64,000 bases of DNA from Xanthomonas sontii. GTDB taxonomy: Bacteria > Pseudomonadota > Gammaproteobacteria > Xanthomonadales > Xanthomonadaceae. The translations under genes were made by a program, and so were the position numbers. Below the pieces are notes generated by a model. That model was not told the origin of the DNA and ran no database searches. It saw nothing but the letters and a program-made list of their open reading frames with translations. Below, one piece after another: positions 1 to 64,000 of the stretch (its first letter is position 1; every line of letters begins with the position of its first letter). The stretch lies in assembly GCF_040529055.1 (NCBI RefSeq), contig NZ_CP132342.1, positions 4,276,001 to 4,340,000 on the forward strand, in the 5' to 3' direction.

Positions 1-4094
<4,094 letters not shown>

Positions 4095-4116
4095 CTACGG
4101 CGTCTCCAGCCGCTGC

Positions 4117-4140
4117 GACGGACGGACGGACGGACGGACG
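4117..4140 (+). repeat. tetranucleotide repeat (GACG)6
   Basis: Six uninterrupted GACG units lie in the 160-190-base leader of the LysM-FecR gene, upstream of any plausible start. Such tracts can change length by slipped-strand mispairing. Here the tract is non-coding on the plus strand, so an effect would be on leader length or promoter spacing, if any. Confidence 0.8.
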
Positions 4141-4256
4141 CGACCCGGCCTGACCCCAGGATGCCGCGATCAGGGACGAACGCCGCCTGCAGCCCCGCAG
4201 GCAGCGCCGGCCTGGTCTTTTGCCGGATGTATGCCGTGAACCAGTTCGATCGCCGC

Positions 4257-5912
4257 ATGGCCTCGCCCACCCGCACCTCGTGGGCAGGCGCACGCAGACT
4301 GGCCGGCCTGCTGTGCTGGATTGGCCTGCTGCTCGCCCCCACTGCGATGGCGCAGGACTGGCACTACCGGGTGCGCCCCGGCGATACGCTCTGGGATCTC
4401 GGCCGGCTGTATCTGCGCCCGGGCATGGACTGGGCGCGGTTGGGCCAGCACAACCAGGTCGCCGATCCGCAGCGGCTGGTGCCGGGATCGCGCCTGCGGT
4501 TTCCGATCGCCTGGCTGCGCGTGCAACCGGCGCCGGCGCGGCTGGTCGCCCTGCGTGGACAGATCAGCGTGCAGACCGCCGACCGGGCGACGCTCTCGGC
4601 GCAGCAAGGCATGCCGCTGCCGATCGGCAGCGCCCTGCAGACCGGTGCCGATGCCAGCGCGACCGTGCAGTTCGCCGACGGCTCGCGCATGCAGGTGCGC
4701 GAGAACAGCCTGGTGCGCTTCGACCAGCTCGTCCGCTACGGCGCCACCGGCATGGTCGATACCCGGGTGCGGCTGGAGAAGGGTCGCACCAGCAACGACG
4801 TCATCCCCGCCACCGGCCCCGCCTCGCGCTACATCATCCAGACCCCGTCCAGCACCAGCAGTGTGCGCGGCACCCGCTTCCGGGTCGGCGCCGGCAGCGA
4901 CAGCGCGTTCGCCAGCACCGAGGTGCTGCAGGGCGCGGTGCGCGTCGCCGGCCAGGGCGGCCAGCGCCTGCTGCAGCCAGGCGAGGCGGCGCGGGTCGCC
5001 ACCGGGTCGGCGCCGCGGCAGGAAGCGCTGCTGCCGGCGCCGATCCTGGACCTGGCGCACAGTCGCCTGCAGCGCCCGCCCTACCTGCTCGCCTGGGCGC
5101 CGCTGGCCGGCGCCAGCCACTACCGCCTCGAGGCGGTGGATGCGCAGCAACGCGAGGTGCTGCGCTTCGCCCAGGAAACCGAGGCCACCGCACTGGCGCT
5201 GGACGCGCTGCCGGCCGGCGACCTGCGGCTGCTGCTGCGCGGCGTCACCGCCACCGGCGTGGAAGGCGAGGACGCCGAGCAGCCGCTGCAGGTCTCGGCC
5301 ACGCCGCTGCCGCCGCTGACCGTGCAGCCGCTGCACGAGCAGCAACTGCGCATCGCGCGGCCGCGCTTCGCCTGGACCCGCAACCCGGAGGCGACCAGCA
5401 GCGTGCTGCAAGTGGCGCGCGATGCGCAGTTCCAGGAGCTGCTGCTGGAGCAGCAGACCGACGCGACCCAGCTGCGCGCGCCGCAGCCCCTGCCGCCCGG
5501 CACCTACTTCTGGCGCCTCGCCTCGCGCGATGCGCAAGGCCGGCAAGGCCCGTTCGGGCAGGCGCTGACGCTGCATCTCAGCGATACCCCGGTCGATCCC
5601 GGCCTGGCGCCGGCGCAGGCCGAGCGCAGCACGCTGACCCTGCGCTGGCAGCCGGATCCGGACGCACACCATTACCGGGTGCAGCTGGCGCGCGATCCTG
5701 CGTTCCGCCGCGACCTGCTCGAACGCACCGTGACCCAGCCGCAGGTCGCGCTGCCGCGGCCGCGCCGCGGCACCTGGTACGTGCGTATCCAGACCCTGGA
5801 CGCCGACGGCGAGGCCGCGCCGTTCTCGACGCCGCAGACGCTGGACCTGCCCTGCCGCTACTGCAAACTCGGCATGGCCGGCGGCGCGCTGCTGCTGTGG
5901 CTGGCGTTGTGA
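4257..5912 (+). CDS. LysM-FecR domain periplasmic protein
   Basis: Exported protein of about 551 residues. A signal peptide (LLCWIGLLLAPTAMAQ) is followed by a LysM domain (YRVRPGDTLWDLGRLYL) that should bind peptidoglycan. Next is a FecR-type domain (ADGSRMQVRENSLVRF, then TPSSTSSVRGTRFRVG). Three Ig/FN3-like repeats follow, with motifs such as YLLAWAPL and FAWTRNPEATSSVLQVARD, and a hydrophobic tail (MAGGALLLWLAL). I start at 4257 (MASPT); an in-frame ATG at 4227 adds ten residues. The stop overlaps the start of the CHASE2-GGDEF gene, so the two are co-translated. This protein probably modulates, or senses for, that cyclase. FecR here is not linked to an iron sigma factor. Confidence 0.85.
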   Translation: MASPTRTSWAGARRLAGLLCWIGLLLAPTAMAQDWHYRVRPGDTLWDLGRLYLRPGMDWARLGQHNQVADPQRLVPGSRLRFPIAWLRVQPAPARLVALRGQISVQTADRATLSAQQGMPLPIGSALQTGADASATVQFADGSRMQVRENSLVRFDQLVRYGATGMVDTRVRLEKGRTSNDVIPATGPASRYIIQTPSSTSSVRGTRFRVGAGSDSAFASTEVLQGAVRVAGQGGQRLLQPGEAARVATGSAPRQEALLPAPILDLAHSRLQRPPYLLAWAPLAGASHYRLEAVDAQQREVLRFAQETEATALALDALPAGDLRLLLRGVTATGVEGEDAEQPLQVSATPLPPLTVQPLHEQQLRIARPRFAWTRNPEATSSVLQVARDAQFQELLLEQQTDATQLRAPQPLPPGTYFWRLASRDAQGRQGPFGQALTLHLSDTPVDPGLAPAQAERSTLTLRWQPDPDAHHYRVQLARDPAFRRDLLERTVTQPQVALPRPRRGTWYVRIQTLDADGEAAPFSTPQTLDLPCRYCKLGMAGGALLLWLAL

Positions 5913-7579
5913 ACGCCACGCTGCTGCGACACGTGCTGGTGGCGCTCGTCGCAGCCGCACTGGCCGCGGCACTGAGCCTGGGCGATATCACCGGGCGACT
6001 GGACAACGCGCTGTACGACGCGGCAATCGCGCAGGCGCCGCGTCCGGCCGATCCGCGCATGCTGCTGATCGCCATCGACGACCGCAGCCTGCAGGCACTG
6101 GGCCAGTGGCCATGGCGACGCGACCTGCACGCGCGCCTGCTCGACCGGCTCAGCGCAGCGGGCACCGAGCGGGTGGCGCTGGATCTGCTGTTCAGCGAGC
6201 CCGACCTGCAACACGCCGACGACGATGCGCGCCTGGCCGCGGCGCTGCGGCGCAATGGCCGCACCGTGCTGCCGGTGATCGGCAGCGCCGGCGGTGCGGA
6301 CATGCCGCAGGAGCTGTTGCCGATCCCCGCCATCGCCACCGCCGCGGCGGCGCTGGCGCACACCGACCTCGCCGTCGATGCCGACGGCATCGCGCGCGGC
6401 GTCTACCTGCGCGCCGGGCTCGGCAGTGCGCACTGGCCGGCGCTGGCCGCGGCCCTCACCGACCGCGCGCTGCCGCCGGCGCCGGCCACCACCGACGCAC
6501 CCTATGCCTGGCATCGCGCGGACTACGTCGGCCTGCGTTTCGCCGCGCCGTCGGCACCGTTCGCGCAGGTGTCCTACGTCGACGTCGTGCAGGGCCGGAT
6601 TCCGCCGCAGTCGCTGCGCGGACGCCTGGCGATCGTCGGCGTCACCGCCACCGGTCTGGGGCAGCGGGTGATGACGCCGATGTCCGATGCGCGCTGGATG
6701 AGCGCGCCCGAATACCAGGCCAACGTCGCGGCGATGCTGTTGCGCGGCGACCCGATCCTGCCGTCGTCGCGCACTGCCCAGGTGGCCGGGTCCACGCTGC
6801 TGGTGCTGCTGGCCTGCCTGGGCACGCAGTGCGCCGGTGGGCGCCGACGGCGCTGGCTGGTGCCGCTGGCGAGCATGGCGGTGGTCGCCGGCGGCAGCCT
6901 GCTGTGGCTGCTGCTCGGCAGCCGCTGGTTCGCGCCAGGGGCGGCCCTGATCGCCCTGGCCATCGTCGCCGCCGGTCAGTTGTGCCTGCACGCGGCACGC
7001 TGGCGCCGCCAGGCGCATCGCGACGCCCTGACCGGGCTGGTGAACCGCCACGGCTTCGAACAGGCGTTCGCCCAGGCGCTGGACGAGGCGCGGCGCAGCG
7101 GCCGGCCGCTGACGCTGATCATCGTCGATGTGGATCATTTCAAGCGCTACAACGACACCCTGGGCCATCGCACCGGCGACCGCGCGCTGAAGCTGGTGGC
7201 CGCCGCGGTGGCGCGGCATGCGCGACATCCGCGCGAGGTCGCCGCGCGCTTTGGCGGCGACGAGTTCGCCATGATCCTGCCCGCCACCGATGCCGCCGAT
7301 GCCAGCCGCATCGCCGCGGCGCTGGTCGAGGAGATCCGCGGGCTGTCGCTGCGCGCGCCGAACGGCAGCGTCGCCATCACTGCCAGCCTGGGCGTGCACA
7401 GCGCCACCGCGACAGCGCTCACGTCGGAGCGCGCGTTCTTCGAATCCGCCGACGCGGCGCTGTACCGGGTCAAGCGCGACGGACGCGACGGCTACGCGCT
7501 CAGCGACGCGCCACCGGAGCACCATACGCATGCGTCTGGTACCCTGCCGCACTCCGATCCACCCACTGCCGCGCAATGA
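5909..7579 (+). CDS. CHASE2-domain diguanylate cyclase
   Basis: Membrane sensor of 556 residues predicted to make cyclic di-GMP from two GTP. It has an N-terminal helix, a periplasmic CHASE2 domain (about 30-270, with LLIAIDDRSLQALGQWPW near its start), three transmembrane segments (about 290-370) and a cytoplasmic GGDEF domain. The A-site FGGDEF is intact (GGDEF about 449-453). The inhibitory RxxD site is replaced by HPRE, so product inhibition is doubtful. It starts at GTG 5909, which overlaps the FecR stop by four bases (GTGA). The next gene overlaps its stop by ATGA, giving a three-gene translational unit. Confidence 0.9.
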   Translation: MNATLLRHVLVALVAAALAAALSLGDITGRLDNALYDAAIAQAPRPADPRMLLIAIDDRSLQALGQWPWRRDLHARLLDRLSAAGTERVALDLLFSEPDLQHADDDARLAAALRRNGRTVLPVIGSAGGADMPQELLPIPAIATAAAALAHTDLAVDADGIARGVYLRAGLGSAHWPALAAALTDRALPPAPATTDAPYAWHRADYVGLRFAAPSAPFAQVSYVDVVQGRIPPQSLRGRLAIVGVTATGLGQRVMTPMSDARWMSAPEYQANVAAMLLRGDPILPSSRTAQVAGSTLLVLLACLGTQCAGGRRRRWLVPLASMAVVAGGSLLWLLLGSRWFAPGAALIALAIVAAGQLCLHAARWRRQAHRDALTGLVNRHGFEQAFAQALDEARRSGRPLTLIIVDVDHFKRYNDTLGHRTGDRALKLVAAAVARHARHPREVAARFGGDEFAMILPATDAADASRIAAALVEEIRGLSLRAPNGSVAITASLGVHSATATALTSERAFFESADAALYRVKRDGRDGYALSDAPPEHHTHASGTLPHSDPPTAAQ

Positions 7580-8025
7580 AGCCATCGCTGTTCCGCCTGG
7601 GCCTGAACCTGTGGCCGCCGTTCCTGTGCGCCGGCATCCATGTGACCGAACTGAGCGCGGACTACCGCCACGCCCGGGTCGAACTGCGCATGCGTCCGTG
7701 GAACCGCAACTACGTGGGCACCCATTTCGGCGGCAGCCTGTTCGCCATGACCGATCCGTTCTGGATGCTGCTGACCATGCAGAACCTGGGGCGCGACTAC
7801 TACGTCTGGGACAAGGCAGGCAGCATCGAGTTCGTGCGCCCGGGCCGCGGCACGGTCAGCGCGCGGTTCGACCTGGACCAGGCCCTGCTGGACGAACTGC
7901 GCGCGGCCACCGCCGGCGGCGACAAGCATCTGCGCTGGTTCGAGACCGACGTCGTCGACGCCCAGGGCGAGGTGGTGGCGCGGACGCGCAAGCAGCTGTA
8001 CGTCAAGCGCAAGCCGCCGCGTTAG
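7576..8025 (+). CDS. DUF4442 / YiiD-like thioesterase-fold protein
   Basis: Protein of 149 residues with the hotdog-fold DUF4442 signature, including NYVGTHFGGSLFAMTDPFWM and a C-terminal KQLYVKRKPPR. Members resemble acyl-CoA thioesterases, but substrates are mostly unknown. The start ATG at 7576 overlaps the stop of the diguanylate cyclase gene (ATGA), so it is translationally coupled to it. The coupling may be economy rather than function. A hydrolase role is inferred from fold only. Confidence 0.8.
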   Translation: MKPSLFRLGLNLWPPFLCAGIHVTELSADYRHARVELRMRPWNRNYVGTHFGGSLFAMTDPFWMLLTMQNLGRDYYVWDKAGSIEFVRPGRGTVSARFDLDQALLDELRAATAGGDKHLRWFETDVVDAQGEVVARTRKQLYVKRKPPR

Positions 8026-8222
8026 CGCGCCTGCCGCCCGCGGGTTCGCCAAGGCCGGTGCCGCCTCCACGCAGGCCGACACACATCGCTTGCGATACCG
8101 ACCGCGCCGTCAGCGTGCGCGGCGTCGCGAGGCGGGCCGCATGGGCGGGCCCGGCCCAATCGCAGCTGCACGGCCGCGCCACGAGACCATGCGGCGCCGC
8201 ACCAACGGCCATCACGCGCCGC

Positions 8223-8228
8223 TACACT
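8223..8228 (+). promoter_or_regulatory. -10 box TACACT six bases before a start codon
   Basis: TACACT followed by exactly six bases and the ATG of the DUF502 gene (8235). With a usual 6-7-base distance from -10 to the first transcribed base, the mRNA would begin at or near the A of the ATG, so it would be leaderless. There is no Shine-Dalgarno sequence. The same arrangement occurs at 13285 and 48643. Confidence 0.6.
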
Positions 8229-8234
8229 ACGCGG

Positions 8235-8912
8235 ATGTCGCCCGATCTCTCCGCTCCCGCCCCCCGCCCGTCCCTGCAACGGCTGTTCTTCACCGGCCTG
8301 CTGACCCTGTTGCCGATCTGGCTGACCTGGGTGGTGGTCAAGTTCGTGTTCGTGCTGCTCTCGGGCATCAGCAGCCCCTGGGTGGTGCCGCTGTCGGTGC
8401 GCATCGCCGCCTCGTTCCCGCGCGAGCTGGGCTGGGCCACCGCGCAATGGGTGCAGAACACCATCGCCCTGATCGCCACCCTGGCGGTGATCCTGCTGGT
8501 CGGCATCCTCAGCCGGCGCATGATCGGCCAGCGCCTGCTGCGCTGGTTCGAGGCCGTGATGCGCCGCATCCCGCTGGCCAGCGTGGTCTACGACAGCGTG
8601 CGCAAGCTGGTGGACATCCTGCAGACCCAGCCCGGCAGCACCCAGCGCGTGGTGCTGATCGACTTCCCGCACCGGGACATGAAGTCGGTGGGCCTGGTGA
8701 CGCGGGTCATCAAGGAACACGGCACCGGCCGCGAGCTGGCCGCGGTGTACGTGCCGACCACGCCCAACCCGACCTCCGGCTACCTGGAGATCGTGCCGGT
8801 GGAACTGCTCACGCCCACCGACTGGAGCGTGGACCAGGCCATGAGCTTCATCATCTCCGGCGGCGCGGTGTCGCCGGAGAGCGTGCCCTTCACCCGCACC
8901 GTGGACCGCTGA
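8235..8912 (+). CDS. DUF502 family membrane protein
   Basis: Inner-membrane protein of 225 residues with two N-terminal transmembrane helices (LFFTGLLTLLPIWLTWVVVK and NTIALIATLAVILLVGILS). A conserved cytoplasmic domain carries PLASVVYDSVRKL, VVLIDFPHRDMKSVGLVTR and YVPTTPNPTSGYLEIVP. DUF502 proteins are widespread and have no established function. Start at 8235 is set by the -10 box six bases upstream. The yhhQ gene follows after five bases, so the two are probably one transcript. Confidence 0.88.
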   Translation: MSPDLSAPAPRPSLQRLFFTGLLTLLPIWLTWVVVKFVFVLLSGISSPWVVPLSVRIAASFPRELGWATAQWVQNTIALIATLAVILLVGILSRRMIGQRLLRWFEAVMRRIPLASVVYDSVRKLVDILQTQPGSTQRVVLIDFPHRDMKSVGLVTRVIKEHGTGRELAAVYVPTTPNPTSGYLEIVPVELLTPTDWSVDQAMSFIISGGAVSPESVPFTRTVDR

Positions 8913-8917
8913 CGCCG

Positions 8918-9691
8918 ATGCGCCGCGGCACGCTCGACGATCGCGCGGTCCGGCTGTTCATCGCCCTGGCGGCGTTCTTCTGCGTCAACGCCGCGCTGGC
9001 CGAGTTCATCGGGGTCAAGATCTTCGCCCTGGAAGACACCCTGGGCATCGCGCCGCTGAACTGGAACCTGTTCGGGCAGACGGGCTCGATGAACTTCACC
9101 GCCGGCACCCTGCTGTGGCCGCTGGTGTTCATCCTCACCGACACCATCAACGAGTTCTTCGGCCGCCGCGGCGTGCGCTTCATCTCCTGGCTGGCGGTGG
9201 CGCTGATCGGCTACGGCTTCCTGTTCGCGTTCGCCGCGATCGCGCTGGCCCCAGCCGGCTTCTGGGTCACCGCGGCGCAACACCAGGGCGTGCCCGACTA
9301 CCAGGCCGCGTTCGCCGCGGTGTTCGGCCAGGGCATGTGGACCATCGCCGGCTCGCTGGTCGCGTTCATGGCCGGCCAGCTGATCGACGTGGCGGTGTTC
9401 CACCGCATCCGCAACGTGACCGGCGAGAAGCACGTGTGGCTGCGCGCCACCGGCTCCACCGCGGTCTCGCAGCTGATCGACAGCTTCGTGGTGATCTATA
9501 TCGCCTTCGTGCTCGGCCCGCAGCACTGGTCGATGCAGCTGTTCCTGGCGGTGAGCACGCTGAACTACATCTGCAAGATGCTGCTGGCGGTGCTGCTGAT
9601 CCCGTTGCTGTACCTGATGCGGCGGCTGATCACCGATTACCTGACCCCCGAACGCGCCGAACAACTGCGCGAGGAAGCCGCCGCCGACTGA
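8918..9691 (+). CDS. yhhQ: YhhQ/VUT family queuosine-precursor transporter
   Basis: Inner-membrane protein of 257 residues with about six to seven helices. It matches the vitamin-uptake-like (VUT, formerly DUF165) family. In E. coli, YhhQ imports the queuosine precursors preQ0 and preQ1. Typical features are NAALAEFIGVKIF in the first helix, FILTDTINEFFGRRGVRFIS, and SQLIDSFVVIYIAFVLG near the end. It starts at ATG 8918, five bases after the DUF502 stop. The transport substrate is inferred from the family. Confidence 0.88.
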   Translation: MRRGTLDDRAVRLFIALAAFFCVNAALAEFIGVKIFALEDTLGIAPLNWNLFGQTGSMNFTAGTLLWPLVFILTDTINEFFGRRGVRFISWLAVALIGYGFLFAFAAIALAPAGFWVTAAQHQGVPDYQAAFAAVFGQGMWTIAGSLVAFMAGQLIDVAVFHRIRNVTGEKHVWLRATGSTAVSQLIDSFVVIYIAFVLGPQHWSMQLFLAVSTLNYICKMLLAVLLIPLLYLMRRLITDYLTPERAEQLREEAAAD

Positions 9692-9890
9692 ACGCCGGCA
9701 CACGCGCGAGCGCACCGCACGCGCTTGCGCGCGGCCGTCGTGCAGCGCCGCAGACGCCGATGCCGCCTGGCCCCTCGCGACACGGCGCCCGCCCGCGACA
9801 GGGCGGTGGGCGCCCGCAGGCAGCGGCCATGGGTGGCCTCGGCGGTGCGGATCGGGCAAGCTCCCCGCTCGCTTGTCGTTGGAGCCCGCA

Positions 9891-11768
9891 ATGCCGCCCC
9901 GCTTTTCCCGCCTGCTGTCCCTGGCCATCGCCACCGCCCTGAGCCTGTCGCTGGCGGCCCCGGCGGACGCGGCCAAGAAGAAGACCACCAAGCAGACCAC
10001 CGCGCAGACCCGCGCCAAGGCGAGCAAGGCCCGCAAGGCGCGGCCGGCGCCGGCCCCGGTGGTGCTGACCAAGGCGCAACAGCTGAACCGGCTGTACGAC
10101 GACTACTGGGAAGCCTCGCTCAAGCTCAATCCGCTGCAGGCGACCTTCCAGGGCGACAGCCGCTACAACGACCAGTTGCCGAACTTCCTCTCGGCCGCGT
10201 TCCGCCAGCAGTCGCACGACTTCACCGTGGAGTGGCTGGGCAAGGCCGAGGCGATCGGCAAGGACGGACTCAGCGGCCAGGACCTGCTCAGCTACGAGAT
10301 CTTCGTCGGCGACGCGCGCAACGCGCTGGAGGCGGAGAAATACCCCAGCTGGATGCAGCCGGTGAACCAGTTCTACAACGTCGGCAGCATCATGGTGATG
10401 CTCGGCTCCGGCACCGGCGCGCAGCCGTTCCGCACGGTCAAGGATTACGACAACTGGTCGCGGCGCGCGCTCGGCATCCCGGCGCTGTTCGACCAGGCCA
10501 TCGCCAACATGCGCGAAGGCATGAAGGCCGGCGTGGTGCAGCCGCGCGCGCTGATGGAGAAGGTGCTGCCGCAGCTCGATGCGATCATCAAGCCCACCGC
10601 CGAGGAGAGCCTGTTCTGGGGCCCGGTGCGCAACCTGCCGGCGGACATTCCGGAGGCCGAGAAGCAGCGCATCACCGCCGAATACAAGCGCATGATCGAG
10701 TACCGGATCATGCCCGCCTACCGCGCGCTGCGCGGCTTCATCGCCACCGAATATCTGCCGGCCACGCGCAATACCGCCGGCATCGGCGCCCTGCCCGGCG
10801 GCGATGCCTGGTACGCCTGGAACGTGCGCCAGAGCACCACCACCGACCTGACCCCCGCCCAGATCCACCAGATCGGCCTGGACGAGGTGGCGCGCATCCA
10901 GGGCCAGATCCAGGCGGTGATGAAGCAGGTGCGCTTCCGCGGCTCGATGCAGAAGTTCTTCAAGTTCATGCAGACCGACAAGCGCTTCACCTTCAAGAGC
11001 GAGGACGAGCTGCTGAGCTACTACCGCGGCCTGGAAGGCCGGGTCGACGCGGCGGTGCCGCGCATGTTCTCGCTCAAGCCCAAGGCCGCGTTCGAGATCC
11101 GCCCGGTGGAGCCGTACCGCGCGCAGTCGGCCGCCAGCGGCTCGTACATGCGTCCCAGCGAGGATGGCCGCCCCGGCATCTTCTACGTCAACACCTACGA
11201 CCTGCCCAGCCGCAAGACCTGGGATGCGGAAGACCTGTACCTGCACGAAGCCATTCCCGGCCACCACTTCCAGCTCGGCCTGCAGCAGGAGCTGACCAAC
11301 CTGCCCAAGTTCCGTCGTTTCGGCGGCGAGACCGCGTTCATCGAAGGCTGGGGCCTGTACGCCGAATCGCTGGGCAAGGACCTGGGCCTGTACCAGGATC
11401 CCTACAACTATTTCGGCTACCTGCAGAACGAGCTGTGGCGCGCGATCCGCCTGGTGGTGGACACCGGCCTGCACAGCAAGGGCTGGACCCGCGAGCAGGT
11501 GATCGACTACATGCTGCAGAACTCGGCCACCAGCCGCACCGACGCCGAAGCCGAGGCCGAGCGCTACATGGCCATCCCCGGCCAGGCGCTGTCCTACAAG
11601 ATCGGCGAGATGAAGATCCTGCAGCTGCGCGACTACGCGCGCGCGCAACTCGGCGACAAGTTCGACATCCGCGAATTCCACGCCGAAGTGCTGAAGGATG
11701 GCTCGGTACCGCTGAACGTACTGCAGGAAAAGATCGAGCGCTGGGTGGCGAGCAAGAAGAAGGGGTGA
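9891..11768 (+). CDS. DUF885 family exported metallopeptidase-like protein
   Basis: Secreted or periplasmic protein of 625 residues, probably a zinc-dependent peptidase of the DUF885 group. A signal peptide ends near AAPADA, followed by a Lys/Ala-rich linker (KKKTTKQTTAQTRAKASKAR). A large helical domain contains the zinc-type motif HEAIPGHHFQ (His452 onward) and the downstream glutamate-containing motif FIEGWGLYAESLG. The start at 9891 has GGAG six bases upstream. The family includes dipeptidyl-type enzymes, but the substrate here is unknown. It stands alone and is followed by a repeat-rich gap. Confidence 0.88.
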   Translation: MPPRFSRLLSLAIATALSLSLAAPADAAKKKTTKQTTAQTRAKASKARKARPAPAPVVLTKAQQLNRLYDDYWEASLKLNPLQATFQGDSRYNDQLPNFLSAAFRQQSHDFTVEWLGKAEAIGKDGLSGQDLLSYEIFVGDARNALEAEKYPSWMQPVNQFYNVGSIMVMLGSGTGAQPFRTVKDYDNWSRRALGIPALFDQAIANMREGMKAGVVQPRALMEKVLPQLDAIIKPTAEESLFWGPVRNLPADIPEAEKQRITAEYKRMIEYRIMPAYRALRGFIATEYLPATRNTAGIGALPGGDAWYAWNVRQSTTTDLTPAQIHQIGLDEVARIQGQIQAVMKQVRFRGSMQKFFKFMQTDKRFTFKSEDELLSYYRGLEGRVDAAVPRMFSLKPKAAFEIRPVEPYRAQSAASGSYMRPSEDGRPGIFYVNTYDLPSRKTWDAEDLYLHEAIPGHHFQLGLQQELTNLPKFRRFGGETAFIEGWGLYAESLGKDLGLYQDPYNYFGYLQNELWRAIRLVVDTGLHSKGWTREQVIDYMLQNSATSRTDAEAEAERYMAIPGQALSYKIGEMKILQLRDYARAQLGDKFDIREFHAEVLKDGSVPLNVLQEKIERWVASKKKG

Positions 11769-12274
11769 GCGGGAAGCCGCTCCTCCCGCGGAACATGCGA
11801 CCTGAGGCGTCGCGGGATCGTCGCAGGAGCGGCTTCAGCCGCGATGGGGCCTTGCTGGTGAAGCCCGGTCGCGGCTGAAGCCGCCCCTACGGGAAAGCAG
11901 CCGCCGCACGGAGGCAGATAGCACGCCAGTTCCACCAGGACATGAGCGCGCACGAACCCATTGTGGGAGGGACTTCAGTCCCGACGCGTTGTAGTGAAGG
12001 GCGTCGGGACTGAAGTCCCTCCCACAGTGCAGCTCCCTGGCATGCCGGCTGCTGCAAGTGCAGCGCGACAGGAGTGGGAACTACAGCGACGTCCCGTTGA
12101 TGCAATCGCCGTCCCGTTGCGCCCATTCCACTCGGTGCGGATCGCACACCAGTTGCATCAGTGCACTGGGCGCGCATGAACCCCTTGGCCAAGGCGATCG
12201 ACCAGCGCCGACACCCACTGAAAACCGACGGCGAAGCCATCGTGCCGTCGCGTGCAAGGCGAGCGCCCCCTCCT
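11769..12274. repeat. repeat-rich gap between DUF885 and mmuM genes
   Basis: No convincing gene in 506 bases. It holds two families of short palindromic repeats. The first has the core GGAGCGGCTTCAGCCGCGA (about 11828) and its inverted partner (about 11870-11893). The second is a long perfect palindrome at 11962-12026. A roughly 50-base imperfect direct repeat occurs at 11914-11963 and 12137-12186. Such elements are common between xanthomonad genes and can form stable RNA hairpins at transcript ends. Confidence 0.7.
11962..12026. repeat. 26-bp perfect inverted repeat
   Basis: Two 26-base arms, 11962-11987 and 12001-12026, are exact reverse complements with a 13-base loop. The arm core is GGGAGGGACTTCAGTCCC. 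It lies downstream of the DUF885 gene and of the convergent mmuM gene, so it could act as a bidirectional terminator or be a mobile REP-like element. Confidence 0.9.
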
Positions 12275-13213
12275 CTACGACGATGCCAGACGCCGTGCCA
12301 GCTGCGCGATGTCCTGCGGCGTGGTGCGGCAGCAGCCGCCGATCAGGCGGGCGCCGGCGGCACGCCAGGCGGCGAGGTGGTCGACCAGGCTGCCGGCATC
12401 GGCGCTGTCGGCCTGCCAGCATTTGCGCTCGGCGTCGTAGTGCTCGCCCGCGTTCGGATACACCACCAGCGGCAACCGCGTCAGCGTCGCCAGATGACGC
12501 AACGCCGCAGTGGCCAGCGACGGGGCGACACAGTTGACGCCGAGCGCGACCACCTGCGGATGGCCGTCGAGCAACGCCACCACCTCGCGCAACGGCGTGC
12601 CGTCGCTGAGGTGCGCGGCATCGCGCAAGGTGCAGGCGAACCAGGCGACACCCTCAGGAAACTCCTCCAGCACCTGCAGCAAGGCCGCCATTTCCGCCAG
12701 CGACGGCTGCGTTTCGCAGGCCAGCAACTCCACACCGGCCGCGACCAGGGCCGCGATGCGCGGGCGATGGAAATCGCGCATTCGCGCCGGCGTCAGCGCA
12801 TAGTCGCCACGGTACTCGGATCCGTCGGCCAAGTAGGCGCCATACGAACCGACCGAGCCGGCAACCAGCAACGGCCCCGCCTGCGGATGCCGCGCGAGAT
12901 GCGCCTGCCGTGCCTGCTGCGCCAGTTCGACGCTGCGCGCGATCAAGCGTTGCGAGTGCGCGAGGTCGATCCCGCGCGCAGCGAAGCCCTGCGGCGTGGC
13001 CTGGTAGCTGGCGGTGATCGCGCACTGCGCACCGGCGGCGAAATAATCCTGGTGCACCTGGCGGATCAGGTCAGGCTGTTCCAGCAGGATCTTCGCCGAC
13101 CACAGCGGATCGCGCAGATCGCAGCCGCGACGCTCCAGTTCAGTGGCCAGCGCGCCGTCGAGCACCAGGCACCGGTCCTCGGCCAGCAGCGCGGCAAGCG
13201 GGTTGTGCGGCAT
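12275..13213 (-). CDS. mmuM: homocysteine S-methyltransferase
   Basis: Cytoplasmic enzyme of 312 residues that transfers a methyl group from S-methylmethionine (or SAM) to homocysteine to make methionine. Zinc ligands are visible in GVNC (about 230) and GGCC (IGGCCRTTPQDI, near the end). The N-terminal segment LVLDGALATELERRG is typical. Start at 13213 (MPHNPLAALLAEDR); upstream in-frame codons add only a Cys/His-rich stretch unlike the family. It diverges from the VOC gene at 13297. No SMM permease is adjacent. Confidence 0.92.
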   Translation of the reverse strand: MPHNPLAALLAEDRCLVLDGALATELERRGCDLRDPLWSAKILLEQPDLIRQVHQDYFAAGAQCAITASYQATPQGFAARGIDLAHSQRLIARSVELAQQARQAHLARHPQAGPLLVAGSVGSYGAYLADGSEYRGDYALTPARMRDFHRPRIAALVAAGVELLACETQPSLAEMAALLQVLEEFPEGVAWFACTLRDAAHLSDGTPLREVVALLDGHPQVVALGVNCVAPSLATAALRHLATLTRLPLVVYPNAGEHYDAERKCWQADSADAGSLVDHLAAWRAAGARLIGGCCRTTPQDIAQLARRLASS

Positions 13214-13284
13214 GGCGGCCTCGCAGTGATGGAATGCGCAGTGTCGCAGACGGCACGCGCAGCGGTGCGGCCGCACCGGTGCGC

Positions 13285-13290
13285 TATGCT
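13285..13290 (+). promoter_or_regulatory. -10 box TATGCT six bases before a start codon
   Basis: TATGCT is followed by six bases and ATG 13297. The spacing equals that at 8223 and 48643. It favours 13297 over the downstream in-frame ATG at 13333 as the start of the VOC gene, and a leaderless mRNA. Confidence 0.5.
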
Positions 13291-13296
13291 TCTCCC

Positions 13297-13698
13297 ATGG
13301 ATTGCCCCGTTTCGCTCGCCCCGACTCAGCGCATGACCTTCACTACGCTGACACCGATGCTGCGCTGTGCCGACCTGACCACGGCACTGGCGTTTTATAC
13401 CGAAACGCTGGCGTTTCGCCTCGACAGCGGCACGGTGGCGACGGGCTGGGTGTCGCTGCGGCACGGCCCGCTGGCACTGATGCTGGCTGCGCACCACACA
13501 GAGGCCGACACCTCCATTGCCAGCGCCGCCTGCTCGCTGTACTTCCGCACCGACGAGGTCGATGCCTGGTGGCAGCAGCTGCATCCGCATGGGCGCATCG
13601 TCTATCCGTTGCAAGACTTCAACTACGGCATGCGCGAATTCGCGATCCGCGATCCGGACGGCCATCTGCTGCAATTCGGACAGGCGCTGTGCCGATGA
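13297..13698 (+). CDS. VOC family protein (glyoxalase/bleomycin-resistance fold)
   Basis: Cytoplasmic protein of 133 residues with one vicinal-oxygen-chelate domain. It contains TPMLRCADLTTALAFYTETL, YFRTDEVDAWWQQL and a final FAIRDPDGHLLQFGQAL typical of the bleomycin-resistance/dioxygenase branch. The start at 13297 is chosen from the -10 spacing; ATG 13333 (MTFTTLTPML) would begin at the domain edge. Its stop overlaps the start of a second VOC gene (ATGA), so the pair is co-translated. Substrate unknown. Confidence 0.8.
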   Translation: MDCPVSLAPTQRMTFTTLTPMLRCADLTTALAFYTETLAFRLDSGTVATGWVSLRHGPLALMLAAHHTEADTSIASAACSLYFRTDEVDAWWQQLHPHGRIVYPLQDFNYGMREFAIRDPDGHLLQFGQALCR

Positions 13699-14090
13699 GC
13701 CTGACCCTCGATGGCCTGCACCACGTGGCGATCATCGCCTCCGACTACGCGCGCTCCAAGGATTTCTATTGCCGCCTCCTCGGCCTGCCGGTGATCGCCG
13801 AGGTGTATCGCGAAACCCGCGACTCCTGGAAGCTGGACCTGGCCCTGCCCGACGGCAGCCAGCTCGAACTGTTCTCGTTCCCGACCCCACCGCCGCGACC
13901 GAGCCGCCCGGAAGCCTGTGGGCTGCGCCACCTGGCGCTGCGCGTGCGCGACCTGGACGCCGCCGTCGCGCACCTGCAGGCGCACGGCGTGGAGGTCGAA
14001 CCGATCCGTGTGGACGAGTACACCGGCCGCCGCTTCACCTTCTTCGCCGATCCCGACGACCTGCCGCTGGAACTGTACGAAAACGGCTGA
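13695..14090 (+). CDS. YaeR-like VOC/glyoxalase protein
   Basis: Cytoplasmic VOC protein of 131 residues, metal-binding type. HHVAIIASDYARSKDFYCRL and the closing PDDLPLELYENG match the YaeR/GloA2 group. Likely metal ligands are the His in LHHVA, Glu in QLELFSF, His in LRHLALRV and Glu in LELYENG. The start ATG overlaps the stop of the upstream VOC gene. The family is near lactoylglutathione lyase, but this group's substrate is not established. Confidence 0.85.
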   Translation: MSLTLDGLHHVAIIASDYARSKDFYCRLLGLPVIAEVYRETRDSWKLDLALPDGSQLELFSFPTPPPRPSRPEACGLRHLALRVRDLDAAVAHLQAHGVEVEPIRVDEYTGRRFTFFADPDDLPLELYENG

Positions 14091-14216
14091 ACGCCCACCG
14101 CCGGCCACGCTGAACCGCATGCCGCAGTGCGGATTCCCAGCACCATACGCTTGGGTATACAGTCGGATCAGGCCGGCATCGCGCCGGCCGCACCGGACAT
14201 CCCTCGGGAGGGGAAC

Positions 14217-14669
14217 ATGCGCACGACCTTCAAGACCCTGATGCTGGCCCTGCCGCTGAGCGCGGCGGCATTCATGGCGCACGCCGCCGACACCTCGCCG
14301 GTCGGCCGCTGGCAGACCATCGACGACGAAACCGGCAAGCCCAAGTCGATCGTGCAGATCGAACAGGCCGCCAACGGCACACTGAGCGGCAAGGTGGTCG
14401 AGATCCTGCAGTCCAACCACGGCCCCAACCCGATGTGCGACAAGTGCGACGGCGAGCGCAAGGGCAAGCCGATCAAGGGCATGACAATCCTGTGGGGCCT
14501 CAAGCCCGACGGCACCGCGGTATGGGACGGCGGCTCGGTGCTGGACCCGGCCAAGGGCAAGACCTACAAGGCCAAGGTCACCCTGACCGACGGCGGCAAG
14601 AAGCTGCAGATGCGCGGCTACATCGGTATCGAGGCGCTGGGGCGGACGCAGACCTGGATCAGGGAGTGA
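14217..14669 (+). CDS. DUF2147 family exported protein
   Basis: Secreted or periplasmic protein of 150 residues with a clear signal peptide (MLALPLSAAAFMAHAAD). The mature DUF2147 domain begins SPVGRWQTIDDETGKPKSIV and contains the family's CDKCDGERKGKP motif and GMTILWGLKPDG. The start at 14217 has a strong purine-rich ribosome site (GGGAGGGGAAC). Function of the family is unknown; it is a lipocalin-like beta structure. A repeat-rich gap follows. Confidence 0.88.
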   Translation: MRTTFKTLMLALPLSAAAFMAHAADTSPVGRWQTIDDETGKPKSIVQIEQAANGTLSGKVVEILQSNHGPNPMCDKCDGERKGKPIKGMTILWGLKPDGTAVWDGGSVLDPAKGKTYKAKVTLTDGGKKLQMRGYIGIEALGRTQTWIRE

Positions 14670-15008
14670 CGGAAGCCGGGAATCGGGAGTGGAGAATCGG
14701 GAATCGTTAAAAGCGGCATCTGCCGGCCTGATCCCACCCCACTCCGACAAGGCGCCTGCAAAGGCGCCTTTTTCGTGGCCCATCGGCTCGCGGGCGGCCG
14801 CTCTTGCGAGTCCCCATTCTCGCGAATCGGGAATGGGGAATCGGGAATCGCAAAAGCGGCATCTGCTGGCCTGATGCCACCCCACTCCAACAAGGCGCCT
14901 TTTTCGTGGCCCATCAGCTCGCGGGCGGCGCTCTTGCGATTCCCCATTCCCGATTCCCCATTCCCAGCTCCATGCAATAATCCCCGGCCCCCAGAAACGC
15001 CGGCCGCC
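14670..15008. repeat. two tandem copies of a ~130-bp element with heptamer-array ends
   Basis: This 339-base gap between DUF2147 and metG holds two tandem copies of a unit (about 14690-14818 and 14820-14955). Each is bounded on the left by arrays of GGGAATC-type heptamers and on the right by their complement (GATTCCCC, CATTCCCG). Both copies share an inner segment beginning AAGCGGCATCTG and ending GCTCTTGCGA. Copy 1 contains a full terminator hairpin; copy 2 lacks one arm of it. No gene is seen. Confidence 0.8.
14749..14773 (+). terminator. intrinsic terminator in the first repeat copy
   Basis: AAGGCGCC-TGCAAA-GGCGCCTTTTT: an 8-base stem, 6-base loop and run of five T. It lies 80 bases after the DUF2147 stop and reads on the plus strand. 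The second repeat copy keeps only one AAGGCGCCTTTTT arm (14899-14911) and cannot form it. Confidence 0.7.
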
Positions 15009-17069
15009 ATGACCACCGCTCTCGTCACCACCGCCCTGCCCTATGCCAACGGACCGCTGCATCTGGGGCATCTGGTCGGCTATATCCAGGCCGACATCTG
15101 GGTGCGCGCGCGGCGGCTGCGCGGCGACCGCACCTGGTTCGTGTGCGCCGACGACACCCACGGCACGCCGATCATGCTGGCCGCGGAGAAGGCCGGGGTC
15201 ACCCCGGAGAGCTTCATCGCCGCCATCCAGGCCAGCCACGAGCGCGATTTCGCCGCGTTCGGCGTGGCCTTCGACCATTACGACTCGACCAACTCGGACG
15301 CCAACCGCGCCCTGACCGAGGCGTTCTACGCCAAGCTCGACGCCGGCGGCCACATCGCGCGGCGCTCGGTGGCGCAGTTCTACGACCCGGCCAAGGGCAT
15401 GTTCCTGCCCGACCGCTACATCAAGGGCATCTGCCCGAACTGCGGCAGCGCCGACCAGTACGGCGACAACTGCGAGGTCTGCGGCGCCACCTATTCCCCG
15501 ACCGAACTGAAGGAGCCCAAGTCGGTGATCTCCGGCGCCACGCCGGAACTGCGCGATTCGGAGCACTTCTTCTTCGAGGTCGGCCGTTTCGACGGCTTCC
15601 TGCGGCAGTGGCTGGCCGGCGACGTGGCCCTGCCCGGGGTCAAGGCCAAGCTGATGGAGTGGCTGGACAGCGAAGGCGGCCTGCGCGCCTGGGACATCTC
15701 CCGCGATGCGCCGTACTTCGGCTTCCAGATTCCCGGCCAGCCGGGCAAGTATTTCTACGTGTGGCTGGACGCGCCGATCGGCTACCTGAGCAGCTTCCAG
15801 ACCCTGTGCGCGAGCCTGGGCGAAGCGTTCGAGCCGCACCTGGCCGCCGGCACCGCCACCGAACTGCACCACTTCATCGGCAAGGACATCGTCAACTTCC
15901 ACGGCCTGTTCTGGCCGGCGGTGCTGCACGGCACCGGCCACCGCGCGCCGACGCGGCTGCACGTCAACGGCTACCTGACCGTCGACGGCGCCAAGATGTC
16001 CAAGTCGCGCGGCACCTTCGTGATGGCCCGCACCTACCTGGACGTGGGCCTGGAGCCGGAAGCGCTGCGCTACTACTTCGCGGCCAAGTCCTCCGGCGGC
16101 GTCGACGATCTCGACCTGAACCTGGGCGACTTCGTGGCGCGGGTCAACGCGGACCTGGTCGGCAAGTTCGTCAACCTGGCCAGCCGCTGCGCCGGCTTCA
16201 TCGACAAGCGCTTCGGCGGCACGCTCGCCGACGCGCTGCCGGATGCGGCGCAGTACGCGCGCTTCGTCGCCGCGCTGGCGCCGATCCGCGAGGCCTACGA
16301 GCGCAACGACCCGGCCAGCGCGATCCGCCAGACCATGGCCCTGGCCGACGAGGCCAACAAGTACATCGACGAACACAAGCCCTGGGTGCTGGCCAAGCAG
16401 GACGGCGCCGAAGCGCAACTGCAGGCCGTGTGCACGCAGGGCCTGAACCTGTTCCGGGTGCTGGCCGCCGCGCTCAAGCCGGTGCTGCCGCGCACCTGCG
16501 CCGAGGCCGAGGCGTTCCTGTCGGCCCCGCTCGGCGCCTGGGAAGACCTCGACGCCCCGCTGCTGGCGCACGCCATCCAGCCCTACGCCCCCCTGTTCAC
16601 CCGTATCGACCCCAAGCTGCTCGACGCCATGACCGACGCCTCCAAGGACACCCTCGCCCCCACTCCAACTGCCGCGCCCCCCGCCAAGCAGGAAGCGAAG
16701 GCCGCCACCAATCCCCAATCCCCAATCCCCACTCCCGGCGTCATCGGCATCGACGACTTCGCCAAGCTCGACCTGCGCATCGGCAAGGTGCTGGCCTGCG
16801 AGTTCGTCGAAGGTTCGGACAAGCTGCTGCGCTTCGAACTGGACGCCGGCGAGCTGGGCAAGCGGCAGATATTCTCCGGCATCCGCGGCAGTTACGGCGA
16901 GCCGGAGAAGCTGGTCGGCCGCAGCGTGGTGTTCATCGCCAACCTGGCCCCGCGCAAGATGCGCTTCGGCCTCAGCGAAGGCATGATCCTGTCGGCCGGC
17001 TTCGACGGCGGCGCCCTGGCCCTGCTCGACGCCGATAGCGGCGCGCAGCCGGGCATGCCGGTGCGGTAA
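15009..17069 (+). CDS. metG: methionyl-tRNA synthetase
   Basis: Cytoplasmic class I synthetase of 686 residues that charges tRNA-Met. HIGH-type motif HLGH is at about residues 17-20 (NGPLHLGHLVGYIQ). A four-Cys zinc knuckle is CPNCGS...CEVCGA (about 143-161). KMSKS lies at about 331-335 (DGAKMSKSRGTF). The C-terminal tRNA-binding domain starts near 579 (IDDFAKLDLRIGKVL). The start at 15009 (MTTALVTTALPYANG) fits the family; in-frame upstream sequence is repeat DNA. The linker before the C-terminal domain contains three AATCCCC heptamers (16710-16730), the same unit as the neighbouring intergenic repeats. Confidence 0.97.
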   Translation: MTTALVTTALPYANGPLHLGHLVGYIQADIWVRARRLRGDRTWFVCADDTHGTPIMLAAEKAGVTPESFIAAIQASHERDFAAFGVAFDHYDSTNSDANRALTEAFYAKLDAGGHIARRSVAQFYDPAKGMFLPDRYIKGICPNCGSADQYGDNCEVCGATYSPTELKEPKSVISGATPELRDSEHFFFEVGRFDGFLRQWLAGDVALPGVKAKLMEWLDSEGGLRAWDISRDAPYFGFQIPGQPGKYFYVWLDAPIGYLSSFQTLCASLGEAFEPHLAAGTATELHHFIGKDIVNFHGLFWPAVLHGTGHRAPTRLHVNGYLTVDGAKMSKSRGTFVMARTYLDVGLEPEALRYYFAAKSSGGVDDLDLNLGDFVARVNADLVGKFVNLASRCAGFIDKRFGGTLADALPDAAQYARFVAALAPIREAYERNDPASAIRQTMALADEANKYIDEHKPWVLAKQDGAEAQLQAVCTQGLNLFRVLAAALKPVLPRTCAEAEAFLSAPLGAWEDLDAPLLAHAIQPYAPLFTRIDPKLLDAMTDASKDTLAPTPTAAPPAKQEAKAATNPQSPIPTPGVIGIDDFAKLDLRIGKVLACEFVEGSDKLLRFELDAGELGKRQIFSGIRGSYGEPEKLVGRSVVFIANLAPRKMRFGLSEGMILSAGFDGGALALLDADSGAQPGMPVR
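16710..16730 (+). repeat. heptamer array inside the metG reading frame
   Basis: Three perfect tandem AATCCCC units followed by ACTCCC, in frame in metG and translated as NPQSPIPTP in the linker between the catalytic part and the C-terminal tRNA-binding domain. It is the same heptamer as the arms of the intergenic elements before and after metG. Confidence 0.85.
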
Positions 17070-17071
17070 GG

Positions 17072-17163
17072 CCGGGAAAGGAGAATCGGGAATCGGGAAT
17101 CGCAGAGCTGCAGCCCGCCGCCAGACCCGCTTTTACGATTCCCGTTTCCCCATTCCCCATTCC
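17072..17163. repeat. heptamer-array inverted-repeat element after metG
   Basis: Left arm AGAATCGGGAATCGGGAATC (about 17090-17102) and right arm ACGATTCCCGTTTCCCC plus CATTCCCCATTCCC (about 17137-17164) flank a short GC-rich centre. It fills the gap between metG and the HAD gene, ending at the start codon of the latter. Confidence 0.75.
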
Positions 17164-17164
17164 C

Positions 17165-17755
17165 ATGGACTTGGCCCTATTCGACTTCGACCACACGGTC
17201 ACCACCGCCGATACCTATTCGGGATTCCTGCGCCGTGTGGCCACGCCGGCGCAGCAGGCGCGGGCGCGCTGGGCGGTCGGGCCGTGGCTGGCCGGCTATC
17301 GGCTGGGCCTGGTGTCGGCGGCGACGTTGCGCACGCGGGTCACCCGGCTGGTGTTCGCCGGCCGCGATGCAGACGAGATCGCCCGCGAGGCCGAGCACTA
17401 TGCGCAGCAGGCGCTGCCGCCGCTGCTGCGACCGGACATGATGCAGCGGATCGCCTGGCACCAGGCCCAGGGGCACACCGTGGTGCTGGTCTCCGGTTCG
17501 CTGGATCTGTATCTGCGGCCCTGGTGCACGCAACATGGGCTGGACCTGATCTGCAACCGCCTGGAAGTGCAGGATGGGCGCCTGACCGGCCGCTATCGCC
17601 ACGGCGACTGCGGCCCCCGCAAGGCCGCGCTGATCCGCATGCAGTACGACCTGAACGCCTATCGGCGCATCCATGCGTACGGCGACAGTCGCGAGGATCG
17701 GCCGATGCTGGCGCTGGCGCACGAGCGCTGGTACTGCGGGCGCCGGATCGCCTGA
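17165..17755 (+). CDS. HAD-IB family hydrolase (PSP-like phosphatase)
   Basis: Cytoplasmic phosphatase-like protein of 196 residues. Motif I is DFDHTVTTADT (nucleophile Asp8, acid Asp10). Motif II is VVLVSGSLDLYL, and the motif III/IV region is GPRKAALIR followed by AYGDSREDRPML. This is the HAD subfamily IB, which includes phosphoserine phosphatase-like enzymes; the substrate cannot be read from sequence. The start ATG 17165 follows a heptamer repeat with no obvious ribosome site. Confidence 0.87.
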   Translation: MDLALFDFDHTVTTADTYSGFLRRVATPAQQARARWAVGPWLAGYRLGLVSAATLRTRVTRLVFAGRDADEIAREAEHYAQQALPPLLRPDMMQRIAWHQAQGHTVVLVSGSLDLYLRPWCTQHGLDLICNRLEVQDGRLTGRYRHGDCGPRKAALIRMQYDLNAYRRIHAYGDSREDRPMLALAHERWYCGRRIA

Positions 17756-17885
17756 GCCGACGACACTGCCCGATGCGGCGCCGTCGGGCGAACATGGGCA
17801 CCGCGTTACACTGTGCGGGCTGACCACGCCGATGCATCTTCTTCGCTCTGTAGTCCCCGCGGCGCTGCCGCGCGCCGCCTCCGCC

Positions 17886-18296
17886 ATGACGCCCGCCCAC
17901 GCCCCCCTGCTCGAACGTCTCGATCGCCTGCTGCCGCAGACCCAATGCGGCCAGTGTGGGTTCGACGGCTGTCGTCCCTATGCCGAGGCGATGGCCGCCG
18001 GCACGGCGCAGGTGGACCGCTGCCCGCCCGGCGGCGACGCCGGCGCGCGCGCCCTGGCGCGGGTGCTCGGCGTCCCCGCCCTGCCCTACGACCGCAGCCG
18101 TGGCACCCACACGCCGCCGCAGGTGGCATGGGTGGTGGAAGCCGACTGCATCGGCTGCACCAAGTGCATCCAGGCCTGCCCGGTGGACGCCATCGTCGGC
18201 GGCGCCAAGCACATGCACACGGTGCTGGCGCCCTTGTGCACCGGCTGCGCGCTGTGCCTGCCGGCCTGTCCGGTGGACTGCATCGTCCTGCGCTGA
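17886..18296 (+). CDS. solitary RnfB-like iron-sulfur protein
   Basis: Protein of about 136 residues with a 4Fe-4S domain of RnfB type (CGQCGFDGCRPYAEAM with a later Cys in VDRCPPGG). Two ferredoxin-type 4Fe-4S clusters follow (CIGCTKCIQACP and CTGCALCLPACP). RnfB normally anchors in the membrane and carries electrons in the Rnf/Rsx complex. Here the hydrophobic N-terminal helix is missing and no rnfA, C, D, G or E gene is nearby. An in-frame ATG at 17832 would add 18 residues and lies 19 bases from a TACACT box (17807-17812). Likely a soluble electron carrier; partner unknown. Confidence 0.85.
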   Translation: MTPAHAPLLERLDRLLPQTQCGQCGFDGCRPYAEAMAAGTAQVDRCPPGGDAGARALARVLGVPALPYDRSRGTHTPPQVAWVVEADCIGCTKCIQACPVDAIVGGAKHMHTVLAPLCTGCALCLPACPVDCIVLR

Positions 18297-18387
18297 GACA
18301 GACGCTTCAGCGCGAGCGCCACCGCCTGCGCATCCGGATCGGCGCCCGCCGCGTATGTCCTAGTGTCATCCCACCGGAGCGCCGTGC

Positions 18388-19176
18388 ATGCCGACGTCGA
18401 CCGCCGCCTTCCCGTTCACCCGACCGCACCTGCCGCTGGCCCTGGCCCTCGGCGCCGCCGCCCTGGTCGCCGCCGCGCCTGCGCGGGCGATGCTGCACTA
18501 CGAGGGCATCGCCTATGCCGCCGACGGCAAACAGGTGCTGTACCGCGAAAGCCACTGGGTCCGCGAGGATGGCGCGCGCCTGGTGCTGTACCAGTGCACC
18601 GACGGCGCCGCGTTCGCGCGCAAGCGCGTGGACGACGGCAGCGCCGCGCCGGACTTCGAACTGGTCGATGCGCGCAGCGGCTACCGCGAGGGTGTGCGCC
18701 GCAGCGGCAGCGGGCGCGAGATGTTCAGTCAGGCCAAGGGTCAGGCCGAACGCCGCGCGCCGTTGCCCAAGAGCACCGAGGCGCAGGTGATCGACGCGGG
18801 TTTCGACGCCTACCTGCGCCAGCGCTGGGACAGCCTGGGCAGCGGCGGACCGCAGCGCATCGCCTTCGTGCTGCCCAGCGAACTGCGCACGCTCGACTTC
18901 CGCATCGCTCCCGGCCCGGCCGACGCCGAAGTGCAGCGCTACACCCTGAGCCTGGCCGCCTGGTACGGCACGCTGCTGCCCGACCTCAGCGTCGCCTACA
19001 CGCGCAAGGACCGGCGCCTGCTCGAATTCCGCGGCGTCGGCAACATCCGCGACGCGCGCGGCCGCTACCCGAGCGTGCGCATCGAATTTCCCGAACGCCT
19101 GCGCGGCCAGGCCGACGATGGCGCCTGGCAGCAGGCGCTGCAGCAACCCCTGGTCGCGCAATGCAGCGCGCGCTGA
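18388..19176 (+). CDS. exported protein of unknown function
   Basis: Protein of 262 residues with a signal peptide (LALALGAAALVAAAPARAM). The mature part is rich in charged residues and beta-prone segments (MLHYEGIAYAADGKQVLYRE, RLLEFRGVGNIRDARGRYPS). It is not recognised as a named family. GGAG lies eleven bases before ATG 18388 and a TAGTGT box is 22 bases upstream. It precedes the small membrane protein gene at 19265 and the ECF sigma gene. Codon use matches its neighbours, so it is almost certainly a real gene. Confidence 0.75.
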   Translation: MPTSTAAFPFTRPHLPLALALGAAALVAAAPARAMLHYEGIAYAADGKQVLYRESHWVREDGARLVLYQCTDGAAFARKRVDDGSAAPDFELVDARSGYREGVRRSGSGREMFSQAKGQAERRAPLPKSTEAQVIDAGFDAYLRQRWDSLGSGGPQRIAFVLPSELRTLDFRIAPGPADAEVQRYTLSLAAWYGTLLPDLSVAYTRKDRRLLEFRGVGNIRDARGRYPSVRIEFPERLRGQADDGAWQQALQQPLVAQCSAR

Positions 19177-19264
19177 GCCGCGCCGTCAGCGCATTCACGC
19201 CGGCCCGCGCCGCACCCGCTACAACCATGCCTGCGCATCGCCCGCGCATCGACGAGGACACCTC

Positions 19265-19636
19265 ATGGCCAAGGCCTACCTGTGGTTCAACGCCGCGCTG
19301 TACGCGCTTCTGGCCGTCTGGTGCACGCTGCTGCCGGCGCAGACCGCCGCAGCGGTGGGCTATGTCGGCCTGGACCGCTCCGGCCAGTCCGAATACCTGG
19401 TCATCTACGGCGGCCTGCAATTGGGCATGGCCTTCCTGTTCGGCTACTTCGCCCGCACCGGGCAGTTGCGCACCGGCCTGCTCCTGGCACTGGCGTTCTA
19501 CGTGCCCATCGTGCTCTACCGCAGCGCCAGCCTGCTGCGGCTGTGGCCGGTCGGCCCGACCACGACCGGCCTGGCCGCGTTCGAGATCGTCCTGCTGCTC
19601 ACCGCGTGCGTATTGTGGCGGCGCCAGCGCGCCTGA
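19265..19636 (+). CDS. small four-helix membrane protein (DUF4345-like)
   Basis: Inner-membrane protein of 123 residues with four predicted helices (LWFNAALYALLAVWCTLLPA, YGGLQLGMAFLFGYFA, LLLALAFYVPIVLYRSASLL, FEIVLLLTACVLWRR). The pattern GLDRSGQSEYLVIYGGLQLG resembles DUF4345. A GAGGA ribosome site precedes ATG 19265. It lies 58 bases before the sigma gene and could share its transcript. Function unknown. Confidence 0.75.
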   Translation: MAKAYLWFNAALYALLAVWCTLLPAQTAAAVGYVGLDRSGQSEYLVIYGGLQLGMAFLFGYFARTGQLRTGLLLALAFYVPIVLYRSASLLRLWPVGPTTTGLAAFEIVLLLTACVLWRRQRA

Positions 19637-19694
19637 GCGACGGGCGCGGCGAAAGCCTGTAGCATCGCGCCGACCTTCGCCACCGTCTCCCGGC

Positions 19695-20252
19695 ATGACC
19701 GAGTCGCCCGATCACGACGAAGCAGGACAATTGCTGGTGGCCACCGCCACCGGCGACAGCGCCGCATTCGAACGCCTGTACCGCACCACCTCCTCGCGCC
19801 TGTTCGGCGTGTGCCTGCGCATCGTGCCGCAGCGCGGCGAAGCCGAGGACGTGCTGCAGGAAGTGTTCTCCTCGGTCTGGCGCAAGGCGGCGCAGTTCGA
19901 CCCGCAGCGCGCGCGCGGCCTGACCTGGCTGACCATGATCGCCCGCAACAAGGCCATCGACCATTTGCGCGCACGCGCACCTGCGCGGCAGTCGGTGGCG
20001 CTGGACGACGCCGGTGAACTGCAGGACGAAGGCCGCGATCCGCTCGCCGACACCGAGTGGCGGGTGGCGGGTCGGCGCCTGGACGTGTGCATGGGCGAAC
20101 TGGAGCCGCCGCGCGGCGACTTGATCCGCACCGCGTTCTTCGAAGGCATCACCTACGAAGAACTGGCCCAGCGCAGCGGCACGCCGTTGGGCACGGTCAA
20201 GAGCTGGATCCGCCGCGGCCTGGCCAAACTGAAAGCGTGCCTGGAACGATGA
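19695..20252 (+). CDS. ECF RNA polymerase sigma factor
   Basis: Extracytoplasmic-function sigma factor of 185 residues. Region 2 runs from FERLYRTTSSRLFGVCLRIV to FDPQRARGLTWLTMIARNKA and includes the -10-recognition helix. Region 4 (ITYEELAQRSGTPLGTVKSW) recognises the -35. The downstream overlapping gene encodes its membrane anti-sigma factor, an RskA-like protein, so the pair resembles SigK/RskA-type systems. It sits directly upstream of the lipid-modification operon on the same strand, which suggests control of that operon; no target promoter is proven here. Confidence 0.93.
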   Translation: MTESPDHDEAGQLLVATATGDSAAFERLYRTTSSRLFGVCLRIVPQRGEAEDVLQEVFSSVWRKAAQFDPQRARGLTWLTMIARNKAIDHLRARAPARQSVALDDAGELQDEGRDPLADTEWRVAGRRLDVCMGELEPPRGDLIRTAFFEGITYEELAQRSGTPLGTVKSWIRRGLAKLKACLER

Positions 20253-21037
20253 ACGCCTCCGTGCCCGATCCACAGGAAACCCCGCCGCCGCGCGACGTGC
20301 TGGCCGGCGAGTACGTGCTCGGCGTGCTCGACGCGCAGGAGCGCCGCGCCGCCGAAGCACGCATCGACAGCGACCGCGAATTCGCCGCGGCCGTGCTGCA
20401 ATGGCAGCAGCACCTGATGCCGCTGGCCGACGAGATCGCCCCGGTGGCGGTGCCCGAGCGCGTGTGGGTGCGCATCCGCGCCTCGCTGGGCCTGGATGCG
20501 CCGGGGCCGCGCCCGCGCCCCGCCGCACCCGGGTTCTGGGACAGCGTGCGGACCTGGCGCTGGCTCAGCGCCGGCGGCTTCGCCACCGCCACGGCCTGCC
20601 TGCTGGCGCTGCTGCTGGCGCGTGCGCCGGTGCCGCCGCCGTCCGCGCAGCCGCCACCGGTCGCCACCACCACGCCCAAGCCCAGCGGCATCGCGATGAC
20701 CTCCACGCTGATGCAGGACGACGGCAAGCCCGGCTACGTGGCGCTGATGGACGCCGACAAGCGCAGCATCACCCTCACCCCGCTGGCCGGCGCCCGCGAC
20801 GCCGGCCGCGTGCCGGAACTGTGGCTGATCCCAGCCGACGGCAAGGCGCGCTCGATGGGCGTGTTCGACGAAGCCAAGGCGCGCGTGGCGCGCATTCCCG
20901 ATGCGCTGATGCCCATGCTCAGCGACGGCGCGGTGCTGGCGGTGACCATGGAACCGCCCGGCGGCGCGCCCGGCGGCGTCGCCACCGGTCCGGTCGTGGC
21001 CAAGGGTGGCATCAGCACGCTGCAGCTGGCGCCGTAG
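20249..21037 (+). CDS. RskA-type anti-sigma factor
   Basis: Membrane anti-sigma factor of 262 residues. The N-terminal cytoplasmic part (LAGEYVLGVLDAQERRAAEA) binds the sigma factor. A single helix (WLSAGGFATATACLLALLLA, about 103-122) leads to a periplasmic RskA domain (VPELWLIPADGKARSMGVFD). ATG 20249 overlaps the sigma stop by four bases, so the two are made together. Regulated release would need proteolysis of this protein. The last 24 bases, including the stop, are duplicated 210 bases downstream at 21224-21247. Confidence 0.92.
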   Translation: MNASVPDPQETPPPRDVLAGEYVLGVLDAQERRAAEARIDSDREFAAAVLQWQQHLMPLADEIAPVAVPERVWVRIRASLGLDAPGPRPRPAAPGFWDSVRTWRWLSAGGFATATACLLALLLARAPVPPPSAQPPPVATTTPKPSGIAMTSTLMQDDGKPGYVALMDADKRSITLTPLAGARDAGRVPELWLIPADGKARSMGVFDEAKARVARIPDALMPMLSDGAVLAVTMEPPGGAPGGVATGPVVAKGGISTLQLAP

Positions 21038-21420
21038 ACAACCCTTCTCCCATCGGGACCATGGATCCCCTTCTCCCGTCGGGAGAAGGTGCCCCGAAGG
21101 GGCGGATGAGGGTACGGGCGAAGCCTCGTACAGCGTCCGCTAGCGCAAGTTGGATACGCGAAGGCGTCGCTCCGCACCCTCACCCCAACCCCTCTCCCGC
21201 CGGGAGAGGGGCAATAACGCCTTAGCACGCCGCAGCTGGCGCCGTAGACAACCCCTTCTCCCACCGAGACCATGGATCCCCTTCTCCCGTCGGGAGAAGG
21301 TGCCCCGAAGGGGCGGATGAGGGTCCGGGCGAAGCCTCGTGGACCTGATTCCGCGAGGCGCTTCGCTCCGTACCCTCACCCCAACCCCTCTCCCGATGGG
21401 AGAGGGGCAGTGCACCACGC
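21014..21420. repeat. tandem duplication of the anti-sigma gene end plus repeat element
   Basis: A ~210-base unit occurs twice. Copy 1 (21014-21223) begins with the last 24 coding bases of the anti-sigma gene. Copy 2 (21224-21420) begins with the same 24 bases with one change (CTG to CCG). Each then has an arm CCTTCTCCCGTCGGGAGAAG, the segment GGTGCCCCGAAGGGGCGGAT, a variable middle, and a closing CCCTCACCCCAACCCCTCTC palindrome. No gene is present here. Confidence 0.9.
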
Positions 21421-21704
21421 ACCTTGTACGCGCCGCGGAGAGATCGGGCCGCGGTCAGGCTATGCCGCTCTCGTCTACAAGAACCGGGCGCGCATTCACC
21501 CGCCCACCACTCGTGCGCAGGCAACATCCCCGCCGCCATCGCGCATCCGCACGACAGCCAGATCTTCCGATTCGTGCGACGCCTGCGCTGCGCCGTCGTG
21601 GCCGCCATGCCGCGCCCGCAGCCGTGCAGGGGAAATGCGACGCGGGTGCATCCGTCTTCCGGTTTCGCCCGTATCGCTCCCAAGTCCCCCAATGAGACGC
21701 GCTT
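21421..21704. other. leader region of the lipid operon, no gene seen
   Basis: After the duplicated repeat, 284 bases precede the desaturase gene. I see no convincing small gene. The operon promoter should lie here. I could not pick out a clear sigma-70 or ECF promoter by eye. Confidence 0.4.
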
Positions 21705-22682
21705 GTGCCGAGTCCCGTTCCGGAACCCAGCCCTTCCACAACGCCACCTGCACCGCGTGGCCGCATCCTGCGCACCTTGCGGCGGTGGTTCGACACCAGT
21801 GCCGAGATCGAGCTGGATCCGGCGCGTGCCGACCGCATCGACTGGCTGCGTGCCGCGCCCTACATCGGCCTGCACCTGGCGTGCCTGGGCGTGTTCTGGG
21901 TCGGCGTGTCGTGGTTCGCCGTCGGCATGGCCGTGGCGATGTACGCCGTGCGCATGTTCGCGCTCACCGGCTTCTACCACCGCTATTTCGCGCACCGCGC
22001 GTTCAAGACCTCGCGCCCGGTGCAGTTCCTGTTCGCCGCGATCGGCGCCACCTGCGTGCAGCGCGGGCCGCTGTGGTGGGCCGCCCACCACCGCAACCAT
22101 CATCGCCATACCGATACCCCGGCCGATCCGCATTCGCCGCGCCAGCACGGCTTCTGGTGGAGCCACAGCGGCTGGTTCCTGACTCCGCGCGGCTTCCGCA
22201 CCGACTGGGAGGCGATCCCGGACCTGCGCCGCTTCCCCGAACTGCGCTTCCTCGACCGCTTCGACCTGCTGCTGCCGGTGCTGCTGGCGCTGGCGCTGTT
22301 CCTGCTCGGCGGGTGGCTGCAGCGGCACGTGCCGCAGCTCGGCACCGACGGCCCGCAGTTGCTGGTGTGGGGTTTCTTCGTCTCCACCGTGGCGCTGTTC
22401 CATGCCACCTTCACCATCAACTCGCTGGCGCACCGCTTCGGCAGCCGCCGCTTCGACACCCGCGACGACAGCCGCAACAACCTGTGGCTGGCGCTGCTGA
22501 CCTTCGGCGAAGGCTGGCACAACAACCACCATTTCTTCCCCGGCGCCGCGCGCCAGGGCTTCCGCTGGTGGGAGCTGGACCTGACCTGGTACGGCCTGAA
22601 GGCGCTGTCGTGGACCCGCGTGATCCGCGAGCTCAAGCCGGTGCCGGCCGGGCTGGTGCGCGCACAGGCGCGTGCCCGATGA
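21705..22682 (+). CDS. membrane acyl-CoA/acyl-lipid desaturase
   Basis: Integral-membrane di-iron fatty acid desaturase of 325 residues, predicted to introduce a double bond (delta-9 type) into acyl chains. The three histidine boxes are HRYFAH (about 87-92), HHRNHH and HNNHH (about 267-271). Hydrophobic spans flank them (YIGLHLACLGVFWVGVSWFA, LLLPVLLALALFLLGGW). It starts at GTG 21705. The stop overlaps the next gene's start (ATGA). As first gene of the operon it would supply unsaturated chains to the enzymes downstream. Confidence 0.9.
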   Translation: MPSPVPEPSPSTTPPAPRGRILRTLRRWFDTSAEIELDPARADRIDWLRAAPYIGLHLACLGVFWVGVSWFAVGMAVAMYAVRMFALTGFYHRYFAHRAFKTSRPVQFLFAAIGATCVQRGPLWWAAHHRNHHRHTDTPADPHSPRQHGFWWSHSGWFLTPRGFRTDWEAIPDLRRFPELRFLDRFDLLLPVLLALALFLLGGWLQRHVPQLGTDGPQLLVWGFFVSTVALFHATFTINSLAHRFGSRRFDTRDDSRNNLWLALLTFGEGWHNNHHFFPGAARQGFRWWELDLTWYGLKALSWTRVIRELKPVPAGLVRAQARAR

Positions 22683-23932
22683 GCCGGATCGCGGTGGTGG
22701 GCTCGGGGATCGCCGGCCTCGGCGCGGCGTGGCTGCTGTCGCAGCGCCACGAGGTGACGCTGTACGAGGCGGCCGACTATCTCGGCGGCCATACCCATAC
22801 CCATGCGATCGAACTGGACGGCGCGGAGTACGCGGTGGACAGCGGCTTCATCGTGTTCAATCCGGAGCACTACCCGCTGCTGAGCGCGTTGTTCGCGCGG
22901 CTGGGAGTCGAGTCGCAGCCGACCACGATGAGTTTCTCGGTACACGAGGAGCGCACCGGGCTGGAGTACAACGCCGGCACGCTCGATGGGCTGTTCTGTC
23001 AGCGCCGCAATCTGCTGTCGCCGCGCTTCTGGCGCATGCTGCGCGATCTGCGGCGGTTCTACCGTGAGGCGCCGCAGGTGCTGCACGACGCCACGCTGGC
23101 GCAGCTCACCCTCGGCGACTTCCTGCAGCGCCACCGGTACTCCGAGGTCTTTCGCGACGCGCACCTGGTGCCGATGGCCTCGGCGCTGTGGTCCTCGCCG
23201 TCGCGGCAGATCCTCGATTTCCCGATGCGCCAGCTGATCGGCTTCATGGCCAATCACCACATGCTGCAGGTCAGCGGCCGCCCGCAGTGGCGGGTGGTGC
23301 GCGGCGGCTCCAACAGCTACGTGCGTGCGCTGCGCAGCCGCTGGCGCGTGCGCGAGCGGCTGGGCACGCCGGTGCGCGCGCTGCAGCGCACGGCCCACGG
23401 CAGCGTCGCGATCGCCTGCGATGCCGACACCCAGCAATACGACCACGCAGTATTGGCCTGCCACGCCGACGACGCGCTGCGCCTGCTGACCGACCCCAGC
23501 GACGCGGAAACCGCGATCCTCGGCGCGATCGGCTACCAGGACAACGAGACCGTGCTGCACACCGATGCGCGCGTGCTGCCGCGCGACCGCCGCGCCTGGG
23601 CCGCCTGGAACGCGCATGTACCGGCGGATCCGGACGCGCCGTGCACGGTCAGCTACTGGATGAACGCGCTGCAGTCGCTGCAGGCGCCGCAGCCGTTCAT
23701 CGTCAGCCTCAACCGCACGGATGCGATCGATCCGGCCAAGGTGCTGCGACGCATGCGCTACCGGCATCCGCTGCAGACCCAGGCGTCGGTGGCGGCGCAG
23801 GCGCGCAAGGGCGAGATCCAGGGCCAGCGCAATACCTGGTTCGCCGGCGCCGGCTGGGGCTTCGGCTTCCACGAGGACGGCCTGCGCAGCGCGGTCGACG
23901 TCGCCGCCGCGCTGGGGGTACCCTGGTCATGA
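22679..23932 (+). CDS. FAD-dependent amine-oxidase-like oxidoreductase (UfaD-like)
   Basis: Flavoprotein of 417 residues with an N-terminal Rossmann FAD motif (VVGSGIAGLGAAWLL, then VTLYEAADYLGGHTHTH) and an amine-oxidase/phytoene-desaturase-like fold. In many proteobacteria this gene type sits next to DUF1365 and a Cfa-like methyltransferase. In Rhodobacter a protein of this kind (UfaD) desaturates methylated phospholipid acyl chains on the way to furan fatty acids. The C-terminal FAGAGWGFGFHEDGLRSAV closes the FAD site. It overlaps both neighbours by ATGA. Role here is inferred from family and context. Confidence 0.88.
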   Translation: MSRIAVVGSGIAGLGAAWLLSQRHEVTLYEAADYLGGHTHTHAIELDGAEYAVDSGFIVFNPEHYPLLSALFARLGVESQPTTMSFSVHEERTGLEYNAGTLDGLFCQRRNLLSPRFWRMLRDLRRFYREAPQVLHDATLAQLTLGDFLQRHRYSEVFRDAHLVPMASALWSSPSRQILDFPMRQLIGFMANHHMLQVSGRPQWRVVRGGSNSYVRALRSRWRVRERLGTPVRALQRTAHGSVAIACDADTQQYDHAVLACHADDALRLLTDPSDAETAILGAIGYQDNETVLHTDARVLPRDRRAWAAWNAHVPADPDAPCTVSYWMNALQSLQAPQPFIVSLNRTDAIDPAKVLRRMRYRHPLQTQASVAAQARKGEIQGQRNTWFAGAGWGFGFHEDGLRSAVDVAAALGVPWS

Positions 23933-24798
23933 CGCTGATGCGCCGTGCTGCCGTGCCCGCCCCGCCGACTGGCGCCGTCTCGACAACGTCGGCGGCGGCG
24001 GGCACGACCCTGCATGGCCTGCACAGCGCGGTATACACCGGCTGGGTGCGGCATCGCCGTTACGCGCCGAAAGCGCTGGCGTTCCGCTATCCGCTGTTCC
24101 TGCTGTACCTGGACCTGGACGAACTGGAGCAGGTATTCGCGCGGCGCTGGCTATGGTCGGTGAACCGGCGCAACCTGGCCGAGTTCCGCCGCAGCGACTA
24201 CCTGGGCGACCCCGCGCAACCGCTGGACGAAGCGGTACGCGACCGCGTGCAGCAGCACACCGGCGAGCGTCCGCTGGGCCCGGTGCGCATGCTCACCCAC
24301 CTGCGCTACTTCGGCCACTGCTTCAATCCGGTCACGTTCTACTACTGCCACGACGCGCAGCAGCGCCTGCACAGCATCGTCGCCGAGATCACCAACACGC
24401 CGTGGCGGCAGCGCCACGCCTACGTGCTGCCGATGGCCGAGGCGCGCAGTCACGGCGTCACGCACGCCTGGCGCTTCGCCAAGCGCTTCCACGTCTCGCC
24501 GTTCATGGCGATGGCGCACACCTATGCTTGGCGCTTCAGCGAACCCGGCGCGCAACTGCGCGTGCACATGGACGTGCTCGATCCCACGCCGGCGGCGACG
24601 CGGCGACGCTTCGACGCCACCCTGGTGCTCGAGCGCCGCGCGCTCGACGGTGCCAGCCTGGCGCAGGCACTGCTGCGCTATCCGGCGATGACCCTGCAGG
24701 TCATGGCCAAGATCCACTGGCAGGCGCTGCGGCTGTGGCTGCGCGGCAACCCGGTGCACGACCACCCCGACCACTCCCTTCCGCGAGAACGCCGATGA
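23929..24798 (+). CDS. DUF1365 family protein
   Basis: Protein of 289 residues with the DUF1365 hallmarks: HSAVYTGWVRHRRYAPKALA, FRYPLFLLYLDLDEL, HLRYFGHCFNPVTFYYC and FHVSPFMAM. The conserved His/Asn/Cys-rich centre may be catalytic. DUF1365 genes almost always neighbour an FAD oxidoreductase and a Cfa-like methyltransferase, as here, so a step in modified fatty acid synthesis is likely; an oxygen-inserting role like UfaO is one option. It overlaps both neighbours by ATGA. No function is proven for this group. Confidence 0.88.
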   Translation: MTLMRRAAVPAPPTGAVSTTSAAAGTTLHGLHSAVYTGWVRHRRYAPKALAFRYPLFLLYLDLDELEQVFARRWLWSVNRRNLAEFRRSDYLGDPAQPLDEAVRDRVQQHTGERPLGPVRMLTHLRYFGHCFNPVTFYYCHDAQQRLHSIVAEITNTPWRQRHAYVLPMAEARSHGVTHAWRFAKRFHVSPFMAMAHTYAWRFSEPGAQLRVHMDVLDPTPAATRRRFDATLVLERRALDGASLAQALLRYPAMTLQVMAKIHWQALRLWLRGNPVHDHPDHSLPRERR

Positions 24799-26108
24799 AC
24801 GCTCCGCACGCGCCCTCTTCCGCCGCCGCGCTGGCCCCTGCCGCACCGCCGCTGCGCGGGCTCGACCGCCTGCTGCGGCAACGCCTGCTCGCCACGCTGG
24901 ATGGCCTGCGCGAGGGCCAGTTGCGCATCGAGGAAGCCGGCACGCTGACCACGCTGGGCGATTCCACCGCGGGCGCCGACACGCTGCAGGCGCATCTGCG
25001 CATCCATGACCCGCGCTTCTACCGCCAGGCCGCGCTCAACGGCAGCGTCGGCGTCGGCGAGGCGTACATGGACGGGCTGTGGGATTGCGACGACCTGGTC
25101 GCACTGGTGCGCCTGCTGGTGCGCAATCGCGACCGCCTGGATGCGATGGAGACCGGCCTGGCCCGGCTCGGCGGCCTGGCGATGCGCGGCCTGCACGCGT
25201 TCGCGCGCAATACCCGCGCCGGCAGCCGCCGCAACATCGCCGCGCACTACGACCTGGGCAATCCGTTGTTCGAGCTGTTCCTGGATCGCAACCTGATGTA
25301 CTCCTCGGCGATCTTCCGCGACGCCGACGCCGCCTTGGGCGAAGCCGCGCTGGAACGCGCCGCCGAACGCAAGCTGCAGCGCATCTGCGCCAAGCTCGAT
25401 CTGCAGCCGCACCATCACCTGGTCGAGATCGGCACCGGCTGGGGCGGCTTCGCGCTGCATGCGGCCAAGCACCACGGCTGCCGCGTCACCACCACCACCA
25501 TCTCGCGCGAGCAGTACGAACTGGCGCGGCAGCGCATCGCGGCCGCCGGGCTGTCGGACCGGGTCGAGGTGTTGCTGCGCGACTATCGCGATCTCGACGG
25601 TCGCTACGATCGCCTGGTCTCGATCGAGATGATCGAGGCGATCGGCCATCAATACCTGGATACCTACTTCGGCAAGGTCGGCAGCCTGCTCAAGGACGAC
25701 GGCCAGGCGCTGATCCAGGCCATCACCATCGAGGACCACCGCTACGCGCAGGCGCTGAAGTCGGTGGACTTCATCAAGCGCCATATCTTCCCGGGCAGCT
25801 TCATCCCCTCGGTGGCGGCGATGACCGGTGCGATCGGCCGCGCCAGCGACCTGCGTCTGTTCAACCTGGAAGACATCGGCCCCAGCTACGCGCTGACCCT
25901 GCGCGCCTGGCGCGAGCGCTTCATGGCCAGGCTGCCGCAGGTGCGCGCGCTCGGCTACGACGAACGCTTCATCCGCATGTGGGAGTTCTATCTGGCCTAC
26001 TGCGAAGGCGGTTTCCTGGAGCGCTCGATCGGCGACGTGCACCTGTGGCTGAGCAAGCCGCGCGCACGGCCGGCGCAGTTCGCGCCGGTGCTGGCGGGCG
26101 ACGCATGA
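24795..26108 (+). CDS. Cfa-like SAM methyltransferase, UfaM/TmsB-like subgroup
   Basis: SAM-dependent methyltransferase of 437 residues acting on phospholipid acyl chains. The SAM site is LVEIGTGWGGFALHAA. AHYDLGNPLFELFLDRNLMY and the helical C-terminus are as in cyclopropane fatty acid synthase. Some E. coli Cfa bicarbonate-site residues differ: YSCAYW is YSSAIF (Cys to Ser), and LLHTIG is LIQAIT (His to Gln). Glu in MIEAIG and Tyr in PSYALTL remain. These changes, from memory, match UfaA1/TmsB/UfaM enzymes that methylate rather than cyclopropanate. It overlaps both neighbours by ATGA. Confidence 0.9.
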   Translation: MNAPHAPSSAAALAPAAPPLRGLDRLLRQRLLATLDGLREGQLRIEEAGTLTTLGDSTAGADTLQAHLRIHDPRFYRQAALNGSVGVGEAYMDGLWDCDDLVALVRLLVRNRDRLDAMETGLARLGGLAMRGLHAFARNTRAGSRRNIAAHYDLGNPLFELFLDRNLMYSSAIFRDADAALGEAALERAAERKLQRICAKLDLQPHHHLVEIGTGWGGFALHAAKHHGCRVTTTTISREQYELARQRIAAAGLSDRVEVLLRDYRDLDGRYDRLVSIEMIEAIGHQYLDTYFGKVGSLLKDDGQALIQAITIEDHRYAQALKSVDFIKRHIFPGSFIPSVAAMTGAIGRASDLRLFNLEDIGPSYALTLRAWRERFMARLPQVRALGYDERFIRMWEFYLAYCEGGFLERSIGDVHLWLSKPRARPAQFAPVLAGDA

Positions 26109-26650
26109 GCAACCTGATCAACTACCTCGCCCTGCAGGGGCTGTGGCTGGCCGCCGTCGTCGGCGCCGCGCACGGCTTGGCCTGGTCCGGCCCGGCGGCG
26201 CTGGCGCTGTTCGCGCTGTACCAGTTGCAGTCGCGCCGCCGCGCGCGTGGCGACGCCGCGCTGATCGCCCTGGCGTTGCCGCTGGGTGCCGGTGTCGATG
26301 CGGCCATGCGCGCCGGCGACTGGGTGCGCTACGCCGCCGCGCCGCCGGCGCCGTGGCCGCCGCTGTGGATCCTGGCGCTGTGGGCCGGCTTCGCGCTGAC
26401 CTTCCAGCACTCGCTGGCCTGGGTGATGCGCCATCCCTGGCGCGCGGCGCTGTTCGGCGCCATTGGCGGCCCGCTGGGCTATGTGCTGGCCGCGCGCGGC
26501 TGGCAGGCGGTGACGCTGGTGGCGCCCAAGTCGCAGGCGCTGCTGGCGCTGGCTGTGGGCTGGGCCGCGGCGCTGACCTTGCTGAGCCTGGCGACGCGCC
26601 GCCTGATGGTCGCCACGCCGGCGCTGCCGGCCACCGGAGCCGTGCGATGA
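26105..26650 (+). CDS. DUF2878 family membrane protein
   Basis: Inner-membrane protein of 181 residues with about five hydrophobic helices and the DUF2878 pattern: NYLALQGLWLAAVVGAA, ALIALALPLGAGVDAAMRAG, and FALTFQHSLAWVMRHPWRAA. DUF2878 genes commonly sit in operons with Cfa-like methyltransferases and DUF1295 or DUF3833 genes. A scaffold or lipid-binding role is possible, but none is known. Its ATG overlaps the upstream stop and its stop overlaps the next ATG. Confidence 0.85.
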   Translation: MSNLINYLALQGLWLAAVVGAAHGLAWSGPAALALFALYQLQSRRRARGDAALIALALPLGAGVDAAMRAGDWVRYAAAPPAPWPPLWILALWAGFALTFQHSLAWVMRHPWRAALFGAIGGPLGYVLAARGWQAVTLVAPKSQALLALAVGWAAALTLLSLATRRLMVATPALPATGAVR

Positions 26651-27429
26651 ACGCCTGGCCGCTGCTGCATGTGGGCGTGTTCACCGTGCTGGTCATGCTC
26701 GCCGGCTGGGCCTGGCAGCGGCGCACCCGCAATGCCGGCGTGGTCGATGTGCTGTGGTCGGCCTGCATGGCGCTGACCGCGGTGTACTGCGCCTGGCGCG
26801 CCGATGGCGCGCTGCTGCCGCGGGTGCTGACCGCGGTGCTGGGTGGGCTGTGGGGCGCGCGCCTGGCCTGGCATCTGGGCATACGCGTGTTCGGCGATGC
26901 GCACGAAGACGGCCGCTATCGTGCCCTGCGTGAGCACTGGCACGGCGACCAGCGCAAGTTCCTGGCGTTCTTCCTCGGCCAGGCGCTGGTGGTGCTGGCG
27001 TTCGCGGTGCCGCTGTCGGTGGCCGCGCACAATCCGCAGCCGCAGTGGAGCGTGTGGACCACGTTGGCGGTCGCGACCTGGCTGATCGCGGTCGGCGGGG
27101 AAAGCCTGGCCGACCGGCAACTGGCCGCGTTCCGCACCGACCCGGCGAACAAGGGCAAGACCTGCCGCCAAGGCCTGTGGCGCTATTCGCGGCATCCGAA
27201 CTACTTCTTCGAATTCGTGCACTGGTTCGCCTACGTGTTCCTGGCAGTGGGCAGCGGCGCGCTGTGGGTCGGCGTGGCCGCGCTGGGCCCGTTGCTGATG
27301 TTCGCCTTCCTCTATCGCGTCACCGGCATTCCCTATACCGAACAACAAGCGCTGCGCTCGCGCGGCCGCGATTACGCCGACTACCAGCGCAGCACCAGCG
27401 CCTTCTTCCCCATGCCGCCGCGGCATTGA
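26647..27429 (+). CDS. DUF1295 membrane protein (steroid 5-alpha-reductase fold)
   Basis: Polytopic membrane protein of 260 residues. The C-terminal signature LWRYSRHPNYFFEFVHWFAY and the final GRDYADYQRSTSAFFPM are typical of DUF1295, related to steroid 5-alpha-reductases and isoprenylcysteine methyltransferases. Related enzymes use NADPH to reduce a conjugated double bond. In this operon a reductase acting on a modified unsaturated chain would fit, but that is inference. ATGA overlap upstream; 20 bases to the next gene. Confidence 0.87.
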   Translation: MNAWPLLHVGVFTVLVMLAGWAWQRRTRNAGVVDVLWSACMALTAVYCAWRADGALLPRVLTAVLGGLWGARLAWHLGIRVFGDAHEDGRYRALREHWHGDQRKFLAFFLGQALVVLAFAVPLSVAAHNPQPQWSVWTTLAVATWLIAVGGESLADRQLAAFRTDPANKGKTCRQGLWRYSRHPNYFFEFVHWFAYVFLAVGSGALWVGVAALGPLLMFAFLYRVTGIPYTEQQALRSRGRDYADYQRSTSAFFPMPPRH

Positions 27430-27449
27430 GCCGCGCGAGGAGATCCGCC

Positions 27450-28526
27450 ATGTCCAGTACCTTCGCCACCTCTTCCCCGCCTGCCGCGCCGGCCGAGCCG
27501 CTGGCCACGCGCATGGCCGAATCCGGCCTATTGCCCGACGCCATGCTGCGCGCGGCGATGCGCCGGTTGTGCGCGCAGCGCTTGCGCGACGAGCGCGCCG
27601 GCGGCGCCGACGCGGCCTGGGAGCGCCAGCGCCTGCTGATCGAATCGCTGCGCGAGAGCGCCATCGCGATCGAGACCGACGCAGCCAACCGCCAGCATTA
27701 CGAAGTGCCGCCGCGCTTCTTCGAGCTGTGCCTGGGCAAGCGCCTGAAGTACAGCAGCTGCTACTGGGATGCGACCACGCCCGACCTGGACGCGGCCGAA
27801 GAACGCATGCTGCAGCTGTACGCCGAACGCGCACAGTTGCGCGACCGCCAGCGCATCCTCGAACTGGGCTGCGGCTGGGGCTCGCTGACGCTGTGGATGG
27901 CCGAGCAGTTCCCCGGCGCACGCATCACCGCGGTCTCCAACTCGCGGCCGCAGCGCGAGCACATCGAAGCGCAATGCCGCGCGCGCGGACTGGGCAACGT
28001 CAAGGTGATCACCCACGACGCCAACACCCTGACCCTGCCGACCGAAAGCTACGACCGTGTGGTCTCGATCGAGATGTTCGAGCACATGCGCAACTACCGC
28101 GAACTGCTCAAGCGGGTCAGCCACTGGCTGGTGCCGGGCGGCCGGCTGTTCGTGCACATCTTTTGCCATCGCGACTTGGCCTACCCGTTCGAGGTGCAGG
28201 GCGAGGACAACTGGATGGGCCGGCACTTCTTCACCGGCGGCCTGATGCCGGCGGCCGACACCCTGCTGCAGTTCCAGGACGACCTGGCGATCGAACGCCG
28301 CTGGCTTCTGTCCGGCCAGCATTACGAGAAGACCGCCAACGCCTGGCTGCACAACCAGGACCGCCACCGCGACACGCTGATGCCGGTGCTGCAGGCCACC
28401 TACGGCGCCGACGCCAAGATCTGGTGGCAACGCTGGCGCATGTTCTGGATGGCCTGCGCGGAACTGTTCGGCTACGAACAGGGCCAGCAGTGGGGCGTGG
28501 CGCATTACCGGTTCGTCAGGCGCTGA
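27450..28526 (+). CDS. Cfa-family methyltransferase resembling coclaurine N-methyltransferase
   Basis: SAM-dependent methyltransferase of 358 residues. The SAM site is ILELGCGWGSLTLWMA. The rest follows plant coclaurine N-methyltransferase closely in pattern: YSSCYWDATTPDLDAAEERM, SIEMFEHMRNY, LFVHIFCHRDLAYPFE, and RHFFTGGLMPAADTLLQFQD. Bacterial members are annotated as cyclopropane synthase family. A GAGGAG ribosome site precedes ATG 27450. It is the last gene of the operon. Target may be a lipid chain or a small amine; the paired DUF1295 gene argues for a lipid. No close link to the first methyltransferase beyond the fold. Confidence 0.88.
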   Translation: MSSTFATSSPPAAPAEPLATRMAESGLLPDAMLRAAMRRLCAQRLRDERAGGADAAWERQRLLIESLRESAIAIETDAANRQHYEVPPRFFELCLGKRLKYSSCYWDATTPDLDAAEERMLQLYAERAQLRDRQRILELGCGWGSLTLWMAEQFPGARITAVSNSRPQREHIEAQCRARGLGNVKVITHDANTLTLPTESYDRVVSIEMFEHMRNYRELLKRVSHWLVPGGRLFVHIFCHRDLAYPFEVQGEDNWMGRHFFTGGLMPAADTLLQFQDDLAIERRWLLSGQHYEKTANAWLHNQDRHRDTLMPVLQATYGADAKIWWQRWRMFWMACAELFGYEQGQQWGVAHYRFVRR

Positions 28527-28738
28527 GGGGCTGGGATGCCGGGAATGGAGAATGGGGAAACGGGAATGGGCGTCCCGCGAGTGCCCGGGTTACCTGCGTA
28601 CCCAAGGAACTTCCGGTCAACCGCGACGGGCTTTACCGGCGACGCCTGTCGCGGCTAAAGCCACTGCTTCACGCGGTCGCTCAGGCGACGCACTGCCGGC
28701 TTTCCCATTCCCGATTCCCGACTCCCCATTCCCGGCTT
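28527..28738. repeat. heptamer-array element after the lipid operon
   Basis: The 212-base gap begins with GGGAATGGAGAATGGGGAAAC (about 28543-28563) and ends with CATTCCCGATTCCCGACTCC and CATTCCCGG (about 28706-28735), an inverted pair of heptamer arrays. The centre holds a second palindromic motif (CGCGACGGGCTTTACCGG with CGCGGCTAAAGCC). No gene. Confidence 0.7.
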
Positions 28739-29083
28739 TCACGCCGCCGCGGTAATGACGATCTCGATCTTCCAGGCCGGGTCGGCCAGCTTGGCCTGCA
28801 CGGTGGCGCGGGCCGGGGTGTTGCCCGGGCTAACCCATTCCTCCCAGACCTTGTTCATTTCGGCGAACTCGGCCAGGTCGGTCATGAAGATCTCCGCGCG
28901 CAGGATCCGGCTCTTGTCGGTGGCGGCGAGCGCCAGCAACCGGTCGATCGCGGCCAGCACCTGGCGGGTCTGGCCGGCGATGTCTTCGCTGGTATCGTCC
29001 GCGATCTGCCCGGCCAGATAGGCCACGCCGTTGTACACGGTCATCTCCGACATCCGCGGGCCGGTATCGAAACGCTGGATCAT
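28739..29083 (-). CDS. RidA family (YjgF/UK114) deaminase
   Basis: Cytoplasmic protein of 114 residues of the Rid family, which hydrolyses reactive enamine/imine intermediates made by PLP enzymes. The conserved active-site arginine is in NTPARATVQAKL, and the pattern VYNGVAYLAGQIADDTSEDI and VVITAAA-like C-terminus (IEIVITAAA) are typical. The start at 29083 overlaps the stop of the DUF998 gene upstream on the minus strand by four bases, so they are co-translated. It is close to, but not certainly, the archetypal RidA clade. Confidence 0.88.
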   Translation of the reverse strand: MIQRFDTGPRMSEMTVYNGVAYLAGQIADDTSEDIAGQTRQVLAAIDRLLALAATDKSRILRAEIFMTDLAEFAEMNKVWEEWVSPGNTPARATVQAKLADPAWKIEIVITAAA

Positions 29084-29772
29084 GATGCGCTGTCCTGTAG
29101 TGGGAAGACCACGCCATTGTCGCGCGATTGCGCCGCGGCTGCAGGCACCGGCCGCCACACGCGATACGCCACCGGCAGCAGCCAGGCCAGGATCAGCACG
29201 ATCGGCAGTTTCTGGGTCAGCCCGCGCGGCGGCGCGCGCCACAGCACATGCACCCACAGGGCCACGAACGCCAGCACCGCCAGCAGCAACAGCGGCCCGG
29301 CGCGGCCCCGCCACGCCGCCTGCCCGCGCAGCCACGCGCTCTGCAGCAGCATCGCCGTGGTCACGCACAGGAACGCGGTCTGCGCGGAGAGCCCGTGCAC
29401 CAGCGGCGCCAGCAGCGGTGCGCGCTGCGGCAGATAGCTGTCGCCGATCGCCACGCCGCACAGGCCGAGCGCGGCGCAGCCGAACAGCAATACAGGCGCA
29501 CCGCTGCGCGCGCGTGGCGGCGCCTGCGCATACAGCCCGGCCGCCAGCGCCACCACGCCGATGGCCAGCAGGACGTAGACGGTGCGCAGCAGCAGGCCGC
29601 CGGGCCCATGCAGGTACTGGCTGAGCGTGGCCTGCTGCCAGTGCAGATCGGCGCGCACGACCTGCAACGCCATGGCCACGCCGAGGAACAGCAGCGCCAG
29701 CAGCAGCGCTGCGGCGCCGGCCAGGCGCGTCCAGCGCGGCGGCGTGGGAAAGGGAGATGCGGACAAGGGCAT
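29080..29772 (-). CDS. DUF998 family membrane protein
   Basis: Inner-membrane protein of 230 residues with six predicted helices, for example RLAGAAALLLALLFLGVAMA, LLRTVYVLLAIGVVALAAGL, and LPIVLILAWLLPVAYRVW. The loop SQYLHGPGGLLLRTVY and ATL/DSYLP motifs fit DUF998. It overlaps the RidA start (ATGA). Function unknown; a second family member is at 2429-3052. Start at 29772 (MPLSASPFPTPPRW) places a short cytoplasmic tail before helix 1. Confidence 0.8.
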   Translation of the reverse strand: MPLSASPFPTPPRWTRLAGAAALLLALLFLGVAMALQVVRADLHWQQATLSQYLHGPGGLLLRTVYVLLAIGVVALAAGLYAQAPPRARSGAPVLLFGCAALGLCGVAIGDSYLPQRAPLLAPLVHGLSAQTAFLCVTTAMLLQSAWLRGQAAWRGRAGPLLLLAVLAFVALWVHVLWRAPPRGLTQKLPIVLILAWLLPVAYRVWRPVPAAAAQSRDNGVVFPLQDSAS

Positions 29773-30274
29773 CGACAGGCTCCGGAACCGACACAGACCG
29801 TCGCCACATGCGCCGGCCACGGCCCCTGCCGCGGTCCAGACGCCGTGGCGACGTGCGATTCCACTATCATGCGCGTCGCCGGCACGGCCGGTATAGCCTG
29901 GAGCGTGGGATGCACGGCAAGAGGAGCGGTACGGCTGACAGGGGTGCGATGTGCGCGCTGCGGGGTGCGGCCCGGGAGGGCGCCAAGCGCACCGGTACCG
30001 GACTCGCCTTCGCGCCGCCGACCGCGACCGCTGTCGGGACCTGACGCGTGGCATCCCACCAGGGTGATGCGCGGCAGGCCGGTGCAACCCGGCTTGCCCC
30101 GACACCCCACCCACCGCGACGCAGCCACTTGGTCGCAGCCCTCTCAATGTTCGTCACACGCTTTCATCCAACCGGTATCGCGATGGCCCGTCTTCGTTTC
30201 ACCCGCACTTCCGCTCCGGCCGCGTCGCGCACCGCGCAACGTGCGCCGTCGCGCCTCGCCGCCGTCCGTCCGCA
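29773..30274. other. 502-base divergent gap, no gene seen
   Basis: This region separates the minus-strand DUF998 gene from plus-strand mprF, so it should carry both promoters. I see no convincing open frame and no repeat of the families found elsewhere. A TATAGC box occurs near 29891 and a less GC-rich patch near 30145-30180. Confidence 0.4.
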
Positions 30275-32839
30275 ATGACCGACGCCGCGCCCTCTACTGC
30301 CGCACCCACGCCCGGCTGGCGCCGTGCGCTGCCGGTGCTGGCCAGCCTGGCGATCCTGGCCCTGGCGCTGCACGCGCTGGCCACGGAGTTCAGCACCCAC
30401 GGCTACAGTGCGATCCGTCACGCCTTCAACCAGCTGAGCCTCAGCCAGATCGTGCTGACCCTGCTGCTGGGCCTGAGCAGCTACGCCTGCCTGATCGGCT
30501 TCGATGCCGTCGGCCTGCGCCGCAGCGGGCGCAAGCTGCACCCGATGCGGATCAGCATCACCGCGTTCCTGGCGCATGCGGTCGGGCAGACCCTGGGCTT
30601 CGCCGCATTGACCGGCGGCGCGGTGCGCCTGCGCGGTTACGGCCGGGTCGGGCTGAGCCTGGCCGAGATCGGCCAGGTGGTGCTGATGAGCACGCTCGGC
30701 TTCGTGTTCGGCGCGTGGCTGCTGCTGGCGCTGGCCCTGACCATGGAACCGGCCGCGGCGGCGCTGGCGCTGCCGGTCGGCGCGACTGCGGTGCGCGCGA
30801 TCGGCATCGCGTTGCTGGTCGGCTTCGCCACGATGCTGCTGCTGGCCGGCCGCGACGGCCGCACCCTGCGCTGGCGCAGCCACGAACTGTGGCTGCCGGA
30901 CCGGCGCACCACCCTGGGCGTGACCGCGCTGAGCGTGGTCGAACTGGGGCTGGCCAGTGCCGCGTTCTACGTGCTGCTGCCCAACGAATCGGGCATCGAG
31001 TACATCGGCTTCGTCGGCCTGTACCTGGTCGCGGTGGTGGCGGGCCTGGTCTCGACCGTGCCGGCCGGCCTGGGCGTGTTCGAGTGGAGCCTGCTCAAGC
31101 TGCTGCCCGGCGTGGCGCCGGCGGCGGTGCTGGCGGCGGCGCTGATCTACCGCATCACCTACTACGTGGTGCCGCTGCTGCTGTCGGTGCTGATGGCGTC
31201 GCTGTCCGGCCTGCGCCGGCCGCTGGCCGCCAGTGCCGGCGGCGTGCGCGTGGCCTGGCGCACGCTGCGCCCGTGGCTGCCGCAGATCATCGCCCTGGCG
31301 GTGTTCGCGGTCGGCGCGGCGCTGGTCATCGACGGCACCCTGCCCACGCCCAAGCGCCGCCAGGACATGGCGCCGCTGTCGATCATGGAAACCTCGCACC
31401 TGCTGGCCAGCCTCGGCGGCGTGGTGCTGCTGCTGATCGGCCAGGGCCTGCAGCGGCGCAGCCATGCCGCCTGGGTGCTGGCGATCGGCATCTGCGTGCT
31501 GCTGCCGCTGCCGGCCTGGCTGCGCGGCGGCCACGTCTCGGTGGCGCTGTCCTCGCTGGTGGTGGCGGTCGGCCTGTGGGGCGCGCGCCGCGAGTTCTAC
31601 CGCGAGGGCGCGCTGCTCGACGAGGCCTGGTCGTGGCCGTGGCTGCGCAACCTCGGCCTGGTGCTGATCGCCACGATCTGGCTGCTGTTCTTCGTCTACA
31701 GCCACGTCGAATACCAGAACGAGCTGTGGTGGGAATTCGCCACCTCGGCCAACGCGCCGCGTGCGCTGCGCGCGGTGCTGCTGGTCAGCGTGGCGGTGGT
31801 GGTATTCGGGCTGGCGCGGCTGCTGCACAGCACGCGCTCGCCATTGCCGCCGGCCGATGGCGCGCAACTGGACGCGTTGGCGCCGGTGCTGGCCGAGGCC
31901 ACCGACACCCAGGCCTGCCTGGTGCTGACCGGCGACAAGGCGCTGCTGCAGGCCGAGGACGGCCCCGGCTTCGTGATGATGCAGCGCTACGGCGGCTCGC
32001 TGGTGGCGATGGGCGACCCGGTCGGCGCGCCGGAAGTGGCCCGCGCGCTGATCTGGCGCTTCCGCGAGGAAGCCGACCGCATGGGCCTGCGCCCGGTGTT
32101 CTACCAGGTCGGCGAGCAGCACTGGCAGACCTACCTGGACCTGGGCCTGACCCTGGTCAAGCTCGGCGAGGAAGCGATGGTGTCGCTGGAGGGCTTCCAC
32201 CTGGAAGGCCGCGACCGCGCCGACCTGCGCCAGGCCTGGAACCGCGGCAAGCGCAGCGGGCTGAGCTTCCGCATCGTCGAGACCGACGCGGTGGACGCGC
32301 TGATGCCGGTGCTGGCCGAGGTCTCGCAGCAGTGGCTGGAAGACAAGGCCGGTGCCGAGAAGGGCTTCTCGCTGGGCAGCTTCGACCCGGCCTACCTGCG
32401 CCGCTTCCCGATCGCGGTGGTGGAGTTCGAGGGCAAGGTCGTGGCCTTCGCCAACCTGTGGCAGGCCCCGGCCGGTCACGAGCTGTCGGTGGACCTGATG
32501 CGGCACATCGCCGATGCGCCGAAGGGCACGATGGACTTCCTGTTCATCGAGCTGTTCCTGTGGGGCCGCGACCAGGGCTACAAGCGCTTCTCGCTGGGCA
32601 TGGCGCCGCTGTCGGGCTTGGCCCAGCACCGCCTGGCCGGCCGCTGGAACCGCTTCGGCAACCTGATCGTGCGCCACGGCGAACGCTTCTACGGCTTCAC
32701 CGGCCTGCGCCGCTTCAAGTCCAAGTTCGCCCCCGCCTGGCGCACCCGCTACCTCGCCGCCCCCGGCGGCATGCACCTGCCCGCCGCCCTGCTGGACGTG
32801 ACCCGACTGATCTCGCTGGATCCGCGCAAGCCGGAGTGA
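30275..32839 (+). CDS. mprF: phosphatidylglycerol lysyltransferase/flippase MprF
   Basis: Bifunctional inner-membrane protein of 854 residues. The N-terminal half (about 20-530) has many helices and the flippase domain (SYACLIGFDAVGLRR, VSTVPAGLGVFEWSLLKLLP). The C-terminal half is a DUF2156 aminoacyl-transferase domain (GDPVGAPEVARALIWRFREE, GRWNRFGNLIVRHGERFYGF). It transfers lysine (or another amino acid) from tRNA to phosphatidylglycerol, lowering surface charge and raising resistance to cationic peptides. Its last 78 bases are duplicated at 33024-33101. An AcvB/VirJ-like gene, whose relatives degrade lysyl-PG, converges from downstream. Confidence 0.93.
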   Translation: MTDAAPSTAAPTPGWRRALPVLASLAILALALHALATEFSTHGYSAIRHAFNQLSLSQIVLTLLLGLSSYACLIGFDAVGLRRSGRKLHPMRISITAFLAHAVGQTLGFAALTGGAVRLRGYGRVGLSLAEIGQVVLMSTLGFVFGAWLLLALALTMEPAAAALALPVGATAVRAIGIALLVGFATMLLLAGRDGRTLRWRSHELWLPDRRTTLGVTALSVVELGLASAAFYVLLPNESGIEYIGFVGLYLVAVVAGLVSTVPAGLGVFEWSLLKLLPGVAPAAVLAAALIYRITYYVVPLLLSVLMASLSGLRRPLAASAGGVRVAWRTLRPWLPQIIALAVFAVGAALVIDGTLPTPKRRQDMAPLSIMETSHLLASLGGVVLLLIGQGLQRRSHAAWVLAIGICVLLPLPAWLRGGHVSVALSSLVVAVGLWGARREFYREGALLDEAWSWPWLRNLGLVLIATIWLLFFVYSHVEYQNELWWEFATSANAPRALRAVLLVSVAVVVFGLARLLHSTRSPLPPADGAQLDALAPVLAEATDTQACLVLTGDKALLQAEDGPGFVMMQRYGGSLVAMGDPVGAPEVARALIWRFREEADRMGLRPVFYQVGEQHWQTYLDLGLTLVKLGEEAMVSLEGFHLEGRDRADLRQAWNRGKRSGLSFRIVETDAVDALMPVLAEVSQQWLEDKAGAEKGFSLGSFDPAYLRRFPIAVVEFEGKVVAFANLWQAPAGHELSVDLMRHIADAPKGTMDFLFIELFLWGRDQGYKRFSLGMAPLSGLAQHRLAGRWNRFGNLIVRHGERFYGFTGLRRFKSKFAPAWRTRYLAAPGGMHLPAALLDVTRLISLDPRKPE

Positions 32840-33268
32840 GGCCGGGATTGGGGAGTCGGGATTGGGGATTGGCCTGGTCGCCTCGTTGCTGGGGCATTGC
32901 GAGGCTTCGCGCCGTACCCTCATCCGCCCCTTAGGGGCACCTTCTCCCGGTGGGAGAAGGAACAGCAAAGCCCCTCTCCCCCCGGGAGAGGGGTTGGGGT
33001 GAGGGTACGACCGCCAGGGAGCGCCCGGCGGCATGCACCTGCCCGCCGCCTGGCTGGACGTGACCCGGTTGATTTCGCTGGATCCACGCAAGCCGGAGTG
33101 AGGCCGGGATTGGGGATTAGCCTGGTCGCCTCGTTGCTGGGGCATTGCGAGGCTTCGCGCCGCACCCTCATCCGCCCCTTCGGGGCACCTTCTCCCGAGG
33201 GGAGAAGGAACAGCAAAGCCCCTCTCCCCCCCGGGAGAGGGGTTGGGGTGAGGGTACGGCGGCCGACG
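32762..33268. repeat. tandem duplication of the mprF 3' end plus repeat element
   Basis: Copy 1 runs from 32762 (inside mprF) to about 33023, copy 2 from 33024 to about 33268. Each has 78 bases of mprF end with stop codon (32837-32839 and 33099-33101), a heptamer array (GGGATTGGGGATT), the segment CTCGTTGCTGGGGCATTGCG, and the CCTCATCCGCCCC...CACCTTCTCCC and GGGTTGGGGTGAGGG palindromes. The coding parts differ at six bases; four changes are synonymous single substitutions and two fall in one codon (Leu to Trp). Confidence 0.9.
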
Positions 33269-33338
33269 ACGCGAGCGCGCAAGCCCGCACCCACGACCAG
33301 CCCACCAATCCCCAATCCCGCCTCCCCAATCCCGGCTC
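33269..33338. repeat. right-hand heptamer array before acvB-like gene
   Basis: AATCCCCAATCCCGCCTCCCC and AATCCCGGC (about 33307-33337) are the complement of the arrays at 32842-32870 and 33103-33118, so they bracket the whole duplicated region as inverted ends. Confidence 0.65.
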
Positions 33339-34763
33339 CTACTGAATCCGCTGCAGAATCTGCTTGGCCAGCGTCGCGTAATCGCCCTGGAAATGATGGT
33401 CGCCGGGCAGCTTGACCAGTTGCACCGCGCCCTTGGGCAGGTCCGGGCACAGCGCGTCGTCGTCGTCCTCGCCATAGATGCACAGGGTCTGCGCCGGCGG
33501 CATCTTCGCCACTTCCGGGGCGATCGGCAGGCCGTCGTCGCCGGAGCTGATCCAGTTGGACACGTGGAACTCGTAGTCGGCGGTCTTGCCGACCGACAGC
33601 AAGGCGGTGAGCTGCACCTGGTCGCGCATCGCTTCCGGCAACTGGTTGTAGGCCGCCGGCAGCACGTCGGCGCCCTGCGAGAAGCCGATCAGCACCACCC
33701 GCCCGCGTTGCCACAGGTGGCTGTAGTGGCGGTAGATGCGGTCCAGGTCGGTGGCGAAGCCCTGCGGCGTGCGCTCGCTCCAGAAGTAGCGCAGCGAATC
33801 CACGCCCACCACCGGGATGCCGGCCTTGGCCAGGGCGCCGGCGACCTGCTGGTCGAGTCCGGCCCAGCCGCCGTCGCCGGAGACGAAGATCGCGAACACG
33901 TTGCCGTTGTCGGCATCACCCGCGCCCGCGGCGGCAGGCACTTCGACCACCGGCAGCCCGGCCAGGTCGGCCGGGGTCGGCGGCAGGCTGACGCCGGGCC
34001 GGTCGCCCAGCGAACGCACCGCCGCACGCAGCCCCGGCAGCGCATCGCCGCTGGCGCTGCGGCGGAACTGCCGCGCCTGCGCCACCTTCTGCAGGAACGC
34101 GTCGCTCTGCTGGGTGCAACGGTCGCGGCGGGTCTTGGCATCGAGCGCCGCCAGCCACGGCACCGGCAGCGCAGTCGCCTGCAACGCACGCGCCGGCGCG
34201 GTGATGCCGGCGCCGCAGATCTGGTCGTCGAGCACCTGCACCGGGCAGAAATCCTCGGTCAGCAGGCCCGCCAGCAGATGCTTGGGCGCCTGCGCAGCGA
34301 CCGCATAGGCCAGCGCGGCGCCGTCGCCATCGCCCACCAGCAACGGCAGGTGGTAGGTCGGCACGTGGAAATAGGCCTGCACGTAGCGCGAGAAATTCTC
34401 CACGTCGCCGGCGGAGAAGCCGCAGGTGCCGTCGATCTTGGCCAGCACCGCCTGCAGGTGCGCACTGTCGATCACCGCGACCATGGCGCCGTCGTCGCGC
34501 AGCGCCTCGATCTGGCGCATGCGCTCGGCGTCGGCGTGCTTGCCGCCGGCGAACCACAGCACCACGCGCTGCGCGTTGCCCTTGGGCAACAGCACCGGCA
34601 CCTGCTCGAAGCGGCCGTGGCTGAGCTTTTCCGGCGCCGTGGCCGGTGCGCCGGCACGCGGCGCGGCGGTGGCCGCAGCGCCCGGTGCTGCGCCGGCGAC
34701 GCCGGCCGCGAGCAGTCCGCCCAATGCACATCCCCACATCCAACCGCCACGCTTCTGCATCAT
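33339..34763 (-). CDS. AcvB/VirJ family virulence factor, probable lysyl-PG hydrolase
   Basis: Exported alpha/beta-hydrolase-like protein of 474 residues with a signal peptide (WGCALGGLLAAGVAGA). It has an N-terminal VirJ-like domain and a C-terminal repeat of it, with FVSGDGGWAGLDQQVAGALA, the nucleophile elbow GFSQGAD (about 368-374) and GDHHFQGDY near the end. In Agrobacterium, AcvB is linked to the lysyl-PG synthase gene lpiA and degrades lysyl-PG in the periplasm. Here it faces mprF convergently. AGGA precedes ATG 34763; ATG 34760 is an alternative start. Activity is inferred. Confidence 0.88.
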   Translation of the reverse strand: MMQKRGGWMWGCALGGLLAAGVAGAAPGAAATAAPRAGAPATAPEKLSHGRFEQVPVLLPKGNAQRVVLWFAGGKHADAERMRQIEALRDDGAMVAVIDSAHLQAVLAKIDGTCGFSAGDVENFSRYVQAYFHVPTYHLPLLVGDGDGAALAYAVAAQAPKHLLAGLLTEDFCPVQVLDDQICGAGITAPARALQATALPVPWLAALDAKTRRDRCTQQSDAFLQKVAQARQFRRSASGDALPGLRAAVRSLGDRPGVSLPPTPADLAGLPVVEVPAAAGAGDADNGNVFAIFVSGDGGWAGLDQQVAGALAKAGIPVVGVDSLRYFWSERTPQGFATDLDRIYRHYSHLWQRGRVVLIGFSQGADVLPAAYNQLPEAMRDQVQLTALLSVGKTADYEFHVSNWISSGDDGLPIAPEVAKMPPAQTLCIYGEDDDDALCPDLPKGAVQLVKLPGDHHFQGDYATLAKQILQRIQ

Positions 34764-34884
34764 CCGGCAATCCTGAAAAGGCGTGTAAAGATAATCCCGA
34801 ACGGCGACGGCGCGAAGCGCGGCGCGCTCCTTGGTTCATGCCAGGTACGCCGGACCTGCGCCAGCGCCTGCACCGGCAGGCCTG

Positions 34885-35070
34885 TCAGGCGTCCGCGTCG
34901 GCGCCGGGATGGCGCATCCGCCAGGCGGCCAGCGCCTGCCGGTAGCGCTCCAGCTCCTCGTGGTAGAGGTCGTAGACGCACAGCGGACAGCCGCTGTCGC
35001 AGCAGTCGCTGGGGCCCGGCGGCAGCGGCGCCTGCGGGCGGGGATCGGCATTGGCGGCAGGGTCGGACAT
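34885..35070 (-). CDS. small oxidoreductase-like domain protein
   Basis: Protein of 61 residues with the oxidoreductase-like N-terminal domain pattern: PPGPSDCCDSGCPLCVYDLY followed by EELERYRQALAAW. Four conserved cysteines suggest metal or cluster binding. It is usually found as a short free-standing protein in xanthomonads and related bacteria. Upstream and downstream genes are on the same strand but separated by 78-120 bases. Exact role unknown. Confidence 0.8.
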   Translation of the reverse strand: MSDPAANADPRPQAPLPPGPSDCCDSGCPLCVYDLYHEELERYRQALAAWRMRHPGADADA

Positions 35071-35148
35071 GGGGCTCCGTGGCGGCGGCCGGGGCAGACC
35101 GGCGCGGCAGTGTAGAAGAAGGCGGCGCAGGCCGCGGTCCGCGTCCCC

Positions 35149-35748
35149 TCAGCCGATGGCGTGACGCAGGTTGGCGCGCGCGGCCGCGTCGTAGCGCGCA
35201 TGGAAGCGCTCGCTGAGGAAGATGCGCGGCTGCGCCAGCACGGTGCGCAGGAACGCGCGGCGCTTGCGTCGGTACAACCAGCCCGGCACCACGCCGCGGT
35301 ACTCCTCGGCGATGGCGCGGTCGTAGGCGGCGAAGGCCTCCGGCGCGGCGCCGAGGATGGCCATGTCGCAATCCAGGAACAGCGCGGCGTCCGCATCCAC
35401 CGAGTCGACGGTCAGTTGCCCGTGACGCGCGGTGAGTTCGATCAGCGCAGCCACCCGCGCCGCCTCCACCCCGGCGTCCGGCAGCCATTGCGCGATCGCC
35501 GCCTCGGCCAGGCGCGCCGACTGCGCTTCGTTGTCGCCGCGGCCGGCACGATAGACCGCATCGTGATAGAGCACGGCCAGGTAGATCTCGCGTGGCTGCC
35601 GCCAGCCGGTGTCGGCGGCGACCTCGGCGTAGTGCGCCAGCACCGCCTCGACGTGGCCGAAATGGTGATACGCCCGCGGCGGTTCGGCGTAGGCCGCCCG
35701 CAGCTGCGCCCATTGCGCCTCGGGCAGGGTCAGCGGCGCCGCGTTCAT
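35149..35748 (-). CDS. HD-domain predicted phosphohydrolase
   Basis: Cytoplasmic protein of 199 residues with HD-type metal residues: YHHFGHVEAVLAHYAE, VLYHDAVYRAGRGDNEAQSA (His-Asp pair), and FLDCDMAILGAAPEAFAAYD. This matches the uncharacterised predicted metal-dependent HD hydrolases of about 200 residues. Its start overlaps the stop of the RNA ligase/thpR gene upstream on the minus strand, so they are co-translated. A nucleotide or RNA 2',3'-phosphate related role is possible from that pairing, but is only a guess. Confidence 0.82.
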   Translation of the reverse strand: MNAAPLTLPEAQWAQLRAAYAEPPRAYHHFGHVEAVLAHYAEVAADTGWRQPREIYLAVLYHDAVYRAGRGDNEAQSARLAEAAIAQWLPDAGVEAARVAALIELTARHGQLTVDSVDADAALFLDCDMAILGAAPEAFAAYDRAIAEEYRGVVPGWLYRRKRRAFLRTVLAQPRIFLSERFHARYDAAARANLRHAIG

Positions 35749-36365
35749 GCGTCGCGCTGCGCAGGGGCGGCGCGCAACGGCCAGCTGGCTTCGTGCAGGT
35801 AACGGCCCTGGCCCTGTACGCTGCGGATCAGGCTCAGCGACGTCGCCTGCCAATGCAGCGCCGGCACCTGCTGCGGCGCCAACGCCTGATCGACATAGGC
35901 CAGGGTCATGTGCGGCAGATACGCGCCGTCGGCGCGCGGCGCCACGCCGTGTCGGGCCAACTGCTGCTGCAGCGAATGACGCAAGGCCAGCAGCGGAGCG
36001 GGCTCGCCGTCACCGCGCAGTACCAGCGGTCGGCTACGCGCGCGGCTGTCGAAAGTCACCGCCTGGTCGAATGCAAGTTGAAAGGGCGAGGCCGCAAGCG
36101 CCTGCCCGGCGGCGCATGCCTGCTGCAGCAAGCGTGGCGGAATCCCGGCGTATTCGCCGAGATAGTGCAAGGTGACATGCAGCCGCTCCGGCGGCAGCGC
36201 ACGCCCGTGCAGACCATGCGCCTGGCACAGTCGCTCGCCAAGGCTGTGCACCGCTTGCGCGGTTCGCGTGTCGGGTAGCAGCGCAAAGAACAGGCTTTCG
36301 CGTGCGGCAGGCGCATCGAAACCGAGCGAGAACTGGGCGCCGGCAGGCGCAGCATCGGGAGACAT
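35745..36365 (-). CDS. thpR: RNA 2',3'-cyclic phosphodiesterase (2'-5' RNA ligase family)
   Basis: Cytoplasmic protein of 206 residues of the 2H phosphoesterase superfamily. Both catalytic HxT motifs are present: HVTLHYL (about 66) and HMTLAYV (about 155). The N-terminal RESLFFALLPD is typical. The family opens 2',3'-cyclic phosphates on RNA ends and can act as a ligase in vitro. I start at 36365 (MSPDAAPAG); an in-frame ATG at 36389 would add eight residues. It overlaps the HD gene by four bases. Confidence 0.88.
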   Translation of the reverse strand: MSPDAAPAGAQFSLGFDAPAARESLFFALLPDTRTAQAVHSLGERLCQAHGLHGRALPPERLHVTLHYLGEYAGIPPRLLQQACAAGQALAASPFQLAFDQAVTFDSRARSRPLVLRGDGEPAPLLALRHSLQQQLARHGVAPRADGAYLPHMTLAYVDQALAPQQVPALHWQATSLSLIRSVQGQGRYLHEASWPLRAAPAQRDA

Positions 36366-36508
36366 GGGCAGAAGCGGCAAACGCCGCAATCAGGTCGGCC
36401 AGCGGTCGAGCACGCATGGTAGCAAGCGCACCGTCCCGCTGCAGACCATCGGCACGCCGACCCGGACAACGCCGCGAGGCGGCGCGCCGGGCCGGCGGCG
36501 GGCGGCGC

Positions 36509-36964
36509 TTATGCCGCGTTCTTCATCGCGTGCTTGCGGGTGCGCATCACGTCGTGGCAGGCGCGCACTTCCGGCAGCAGGCGGGTGGCGGCGTCGCGCG
36601 CGGCGACCGGGGTGTCGGCGTCGGCGATCGTCTCGTTGAAGGCCTTCAGCAGGCGATCTTCGGACTCTTCCAGCTCGGCGACGTAGCCGTACTTGGTGTC
36701 GCCCAGCGCGGCACGGACCTTGCCGTACATCTGCTGCATGCTGCCGACCATGGTGCCGTGCTCTTCCGGCTTGCCGCCGACCGACTGCACCACTGCGCTC
36801 AGGCTGCTGACGATGTCCGACTTGACGCCGGCGATGCGCAGGAACAGCGCGGACAGTTCGGCGTCGCCCACCTTCTGCGCAGCTTCTTCGTAGAAGTCCT
36901 TGCCGTCGCGGGAAATGGCGATGAGGTCGTTGAGGCTGTGCGTGGTCTTGCTCTGGATGCTCAT
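36509..36964 (-). CDS. DUF2383 / PA2169-family four-helix-bundle protein
   Basis: Cytoplasmic, almost all-helical protein of 151 residues of the ferritin-like DUF2383 group (PA2169 type). Typical motifs are LNDLIAISRDGKDFYEEAAQ and HDVMRTRKHAMK at the end. Members are often stress-induced; no activity is known. AGGAG sits nine bases before ATG 36964, an unusually strong ribosome site for this window, which suggests high expression. Divergent from the TPR gene at 37412. Confidence 0.85.
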   Translation of the reverse strand: MSIQSKTTHSLNDLIAISRDGKDFYEEAAQKVGDAELSALFLRIAGVKSDIVSSLSAVVQSVGGKPEEHGTMVGSMQQMYGKVRAALGDTKYGYVAELEESEDRLLKAFNETIADADTPVAARDAATRLLPEVRACHDVMRTRKHAMKNAA

Positions 36965-37411
36965 GGGAAACTCCTGTGGCGAGGCCAGCGATATCGCGCA
37001 ACGGGCACACGGGGGTGAACCTGGATATCGCACGGCGCGGTCGAGAGGATTGCCGCGTTGCGTGGTGTTGGCGATGCTGGGCAGAACGGCATAAAGCGCA
37101 CGTGAGCCATCGGCGCTCGCTCGTCACGCGGCATTGCCCGTGGTGAACACGCGTTCATGGCCGCACTGCGCAGTCAGACATGTGGCGAAGTTTTCACCAT
37201 CCTGTCTGCGCGCATTGCGGTGCCTGGGCGGCAGCGACTTATCCACACGGTTGCCCCACGTTCGTCCACAGCGGTTGTGGATGACCGCCGCCGTCGATCG
37301 CGTCGGCCGGAGACCGCTCGTCGGCACCGCCACGATGACCGTCCTGTCTCGCCAGCGAGGGCCTATAGTGCAGGCGAGCCCTCGCCACTGCAGGGCACCG
37401 CGAGGTGCGTC
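36965..37411. other. 447-base divergent gap with DnaA-box-like sites
   Basis: No gene seen. This gap separates the DUF2383 gene (minus) from the TPR gene (plus). It contains a perfect DnaA-box consensus and two close matches at 37239-37284, and a TATAGT box near 37364-37369 about 42 bases before the TPR start. The rest is ordinary GC-rich sequence. Confidence 0.5.
37239..37284. promoter_or_regulatory. cluster of DnaA-box-like 9-mers
   Basis: TTATCCACA (37239-37247) is the exact DnaA consensus. TCGTCCACA (37262-37270) and inverted TGTGGATGA (37276-37284) differ from it at two and one positions. The last two form an inverted repeat around GCGGT. The spacing would suit a DnaA-regulated promoter or a titration site; it is not an origin by context. 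Confidence 0.45.
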
Positions 37412-38578
37412 ATGTTCGCCTGGACCGCGTTCGCCCTGCTCGCCGCTGCCACGGCCGCCCCGTCACCGCCCACACCGTCGCTGCCTTCCTCGCACACGGC
37501 AGCGGCCGTCCAGAGAGAGGCGGCACCGCCGGTTGCGGCGACGACTACCGCGGCAACCGTCGTTCCGACCCCTGAGCAGATCATGCAGCTGCCACCGGCG
37601 CTGCATACGCTGCTGCAGCAGCGCATCGACCGCGGCGCCGATGCCGAACACCGCCTGCAGCAACTGGTGGCGCTGGCCTTCGATGCCAACGGCCTGGACC
37701 TGCAGTACGACCCCAAGGCCACCCACAGCGTCGCCGAGAGCTACGCCACGCGCCATGTCAACTGCCTGTCCTTCACCCTGCTGTTCGTGGCGATGGCGCG
37801 CGACGTCGGGCTGCAGGCGCAGGTCCAGGAAGTACGCCGCGTGCTGAGCTGGTACGAGGACGGCAATGCGCTGTACAACGTCGGCCACGTCAACGCCGGC
37901 GTGCGCGTGGACAGCGGCCGCGGCAGCATCGACCTGGACCGCAGCGTGCTGATGGACCGGCGCGGGCCGCAGCCCATCTCCGATCGCCGCGCCCTCGCCC
38001 ACTACTACAACAACCGCGGCGCCGAACTGCTGGTCGACGGCGATGTCGACGGCGCCCGCGCGCATCTGGCGATGGCATTGCAGATGGACGCGCGCTTCGC
38101 CGGGGCCTGGAACAACCAGGGCGTGCTGGCGATGCGCGATGGCGACAGTGCCGCCGCCGCACGCGACTACGCCAAAGCGCTGGAGATTGATCCGGAACAC
38201 CTGCCGGCGCTGTCCAACGCCGTGGGCCTGGCCCGACGCCTGGGCGACGGCACGCGCGAGGCCGCCCTGCAGCGGCAGATGAAACAGGTGCGCCAACGCG
38301 ACCCATTCCAGCAATACCTGCTCGGCAACGAGGCGGAGCGACGCCAGGACTACCCCGCAGCGATTGCCTACTACCGGCATGCCCTGCACCTCTACGACGG
38401 CGCCCACCTGCTGTACTTCGCCCTGGCCCGCGCCTACCTGCACAGCGGCGACACCCGCCGCGCCACCGCGGCGCTGCGCGAGGCCATGGCCCACGCCGAT
38501 CCAGCCACGCAACCGCGCTACCAAGGCAAGCTGGACGCGCTGCGCAGGCTGTCTTCCACCGCGCGGCCGCTGCGCTAG
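37412..38578 (+). CDS. transglutaminase-like/TPR protein
   Basis: Exported or membrane-anchored protein of 388 residues with an N-terminal hydrophobic segment (WTAFALLAAATAAPS). A transglutaminase-like core holds a Cys (HVNCLSFTLLFVAMARDVGL), a His (NVGHVNAGV) and an Asp (IDLDRS) in the order of a papain-like triad. At least four TPR units follow (YYNNRGAELLVDGDVDGARA, AWNNQGVLAMRDGDSAAAAR). GAGGT precedes ATG 37412. Proteins of this plan often take part in envelope or secretion assembly; substrate unknown. Confidence 0.8.
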   Translation: MFAWTAFALLAAATAAPSPPTPSLPSSHTAAAVQREAAPPVAATTTAATVVPTPEQIMQLPPALHTLLQQRIDRGADAEHRLQQLVALAFDANGLDLQYDPKATHSVAESYATRHVNCLSFTLLFVAMARDVGLQAQVQEVRRVLSWYEDGNALYNVGHVNAGVRVDSGRGSIDLDRSVLMDRRGPQPISDRRALAHYYNNRGAELLVDGDVDGARAHLAMALQMDARFAGAWNNQGVLAMRDGDSAAAARDYAKALEIDPEHLPALSNAVGLARRLGDGTREAALQRQMKQVRQRDPFQQYLLGNEAERRQDYPAAIAYYRHALHLYDGAHLLYFALARAYLHSGDTRRATAALREAMAHADPATQPRYQGKLDALRRLSSTARPLR

Positions 38579-38584
38579 CGCACC

Positions 38585-39787
38585 CTAGCCGGCCGCGTGC
38601 GCGCAGGCGCCGCGCCGTGCCGCCTGGCGCGCCCACAGGTAGATCAGCAGGCCGCCCATGGCCATCGCCGCGCCGACATAGCCGGTGGAGGTCCAGCCCA
38701 GGCCGGCGCCGATCGCGATCCCACCCAGCCACGGGCCCAGCGCGTTGGCCAGGTTGAACGCGGCATGGTTGGAGGCCGCGGCCAGGGTCTGCGCATCGCT
38801 GGCCACGTCCATCAGGCGGGTCTGCAGCACGGGCGCCAGCGCGCCCATGCTGCCGACCGCGACCACCGCCGGCAGCACCGCCCACGGCGAGGTGGCCGCC
38901 AGCGGGAACACCAGCAACACCGCCAGCGACCACAGCAGCACCAGCGGCACCGCGCGGAACTGCATCCGGTCGAACAGCCAGCCGCCGGCCAGATTGCCGA
39001 GCAACCCGCCCAGCCCGAATGCGCCCATCGCCACCGGGATCCAGTGTTCGGACACGCCGGTGACCTCCATCAGGGTCGGCGCCAGATAGCTGAAGACGCA
39101 GAACATGCCGGCGAAACCGATCGCGCCGATGCCCAGCGCCAGCCACACCTGCGTGCGGTTGAAGGCGCGCAGTTCGCGCAACGGCGAGGGCCGCGCCTCC
39201 TGCGGATCGGCCGGTAGCAGTCGCCACACCAGCACCACCGTCAGCACCGCGATCGCCGCGACCAGGGCGTAGGCGTAGCGCCATTCCGCCACCTGGCCGA
39301 GCCAGGTCGCCAGCGGGTTGCCGACCAGCACCGCCAGGTTGAGGCCGAGCAGCACCCGGCTGACCGCCGCACCGCGCTGGTCGGGCGGACCGATCGAGGC
39401 GGCCACCAGGGTCGCCACGCCGAAATAGGCGCCGTGCGGCAGGCCGGCGACGAAGCGCGCCAGCAGCATGCTGTGATAGTCCGGCGCCACCGCGCTGGCG
39501 AGATTGCCGAACGCATAGAAGCCCATCAGCGCCAGCAGCAGATCGCGGCGCGACCAGCGCGCGCCGAGGATCGCCAGCAGCGGCGCACCGACCACCACGC
39601 CCAGCGCATAGGCACTGATCAGATGCCCGACCTGTGGCGCATCGATGACCAGACCACGGCCGATGTACGGCATCAGCCCCATGGTGGAGAACTCGCTGGT
39701 GCCGATCGCGAAACCGCCCATCGCCAGCGCGAACAGGATCAGCACGTAGCCGCGCCGCGACAGCGGCACCGTGGCGGATGAGGTCAT
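38585..39787 (-). CDS. MFS transporter, DHA1 (AraJ/PbuE-like) exporter
   Basis: Inner-membrane transporter of 400 residues with 12 predicted helices and the start GYVLILFALAMGGFAIGTSE, typical of the sugar-efflux/purine-efflux DHA1 group. Motif A-like loops and the central cytoplasmic loop (PADPQEARPSPLRELRAFNR) are present. Substrate cannot be read; arabinose, purine nucleoside and chloramphenicol exporters are in this group. It converges with the TPR gene (6 bases apart) and diverges from the alkene reductase gene. Confidence 0.87.
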   Translation of the reverse strand: MTSSATVPLSRRGYVLILFALAMGGFAIGTSEFSTMGLMPYIGRGLVIDAPQVGHLISAYALGVVVGAPLLAILGARWSRRDLLLALMGFYAFGNLASAVAPDYHSMLLARFVAGLPHGAYFGVATLVAASIGPPDQRGAAVSRVLLGLNLAVLVGNPLATWLGQVAEWRYAYALVAAIAVLTVVLVWRLLPADPQEARPSPLRELRAFNRTQVWLALGIGAIGFAGMFCVFSYLAPTLMEVTGVSEHWIPVAMGAFGLGGLLGNLAGGWLFDRMQFRAVPLVLLWSLAVLLVFPLAATSPWAVLPAVVAVGSMGALAPVLQTRLMDVASDAQTLAAASNHAAFNLANALGPWLGGIAIGAGLGWTSTGYVGAAMAMGGLLIYLWARQAARRGACAHAAG

Positions 39788-40050
39788 GCGCACGTCCCGA
39801 AGGAAAGGGCCGCCCATTATTGTGCATTGCAGCAAGTCCTGCAGCCCCGCCTGCGCAACGCCGCGTTGCGCGGTGCCGCTGGTGGCGCCCGGGGTGGCGA
39901 TGCCCTCGCGAAGGTGCCGCCGCAGCAACGCACTGTCCCACCGCACCGACGCGAAACCGCCGCGCGCGTCCCCATGTCCTGCACGCACGCCGCCTTGCAG
40001 CGCCCCGCTGTAGGGTCGGCCGCCCCACCCCACCACCAAGAGACCCACCG

Positions 40051-41139
40051 ATGACCGACACCGCTTCCCCGCTGTTCACGCCGCTGCGCCTGGGCGCGAT
40101 CGCACTGGCCAACCGCATCGTGATGGCGCCCCTGACCCGCAACCGTGCCGAAGGCGAAGGCCGCATCCCCTCGCCACTGGCCGCCGAGTACTACGGCCAG
40201 CGCGCCAGCGCCGGCCTGCTCATCGCCGAGGCGACCCAGATCAGCCCGATGGGCCAGGGCTACAAGGACACCCCGGGGATCTACAGCGACGCGCAGGTCG
40301 CGGCCTGGAAGAAAGTCACCGACGAGGTGCATCGCCGTGGCGGCAAGATCGTGCTGCAGCTGTGGCACGTCGGCCGCATCTCGCACGTCAGCCTGCTGCC
40401 GGGCGGCGCCGCGCCGGTGGCGCCCAGCGCGCTGCGCGCCGATGCCAAGACCTTCACCGCCGAGGGCTTCACCGACGTCTCCGCCCCACGCGCGCTGCGC
40501 CTGGACGAGATCCCCGCGCTGATCGAGGACTTCCGCCGCGCCGCCCGCAACGCCATCGCCGCCGGCTTCGACGGCGTGGAAGTGCATGCCGCCAACGGCT
40601 ACCTGATCGACCAGTTCCTGCGCGACGGCAGCAATCACCGCGACGACGCCTACGGCGGCAGCATCGAGAACCGCACCCGCCTGCTGTTCGAAGTGGTGGA
40701 GGCGGTGGCGCAGGAGATCGGCGCCGACCGTACCGGCGTGCGCCTGTCGCCGGTGACCCCGGCCAACGATGCGCGCGACAGCGATCCGCAGCCGCTGTTC
40801 GAGCGCGCGGTGGAACGCCTGGACCCGCTGGGCCTGGCCTTCGTGCACGTGATCGAAGGCGCCACCGGCGGCCCGCGCGACAACATCGCCTTCGACTACG
40901 CCGCGCTGCGCGCCAAGTTCCATGGTCCGTGGCTGGTCAACAACGGCTACGACAAGGCACTGGCCGAACAGACCGTGGCCTCCGGTCGCGCCGACGCGGT
41001 GGCGTTCGGCCGCCCGTTCATCGCCAACCCGGACCTGGTGGAACGACTGCGCCGCGACGCGCCCTTGAACCAGGTGGACGCCGACACGCTGTACGGCGGC
41101 GGCGCCAAGGGCTACACCGACTACCCGACGCTGGATTGA
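40051..41139 (+). CDS. Old Yellow Enzyme family alkene reductase
   Basis: FMN-dependent, NADPH-using ene-reductase of 362 residues. Conserved features are RIVMAPLTRNRAEGEGRIPS at the start, the His/Asn pair for substrate binding in GVEVHAANGYLIDQFLRDGS, and YGGSIENRTRLLFEVVEAV. The C-terminal AVAFGRPFIANPDLVERL binds FMN phosphate. It reduces activated alkenes and some nitro compounds (NemA type). Start at 40051; no strong ribosome site. Divergent from the MFS exporter, which may export related compounds. Confidence 0.92.
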   Translation: MTDTASPLFTPLRLGAIALANRIVMAPLTRNRAEGEGRIPSPLAAEYYGQRASAGLLIAEATQISPMGQGYKDTPGIYSDAQVAAWKKVTDEVHRRGGKIVLQLWHVGRISHVSLLPGGAAPVAPSALRADAKTFTAEGFTDVSAPRALRLDEIPALIEDFRRAARNAIAAGFDGVEVHAANGYLIDQFLRDGSNHRDDAYGGSIENRTRLLFEVVEAVAQEIGADRTGVRLSPVTPANDARDSDPQPLFERAVERLDPLGLAFVHVIEGATGGPRDNIAFDYAALRAKFHGPWLVNNGYDKALAEQTVASGRADAVAFGRPFIANPDLVERLRRDAPLNQVDADTLYGGGAKGYTDYPTLD

Positions 41140-41203
41140 TCGCGTCCTGCGGCGGCACCGCATCGGTGCCGCCGCGGCGGGCGATGCAGTGGGGCTCGCC
41201 CGC

Positions 41204-41545
41204 TCAGGCCTTGCGCAGGAAGCAGGTCTTCAGCACCAGGCCCTTGATCTTGTCCGAGTTGCCTTCGATGTGTTCGGCATCGTCTTCGACCAGGCGGATG
41301 CCGCGGATCACCGTGCCCTGCTTGAGCGGGATCGACGAGCCCTTGACCTTCAGGTCCTTGATCACCACCACCGTGTCGCCGGCCTGCAGCACGTTGCCGT
41401 TGCTGTCGCGTACCACCGTCGCCGCATCGTTGGCGGCGTCGGCCGCGACAGGCCACTCGTGGCCGCAGTCCGCGCACACCCAGTTGGCGCCGTCGACATA
41501 GGTGTTTTCCAGGGTGCATTGCGGACAGGCGGGTGCGGCGGGCAT
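41204..41545 (-). CDS. yjdM: YjdM/PhnA-type zinc-ribbon protein
   Basis: Cytoplasmic protein of 113 residues. An N-terminal zinc ribbon (CPQC...CADCGHEW) is followed by the SH3-like domain GNVLQAGDTVVVIKDLKVKG and KQGTVIRGIRLVEDD. It was named PhnA-like from an old link to phosphonates, but no phosphonate role is established. A TACAAT -10 box on the minus strand (about 41583-41588) overlaps the divergent promoter of the CDF gene. Confidence 0.92.
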   Translation of the reverse strand: MPAAPACPQCTLENTYVDGANWVCADCGHEWPVAADAANDAATVVRDSNGNVLQAGDTVVVIKDLKVKGSSIPLKQGTVIRGIRLVEDDAEHIEGNSDKIKGLVLKTCFLRKA

Positions 41546-41635
41546 GGGAATCCTTGATACGGCGACGACGGCGAGCCGCCTATTGTAGCCGCCCGCCCCG
41601 TGCCGCCGTGCGGCCGCGCCAGCCGCAGGAATGCC

Positions 41636-42592
41636 ATGTCCGCCTCGTCCGGGTCCCGTCTCGCGATCTACGCCGCGCTCGCCGGCAATCTGGCCATCGC
41701 CATCGCCAAGTTCGTCGCCGCCGGGCTCTCGGGCAGTTCGGCGATGCTCAGCGAAGGCGTGCATTCGCTGGTGGACACGGTCAACGAGCTGTTGCTGCTG
41801 TACGGCCTGCGCCGCGCCGCGCGCCCGGCCGATGCCACCCATCCGTTCGGCCACGGGCGCGAACTGTACTTCTGGAGCTTCATCGTCGCCCTGTTGGTGT
41901 TCGCGCTCGGCGCGGGGGTGTCGCTGTACGAGGGCATCGCCCATATCCGCGATCCGCAGCCGGCCAGCGACCACACCCTCAACTACATCGTGCTGGGACT
42001 GTCGCTGTTGTTCGAGGGCGGCTCGTGGTGGGTCTCGCTGCGCGAGTTCCGCGCGCGCAAGGGCCGCCTGAGCTACGTGCAGGCGTTCCGCGAGAGCAAG
42101 GACCCGAGCCTGTTCACCGTGCTGGTGGAAGACAGCGCAGCATTGATCGGCCTGTTGATCGCGCTGGCCGGGCTGCTCGCCGCGCAATGGCTGGACATGC
42201 CGGCACTGGATGGCGTCGCCTCCATCGGCATCGCCGCGGTGCTGGCCTGCTCGGCATTCGTGCTGGCACGCGAGACCAAGGGCCTGCTGATCGGCGAGCC
42301 GGCGGCGCGTCCGCTCGGCGACGCGCTGCGGCGCATTGCCGCGGCCGATCCGGACGTGCGCGCGGTCAACGGCGTACTCAGCGTGCAGATGGGGCCGGAC
42401 CAGGTGGTGGCCGCGCTCAGCGCCGAGTTCGAGGACCAGCGCAGCACCGCGCAGATCGAAGCGTGCATCGAGCGCATCGAGGCCGCCGCGCGCGCCGAGC
42501 ATCCGGAACTGCAGGCGCTGTTCGTCAAGCCGCAGACCCCGGAGACCTGGCTGGCCCGGCGCACCGCGCTGCGCCGGCCGCCGCCGGCCTGA
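41636..42592 (+). CDS. cation diffusion facilitator family transporter
   Basis: Inner-membrane metal/proton antiporter of 318 residues. Metal-site residues lie in HSLVDTVNELLLLYG (helix 2) and EDSAALIGLLIALAG (helix 5). HPFGHGRELYFWSF follows helix 2, as in the family. The cytoplasmic C-terminal domain carries a typical ADPDVRAVNGVLSVQMGPDQ. Likely zinc, iron or manganese export. AGGA lies seven bases before ATG 41636, and a TATTGT box at 41581-41586. Confidence 0.88.
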   Translation: MSASSGSRLAIYAALAGNLAIAIAKFVAAGLSGSSAMLSEGVHSLVDTVNELLLLYGLRRAARPADATHPFGHGRELYFWSFIVALLVFALGAGVSLYEGIAHIRDPQPASDHTLNYIVLGLSLLFEGGSWWVSLREFRARKGRLSYVQAFRESKDPSLFTVLVEDSAALIGLLIALAGLLAAQWLDMPALDGVASIGIAAVLACSAFVLARETKGLLIGEPAARPLGDALRRIAAADPDVRAVNGVLSVQMGPDQVVAALSAEFEDQRSTAQIEACIERIEAAARAEHPELQALFVKPQTPETWLARRTALRRPPPA

Positions 42593-42718
42593 ATGGCGGC
42601 GCCCCGACGCGACTTGCGGCCCTGCGCCGCTTTTCGTTAGGGTAGCCGGGTAGCACCCCCTCTCATCGCGCTGTGACTGTGCCGGCGTATCCCCCTTACT
42701 CACTGAACGAGGTTTCCC

Positions 42719-43189
42719 ATGGAGATCGCCAACGGGCTTGTCGCCACCATCCACTACACCCTCACCGACGACGCCGGTGAAGTGATCGACCAGTCCTCGC
42801 CGGACAATCCGCTGAGCTACCTGCACGGCGCCGGCAACATCGTGCCGGGCCTGGAAAAGGCGCTGACCGGCAAGCGCACCGGCGAGTCGGTCACCGCCGA
42901 CGTGATCCCGGCCGAGGGCTACGGCCCGCGCCACGAGCAACTGGTGCAGCAGGTGCCGCGCGGTTCGTTCCCGGATGCCGGGTCGCTGGCGCCGGGCATG
43001 CAGTTCCAGGCGCAGACCGACCAGGGCCCGCTGCTGGTCACGGTCACCGAGGTCGGCGAAGAACTGGTGACCATCGACGGCAACCACCCGCTGGCCGGGC
43101 AGGTGCTGCACTTCGCCGTGGAAGTGGCCGGCGTGCGCGAGGCCACCGAGCAGGAAAAGAACCAGGGCCACGCCGGCGCCGCGCTGTAA
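42719..43189 (+). CDS. slyD: FKBP-type prolyl isomerase, SlyD-like
   Basis: Peptidyl-prolyl cis-trans isomerase/chaperone of 156 residues with an FKBP domain interrupted by the IF insert, as in SlyD. Motifs include YLHGAGNIVPGLEKALTGKR, DVIPAEGYGPRH and GNHPLAGQVLHFAVEV. The His-rich metal-binding tail of E. coli SlyD is absent (the C-terminus is EKNQGHAGAAL), so nickel storage is unlikely. GAGGT precedes ATG 42719. Confidence 0.92.
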   Translation: MEIANGLVATIHYTLTDDAGEVIDQSSPDNPLSYLHGAGNIVPGLEKALTGKRTGESVTADVIPAEGYGPRHEQLVQQVPRGSFPDAGSLAPGMQFQAQTDQGPLLVTVTEVGEELVTIDGNHPLAGQVLHFAVEVAGVREATEQEKNQGHAGAAL

Positions 43190-43212
43190 GCGACCCGGTT
43201 TCGCGTCCCCGA

Positions 43213-43236
43213 CGAGGCCCGCCGATGCGGGCCTCG
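43213..43236 (+). terminator. hairpin after slyD
   Basis: CGAGGCCCGC-CGAT-GCGGGCCTCG: a perfect 10-base stem with a 4-base loop, 24 bases after the slyD stop. It is followed by TGCGTTTG, a weak T tract. Probable factor-independent terminator separating slyD from yegD. Confidence 0.55.
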
Positions 43237-43311
43237 TGCGTTTGCGCCCGCGCTTGCGTCGCGCGACAGCTTGCCCCACAGTGCGCGGCCCCTCCCGCCC
43301 CCGGCACCGTC

Positions 43312-44670
43312 ATGCGCCTCGGTATCGACTTCGGCACCAGCAACTCCGCCGCCGCCGCGGTGATCGACGGCCGCGTGGTGCCGATCGAGTTCGGCGCGCA
43401 GCAGCAGTTCCGCACCACGGTGTACTTCCCCGAGGTGATGCGCGACCCGGCCGAGTTCGACCTGACCCCGACGCTGGAACGGCAGGTGGACGAGCTGATC
43501 GAGTCCGGCCGCCGCGACGCGCTCGCCGCCGGCCGCGAACGCAGCCCCGACGCGTTGCGCCGCGATGCGATCCGGGTGGTGCGCCGGCAATGGATGGAAA
43601 CGCAGATGCGCGAGCCGCGCAGTTCCGCGGCGCTGCTGCAGAACGCGGTGTACGGCGACGACGCGCTGGACGCGTATTTCGTCGAAGGCGAAGGCAACCT
43701 GGTGCAGAGCCCCAAGTCCATGCTGGGCTACAACCTGCACCCGCGCGCGCGCCAGACCATCACCGGTATCGCCGCGCACATTCTCGAACACATCCGCCTG
43801 ACCGCCTCGCAGCAACTGGGCGTGCAGGTGCGCCGCGCCCTGCTCGGGCGCCCGGTGCAGTTCCGCAGTTCGATCGGCGAGGCCGGCAACGCGCAGGCGC
43901 TGGAGATCCTGCAGAGCGCCGCGATCACCGCCGGCTTCGACGACGTCGCCTTCCTGGAGGAACCGGCCGCCGCGGCGATGCATTACCACGCGGTCAGCCG
44001 CGAGCGCCACGCCGCGGTGGTGGTGGACATCGGCGGCGGCACCACCGACATCGCCCACGCCAGCGTCGGCGGCGACGCCGCGCCGCAGGTGCACCGCGCC
44101 TGGGGCATCCCGCGCGGCGGCACCGACATCGACCTGGCGCTGAGCCTGGCCGGGTTCATGCCGCAGTTCGGCCGCGGCCTCACCCGCGTGCCCTCGCACC
44201 ACTACGTCGAAGCGGCGATGGTGCAGGACACCACCCGCCAGCGCGATTTCCGCCAGCATCGCTACGACGCCGTCCCCGCACCGTACGAGGCGCGCCTGCA
44301 GGCGCTGCAGGAACCGGGCAACACCGCGCGCCTGTACCGTGCGGTGGAGCGCAGCAAGATCCGCCTCAGCGACGCCGAGCACCACGCCGAGATCCTGGAC
44401 TACATCGAAGCCGGCTTGCAGGTGCAGGTACAGGCCGAGGAACTGGTGCAGGCCGCACGCAGCTACCTGGAAGCCCTGCAGGAGTTGCTGGCGCAGGTGC
44501 GCCAGGACATCGGCGGCGACCCGGCCGCGGTGTTCCTGACCGGCGGGATGTCGCGCGCCGGCTACCTGCAGCGCCTGGTCGCTGCCGCGTTCCCGCAAGC
44601 GCGCCTGGTCCACGGCGACCCCTCGTTCGGCGTGGTGCAGGGCCTGGCGCTGGCCGCCGCGCAGGACTGA
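43312..44670 (+). CDS. yegD: Hsp70-family protein YegD
   Basis: Cytoplasmic protein of 452 residues with the Hsp70/actin ATPase domain but no C-terminal substrate lid. Phosphate loops are GIDFGTSNSAAAAVIDG and VVVDIGGGTTDIAHA; the adenosine motif is VFLTGGMSRAGYL. It matches YegD-like chaperone homologues of about 450 residues; their role is unclear. Start at 43312 (MRLGIDFGTSN); in-frame upstream sequence overlaps the slyD terminator hairpin. Confidence 0.9.
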   Translation: MRLGIDFGTSNSAAAAVIDGRVVPIEFGAQQQFRTTVYFPEVMRDPAEFDLTPTLERQVDELIESGRRDALAAGRERSPDALRRDAIRVVRRQWMETQMREPRSSAALLQNAVYGDDALDAYFVEGEGNLVQSPKSMLGYNLHPRARQTITGIAAHILEHIRLTASQQLGVQVRRALLGRPVQFRSSIGEAGNAQALEILQSAAITAGFDDVAFLEEPAAAAMHYHAVSRERHAAVVVDIGGGTTDIAHASVGGDAAPQVHRAWGIPRGGTDIDLALSLAGFMPQFGRGLTRVPSHHYVEAAMVQDTTRQRDFRQHRYDAVPAPYEARLQALQEPGNTARLYRAVERSKIRLSDAEHHAEILDYIEAGLQVQVQAEELVQAARSYLEALQELLAQVRQDIGGDPAAVFLTGGMSRAGYLQRLVAAAFPQARLVHGDPSFGVVQGLALAAAQD

Positions 44671-44996
44671 CGCAGCACAGGCAGCACAGGCGTCGGCGGC
44701 CCCTCCCCGACCGGCCGCTCGCGGCCGGCGCGCCGCCTGCGGCCCGCATTGTTCATGCAGCGGGCGCACGACTGGCGTAGCATGGCGGCACGCTTCAGCG
44801 TCACGTCGCTACGCGCGTCTCGTCCGGCCGTTCCTGTCGCCCGACTCGCTTCCTTCTCGCGCCAACCTCCGTCCTTTGCCGGCCGGATCCTTCGGAGCGC
44901 CATGTCCCCCGCCCCTGCCACGCTCCAGATCGAGCGCCTGGCGTCGCCGCTTCAGCCGCCTCCCCGACCGACAGGTCCGGATCGGGGCGGCGACGC
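44671..44996. other. 326-base gap with a possible small coupled ORF
   Basis: No established gene. A TAGCAT box at about 44776-44781 may drive the downstream genes. A short frame, 44902-45000 (32 codons, MSPAPATLQIERLASPLQPP), has GGAG in front and ends in an ATGA overlap with the YkgJ gene, so it may be a leader peptide. The coding evidence is weak. Confidence 0.35.
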
Positions 44997-45323
44997 ATGA
45001 GCGAGAGCGCGCGGGACGCGATCGACGCTGACATCGCCTGCGACCGCTGCGACGCGATCTGCTGCCGCCTGACCGTCCTGGTGATGCCGGACGACCACGT
45101 GCCCGAGCATCTCACCGAGTACACCCGCGAGGGCCTGCACGTGATGGCGCGCGACGAGGACGGCTGGTGCGTGGCGGTGGATGGCGCGCGCATGTGTTGC
45201 TCCATCTACGCGCAGCGCCCGGCGGTCTGCCGCAAGTTCGCGATGGCCGGCCCGTACTGCCGCGAGATCCGCCGTACCCACCACGAGCAACTGACCCGTG
45301 GCATTCCCCTGACGATGTACTGA
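44997..45323 (+). CDS. YkgJ family cysteine cluster protein
   Basis: Protein of 108 residues with the CxxCxxxCC-type pattern of YkgJ proteins: CDRCDAICCRLTVLV, GWCVAVDGARMCCSIYAQRP and VCRKFAMAGPYCREIRR. The cysteines probably bind a zinc ion or an iron-sulfur cluster. It precedes a 66-residue protein by 16 bases. Function unknown. Confidence 0.87.
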   Translation: MSESARDAIDADIACDRCDAICCRLTVLVMPDDHVPEHLTEYTREGLHVMARDEDGWCVAVDGARMCCSIYAQRPAVCRKFAMAGPYCREIRRTHHEQLTRGIPLTMY

Positions 45324-45339
45324 CTGCAGGAGTTCCAGC

Positions 45340-45540
45340 ATGGCACGACCGACCAGCACCACCGCTTCGCCCAGCGCCAGGAACACACGCGGCGCCAGCG
45401 CCGCCGACAAGGCGCAAAAAGGCCTCAGCCGCGAGCGCATCGAGGCCGACTTGGCCGCGTTTCACCAGGCCGGCGGCCGCGTCGAGGTGCTCGGCACCAC
45501 CCGCGTGCTGAAGAAGGTCGACGTCGCCGACGCGGGCTAG
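45340..45540 (+). CDS. small protein of unknown function downstream of YkgJ
   Basis: Protein of 66 residues with a basic, Ser/Thr-rich N-terminus (ARPTSTTASPSARNTRGASA) and a more ordered C-terminal half (IEADLAAFHQAGGRVEVLGT). A clear AGGAG ribosome site stands eight bases before ATG 45340, and it follows the YkgJ gene closely, so it is likely real and in the same operon. I do not recognise the family. Confidence 0.65.
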   Translation: MARPTSTTASPSARNTRGASAADKAQKGLSRERIEADLAAFHQAGGRVEVLGTTRVLKKVDVADAG

Positions 45541-45782
45541 CGCCCGCGCATCCCGCCGTCATCGCGCGCACCTGCGGCGGGACACGGCCGGACATGGATG
45601 CCGGTCCACGCCGCGCGAGGACGCGGCGCCTGGCACGCGACGACGGCGCCTCCGGTTGGCGCCGACGACCACACGGCCAGGCCAACACGGCGCCCTCGGA
45701 GTGCCGGCGCCGGTGCGCAAGCACGGCACCGTCTTCACACCAGAAGCGCATACTGCGATCTCTTCCACGGTCTCGTTTCGGC

Positions 45783-46577
45783 ATGCTCCTGCGCTCCCTG
45801 TCCGCCGAACTCGGCCAGCCCGCCTGCGGCAACTGTCGCGATGGCGAGCCGCTGGATTTCGCCGTGCGCATGGCGTTCCAGCCGATCGTCGATGCCGCCA
45901 CCCGCTCCATCTACGCCTACGAGGCGCTGGTGCGCGGCGAGGACGGCAGCGGCGCGGCGGCGGTGCTGGCGCGGGTGCGCCCGCAGCAGATGTACCGCTT
46001 CGACCAGACCTGCCGGGTGCAGGCGATCGCCACTGCCGCGCAGCTGGGCCTGCGCACGCGCCTGTCGATCAACTTCATTCCCAATGCGGTGTACGAACCG
46101 GCGACCTGCATCCGCCTGACCCTGAGGGCGGCCGAGCACTTCGGCGTGCCCACCGGCGACCTGATCTTCGAGTTGAGCGAGTCCGAACGCATCGCCGACC
46201 TGCCCAAGGTCGTGCGCATCCTGCGCGACTACGCGGAGCGCGGCTTCTTGACCGCGATCGACGACTTCGGCGCCGGCCACTCCGGCCTCAACCTGCTCGC
46301 CGATTTCCAGCCGCACCTGATCAAGCTGGACATGGCGCTGATCCGCGGCATCGACGGCAGCGCCGCGCGCCGCCACATCGTCGGCGGCATCGTCGCGATG
46401 GCCGCGCCGCTGGGCTGCCGCATCCTCGCCGAGGGCGTGGAGACGCCTGCCGAGTACCGCGCACTGCGCGCGCTGGGCATCGACCTCTACCAGGGCTATC
46501 TGTTCGCCAAGCCGGCGCTGGAAGCCTTGCCGGACGTCACCGAGGCGCAGTGGGAGGCGCTGGAACGCGCCGGCTGA
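45783..46577 (+). CDS. EAL-domain cyclic di-GMP phosphodiesterase
   Basis: Cytoplasmic protein of 264 residues, a stand-alone EAL domain that should cleave cyclic di-GMP to pGpG. Catalytic features are intact: YEALVRG (EAL), SINFIPNAVY (Asn), FELSESE, DDFGAGHSGLNLL, IKLDMAL (Lys) and AEGVETPAEYRA. The N-terminal CGNCRDGEPLDF may bind metal. Start at 45783. No sensory domain, so control may come from partners. The window also holds a CHASE2-GGDEF cyclase, so synthesis and degradation are both represented. Confidence 0.9.
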   Translation: MLLRSLSAELGQPACGNCRDGEPLDFAVRMAFQPIVDAATRSIYAYEALVRGEDGSGAAAVLARVRPQQMYRFDQTCRVQAIATAAQLGLRTRLSINFIPNAVYEPATCIRLTLRAAEHFGVPTGDLIFELSESERIADLPKVVRILRDYAERGFLTAIDDFGAGHSGLNLLADFQPHLIKLDMALIRGIDGSAARRHIVGGIVAMAAPLGCRILAEGVETPAEYRALRALGIDLYQGYLFAKPALEALPDVTEAQWEALERAG

Positions 46578-46668
46578 ACCGCCCACCGCCGCAGCGCACG
46601 CCAGCACGACTTGCCCGCGGCGGCCACGCTTGCGACCATCGCGCCTCCCCTGCGTGTTCCGAAGTGCA

Positions 46669-47247
46669 ATGCCCTCGCTCCATACCCTGCTGCCGCCGTG
46701 GACGCACCGCTGGCTCGACGTGATCGTGCCCGGCGCGCAGATCGTGCTGATCGTGCTCGGCGCCTGGTTGCTGCGGACCTTGCTGCGACGGTTGATCCGG
46801 CGCCTGGGCGAGCACTACGCGCTGCCGCCGGAACTGGTGATGATGGCGCGCCGCGGCAGCGGCTTCGTGATCTACGCGGCGGCGCTGCTGCTGATCCTGG
46901 ACCGCTTCGGCGTCTCCGGCACCGTGCTGTGGACCGCCTTCACCGGCTTCGCCGCGGTCGCGGCGGTGGCGTTCTTCGCCGCCTGGAGCGTGCTGTCCAA
47001 CATCTTCTGCACGCTGTTGATCTTCACCACGCGCCCGTTCCGCCTGCACGACCACATCGAATTGCTGGAGAACGGCGAAAAGCCGGGACTGAAAGGCCAG
47101 GTGATCGACATCAACCTGATCTACACCACGCTGCGCGAGGAGCGCGACGGCGACGGCGAGAGCGTGCTGCAGATCCCCAACAGCCTGTTCTTCCAGCGCA
47201 GCACGCGCCGCTGGCGCGGCCATCCGGTTCCATCCGGGCTGGGCTGA
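46669..47247 (+). CDS. small MscS-type mechanosensitive channel
   Basis: Inner-membrane protein of 192 residues. Two or three helices (VPGAQIVLIVLGAWLLRTLL, GFVIYAAALLLILDRFGVSG) lead to the MscS pore region (TGFAAVAAVAFFAAWSVLSN) and beta domain (RPFRLHDHIELLEN, GQVIDINLIYTTLREE). It is shorter than E. coli MscS (286), mainly at the C-terminal cage. Probable osmotic safety valve. Start at 46669. Confidence 0.87.
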   Translation: MPSLHTLLPPWTHRWLDVIVPGAQIVLIVLGAWLLRTLLRRLIRRLGEHYALPPELVMMARRGSGFVIYAAALLLILDRFGVSGTVLWTAFTGFAAVAAVAFFAAWSVLSNIFCTLLIFTTRPFRLHDHIELLENGEKPGLKGQVIDINLIYTTLREERDGDGESVLQIPNSLFFQRSTRRWRGHPVPSGLG

Positions 47248-47356
47248 GCGCCGCACGCCACCCACGCCGACGCTGACGCCATGCACATGACGCAGCCGCT
47301 ATGGTCGATGCCAGCCGCCTTGCGCGGCGATCTCCCCTTTCCCGACCAGGTACTGC

Positions 47357-47602
47357 ATGGAACCCGTCATTCATCCGTTCGCCGACCTCTTCGCCCAACT
47401 CGGCCTGCCCAACAGCGAAGGCGAGATTCGCCAGTTCATCGCCCAGCATGCGCCGCTGCCCGATGGCATGCGCCTGGAAGAAGCCCCGTTCTGGACGCCC
47501 GCGCAGGCGCAACTGCTGCGCGAGGAGCGCCTGGAAGACGCCGACTGGGCGATCGTGGTCGATCAGCTCAACATCGCGCTGCACGCGCAGCCCAAACCTT
47601 GA
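47357..47602 (+). CDS. DUF2789 family protein
   Basis: Small cytoplasmic protein of 81 residues matching DUF2789: HPFADLFAQLGLPNSEGEIR, FWTPAQAQLLREERLEDADW and VVDQLNIALHA. Found in many gammaproteobacteria; function unknown. A TATGGT box lies near 47300-47305. Stands alone, converging with the DksA-type gene. Confidence 0.85.
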   Translation: MEPVIHPFADLFAQLGLPNSEGEIRQFIAQHAPLPDGMRLEEAPFWTPAQAQLLREERLEDADWAIVVDQLNIALHAQPKP

Positions 47603-47623
47603 CCCGACCGCGCCGGCTGAGCA

Positions 47624-47890
47624 TCAACGCAGCTGGCTGTCCTTGCTGCCGCGGCGGTTGTAGCCGCTGTGCTCGTGCTGCGCGCGGTCCTGCGCGTCCT
47701 GGCAGGCCACGCACAGGCGCACACCCGGCACGGCCTTGCGCCGCGCCTCGGGAATCGGCGCATCGCAGTCCTCGCAGTGGCTCAGTCCCGGCCCCTGCGG
47801 GAGTTGGCTGCGCGCCCGCTTGATCGCATCCTCGACGGTCGCATCGATCTGGTCCTGCACCGCGCCGTCGCCTGCCCACCCAGTGGCCAT
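47624..47890 (-). CDS. DksA/TraR-type zinc finger protein
   Basis: Protein of 88 residues with a C4 zinc finger: HCEDCDAPIPEARRKAVPGV followed by CVACQ, and a preceding short coiled segment (DQIDATVEDAIKRARSQLPQ). It is the short TraR/YbiI-like type rather than full DksA (151), which lacks the long coiled coil. Possible RNA polymerase secondary-channel binder; role unproven. Start at 47890. Confidence 0.87.
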   Translation of the reverse strand: MATGWAGDGAVQDQIDATVEDAIKRARSQLPQGPGLSHCEDCDAPIPEARRKAVPGVRLCVACQDAQDRAQHEHSGYNRRGSKDSQLR

Positions 47891-48003
47891 GGTCGTCTCC
47901 GCACTGTTGCCTTGCCTGGATGATGCGGCCGGCACCGGCGAATGCAATGCACGCCGGCTTCACCTCGCCGAGACGTTCATGCAGCGCCGCCCGGCGTCCT
48001 GCC

Positions 48004-48537
48004 TCACCAGATCAGATCGTCCGGCACCTTGAACTGGCTGTAGTACGGATCGTCCTCGCCGCTGGCCGGCGTTGCCGCCAGCGCATCGAACACGATGGTC
48101 GCCGGATCGCGCGCGACGATCTTCTCCACGACGGCGCGCGGCACCGGCACATAGCCGGCATCCAGCCGCGCGATCGCCACGCTGCCGGCGATCAGCTGCG
48201 CGCGCAGCGCCGCATCCACGCGCAGCCGCTGGATCTTGCCGGCATCGGTGAAGTGGTAGTCGATCTCGCCGTCAGCCTTGAGCTTGTGGTTTTCGACCAG
48301 TTGCCGTGCCTGCAGGCGCTGCTCCTGCGCACGCGCCTGTGCATTGCGCTCGGCGGACAGCGCACGATCGCGCTCCACCCGCTCCTGCCGTAACCGCTCG
48401 CTCTCCAGCTGCTCGGCACTGGGCGGCGGCAGGGTCTTGCCCTGGCGCGCCTTGGCCTGCTCGCGCGCGACCTGCGCCACCTGGCTCTTCTTCACCAGGC
48501 CGGCCTTGAGCAGTTGCTCCTGCAGGGGATTGCGCAT
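48004..48537 (-). CDS. DUF2058 family protein (YaiL-like)
   Basis: Cytoplasmic protein of 177 residues. The N-terminal half is a charged coiled coil (NPLQEQLLKAGLVKKSQVAQ, then a run rich in Gln, Glu, Arg and Lys). The C-terminal half holds the DUF2058 domain (INYHFT-like EIDYHFTDAGKIQRL and PVPRAVVEKI). It has been suggested as nucleoid- or ribosome-associated, but no function is settled. A TATCAT -10 box lies on the minus strand at about 48573-48578. Confidence 0.87.
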   Translation of the reverse strand: MRNPLQEQLLKAGLVKKSQVAQVAREQAKARQGKTLPPPSAEQLESERLRQERVERDRALSAERNAQARAQEQRLQARQLVENHKLKADGEIDYHFTDAGKIQRLRVDAALRAQLIAGSVAIARLDAGYVPVPRAVVEKIVARDPATIVFDALAATPASGEDDPYYSQFKVPDDLIW

Positions 48538-48642
48538 CGGAAGCGTCCACGGACTCAGAATCGGGAGCCGCATGATACCCGCAGCGCCGGTGCCCGCCCG
48601 CGAAGGCCGCACACGGCGGATGCCCCGCCGCGCGCGGCAGGC

Positions 48643-48648
48643 TAAGGT
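48643..48648 (+). promoter_or_regulatory. -10 box TAAGGT six bases before a start codon
   Basis: TAAGGT-GGCGGG-ATG (48655). Spacing matches the -10 boxes at 8223 and 13285. GGCGGG could also serve as a weak ribosome site, but the transcript would start near the ATG. Confidence 0.5.
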
Positions 48649-48654
48649 GGCGGG

Positions 48655-49152
48655 ATGGACACCCTGCGCTACCTCGTCGGCTACCCACCCCAGGTCCTGG
48701 ACCAGGTGCGCGAACTGATCGCGCGCCAGCGCCTGGGCGACTGGCTGCGCCGCCGCTACCCCGAGGCCAACGCGGTGCGCACCGATCGCCAGTTGTACGA
48801 CTACACGCAGGCACTGAAGGACCGTTGCGTGCGCAGCGCCGAGCCGCTGCACAAGGTGATCTACGACAACCGCCTGCAGGCGGTGAAGCATGCGCTGGGC
48901 ACCCACACCACGGTGTCTCGGGTGCAGGGCGGCAAGCTCAAGGCCAGCCGCGAGATCCGCATCGCCGGCGTGTTCCGCGACGCGCCGGCGGCGTTCCTGC
49001 CGATGATCGTGGCCCACGAACTGGCGCACCTGAAGGAAAGCGCGCACAACAAGGCCTTCTACCAGCTGTGCGCACACATGACGCCGGACTACCACCAGTT
49101 GGAGTTCGACCTGCGTCTCTACCTGACCCAGTTGGAGCTGGCCGAGCGCTGA
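48655..49152 (+). CDS. YgjP-like (DUF45) metallopeptidase
   Basis: Cytoplasmic protein of 165 residues with the zinc motif HELAHLKESAHNKAFYQLC (about 121-139). This is the YgjP/WLM metallopeptidase-like family; family members were also tested as nucleotidases. SREIRIAGVFRDAP and DYHQLEFDLRLYL are typical. Start at 48655. It is followed by the pseudouridine-synthase-like gene after 67 bases. Confidence 0.87.
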   Translation: MDTLRYLVGYPPQVLDQVRELIARQRLGDWLRRRYPEANAVRTDRQLYDYTQALKDRCVRSAEPLHKVIYDNRLQAVKHALGTHTTVSRVQGGKLKASREIRIAGVFRDAPAAFLPMIVAHELAHLKESAHNKAFYQLCAHMTPDYHQLEFDLRLYLTQLELAER

Positions 49153-49219
49153 GATGCCATCGCGTGCGGCCGCCGCCCGGCGCCCGTACACTGCGCCCCC
49201 ACCGATCACCACAGCCCCG

Positions 49220-49930
49220 ATGTCCAGCCCCGTCCGTCTCGACAAGCATCTCGCCGCCCTGCTGCCGTGTTCGCGCGGCGAGGCGCAGCAGTACATCGAG
49301 GGCGGCTGGGTCAGCGTGGACGGGGTGGTGGTCGAGGAACCGCAGACACCGATCACTACCCAGCAGGTGGCGCTGGCGCCCGACGCGCAACTCGGCCCGG
49401 CGCAGGCGGTCACGCTGCTGCTGCACAAGCCGGCCGGGATGCGCGCCGAGGATGCGATGGCATTGGCGACGCCCGGCAACCGCAGCGCGCTGGATGCCAG
49501 CGACATGCGTGTGCTCAAGCGCCATTTCCTGCGCCTGAGTCTGCCGCTGCCATTGGAGACCGAGGCCAGCGGATTGCTGGTGCTGAGCCAGGACCGCCGC
49601 GTGCTGCGGCGGCTGAGCGAGGACGCGGCCACGCTGGAGCAGGAGTTCGTGGTGGAGGTGAGCGGCACGTTGCAGCCCTACGGCCTGCATCGGCTCGCGC
49701 ACGGCCTGCGCCATGGCCAGCGCACGCTGCCGCCGTGCAAGGTCAGTTGGCAGAGCGAACAGCGCCTGCGCTTCGCGATCAAGCACGTGCAGCCGGGCCA
49801 GTTGCACGACATGTGCGCGCAGGTCGGGCTGGAAGTGACCGGCCTGCGCCGCCTGCGCATCGGCCGCATTCCGCTGGGCAAGCTGGCGCCGGGCGAGTGG
49901 CGCTATCTGCCGGAGGGTGAGCGGTTCTGA
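49220..49930 (+). CDS. pseudouridine-synthase-like protein with altered catalytic site
   Basis: Protein of 236 residues of the RsuA/RluF class. An S4 RNA-binding domain is N-terminal (VRLDKHLAALLPCSRGEAQQ, YIEGGWVSVDGVVV). The synthase domain includes LLLHKPAGMRAED and the C-terminal HDMCAQVGLEVTGLRRLRIG. The family motif RLDxxTxGLL reads PLETEASGLL here, so the catalytic Asp is Glu and the preceding Arg is Pro. It may therefore bind rRNA without isomerising uridine, or use a different acid. A TACACT box at about 49187-49192 lies 28 bases before ATG 49220. Confidence 0.85.
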   Translation: MSSPVRLDKHLAALLPCSRGEAQQYIEGGWVSVDGVVVEEPQTPITTQQVALAPDAQLGPAQAVTLLLHKPAGMRAEDAMALATPGNRSALDASDMRVLKRHFLRLSLPLPLETEASGLLVLSQDRRVLRRLSEDAATLEQEFVVEVSGTLQPYGLHRLAHGLRHGQRTLPPCKVSWQSEQRLRFAIKHVQPGQLHDMCAQVGLEVTGLRRLRIGRIPLGKLAPGEWRYLPEGERF

Positions 49931-49959
49931 GGGATTGCGGGTGCGGCCTCGCCGATCGT

Positions 49960-50020
49960 TGTTTCCGGCGGTCGTACCCTCACCCCAACCCCTCTCCCGG
50001 GGGGAGAGGGGCTAGGAGCG
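49960..50020. repeat. single copy of the CCCTCACCCC palindrome element
   Basis: CCCTCACCCCAACCCCTCTC followed by its GGGAGAGGGG partner, just after the pseudouridine-synthase-like gene. Same family as at 21180-21210, 21375-21405, 32970-33005 and 33220-33260. No duplication of the gene end is seen here. Confidence 0.75.
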
Positions 50021-50031
50021 CGCGCGGTGAC

Positions 50032-50838
50032 TCAAGGCTTTGCCAGCGCGCGCTGGATCGCCTGCTCGGCCAGTGGCGCCATCACCGCATAGCCGGCGTT
50101 GTTGGGGTGCACGCCATCGATGGCCACGGTCTTGTCCATGCCGCCGTCGCGGTTGCTCAGCTTGCTGTAGTAGTCCAGGTACACCGCGTCGTGCTGCTGC
50201 GCGTACTGCTGCATCCACGCGTTGAGCGCACGCACCTTCTGCGCCGGCTGCAGGCCCGGCCGCCACGGATAGTCGGTGACCGGCAACACCGAAGCCAGCA
50301 CCACCTTGATGTGATGCGCCTGCGCAAGCTCGGTCATCGCGCTGAGGTTGTCCTCGATCATCTCCAGCGTGGACAGCCCGGTGTTGCCGGCCAGATCGTT
50401 GGTGCCGGCCAGGATCACCACCACCGCCGGCTTCAGGTCGATCACGTCCTGGCGGAAGCGCACCAGCATCTGCGCGGTGGTCTGCCCGGAAATGCCGCGA
50501 TTGACGTAGGCGGACTTGCCGGGGAAGAACGTGGTGCCTTCGCGACGGCCCCAGGCGTCGGTGATGGAGTCGCCGTAGAACACCACGCGCGGCGCGTCCG
50601 CTGCCGGCGCCGGCAACGCGGCATTGTCGGCGCGATAGCGCTGCAGTTGCGCCCAATCGAGGAGGCGCTGCTGCATCGCCTTCACTTCGTCGGGCTTGAG
50701 CGTGTCCGGCGCACGCGTGTACAGCGCATCGACCTTGCCCTCCAGCGCCGCGGTGGACACGGGCGTTGCCGCCTGCACGGCGCCGGCGGCCGTGGCGCAC
50801 AGCGCGATGGCGAGGGACAACAGCGAGGGGCATTTCAT
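50032..50838 (-). CDS. secreted SGNH/GDSL-family hydrolase
   Basis: Exported esterase-like protein of 268 residues with a signal peptide (LLSLAIALCATAAGAVQAAT). Block I GDSITDAWG holds the nucleophile Ser, block III is AGTNDLAG, and block V is AIDGVHPNNAGY with the Asp-His pair. The family includes lipases, acetylhydrolases and carbohydrate esterases acting on plant or cell-wall polymers; the substrate is open. AAGGAA precedes ATG 50838 and a TACACT box lies at 50874-50879 (minus). Confidence 0.9.
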   Translation of the reverse strand: MKCPSLLSLAIALCATAAGAVQAATPVSTAALEGKVDALYTRAPDTLKPDEVKAMQQRLLDWAQLQRYRADNAALPAPAADAPRVVFYGDSITDAWGRREGTTFFPGKSAYVNRGISGQTTAQMLVRFRQDVIDLKPAVVVILAGTNDLAGNTGLSTLEMIEDNLSAMTELAQAHHIKVVLASVLPVTDYPWRPGLQPAQKVRALNAWMQQYAQQHDAVYLDYYSKLSNRDGGMDKTVAIDGVHPNNAGYAVMAPLAEQAIQRALAKP

Positions 50839-51269
50839 CGAGGCATTCCTTGTGCGGACAACAGTGATCGCACAGTGTAACCAACCGCTCGCACCGCCCA
50901 TGCGGCGCCGCCGCAGCGCACTGCGGGCACGTCGGACTGCACCGCGATTCAGCCCGCGCTCACGCGGCGAATCCGGCACACGGGATCGATGGCGCATATC
51001 GCCACGCGCCACGCGGACGCAATCTGCCGCGCCGTGTCGATGCGCGGCAACACGCGGCCGCGACGGCCATCGCAGCCTGCGACGACATGCGTCACGCGCG
51101 TGCCGGCACGATGACAACGCGATGCCGCCGCCATCGTTTTTCGCTATCGCAGCAACCTTTTGCAAAGGCCCTAACTTTTTCGTAAGTACATGACACGCAA
51201 GGATTTTCACTTCTAGGATGGCCGCGGACGTGACGGGGGGATCCTCACTCCCAAGCCCGAAGGACATCC
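50839..51269. other. 431-base divergent regulatory gap
   Basis: Between the SGNH hydrolase (minus) and the PQQ-type protein (plus). It holds the minus-strand TACACT box (50874-50879). A less GC-rich patch at about 51135-51210 includes the palindrome CCTTTTGCAAAGG (51155-51167). This patch is the likely control region of the PQQ-type gene. No gene seen. Confidence 0.5.
51155..51167. promoter_or_regulatory. operator-like palindrome upstream of PQQ-type gene
   Basis: CCTTT-TGC-AAAGG lies in an AT-rich patch 103 bases before ATG 51270. The following bases (CCCTAACTTTTTCG) could include promoter elements. Regulator unknown. Confidence 0.35.
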
Positions 51270-52946
51270 ATGAAAACGCGTGATGCACACCAGAACCACT
51301 CCCGCCTGCGGCTGGCGTTGATTCCCGGCTTGATGTTCAGCGCAATGGCGATGGCGCAGTCCGCAGGCACCGCAGCGGCGACGACCGACACCAGCGCCGC
51401 CAGCGCACAATGGCGCAGCACGTTCTCCGGCGGCACGCCGTTCGCCACGCACAGCCTCTGGGACAGCGCCGGCGGCGGCTTCCTCAACACCCGCTTCGCG
51501 CCCGGCGAATGGCAGATCACCCCATTCAACGCCAAGCGCCTTAAGACCGCGTGGACCTTCACCACCCAGGGCGACGTCTCGGCCACGCCGACCGTGCAGG
51601 GCACGGCGCTGTACGTGCCGGACTGGGGCGGCCAGCTGTATCGCATCGACACCGACCTGGGCAAGGCGGTGTGGCAGGTGAAGCTGGCCGACTACACCGG
51701 CATCGCCGGTTCGCTGTCGCGCAACAGCCCGGCGATCGCGCGCGACAGCGTGCTGGTCGGCGACCAGGCCAGCGGCACGGTGCTGGCGATCGACAAGGCC
51801 ACCGGCAAGCTGCTGTGGAAGACCCTGGTCGAATCCAACCCGCAGGCGCGCATCACCGCCTCGCCGGTGATCTACGGCGACCGCGTCTACGTCGGCGTGT
51901 CCTCCGGCGACTGGGGCGGCCTGAGCGCCGGCTACAAGTATTCCTTCCGCGGCAGCGTCGCCGCGCTGGACCTGAAGACCGGCAAGCTGCTGTGGAGCTT
52001 CCGCACCACGCCGGAGGGCTACACCGGTGCCTCGGTGTGGGGCACGCTGGCGATCGATCCGCTGCGCCAGCGCGTCTACGCCACCACCGGCAACAACTAC
52101 TCGGTGCCGACCGAGGTGGCCAGCTGCGTCAAGAACGCCAACGGCGACAAGACCGCGCAACTGGCGTGCATGGCGCCGGACAACTACGTCGACTCGGTGC
52201 TGGCGCTGGACATGCGCAGCGGCAAGCCGGTGTGGACGCGCCGCCTGCAGGGCGCCGACGCCTGGTCGCTGTCGTGCCTGGTCGCGCCGACCAATGGCCT
52301 GTGCCAGGACCCGCAGGGGCCGGACTACGACTTCAGCGGCGGCGGCGCCAACCTGTTCACCGCGATCCGCAACGGCAAGCCGCAGGCCCTGGTCGGTGCC
52401 GGCCAGAAGAGCGGCGTGTACTGGGCCTTCGACGCCGACACCGGGCAGACCGTGTGGTCGACCCAGGTCGGCCCGGGCGGCACCGCCGGCGGCATCGAGT
52501 GGGGCTCGTCGGTGGATCCGTTCTCCGGTCGCGTGTACGTGGCCATCAACAACAACGAGCACACGCCGTACACGCTGGCGCCGGGCAACACCGAGACCTG
52601 GAACGCCGGCTCCTGGGCCGCGCTGGATGCGGCCAGCGGCAAGATCCTCTGGCAGGTCAAGGTGCCGGGTACCGATCCGGTGCAGACCGCGTTCGGCGCC
52701 GGCGGCCGCGGCCCGCTGGCGTCGTCGCCGGGCCTGGTCTATGCCGGCTCGATGTCCGGCGCGATGACCGTGCTCGATGCCAAGACCGGCGCCACCCTGT
52801 GGAGCTTCGATGCCGGCGGTTCGGTGTCCAGCGCACCGGCGATCGTCGATGGTGCGGTGTACTGGGGCGCCGGCTACAGCCGCTTCAACTTCGGCACCGG
52901 CGTCAACAAGCTGTACAAGTTCGTGCCGTCGAACCGGCGCCGCTGA
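51270..52946 (+). CDS. PQQ-type beta-propeller protein
   Basis: Exported protein of 558 residues with a signal peptide (LALIPGLMFSAMAMAQS). It has about eight propeller blades, each with the tryptophan-docking pattern, for example YRIDTDLGKAVWQVKL, AIDKATGKLLWKT, AALDLKTGKLLWSF and VLDAKTGATLWSFDAG. It resembles polyvinyl-alcohol dehydrogenase-like quinoproteins. It lacks a C-terminal cytochrome c domain, so electrons must pass to another carrier. AAGGA precedes ATG 51270. It converges with the TonB receptor gene, a natural partner for uptake of its substrate or product. Enzyme activity is not certain. Confidence 0.85.
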   Translation: MKTRDAHQNHSRLRLALIPGLMFSAMAMAQSAGTAAATTDTSAASAQWRSTFSGGTPFATHSLWDSAGGGFLNTRFAPGEWQITPFNAKRLKTAWTFTTQGDVSATPTVQGTALYVPDWGGQLYRIDTDLGKAVWQVKLADYTGIAGSLSRNSPAIARDSVLVGDQASGTVLAIDKATGKLLWKTLVESNPQARITASPVIYGDRVYVGVSSGDWGGLSAGYKYSFRGSVAALDLKTGKLLWSFRTTPEGYTGASVWGTLAIDPLRQRVYATTGNNYSVPTEVASCVKNANGDKTAQLACMAPDNYVDSVLALDMRSGKPVWTRRLQGADAWSLSCLVAPTNGLCQDPQGPDYDFSGGGANLFTAIRNGKPQALVGAGQKSGVYWAFDADTGQTVWSTQVGPGGTAGGIEWGSSVDPFSGRVYVAINNNEHTPYTLAPGNTETWNAGSWAALDAASGKILWQVKVPGTDPVQTAFGAGGRGPLASSPGLVYAGSMSGAMTVLDAKTGATLWSFDAGGSVSSAPAIVDGAVYWGAGYSRFNFGTGVNKLYKFVPSNRRR

Positions 52947-52994
52947 GCGCAGCTCAGGACCGCCTCTTCGGTTGTAATGCCTCTCCTGCGAATG

Positions 52995-53020
52995 CCTCTC
53001 CTGCGCAAGCGGGAGAGGCT
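52995..53020. terminator. hairpin between convergent genes
   Basis: GCCTCTCC-TGCGCAAGCG-GGAGAGGC: an 8-base stem and 10-base loop between the PQQ-type gene and the convergent TonB receptor. T-rich tail is poor, so it may be only partly effective. The left arm is preceded by a tandem copy of TGCCTCTCCTGCG. Confidence 0.45.
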
Positions 53021-53193
53021 GTTGCACGACGATCGAGCGCATCGCGAAGCGCAAGGCGTCAGGTGAGATCACGTGGCGCGCGTACGCTTGGACAGCGCGC
53101 GCTGCGACGAGAGCTGACACGAGGCAACGCCAGGCCCATGAAGATCCGGCGCGCTCCACTTCCCGCGAAGCCCGCCGACGATCAGCTGACCGC

Positions 53194-56100
53194 TCAGTTG
53201 AACGTGTAGTCCAGGGTCAGGAACATTTCCCGGCCGTTGTACTCGCTCGCGGTCTGCCCGGTGGTGACGAACTCGAAGCCGCCGGCGTAATACGGAATCG
53301 CACCGACCTTGTCGAAGATGTTCGACACGGTGAGCTTCGCATGCAGGTCCGGCGTGACCTGCAGGCCGACCGAGCCGTTCCAGGTGATCCAGGCCGGCGC
53401 GTGGCCCCGATAGGTCGTATCCGGCACGGTCACCTGGTTGCCGTCCTGGGTGACCTGGCAGACGCCGGTGGACACCGTGTTGCCGCCATTGGACACCGTG
53501 ACCATGCCGGGCTGGATGCCGTTGGGCAGCACGTCGCAGCCGGCGTAGTTGGGGGCGCGCATGCGGCCATTGCGCACGCCGGAGATCGACACGTTCCAGC
53601 GGCCCTTGGTCCAGTCGGCGATCCAGGTCATGCGGCTGGCCACGTTCTGATAGCGGGTGTTCTGCAACGGATCCGACGCCAGCACGCGCTGCTTGTACGA
53701 CAGGTTGTTGGTGTAGTTGATGCCGGCGCGGAAGTCGCCGTAGCCGTCGGTGTGGAACTTGTAGTCCAGCGTCGCATCGACGCCGGCCACGTACAGCGAG
53801 GCTTCGTTGATCGGGCCCGATTGCACCGACACGATCTGGCCGTTGGCGTCGCGCTTCACCATCTGGGTGACCATCCGGCAGTACTCCGATCCGGCCACGT
53901 GCGCCGTGTACGGCGACAGGCCCGACGTCCCGTTCGGCTTCAGCCCGGTCAGGCAGCCGGCCTCGTCGGCCAGCACGGTGTCCTGGCCCAGGTACTGGAT
54001 GGCGTTGTCCACGCCCATGTTCCAGTAGTCGGCCGACACCGACAGCCCCTGCACGCCCGGCACCTGCCAGACGAAGCCGTAGGGGTCCAGGAGTGCCCGG
54101 TCTGCGGCAGCAGCAGGCGGCTGCCGTTGGTGTAGAGCGTGTAGTACTGCGACCCGGGACGCTGCACGCTGTTGCACCAGGTGTTGTTGTTCTGCCCGGC
54201 CTTGATCGCGTTCACGCACTGCAGCGGGTCGGCGTAGAAGCCCACCGGCGAGGTCGAACCGGTCAGGTAGATGGCCTGCATGTCCGGCGCCTTGAAGTTG
54301 GTGCCGTAGCTGCCGCGCAGCAGCAGACCGTCGTACGGGCGCCATTCCAGGCCCGAGCCCCAGGTGCGCGCGATGTCGGCACGGCTGGCGTCGTTGTACT
54401 TGTCCAGGCGGCCGGACAGCGTCCAGGTCACCGACTCCAGCACCGGCACGCGGAACTCCGTGCCCAGCGAGAAACGCTGCCGGGTGCCGGCACCGGTGAG
54501 GTAGGCGCCGAACGGGTTCTGGAAGGTGGACGGATCGGCCGCACGCGGGTCGGGCGAAAGCTTGAAGCCGTTGTGTGCGGCTTCGAGCACCGCGGCCCAG
54601 CCCACCGACCGATCGGCCCAGGGCAGCTTGAACAGGTCGCCGTTGACGCGCAGTTGCGCCTGGTCGAGCCAGGACGACGCGGTGTTCACGCCGGTCACCG
54701 CGAACTGGTCGTACTGCTTCGGGGTGATCGGGTTCCAGAACTGCTGCCAGTTGAAGGCGTAGATCGGCAGGCCGTCGGCGGTGGTGCCCTGCTGCTGGCC
54801 GAGGAAGAAGTTGTTGGTGGCCTGCGCGTTGTAGCCGGTGAACTCCTCGCGGACGATGTACTTCTGCGTGTTGAGGTTGAGGTCCCAGTTGAAACGGCCG
54901 TCGAACACGGTGCCGCGCAGGCCGGCCTGCAGGTTCCAGTTGCGCTCGCGGTCGTAGGTGTTGGCGCTGACGCCGATCTCTTTCTGGGTCAGCTGGCGGA
55001 TCACCTGGTTGACCGTCTGCCCGGTGGTCTGGTCGTAGAACGGGCCGGCGCTGAACACGTTGAGCTGCGTGTTGGAGATGCCCACGGTCTGGTACAGCGC
55101 GGCCGAGCCGTAGAACTGCAGACCGTTCTGGAAGTCGTACTCGCCCGACAGATAGCCGCTGTTGCTGATGCTGCCCGGGGTCAGCACCCAGTTCTGGAAC
55201 AGCGCCGGCTGCGCGCAGTAGAAGCCGTTGTCGGTGACGCCGGTGACCTGGGTGCCGTTGGTGGTCACCGAGTGCGACTGGGTCAGGCGCGAGTTGGTGA
55301 ACTTGTCGCAGGTGCCGGCGGGCGGCGTGATGTAGCGGCCGTTGGCGTCGGTGGCCGACAGGGCGATCGCGCCGGCGGCATCGTACTGGTAGCCGAACAT
55401 GCGCGAGGCCGGCCCCCAGGCGCCGTAGCCCGCGTCGGCCACGGAATCCTGGTAGGACCTGTCCATGCCCCACAGCGCGCTGCGGTTGGAGTGCTCCAGG
55501 TTGTAGGTCACGTGCCAGTTGTCGCCCGCGCGGCCACCGACGTAGTTGATGTCGCCGTATCGGCGGCCGCCACGCGTCGCGCCGCCCGCAGTGACCTGCA
55601 ACTGGTTGCCCTGGTAGTCCTTCTTCAGGATCACGTTCACCACGCCGGCGACCGCGTCCGAGCCGTAGATCGACGACGCGCCGGAGGCCAGCACTTCGAT
55701 GTGATCGATCATCCCGGTGGGGAGGTTGTTGAAGTTCTGGAAGTTGCTCTGCTTGTTGAGCGGCTGCGGGTAGTCGACCACGCGATGGCCGTCGATCATC
55801 AGCAGGCTGAACCCGGGGCCGAGCCCGCGCAGGTTCACCGAGCGCGCGTTGACCGAACTGGAGCCCCACGAGGCCGGGTCGGACACCTGCTGGCCCACCT
55901 GCGGCAGCGAGTCGAGGAATTCCCACAGCGTGGTGTAGCCCTGCTTCTTGATCTCTTCGCCGGTGATGGTGACCACCGGCGCAGGGCCTTCGACCTCCAC
56001 CCGCGGGATCAGCGATCCGGTGACCGTCACCGCCTTGAGTTCGACCGGCTTGTCGGCCTTGTCGGTGCCACCTGGCGGGGGCGCACTGTCGGGCGCGGAC

Positions 56101-56291
56101 TGCGCCATCAGAGAAGGCGCCCACAGCGCGAGCGCAACGGAACTGGCGACGAGTCCACGCCGGAAAGCGGTTCGTTCACTGGTCTCCCCCCACAGGAGCG
56201 ATCGATGTTGGAGATGTGCCGAGCCCGCCCGATTCCCCTGGCCTCGCGCGGGCCGTCCGCAAGGCGGTGCATAAAAGAACGAAAAGTTCAT
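53194..56291 (-). pseudogene. TonB-dependent receptor, frameshifted
   Basis: Outer-membrane receptor of about 1000 codons. After the signal region (LVASSVALALWAPSLMAQ) come the plug domain (GEEIKKQGYTTLWEFLDSLP, VNLRGLGPGFSLLMIDGHRV, SSIYGSDAVAGVVNVI) and the beta barrel, ending with aromatic LDYTFN. The frame breaks at a run of four C on the coding strand (54082-54085): LLLPQTGHSW is followed in another frame by LDPYGFVWQVPGVQGL. One extra C restores a continuous receptor. The start is unclear: ATG 56291 is in frame, but a GGGGGGAG site precedes an out-of-frame GTG nearer the signal peptide. It may be a true pseudogene or a base-calling error. Confidence 0.82.
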
Positions 56292-56828
56292 ATATGCGAC
56301 GCCAGCGTTATAGGCCGAATTTGAATCGATGCAAGCTGCGTCGCAGCACGCCAGATGCCGATTCAAGTGATTGAATCTACTGAAATTTGTCGGAAAGATT
56401 GCAGAAAGGTGACAACCGGTCAGGACCGTGCTCGGCGGGAGCGTCCGCGCCTTGCTTCATGCGGTTCGGCGGGGCGGCCTGAGCAGCTGATGCGCGTGTG
56501 CGGGGGGACTGGCCGACGTCCGTGTCGACGTGTCGATCAGGCCGCTCCAGATAGCGCTACCCATCCTGTCCTTCCCAATCGACAGGCTCCTATCCGCATT
56601 GCAGCGCGCATGCAACGGTGCCGCTGCGGCATCGCAGCGCCGTGCGCTTCTTTCGCGCCATCACACGCAATGTGAGCAGCTGTCTACGAAACCGGCCCTC
56701 CGAGCGTGACGCCTGACACGCAATCGCTCTGGCGTCGTCCGTAGCCTCGGCAGGCACCCTGAACTCGGGTGCAATGGCATCCGGTCCCCTGCCGGATGGT
56801 CTCGTCCCTCTTCGCAGAAGGAAGATCG
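56292..56828. other. 537-base divergent gap
   Basis: Between the TonB receptor (minus) and the protease gene (plus). The first ~130 bases are unusually AT-rich for this window and hold the palindrome at 56360-56377. The remainder is GC-rich with no convincing gene. Any promoter of the protease gene should lie in the last 150 bases; none is clear. Confidence 0.5.
56360..56377. promoter_or_regulatory. operator-like palindrome upstream of TonB receptor
   Basis: GATTCAA-GTGA-TTGAATC, a perfect 7-base inverted repeat in an AT-rich patch 69 bases upstream of the receptor's in-frame ATG. Likely a transcription-factor site; the regulator is unknown. Confidence 0.45.
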
Positions 56829-58229
56829 ATGAATCGCAAGCATGCGTTGTACCTGGCGTTGCTCGCCGGCATTGCCGGCATGTCCCCCGCCGCCATGGCT
56901 GCCACTCCCCCAGCAGCCGAAATGGATTCCGCCCCGGTCGAAGCCCGCCCGGATGCCGCCGCGCTCGGTGGCGCGGAACTGCGCAGCCTTCCCCCGGGCA
57001 GCGCGCACGCCCCCCGCCTGATCGAACTGGCCGCGCCCGACAGCAGCAAGGCCGCGGCGATGAAGCAGGCACGCGGGCAACAGGTCAAGCACGGCCAGCC
57101 GCTGCAGATCGGCTTTTCCCGCGACGTCGCCAAGCCCGACATCAACCTGCGTCGCCTGCGCTGGCAGACTCTGCCCAACGGCGCCCAGGTCACCAGTTTC
57201 GAAATCGCCTCGACCAACGCGCAGGCGCTGCGCGCAGCGCTGCAGCTCAGCGGCAGCGGCGCCCAGCCCGGCGATCCGCGCAAGGCGACGCTGCGCTTCG
57301 CCGGCGACGACGGCCGCGTGTTCCAGCAAAGCGGCGCCGAGTTCGCCGGTAGCCAGCCCGGCTGGTCGGCGGTGATCGCCGGCGCGCGCATGGTGGTGGA
57401 GATCGAGCTGCCGGCCGGCCAGTACCCGCAAGGCTTCGCGCTGAAGATCCCGCAGCTCTCGCACCTGGACATCAGCCCGGTGGCCAGCGAGACGATGATG
57501 CGGCCGATGATCGGCGAGAGCGATTCGTGCGAGCGCGACATCGTGTGCCGCGCCAACCCGACCTCCGGCTTCACCTCGGCGGCCAAGTCGGTGGCGCGCA
57601 TGACCTTCACCAGCGGCGGCAGCACCTACCTGTGCACCGGCACCCTGCTCAACAACAGCAATTCGCCGAAGAAAGCGATGTTCTGGAGCGCGGCGCACTG
57701 CATCAGCACCCAGACCGTGGCCAACACGCTGCAGACCTACTGGTTCTACGACGCCACCACCTGCGGCGGCTCCACGGTCAATTCCAACTACACCACCCTC
57801 GGCGGCGGCGCCTACCTGCGCTATACCAACACCACGCGCGACACCACGCTGCTCGAGCTCAAGAGCGCTCCGCCGAGCGGCGCGTTCTACGCGGGCTGGA
57901 GCAGTTCGGCGATCGGCTCGACCGGCACCGCGATCGAGGGCATCCACCACCCGGCCGGCGACGTCAAGAAGTACTCGCTGGGCAAGGTCACCGCGCTGTC
58001 CAGCTCCATCGACGGCAAGTCGCCGCTGTATCGCGTGCAGTGGAGCACCGGCGTCACCGAAGGCGGCTCGTCCGGCTCCGGCCTGTTCACCGTCAACAGC
58101 AGCGGCGCCTATCAATTGCGCGGCGGCCTGTATGGCGGCACCTCGTACTGCAGCGCACCGAGCGATCCCGACTACTACTCGCGCTTCGCCGACGTGTATT
58201 CGTCGATCCAGCAGTATCTGAGCCCGTAA
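56829..58229 (+). CDS. secreted trypsin-like serine protease (lysyl endopeptidase-like)
   Basis: Secreted protease of 466 residues with a signal peptide (LYLALLAGIAGMSPAAMAAT), a propeptide of about 180 residues and a catalytic domain from about 235. The triad is visible: His in FWSAAHC, Asp in TRDTTLLELK, Ser in GGSSGSGLF. Six cysteines (CERDIVC, YLCTGT, AAHC, TTCGGS, TSYCSA) match lysyl endopeptidases of Lysobacter/Achromobacter type. AAGGAAG precedes ATG 56829. Likely a secreted nutrient or virulence protease; lysine specificity is inferred from overall pattern only. Confidence 0.9.
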   Translation: MNRKHALYLALLAGIAGMSPAAMAATPPAAEMDSAPVEARPDAAALGGAELRSLPPGSAHAPRLIELAAPDSSKAAAMKQARGQQVKHGQPLQIGFSRDVAKPDINLRRLRWQTLPNGAQVTSFEIASTNAQALRAALQLSGSGAQPGDPRKATLRFAGDDGRVFQQSGAEFAGSQPGWSAVIAGARMVVEIELPAGQYPQGFALKIPQLSHLDISPVASETMMRPMIGESDSCERDIVCRANPTSGFTSAAKSVARMTFTSGGSTYLCTGTLLNNSNSPKKAMFWSAAHCISTQTVANTLQTYWFYDATTCGGSTVNSNYTTLGGGAYLRYTNTTRDTTLLELKSAPPSGAFYAGWSSSAIGSTGTAIEGIHHPAGDVKKYSLGKVTALSSSIDGKSPLYRVQWSTGVTEGGSSGSGLFTVNSSGAYQLRGGLYGGTSYCSAPSDPDYYSRFADVYSSIQQYLSP

Positions 58230-58269
58230 GCCAAGGTCCGGGAGGGCCGTACTCCCGCACCTGCGCCTA

Positions 58270-58298
58270 GGACAGGCCGTCCCGATGACGGCCTGTCC
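58270..58298 (+). terminator. hairpin after the protease gene
   Basis: GGACAGGCCGTC-CCGAT-GACGGCCTGTCC: a perfect 12-base stem with a 5-base loop, 41 bases after the stop, followed by GTTTCG. Probable intrinsic terminator. Confidence 0.65.
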
Positions 58299-58361
58299 GT
58301 TTCGCACGCCGAAGCCGCGCAGCGGCTACACTCAGGGCATTCCCCTGACGGCAGACATGCA

Positions 58362-58529
58362 TTGGCCAAGCCCAACTACTCCTTCGAAAAGCGGCAGCGC
58401 GAGCTGGCCAAGAAGAAACAGCAGGAAGAAAAAGAAGCGCGCAAGCGCGAAGCGCGTGCCGCAGCGGCCAAGCCCGCCGCCGACGACGAAGCTGCAACGC
58501 ACGAAACGGATACCGCCAGCGACGCCTAG
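58362..58529 (+). CDS. small Lys/Glu-rich coiled-coil protein with TTG start
   Basis: Protein of 55 residues beginning (TTG) AKPNYSFEKRQRELAKKKQQ, then EEKEARKREARAAAAKPAAD. The highly charged helical pattern recurs as a small conserved protein in xanthomonads and other proteobacteria. The start codon is TTG at 58362; the nearby ATG at 58357 is in another frame. A TACACT box lies at 58327-58332, 29 bases upstream. It is short and would be missed by length cut-offs. Function unknown. Confidence 0.7.
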   Translation: MAKPNYSFEKRQRELAKKKQQEEKEARKREARAAAAKPAADDEAATHETDTASDA

Positions 58530-58632
58530 GCCTTCAATGGCACAGCAAGCGCCTGCCGACTGCCACAGGGCCTCGCTCTACGGACCTGTCGCGCGACGCA
58601 CCTGCATCGACGCGACATGCCCGGCCTGGTGC

Positions 58633-58806
58633 CTAACTGACCTTCTTGGCCAGCATGGTGCCCAGCACGAACAGCACCAGGGCGATGGCGATGCCGGCCC
58701 AGAACAGGAACTTGGCGACGCCGATCGCCGCGCCCGCCACGCCGCTGAAGCCGAGCGCGCCGGCGATGAGTCCGATGATGGCGATGATGATGGCCCACTT
58801 GATCAT
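58633..58806 (-). CDS. DUF1328 / YtjA-like small membrane protein
   Basis: Small inner-membrane protein of 57 residues with two helices: MIKWAIIIAIIGLIAGALGF and FLFWAGIAIALVLFVLGTML. This is the DUF1328 (YtjA) family. Stress-associated expression has been seen for relatives, but the role is unknown. GGAAG precedes ATG 58806. Divergent from no close gene; the GH108 gene lies upstream on the same strand. Confidence 0.85.
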   Translation of the reverse strand: MIKWAIIIAIIGLIAGALGFSGVAGAAIGVAKFLFWAGIAIALVLFVLGTMLAKKVS

Positions 58807-58959
58807 GATGCGGTCTTCCCGAAAACGAGGACAGGCGCACGCCGTCATCGCGTGCGCTGGCGTCGGCAGATGGCCGACGCTGGTTCGGGAGACTAGACAG
58901 CGCGGCATGCGCATGCGGTGAAACGCAGATGCACGCGCCGTGCACGGCGCGGCGTCGCA

Positions 58960-59535
58960 TCAGGCGGTGCCAGTCTGCGCAGGCGCCGACGCATCGGCCG
59001 GCAGGCTCGCCGGGAACCATTCCGCGCGGCGCAGCCAGCCGGCCAGGAACTCGGCGTCGGCCGGACGCTCCGCCACCAGGCGCTGGTAGTAGGCGATGCG
59101 CTGCTGCCGGTACTGCGCGTACACCTGTGCCGTGTCCGCACTGGCAAGCGCCGCCAGGGTCGCCGGCCCCATCTGGCCATCGACCGCCAAGCCGGTCGCG
59201 CCCAGTTGCTGCAGGACGCGCTGCAGCAGCGAGATCGCGACATCGCCGGCATTGACGTAGAAATCGAACACGAGCTCGGCCACCGTCTGCGAGGCGATCT
59301 GATCGGCGCCGATCCTGTCCCAGTAGTCGTGCTGGTAGATCGTCGCGGCCTGCTGCACAGTCAATGCGCGCAGGTTTTGCAGCGTCGGCGCTTGGCCCAG
59401 CAGCGCTTGCGCGCAGCGCTGGAAGGTGGCCAGGGTGATGCCGTGGTTGGTGGCGCCGCCCGGATCGGTCGGATCATCGACGAAGCCGCCCTCGAACCGC
59501 AGCAGCTGTGGGAGATACAGGTCGAACGATGCCAT
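58960..59535 (-). CDS. GH108 family N-acetylmuramidase
   Basis: Protein of 191 residues with an N-terminal GH108 (former DUF847) domain; the catalytic Glu is in LLRFEGGFVDDP, followed by GGATNHGITLATF. A C-terminal peptidoglycan-binding segment carries GLAVDGQMGPATLAAL. No signal peptide, as in phage and TtsA-type enzymes that leave with help from a holin or secretion system. No holin or phage genes are visible near it. It may be a prophage remnant or an effector-like muramidase; the adjacent lipase makes an antibacterial pair possible. Confidence 0.87.
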   Translation of the reverse strand: MASFDLYLPQLLRFEGGFVDDPTDPGGATNHGITLATFQRCAQALLGQAPTLQNLRALTVQQAATIYQHDYWDRIGADQIASQTVAELVFDFYVNAGDVAISLLQRVLQQLGATGLAVDGQMGPATLAALASADTAQVYAQYRQQRIAYYQRLVAERPADAEFLAGWLRRAEWFPASLPADASAPAQTGTA

Positions 59536-59636
59536 GGCGACGTCCTCGCGATCGATGGGCGGTCAGCGTGGCACCCGCGGCGGCACCATGCAGTGACCGC
59601 GGGCACAACGGGCGCGCCGCCAGGCCGCGCACGCAC

Positions 59637-60611
59637 TCACGGCGTGGCCGCCGCCGGCGACGCCGCTGCCCCCTCCGGAAAGCCCAGCGCCTGCTCGGCC
59701 GCTCGCGCGGTCAGCGCCATGTCCGCCCAGGCCGGATGCGGCGTGGTGGGCGGGATCTGGCTGCGCATCAGCCGCTGCGGATCGGTCTGGTCGGCGAAGG
59801 TCCCGCTCCAGGCCTGCGGCGTCTGCCACAGGGCGTGCTGCAGCACGACCTGCATGTTGGCGATGGAGTGCCGCGGCAGCAGATGCGGGAACCAGGCGCC
59901 GTTGACGTCGTAGGCGGTGCGGAACGCCTGCCCCACCGACGCATAGCCGAACATGGACGGCGGCAGCGACGGCGCGTAGTCCCAGTAGTTGTAGCAGCGC
60001 GTGCTGTCGGCCGCGGCGATATGCGCGGCATAGGCCTGCTCCCAGCTCGCGTCGCCGACCATCGGGCTGCAGAAGTTGATGTTGCGGCTGGGCAGCCCCG
60101 GCCGGCTCAGCGCCAGGTCCAGCGAGAACAACTGGCTCAGCGCGCCGCCCAGGCTGTGCCCGGTGACGTAGACCCGGGTCGGCGCGAAGTGCTCCAGCAG
60201 CGCGAACAACTGCGCGCGCATCGAGGCGCGCATGGCGGTGCCCCTGCCGTTGTAGATGCCGTAGAACCCGGCCGACACCTGCGGCACCGGCGTGACGGTA
60301 CCGGCGCTGGGCACGAAGGCGGTGGTGGAGAAGTCCAGGTCCTCGTAGATGTCCAGGTCCGAATCGGTGCCGCGGAACGCGAACAGATAGGTCCCGGCGG
60401 TGGCGGTGGAACGGAACAGCAGACCGAACAGCTCCTCGCTGCCCCCCAGCGGGTCGCCATCCCAGCCGGACCAGCGGGCGACCAGACGGTAGTCGGACGG
60501 CGCCGAGACCGGCTTGCCTTCGTAGGCCGCGTAGGCGGCGATGCTGGCGGCGGCCATCGCCAGGGTCAGTTGCGGCGGCAACAGCGGTTGCGTCGCGGGA
60601 ATCGCACTCAT
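59637..60611 (-). CDS. class 3 lipase family protein
   Basis: Alpha/beta-hydrolase of 324 residues of the lipase-3 family. The nucleophile motif is VTGHSLGGALSQLFSLDLAL (Ser about 179). The oxyanion segment is YLFAFRGTDSDLDIYEDLDF, and a likely catalytic His is in WFPHLLPRHSI. No classical signal peptide (starts MSAIPATQPLLPP). Being leaderless and next to a leaderless muramidase, it could be a contact-dependent or type VI effector, but no immunity gene or VgrG is seen. An intracellular lipase is equally possible. Confidence 0.87.
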   Translation of the reverse strand: MSAIPATQPLLPPQLTLAMAAASIAAYAAYEGKPVSAPSDYRLVARWSGWDGDPLGGSEELFGLLFRSTATAGTYLFAFRGTDSDLDIYEDLDFSTTAFVPSAGTVTPVPQVSAGFYGIYNGRGTAMRASMRAQLFALLEHFAPTRVYVTGHSLGGALSQLFSLDLALSRPGLPSRNINFCSPMVGDASWEQAYAAHIAAADSTRCYNYWDYAPSLPPSMFGYASVGQAFRTAYDVNGAWFPHLLPRHSIANMQVVLQHALWQTPQAWSGTFADQTDPQRLMRSQIPPTTPHPAWADMALTARAAEQALGFPEGAAASPAAATP

Positions 60612-60900
60612 CGGCAAACGTCCTGTCGGAAAGCGGCGCGTGCCGCGGGCAGTCGGCACACGCCTTCCCTGCGGAACCGTGGTCCGTCCGCCACGCTGCA
60701 TGCGTGGCGTGGTCGCTTAGTACCACTGGGGATCGGCGCGATGCTTCGATACGCATCGCAGCGCGCTGCACGTCGCCGCACTTGTCTACAGGGGTACGCG
60801 CGCACCGGCTCTGCACGTGGCCTGCACCCTCCCGTCACGGACTGCGCGCGCCCCCGCAGGCACAGTGCAGGCGGGCACTGTCGCCCGCTCGGAGATCCGC

Positions 60901-61389
60901 ATGGCCAGCCCGCAGGAACTGGAAGAGAAATTCTGGAAGGCATTGAAGTCCGACCGCACCGTGATGCTGGGTCTGGACGGCGTCGAGGACGGCCACGCCC
61001 GGCCGATGACCGCGCAGTTCGAGGGCGATCGCGGCGGCCCGATCTGGTTCTTCACCTCCAAGGACAACGCGCTGGTGCAGAAGCTGACGCAGAGCCAGCG
61101 GGTGATCGCGGCGTTCAGCGCCAAGAACCACGACCTGTTCGCCAGCATCAGCGGCACGCTCAGCGTCGATAACGACCAGGCGGTGATCGAGCGCCTGTGG
61201 AACGGCTTCATCGACGCCTGGTACGAACAGGGCAAGGACGATCCGAAACTGGCGCTGCTGCGCCTGGACCCGGATCACGCGCAGATCTGGCTCAACGGTT
61301 CCAGCCTGATGGCCGGCATCAAGGTGCTGTTCGGCATCGACCCCAAGCGCGACTACCAGGACAAGGTCGCCGACGTGCCGCTGCGCTGA
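60901..61389 (+). CDS. general stress protein, pyridoxamine-phosphate-oxidase fold
   Basis: Cytoplasmic flavin-binding protein of 162 residues in the PNPOx-like general stress family. Motifs: VMLGLDGVEDGHARPMTAQF, IWFFTSKDNALVQKL, and QIWLNGSSLMAGIKVLFG. It may bind FMN or F420-like cofactors; no reaction is established. GGAG (CGGAGATCCGC) precedes ATG 60901. Stands alone. Confidence 0.87.
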   Translation: MASPQELEEKFWKALKSDRTVMLGLDGVEDGHARPMTAQFEGDRGGPIWFFTSKDNALVQKLTQSQRVIAAFSAKNHDLFASISGTLSVDNDQAVIERLWNGFIDAWYEQGKDDPKLALLRLDPDHAQIWLNGSSLMAGIKVLFGIDPKRDYQDKVADVPLR

Positions 61390-61561
61390 GGCAGACGCGC
61401 TCGCCACGCCGCCGTCGCGCCGGCTGCATGCGTGCAGCCGGGGCATCCCGCTCGGCCGGCCGCCTCCTGCCCGCCGGGCGCATCGGGTCTGCATGACGTC
61501 GAGAAAACGCGCCGCGCTTCATGCGAGCTGCGCATGGCGTCGACCGCGCCGAAGCAACGGG

Positions 61562-61975
61562 TCATTCGGCCTTTAGCAGTCCACGGATCGCATCGCGCAG
61601 CACGGCTTCGGTGGCTCGCAGGGCACGATCGACCTGGTCTTCGGCCGCCGCCTCCGCCAGCCGCAACCACGCCTGCGCCCCCGCCGCGTCAGGGTACCGC
61701 GTGGCCATCAATGCCCGGCAGCGCGGGCGCAACGCTGGAGCGATGGCGCCACCTTCATGGACGGCGATCGTCGCCAACGGCGCCAGCAAGCAGATCAGCC
61801 TCGGCGCCAGCGTGGACACGACAGGGATCCGCGCCTGCGTCGGCGCATGCTGTCTCGCGCTGTCGGCTGCGCCGACCTCCCGTCGCATCGCCGGGTAGCC
61901 GAGCATCGCTTCGGCAGCCGGCCGCTCTGCCGCACGTTTCGACCAATCACTGGCTGGACCACGCAACGGCGCCAC
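61562..61975 (-). CDS. unknown protein coupled to HDOD gene
   Basis: Possible protein of 137 residues starting at GTG 61975, immediately after the HDOD stop (TAGGTG). It is Ala/Arg-rich with a hydrophobic middle (LICLLAPLATIAVHEGGAIA) and a helical C-terminus (AWLRLAEAAAEDQVDRALRA). I do not recognise a family. The zero-gap placement behind the HDOD gene supports it; composition alone does not. Confidence 0.5.
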   Translation of the reverse strand: MAPLRGPASDWSKRAAERPAAEAMLGYPAMRREVGAADSARQHAPTQARIPVVSTLAPRLICLLAPLATIAVHEGGAIAPALRPRCRALMATRYPDAAGAQAWLRLAEAAAEDQVDRALRATEAVLRDAIRGLLKAE

Positions 61976-63034
61976 CTAACGGCGATAGCGCACCGCCAGC
62001 TGCGCGGCCGCCGCGGCGCGATGCCGGCGCAGGGCCAGGCCGAGTGCACTCATGGTCGCCACATCGGCGTCGCCCGACTGCTCCTCCAGGGCGCGTTGCA
62101 CGCGCGGCGACAGCCCCCAGTCCGCAGAGATAGCCTTGGCGCAGTGTGCCGACCAGGCCTCCAGCATCTCGGTCATCGCCGCCGGCGTTGGCGCTGCCTC
62201 GGCGTGGCGTGCGTGGACATCGCGCAGCACCTGCACCACCGAGACCGCGCCCAGCCCGCACAACAGCGCCAGCAGCTGCGCGGCGTTCGCATCCTCGCGG
62301 TCGGGCCCCTGGGAGGCGGCGTGCGCCGACAGCAGGGTGTGTTCCCACAGCACCGCCGCACAGCGGCCGAAGACGCTGCCGTCGTCGACGATCACCGGTT
62401 GCAGCAGCGCCGCCAGCACGATCTGGCGCAGGCCCTCGGTGCCGAGCAGGGCCACCGCCCGCTCCAGGTTCTCGATCGGCTCGGGATGGCGGCGGTAGAC
62501 GACGCTGTTGGCGATGCGCAGCAGGTTGCCGGCCAGCGCCGGGTCCTGGCCCAGGATCGTGGCGATGGAATGGGCGCCGGCGGTCGGGTCGTTGATCGCG
62601 CGGGTGAGCTGCGGCAGCAGGTGCGGGCGTCGCGGCGTGTAGCGCGGATGCGCATCGATGCGCGCCAGCACCGCGGCGGCCTCGGCCATGACCGCCGGCG
62701 CAGGCGTGGCCGACGTGATCACCGGCCGGCCGGCGAATGCCAGCTCGCACAGGCGCGCGAGGATCGCGGCGTCCGGCACCGGATCCAGATCGAGCAGGGC
62801 CGGGTCGGCGAAAGGGTCGAGGCCCGGGTCCACCGGGGCAACAGGCGCGGCTGGCGCGGTGGGTGCAGACACTGCCGGTGCCGCGGATACGTCGGCATCC
62901 TCGACATGGGCGCGCGCCTGCGGCGCCTCGGCCGCATCGCCAGGGCCACGCCGCAGCCACCACCACAGTCCGCCCCCCAGCACCAGCGCACCCGCACTGA
63001 TAGCAATCCACATGATCGGCACGATCGTCGTCAT
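61976..63034 (-). CDS. membrane-anchored HDOD domain protein
   Basis: Signalling protein of 352 residues. An N-terminal helix (WIAISAGALVLGGGLWWWLR) is followed by a Pro/Ala-rich linker and an HDOD domain (about 130-330): LTRAINDPTAGAHSIATILG, LAGNLLRIANSVVYRRHPEP and AVALLGTEGLRQIVLAALLQ. HDOD is related to HD but lacks the full metal site and usually acts in protein-protein signalling, often with cyclic di-GMP systems. Start at 63034 (MTTIVPIMWIA). Followed at once by the unknown gene at 61975. Confidence 0.87.
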   Translation of the reverse strand: MTTIVPIMWIAISAGALVLGGGLWWWLRRGPGDAAEAPQARAHVEDADVSAAPAVSAPTAPAAPVAPVDPGLDPFADPALLDLDPVPDAAILARLCELAFAGRPVITSATPAPAVMAEAAAVLARIDAHPRYTPRRPHLLPQLTRAINDPTAGAHSIATILGQDPALAGNLLRIANSVVYRRHPEPIENLERAVALLGTEGLRQIVLAALLQPVIVDDGSVFGRCAAVLWEHTLLSAHAASQGPDREDANAAQLLALLCGLGAVSVVQVLRDVHARHAEAAPTPAAMTEMLEAWSAHCAKAISADWGLSPRVQRALEEQSGDADVATMSALGLALRRHRAAAAAQLAVRYRR

Positions 63035-63349
63035 CCGCAAAACATCGCCAGGTCCCCGCGCCCGGCCACCGGTGCGCGCCCACGCGGCACGCCATGTCAT
63101 TCAAGCACGCCGCGCGGGTTTCTGCGCAACGCCGACGTGATGCGGTGGCCGACCGCCGTGAGGCGGTCATGGACAACGCGCGATCGCGCCACTCAGCAGC
63201 AAGCAAGCGGCGTGCCGACACCGCGCTGCACCACTCCATCAGCCTGTTGCGCCGCTCCTCGCTGCCGCCTGCGGACGGCACGTGGCGGGTCTGGTCGGGG
63301 CGATGGGGCTTGAACGCCGCCCTCTGGGGGGCGACGGCCGCCCCCTCGC
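63035..63349. other. 315-base gap, no gene seen
   Basis: Lies between the HDOD and NTF2-like genes, both minus. It contains a small perfect hairpin, GACCGCC-GTGA-GGCGGTC (63151-63168), without a T tract. Nothing else is recognisable. Confidence 0.4.
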
Positions 63350-63835
63350 TCAGTGCGGCGCCGGTGCGGGCGCGGTGCGATGCCCGTAGCTGAGTACCCG
63401 CGTCAACTTCCAACCGTCCGGGTCCTGGCGCCACACCATCACGAACTTGGCGATGCCCTCGCAGCGGCCGCTGGCCAGCTCGCAGAAGCGGTGCTCGCCT
63501 TCCTCGATCGCCCCGAAGTCCTTGATCGGATAGACCCGCAACGTACCGGGCAGCAACTCGCGGCGGACCTTGCCGCAGATCCATTTGCGCGTGTTGTCGA
63601 CGACGCTCGCGCGGTCCCAGGTGACGCCGCCGGTGTCGTGGTAGAACTCCACGTCCGGCACGAACGACGACTCGAACGCCGCCAGGTCGCAGCGGTTGTA
63701 GGCCTCGAACAGGCGCTGGTCCAGCGTCGCGACGGTGTCGAACAGCGGCCCCGCCGCCCCATCCCCGGCCGGTTCCGCCGCGCGGGTCGTCGCCGCGCAC
63801 GCCATCAACACTGCCAACGCTCCCCAGGCTTTCAT
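63350..63835 (-). CDS. exported NTF2-like (DUF4440) protein
   Basis: Periplasmic or secreted protein of 161 residues with a signal peptide (WGALAVLMACAATTRAAE). The mature NTF2/SnoaL-like domain shows LDQRLFEAYNRCDLAAFESS, FVPDVEFYHDTGGVTWDR and the closing WKLTRVLSYGHR. Such domains form a cone-shaped ligand pocket and may be enzymes or binding proteins. An AGAGGG ribosome site precedes ATG 63835. The last 165 bases of the window hold no clear gene. Confidence 0.85.
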   Translation of the reverse strand: MKAWGALAVLMACAATTRAAEPAGDGAAGPLFDTVATLDQRLFEAYNRCDLAAFESSFVPDVEFYHDTGGVTWDRASVVDNTRKWICGKVRRELLPGTLRVYPIKDFGAIEEGEHRFCELASGRCEGIAKFVMVWRQDPDGWKLTRVLSYGHRTAPAPAPH

Positions 63836-64000
63836 CGGCACCCTCTGCGTGAATCGATGGGACACTATGAGACCGCCCGGGCCGCGGCCGCAAGATTGCC
63901 GCATGCGCTGGCGCGGCGCCGCAGAAGCGCACGCGGCAGGCACCCTCGCCGGCACGCCGGCGTCGGCAGCCACGACCGTCGGCGCCTACATGTTGCGCCG

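What the first reader, a model, noticed from the sequence alone, without database searches (positions are those of the whole stretch)
19695..28526. Sigma-linked lipid operon with two Cfa-family methyltransferases, DUF1365, DUF2878 and DUF1295
An ECF sigma/RskA-type anti-sigma pair is followed on the same strand by desaturase, FAD amine-oxidase-like enzyme, DUF1365, Cfa-like enzyme, DUF2878, DUF1295 and a second Cfa-family enzyme. Five ATGA overlaps (22679, 23929, 24795, 26105, 26647) chain six of them. Known relatives: FAD enzyme, DUF1365 and Cfa-like genes occur together in bacteria making furan or methyl-branched fatty acids. Inference: the operon makes an unsaturated chain, methylates it on phospholipid, oxidises it and perhaps reduces or methylates it again, under envelope or oxidative stress control. 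The combination with its own desaturase, a DUF1295 reductase and a second methyltransferase could give a lipid not yet described in this group.
Basis: partly seen in the sequence, partly recalled or inferred. Interest (0 to 1): 0.8.

Follow-up and report, generated by a model that had tools for sequence, protein, structure and literature searches.

The report
Stress-controlled dimethyl furan-fatty-acid operon (predicted)
A bacterium carries, in one stress-switched gene block, what looks like the full set of enzymes for making antioxidant furan fats in its membrane, and related bacteria run the same block with a different stress sensor on the same kind of switch.

Summary
The operon is real and its coordinates are right. 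It is the UfaD-UfaO-UfaM furan fatty acid (FuFA) pathway followed by FufM, which makes dimethyl FuFA. The "second Cfa" is no CFA synthase: it belongs to the coclaurine-N-methyltransferase family and is 48-49% identical to the genes taken here as fufM in named Rhodopseudomonas genomes. DUF1295 (sterol-reductase fold) often travels with fufM even far from ufaDOM. The desaturase was seen only in this order (60 of 60 loci fetched inside, 0 of 30 outside). A promoter motif, [TC]GCATC[CT]-N16-CGTA, lies before the desaturase (21647) and before the regulator unit (18329). Before the desaturase it stands in 23 of 23 relatives with this RskA-type pair, 14 of 15 with an RpoE/ChrR-type pair instead, and 3 of 22 with neither next door. 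So regulators were exchanged while the promoter stayed. msrP carries the motif in 7 of 7 RskA-type genomes examined. A cluster of the same order in Stenotrophomonas maltophilia is sigma/ChrR-controlled by experiment; that paper names no furan. No lipid has been measured here. Verdict: new variant of a known pathway; enzyme identities likely, product, desaturase substrate and sensed signal untested.

The parts
18329..18355 (+). Promoter copy 1, CGCATCC-N16-CGTA, before the regulator unit
   Evidence: window scan; a second + strand copy further upstream than the desaturase one in 19 of 23 RskA-type loci
18388..19176 (+). Secreted/periplasmic-looking protein (N-terminal signal judged by eye), no Pfam or NCBIfam match; by position the counterpart of a gene weakly similar to one inside the ufa operon of other Gammaproteobacteria (L136)
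   Evidence: tblastn matches of the L136 query, 23-33%, in many of the order's loci, 31% in L099 of the same genus; the window itself was not in that search; no family
19265..19636 (+). DUF4345-like membrane protein (below Pfam cut-off)
   Evidence: 22.2 bits against cut-off 26.5
19695..20252 (+). ECF sigma factor; NCBIfam PRK12534 349.9 bits (cut-off 267), then PRK12514 179.8, then the SigK model PRK09646 137.5 (both below their cut-offs)
20249..21037 (+). RskA_C-type anti-sigma factor, ATGA overlap with sigma
21042..21409 (.). Two copies each of an 88-nt (97%) and a 50-nt (92%) repeat in the gap between anti-sigma and desaturase
21647..21673 (+). Promoter copy 2, TGCATCC-N16-CGTA, 31 nt before the desaturase start codon
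21705..22682 (+). Membrane fatty acyl desaturase (like stearoyl-CoA desaturase)
   Evidence: PF00487 9.5e-25; PDB 4ymk 9e-25
22679..23932 (+). UfaD homologue, FAD amine-oxidase-like desaturase
23929..24798 (+). UfaO homologue, DUF1365
24795..26108 (+). UfaM homologue with motif SIEMIEAIG
26105..26650 (+). DUF2878 membrane protein, role unknown
26647..27429 (+). DUF1295 membrane protein, sterol/steroid-reductase fold, companion of fufM
27450..28526 (+). FufM homologue (CNMT family), motif SIEMFEHMRNY

Best explanation
The block 18329-28526 is a two-promoter ECF regulon for making dimethyl furan fatty acids on membrane phospholipid. The sigma factor, held by the membrane-type RskA-like anti-sigma, is released by an unknown (probably oxidative, envelope-side) signal. 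It transcribes its own unit from 18329 and the lipid operon from 21647. The desaturase supplies or adds a cis double bond; UfaM methylates that unsaturated chain (methyl plus shifted trans double bond); UfaD adds a second double bond; UfaO inserts oxygen from O2 to close the furan; FufM adds the second ring methyl. The product scavenges reactive oxygen in the membrane while msrP, with the same promoter motif, repairs oxidised methionine in envelope proteins (MsrP's role recalled). Shown here: homology, gene order, conservation of the motif, the motif before msrP. Inferred from the Rhodobacter/Rhodopseudomonas enzymes: each catalytic step. Inferred only: the substrate of the desaturase, roles of DUF2878 and DUF1295, the signal, and that this sigma reads this promoter.
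For: [quoted passage not shown] sphaeroides and R. palustris (PMC7380195: abstract, passages, sections 8-10). In 5 of 6 named Rhodopseudomonas genomes searched, ufaD-ufaO-ufaM in that order surround a UfaM 40-41% identical to the window's (ufaD is cut by the locus end). All 6 hold a CNMT-like gene whose local match to the window's UfaM is 27-28% (22-24% over the whole alignment for the three compared), in line with the 26% reported for FufM against R. sphaeroides UfaM. The window's last protein is 47.9-49.2% identical to three of these. PMC10940516 (passages) gives FufM 37.87% identity to Arabidopsis AT4G33110. CNMT-like genes (over 280 bits) occur in 19 of 299 genomes of the phylum draw, 18 of them also with DUF1365, which 94 of 299 have (one search scored up to 6 candidates a genome). 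Own genome: UfaM and FufM are the two full-length CMAS-family matches; one partial match over the cut-off, two under it. Promoter motif: 23/23, 14/15 and 3/22 of RskA, ChrR and neither; Markov control mean 0.007 of 23 in 300 rounds. msrP motif in 7 of 7 RskA-type genomes looked at (NCBIfam MsrP 8.4e-143). The like-ordered S. maltophilia cluster is up 165-697-fold without ChrR, RNA-seq done once, some genes checked by qRT-PCR (PMC11832516 section 3.6).
Against: No furan fatty acid is shown for this group: the held library gave 2 papers for furan fatty acid with Xanthomonas, both on other subjects by title, and 0 with Stenotrophomonas. The S. maltophilia authors report superoxide, not singlet-oxygen, tolerance, so the FuFA/singlet-oxygen story of R. 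sphaeroides may not carry over. Solved relatives of the FufM homologue are alkaloid N-methyltransferases, so family alone does not fix the substrate. In 22 of 60 loci no sigma pair lies in the fetched stretch and 19 of these lack the motif, so this control is not universal. Of five strict motif hits in the own genome one is the operon, one msrP, three unexplained. In eight relatives the strict pattern had 36 hits against 3 for the reversed control. The two ChrR-type genomes gave no msrP among the 8 of 10 hits that became loci.
Confidence: 0.75

Rival explanations
1. The operon makes cyclopropane or simple methyl-branched fatty acids with two CFA synthases, as the S. maltophilia paper suggests, and the FAD and DUF1365 proteins do something else.
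For: PMC11832516 annotates both as CFA synthases; both match PF02353.
Against: The first carries EMIEAIG like the UfaM proteins compared, whereas E. coli-type CFA synthase 6bqc and the third Rhodopseudomonas gene (L274) carry GMFEHVG. The second fits the CNMT family. UfaD and UfaO homologues lie directly next to the first.
Confidence: 0.1
2. The pathway stops at the monomethyl furan; the FufM homologue methylates another substrate (an amine head group or another lipid).
For: Its solved relatives are alkaloid N-methyltransferases; two genomes (G063, G152) have it without a DUF1365 match.
Against: 48-49% identity to the Rhodopseudomonas genes taken as fufM; the next class of matches in the family search is at most 35%. 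fufM stands behind the operon in 60 of 60 loci of the order.
Confidence: 0.12
3. The sigma pair next door does not control the operon; the motif belongs to another ECF factor and the neighbourhood is incidental.
For: No pair in the fetched stretch in 22 of 60 loci; repeats separate the units in the window.
Against: Where no pair is seen the motif is mostly missing (3 of 22 have it); where either pair is seen it is nearly always present (37 of 38).
Confidence: 0.1

Closest known systems
S. maltophilia smlt2375-smlt2367 cluster with rpoEc-chrR-chrA (PMC11832516, sections 3.6 and 4 read, further passages seen)
   Same: Gene order by annotation: periplasmic protein, acyl-CoA desaturase, FAD oxidoreductase, hypothetical, Cfa-like, two inner-membrane proteins, Cfa-like; ECF-controlled; oxidative stress phenotype.
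   Different: ChrR-type regulator, divergent; a lipocalin gene ends the cluster; product not identified there ('furan' occurs 0 times). The gene-by-gene match rests on annotation and order; I did not fetch its sequence.
R. sphaeroides RSP1091-1087 plus RSP2144 (UfaD, UfaO, UfaM) under RpoE-ChrR (PMC7380195)
   Same: UfaD, UfaO and UfaM homologues; ECF control.
   Different: UfaM lies elsewhere. In the unnamed look-alike loci L153 and L155 the further operon genes look like a transporter, a DUF3833-like protein and a short-chain dehydrogenase (names judged by eye); no DUF1295, DUF2878, desaturase or FufM match there.
R. palustris RPA2571-2569 (ufaD, ufaO, ufaM) and RPA0924 (fufM)
   Same: All four enzymes; DUF1295 immediately before the fufM homologue in 6 of 6 Rhodopseudomonas genomes examined.
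   Different: fufM is unlinked there; no desaturase or RskA-pair match in the six 10-13 kb fufM loci.
M. tuberculosis SigK-RskA
   Same: ECF sigma with RskA_C anti-sigma; the SigK model is the third-best match.
   Different: SigK model below its cut-off; different regulon; the SigK promoter sequence was not checked here (not in the passages of PMC7509140 seen).

Membership tests
UfaM-UfaD-UfaO furan fatty acid pathway | Homologues of all three enzymes in one cluster, in the order of the proven R. palustris operon | tested here: met
UfaM-UfaD-UfaO furan fatty acid pathway | Production of 11Me-12t-18:1, the diene and 9M5-FuFA | not testable with these tools
   needs lipid analysis
UfaM | EM[IL]EA[IV]G motif in place of the GMFEHVG of CFA synthases (motif derived here from few sequences) | tested here: met
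CFA synthase (second methyltransferase) | Best match and length of a CFA synthase, GMFEHVG motif | tested here: not met
   CNMT family, SIEMFEHMRNY, 358 aa
FufM | Groups with the Rhodopseudomonas genes taken as fufM, apart from UfaM and CFA synthase | tested here: met
   tree (the split beside the midpoint root carries 0.925 on the fufM side and 1.0 on the other; no plant N-methyltransferase was in the tree) and 48-49% identity
FufM | Methylates 9M5-FuFA | not testable with these tools
   needs an enzyme assay
SigK-RskA type ECF pair | RskA_C domain above cut-off beside an ECF sigma | tested here: met
   (75.6 bits, cut-off 29.4)
SigK-RskA type ECF pair | SigK model (NF007228) above cut-off | tested here: not met
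   137.5 bits, cut-off 226, so not filed as SigK itself
RpoE-ChrR pair | ChrR cupin anti-sigma (PF12973) | tested here: not met
   none in the window's anti-sigma; no match in the own genome
DUF1295 as sterol/steroid reductase relative | Shared fold | tested here: met
   [not shown]

The most novel reading that the evidence does not exclude
The operon encodes a renewable membrane antioxidant. Reactive oxygen opens the dimethyl furan to an ene-dione (chemistry recalled); the DUF1295 protein, with a fold of enone-reducing steroid and sterol reductases and linked to fufM in several classes of Pseudomonadota, reduces it to the saturated 1,4-diketone, which can close again to the furan. A second new reading: the order-specific desaturase acts on iso-branched chains, which this group is recalled to be rich in, giving iso-branched dimethyl furan acids.
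Probability: 0.12. Interest if true: 0.85.

Novelty: new variant of a known kind. Interest (0 to 1): 0.6.

Why it matters
It gives a name and a test to a strongly induced lipid cluster whose product was not identified in the paper that found it in a relative, shows the dimethyl-furan step inside one operon with the rest of the pathway, supplies a partner gene (DUF1295) for FufM, and points to a natural exchange of two unlike stress sensors on one conserved promoter, so that sensor and output can be studied apart.

Tried and rejected

Limits of the counts. The 60 loci are 53 of the 61 other family genomes with DUF1365 (not fetched: G079, G061, G042, G112, G049, G059, G086, G014), 2 of the order and 5 more of the genus; the window is not among them. 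The 30 outside loci are 30 of the 89 genomes outside the order with DUF1365, chosen by score and for having fufM, not at random. The genus loci are close relatives, so the 23 RskA loci are not independent. 'RskA', 'ChrR' and 'none' mean a tblastn match inside the fetched stretch (8.6-19 kb); in L114 the ChrR pair lies behind fufM. The motif was first seen by eye in the RskA loci and then counted. On a tree of 64 concatenated sets the label changes 9 times against a mean of 28.1, lowest 24, in 200 shuffles, so exchanges are few; some nodes that set their number are weakly supported.

Rows set aside: L104 and L317 (both genome G063, fufM without ufaO) were left out of the 60. G332 has a partial CNMT-like match and was not counted among the 19. 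In some searches the stretch labelled DUF4345 was read in the wrong frame (from 19260); one search uses the right one (19265). The fufM query began two codons early (27444). One input was a meaningless 20-residue stretch.
Full report
What is there. The window lies at 4276001-4340000 of a 5.02 Mb single-contig genome. From 18388 to 28526, all on the + strand, stand: a secreted-looking protein without Pfam match; a weak DUF4345 protein; an ECF sigma factor; an RskA_C anti-sigma; a membrane desaturase; an FAD enzyme; DUF1365; a Cfa-family enzyme; DUF2878; DUF1295; and a second methyltransferase.

What the enzymes are. Lemke and others showed that UfaM (RSP2144), UfaD (RSP1091, FAD enzyme) and UfaO (RSP1090, DUF1365) make the monomethyl furan acid 9M5 on phospholipid, and that FufM (RPA0924) makes the dimethyl acid 9D5 (PMC7380195: abstract, passages and sections 8, 9 and 10 seen). 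The window has ufaD, ufaO and ufaM in the R. palustris order. In 5 of 6 named Rhodopseudomonas genomes the same order surrounds a UfaM 40-41% identical to the window's; in the sixth, a metagenome bin, no such gene was found. All 6 hold a CNMT-like gene with a 27-28% local match to the window's UfaM, and 4 of 6 a further Cfa-family gene (three at 37-40%, one partial match at 33-34%). The paper gives 26% (RPA0924) and 38% (RPA3082) against the R. sphaeroides UfaM. The window's last protein is 47.9-49.2% identical to three of the CNMT-like ones and groups with them. That these named CNMT-like genes are fufM rests on this match and on the reported 37.87% identity of FufM to Arabidopsis AT4G33110 (PMC10940516 passages); the FufM sequence of strain CGA009 itself was not fetched. 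PDB matches place the window protein with coclaurine N-methyltransferase. The window's UfaM carries EMIEAIG; E. coli-type CFA synthase 6bqc and the third Rhodopseudomonas gene L274 carry GMFEHVG. The own genome has no full-length CFA-family match other than these two.

Regulation. In the 60 loci of the order, the regulator in the fetched stretch is an RskA-type pair in 23, a ChrR-type pair in 15 and none in 22; outside, ChrR in 13 of 30 and RskA in none. The start of the motif [TC]GCATC[CT]-N16-CGTA lies 18-153 nt before the desaturase match in 23 of 23, 14 of 15 and 3 of 22; a first-order Markov control gave a mean of 0.007 of 23. A second + strand copy further upstream stands in 19 of 23 RskA loci, and a reverse copy by the divergent sigma gene in 9 of 9 divergent ChrR loci. 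The motif was seen by eye in the RskA loci before it was counted, so the RskA count is not independent of its discovery; the ChrR and 'none' counts are. PF12973, the ChrR cupin, has no match in the own genome or in the four same-genus genomes of that draw. The strict pattern hits the own genome five times (reversed control 0): the desaturase, msrP and three unexplained. msrP has it 48-76 nt before its start in 7 of 7 RskA-type genomes looked at. That the sigma factor reads the motif is inferred from this, not shown.

Closest work. The S. maltophilia cluster smlt2375-2367 matches by annotation and order, rises 165-697-fold without ChrR in one RNA-seq run and contributes to menadione (superoxide) tolerance (PMC11832516, sections 3.6 and 4 read). 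The paper calls both methyltransferases CFA synthases and does not mention furans. So such an operon and its ECF control in a relative are in print. The product assignment, the FufM identity in this order, the regulator exchange and the msrP link did not show in the listings, which search only the held open library.

Chemistry. By formula (own reckoning) the diene C19H34O2 plus O2 gives the furan acid C19H32O3 plus water, so UfaO need not draw on an outside reductant. The paper found that none had to be added, but its authors suspect one in the extract used. If UfaM acts on 16:1 delta9 instead of 18:1 delta11, the furan acids would be of the 7-carbon series rather than the 9-carbon one (own reckoning); both chain lengths are among those listed as common (PMC10558370 passages).

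Spread. DUF1365 is in 62 of 119 genomes of the family draw, 94 of 299 of the phylum draw and 18 of 20 of the genus. The genus is inferred from memory of such sequences to be Xanthomonas or near it; no tool named it.

Noticed in passing
window 30275-32839 (+) and 33339-34763 (-): A phosphatidylglycerol lysyltransferase (MprF-type) gene and a VirJ-family gene follow the furan operon, a second lipid-modifying gene nearby.
   Followed up: partly
window 21042-21409 and about 32900-33400: Repeat family with CCTTCTCCC...GGGAGAAGG inverted arms; similar text near 33 kb by eye.
   Followed up: partly
L323, G000:C1:3034609-3034635: msrP carries the same promoter motif as the lipid operon in seven genomes.
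   Followed up: yes
L326, L343, L345, L332: The same strict motif recurs about 270-330 nt before a gene that looks like succinate dehydrogenase cytochrome b (by eye) in four genomes; could be regulation or a shared coding stretch.
   Followed up: no
L104 (G063) and L147 (G152): FufM homologue in genomes without a DUF1365 match; either relics or another use of FufM.
   Followed up: no
[not shown]
   Followed up: partly
L293: DUF1295 match split over two adjoining pieces, possibly a frameshift.
   Followed up: no
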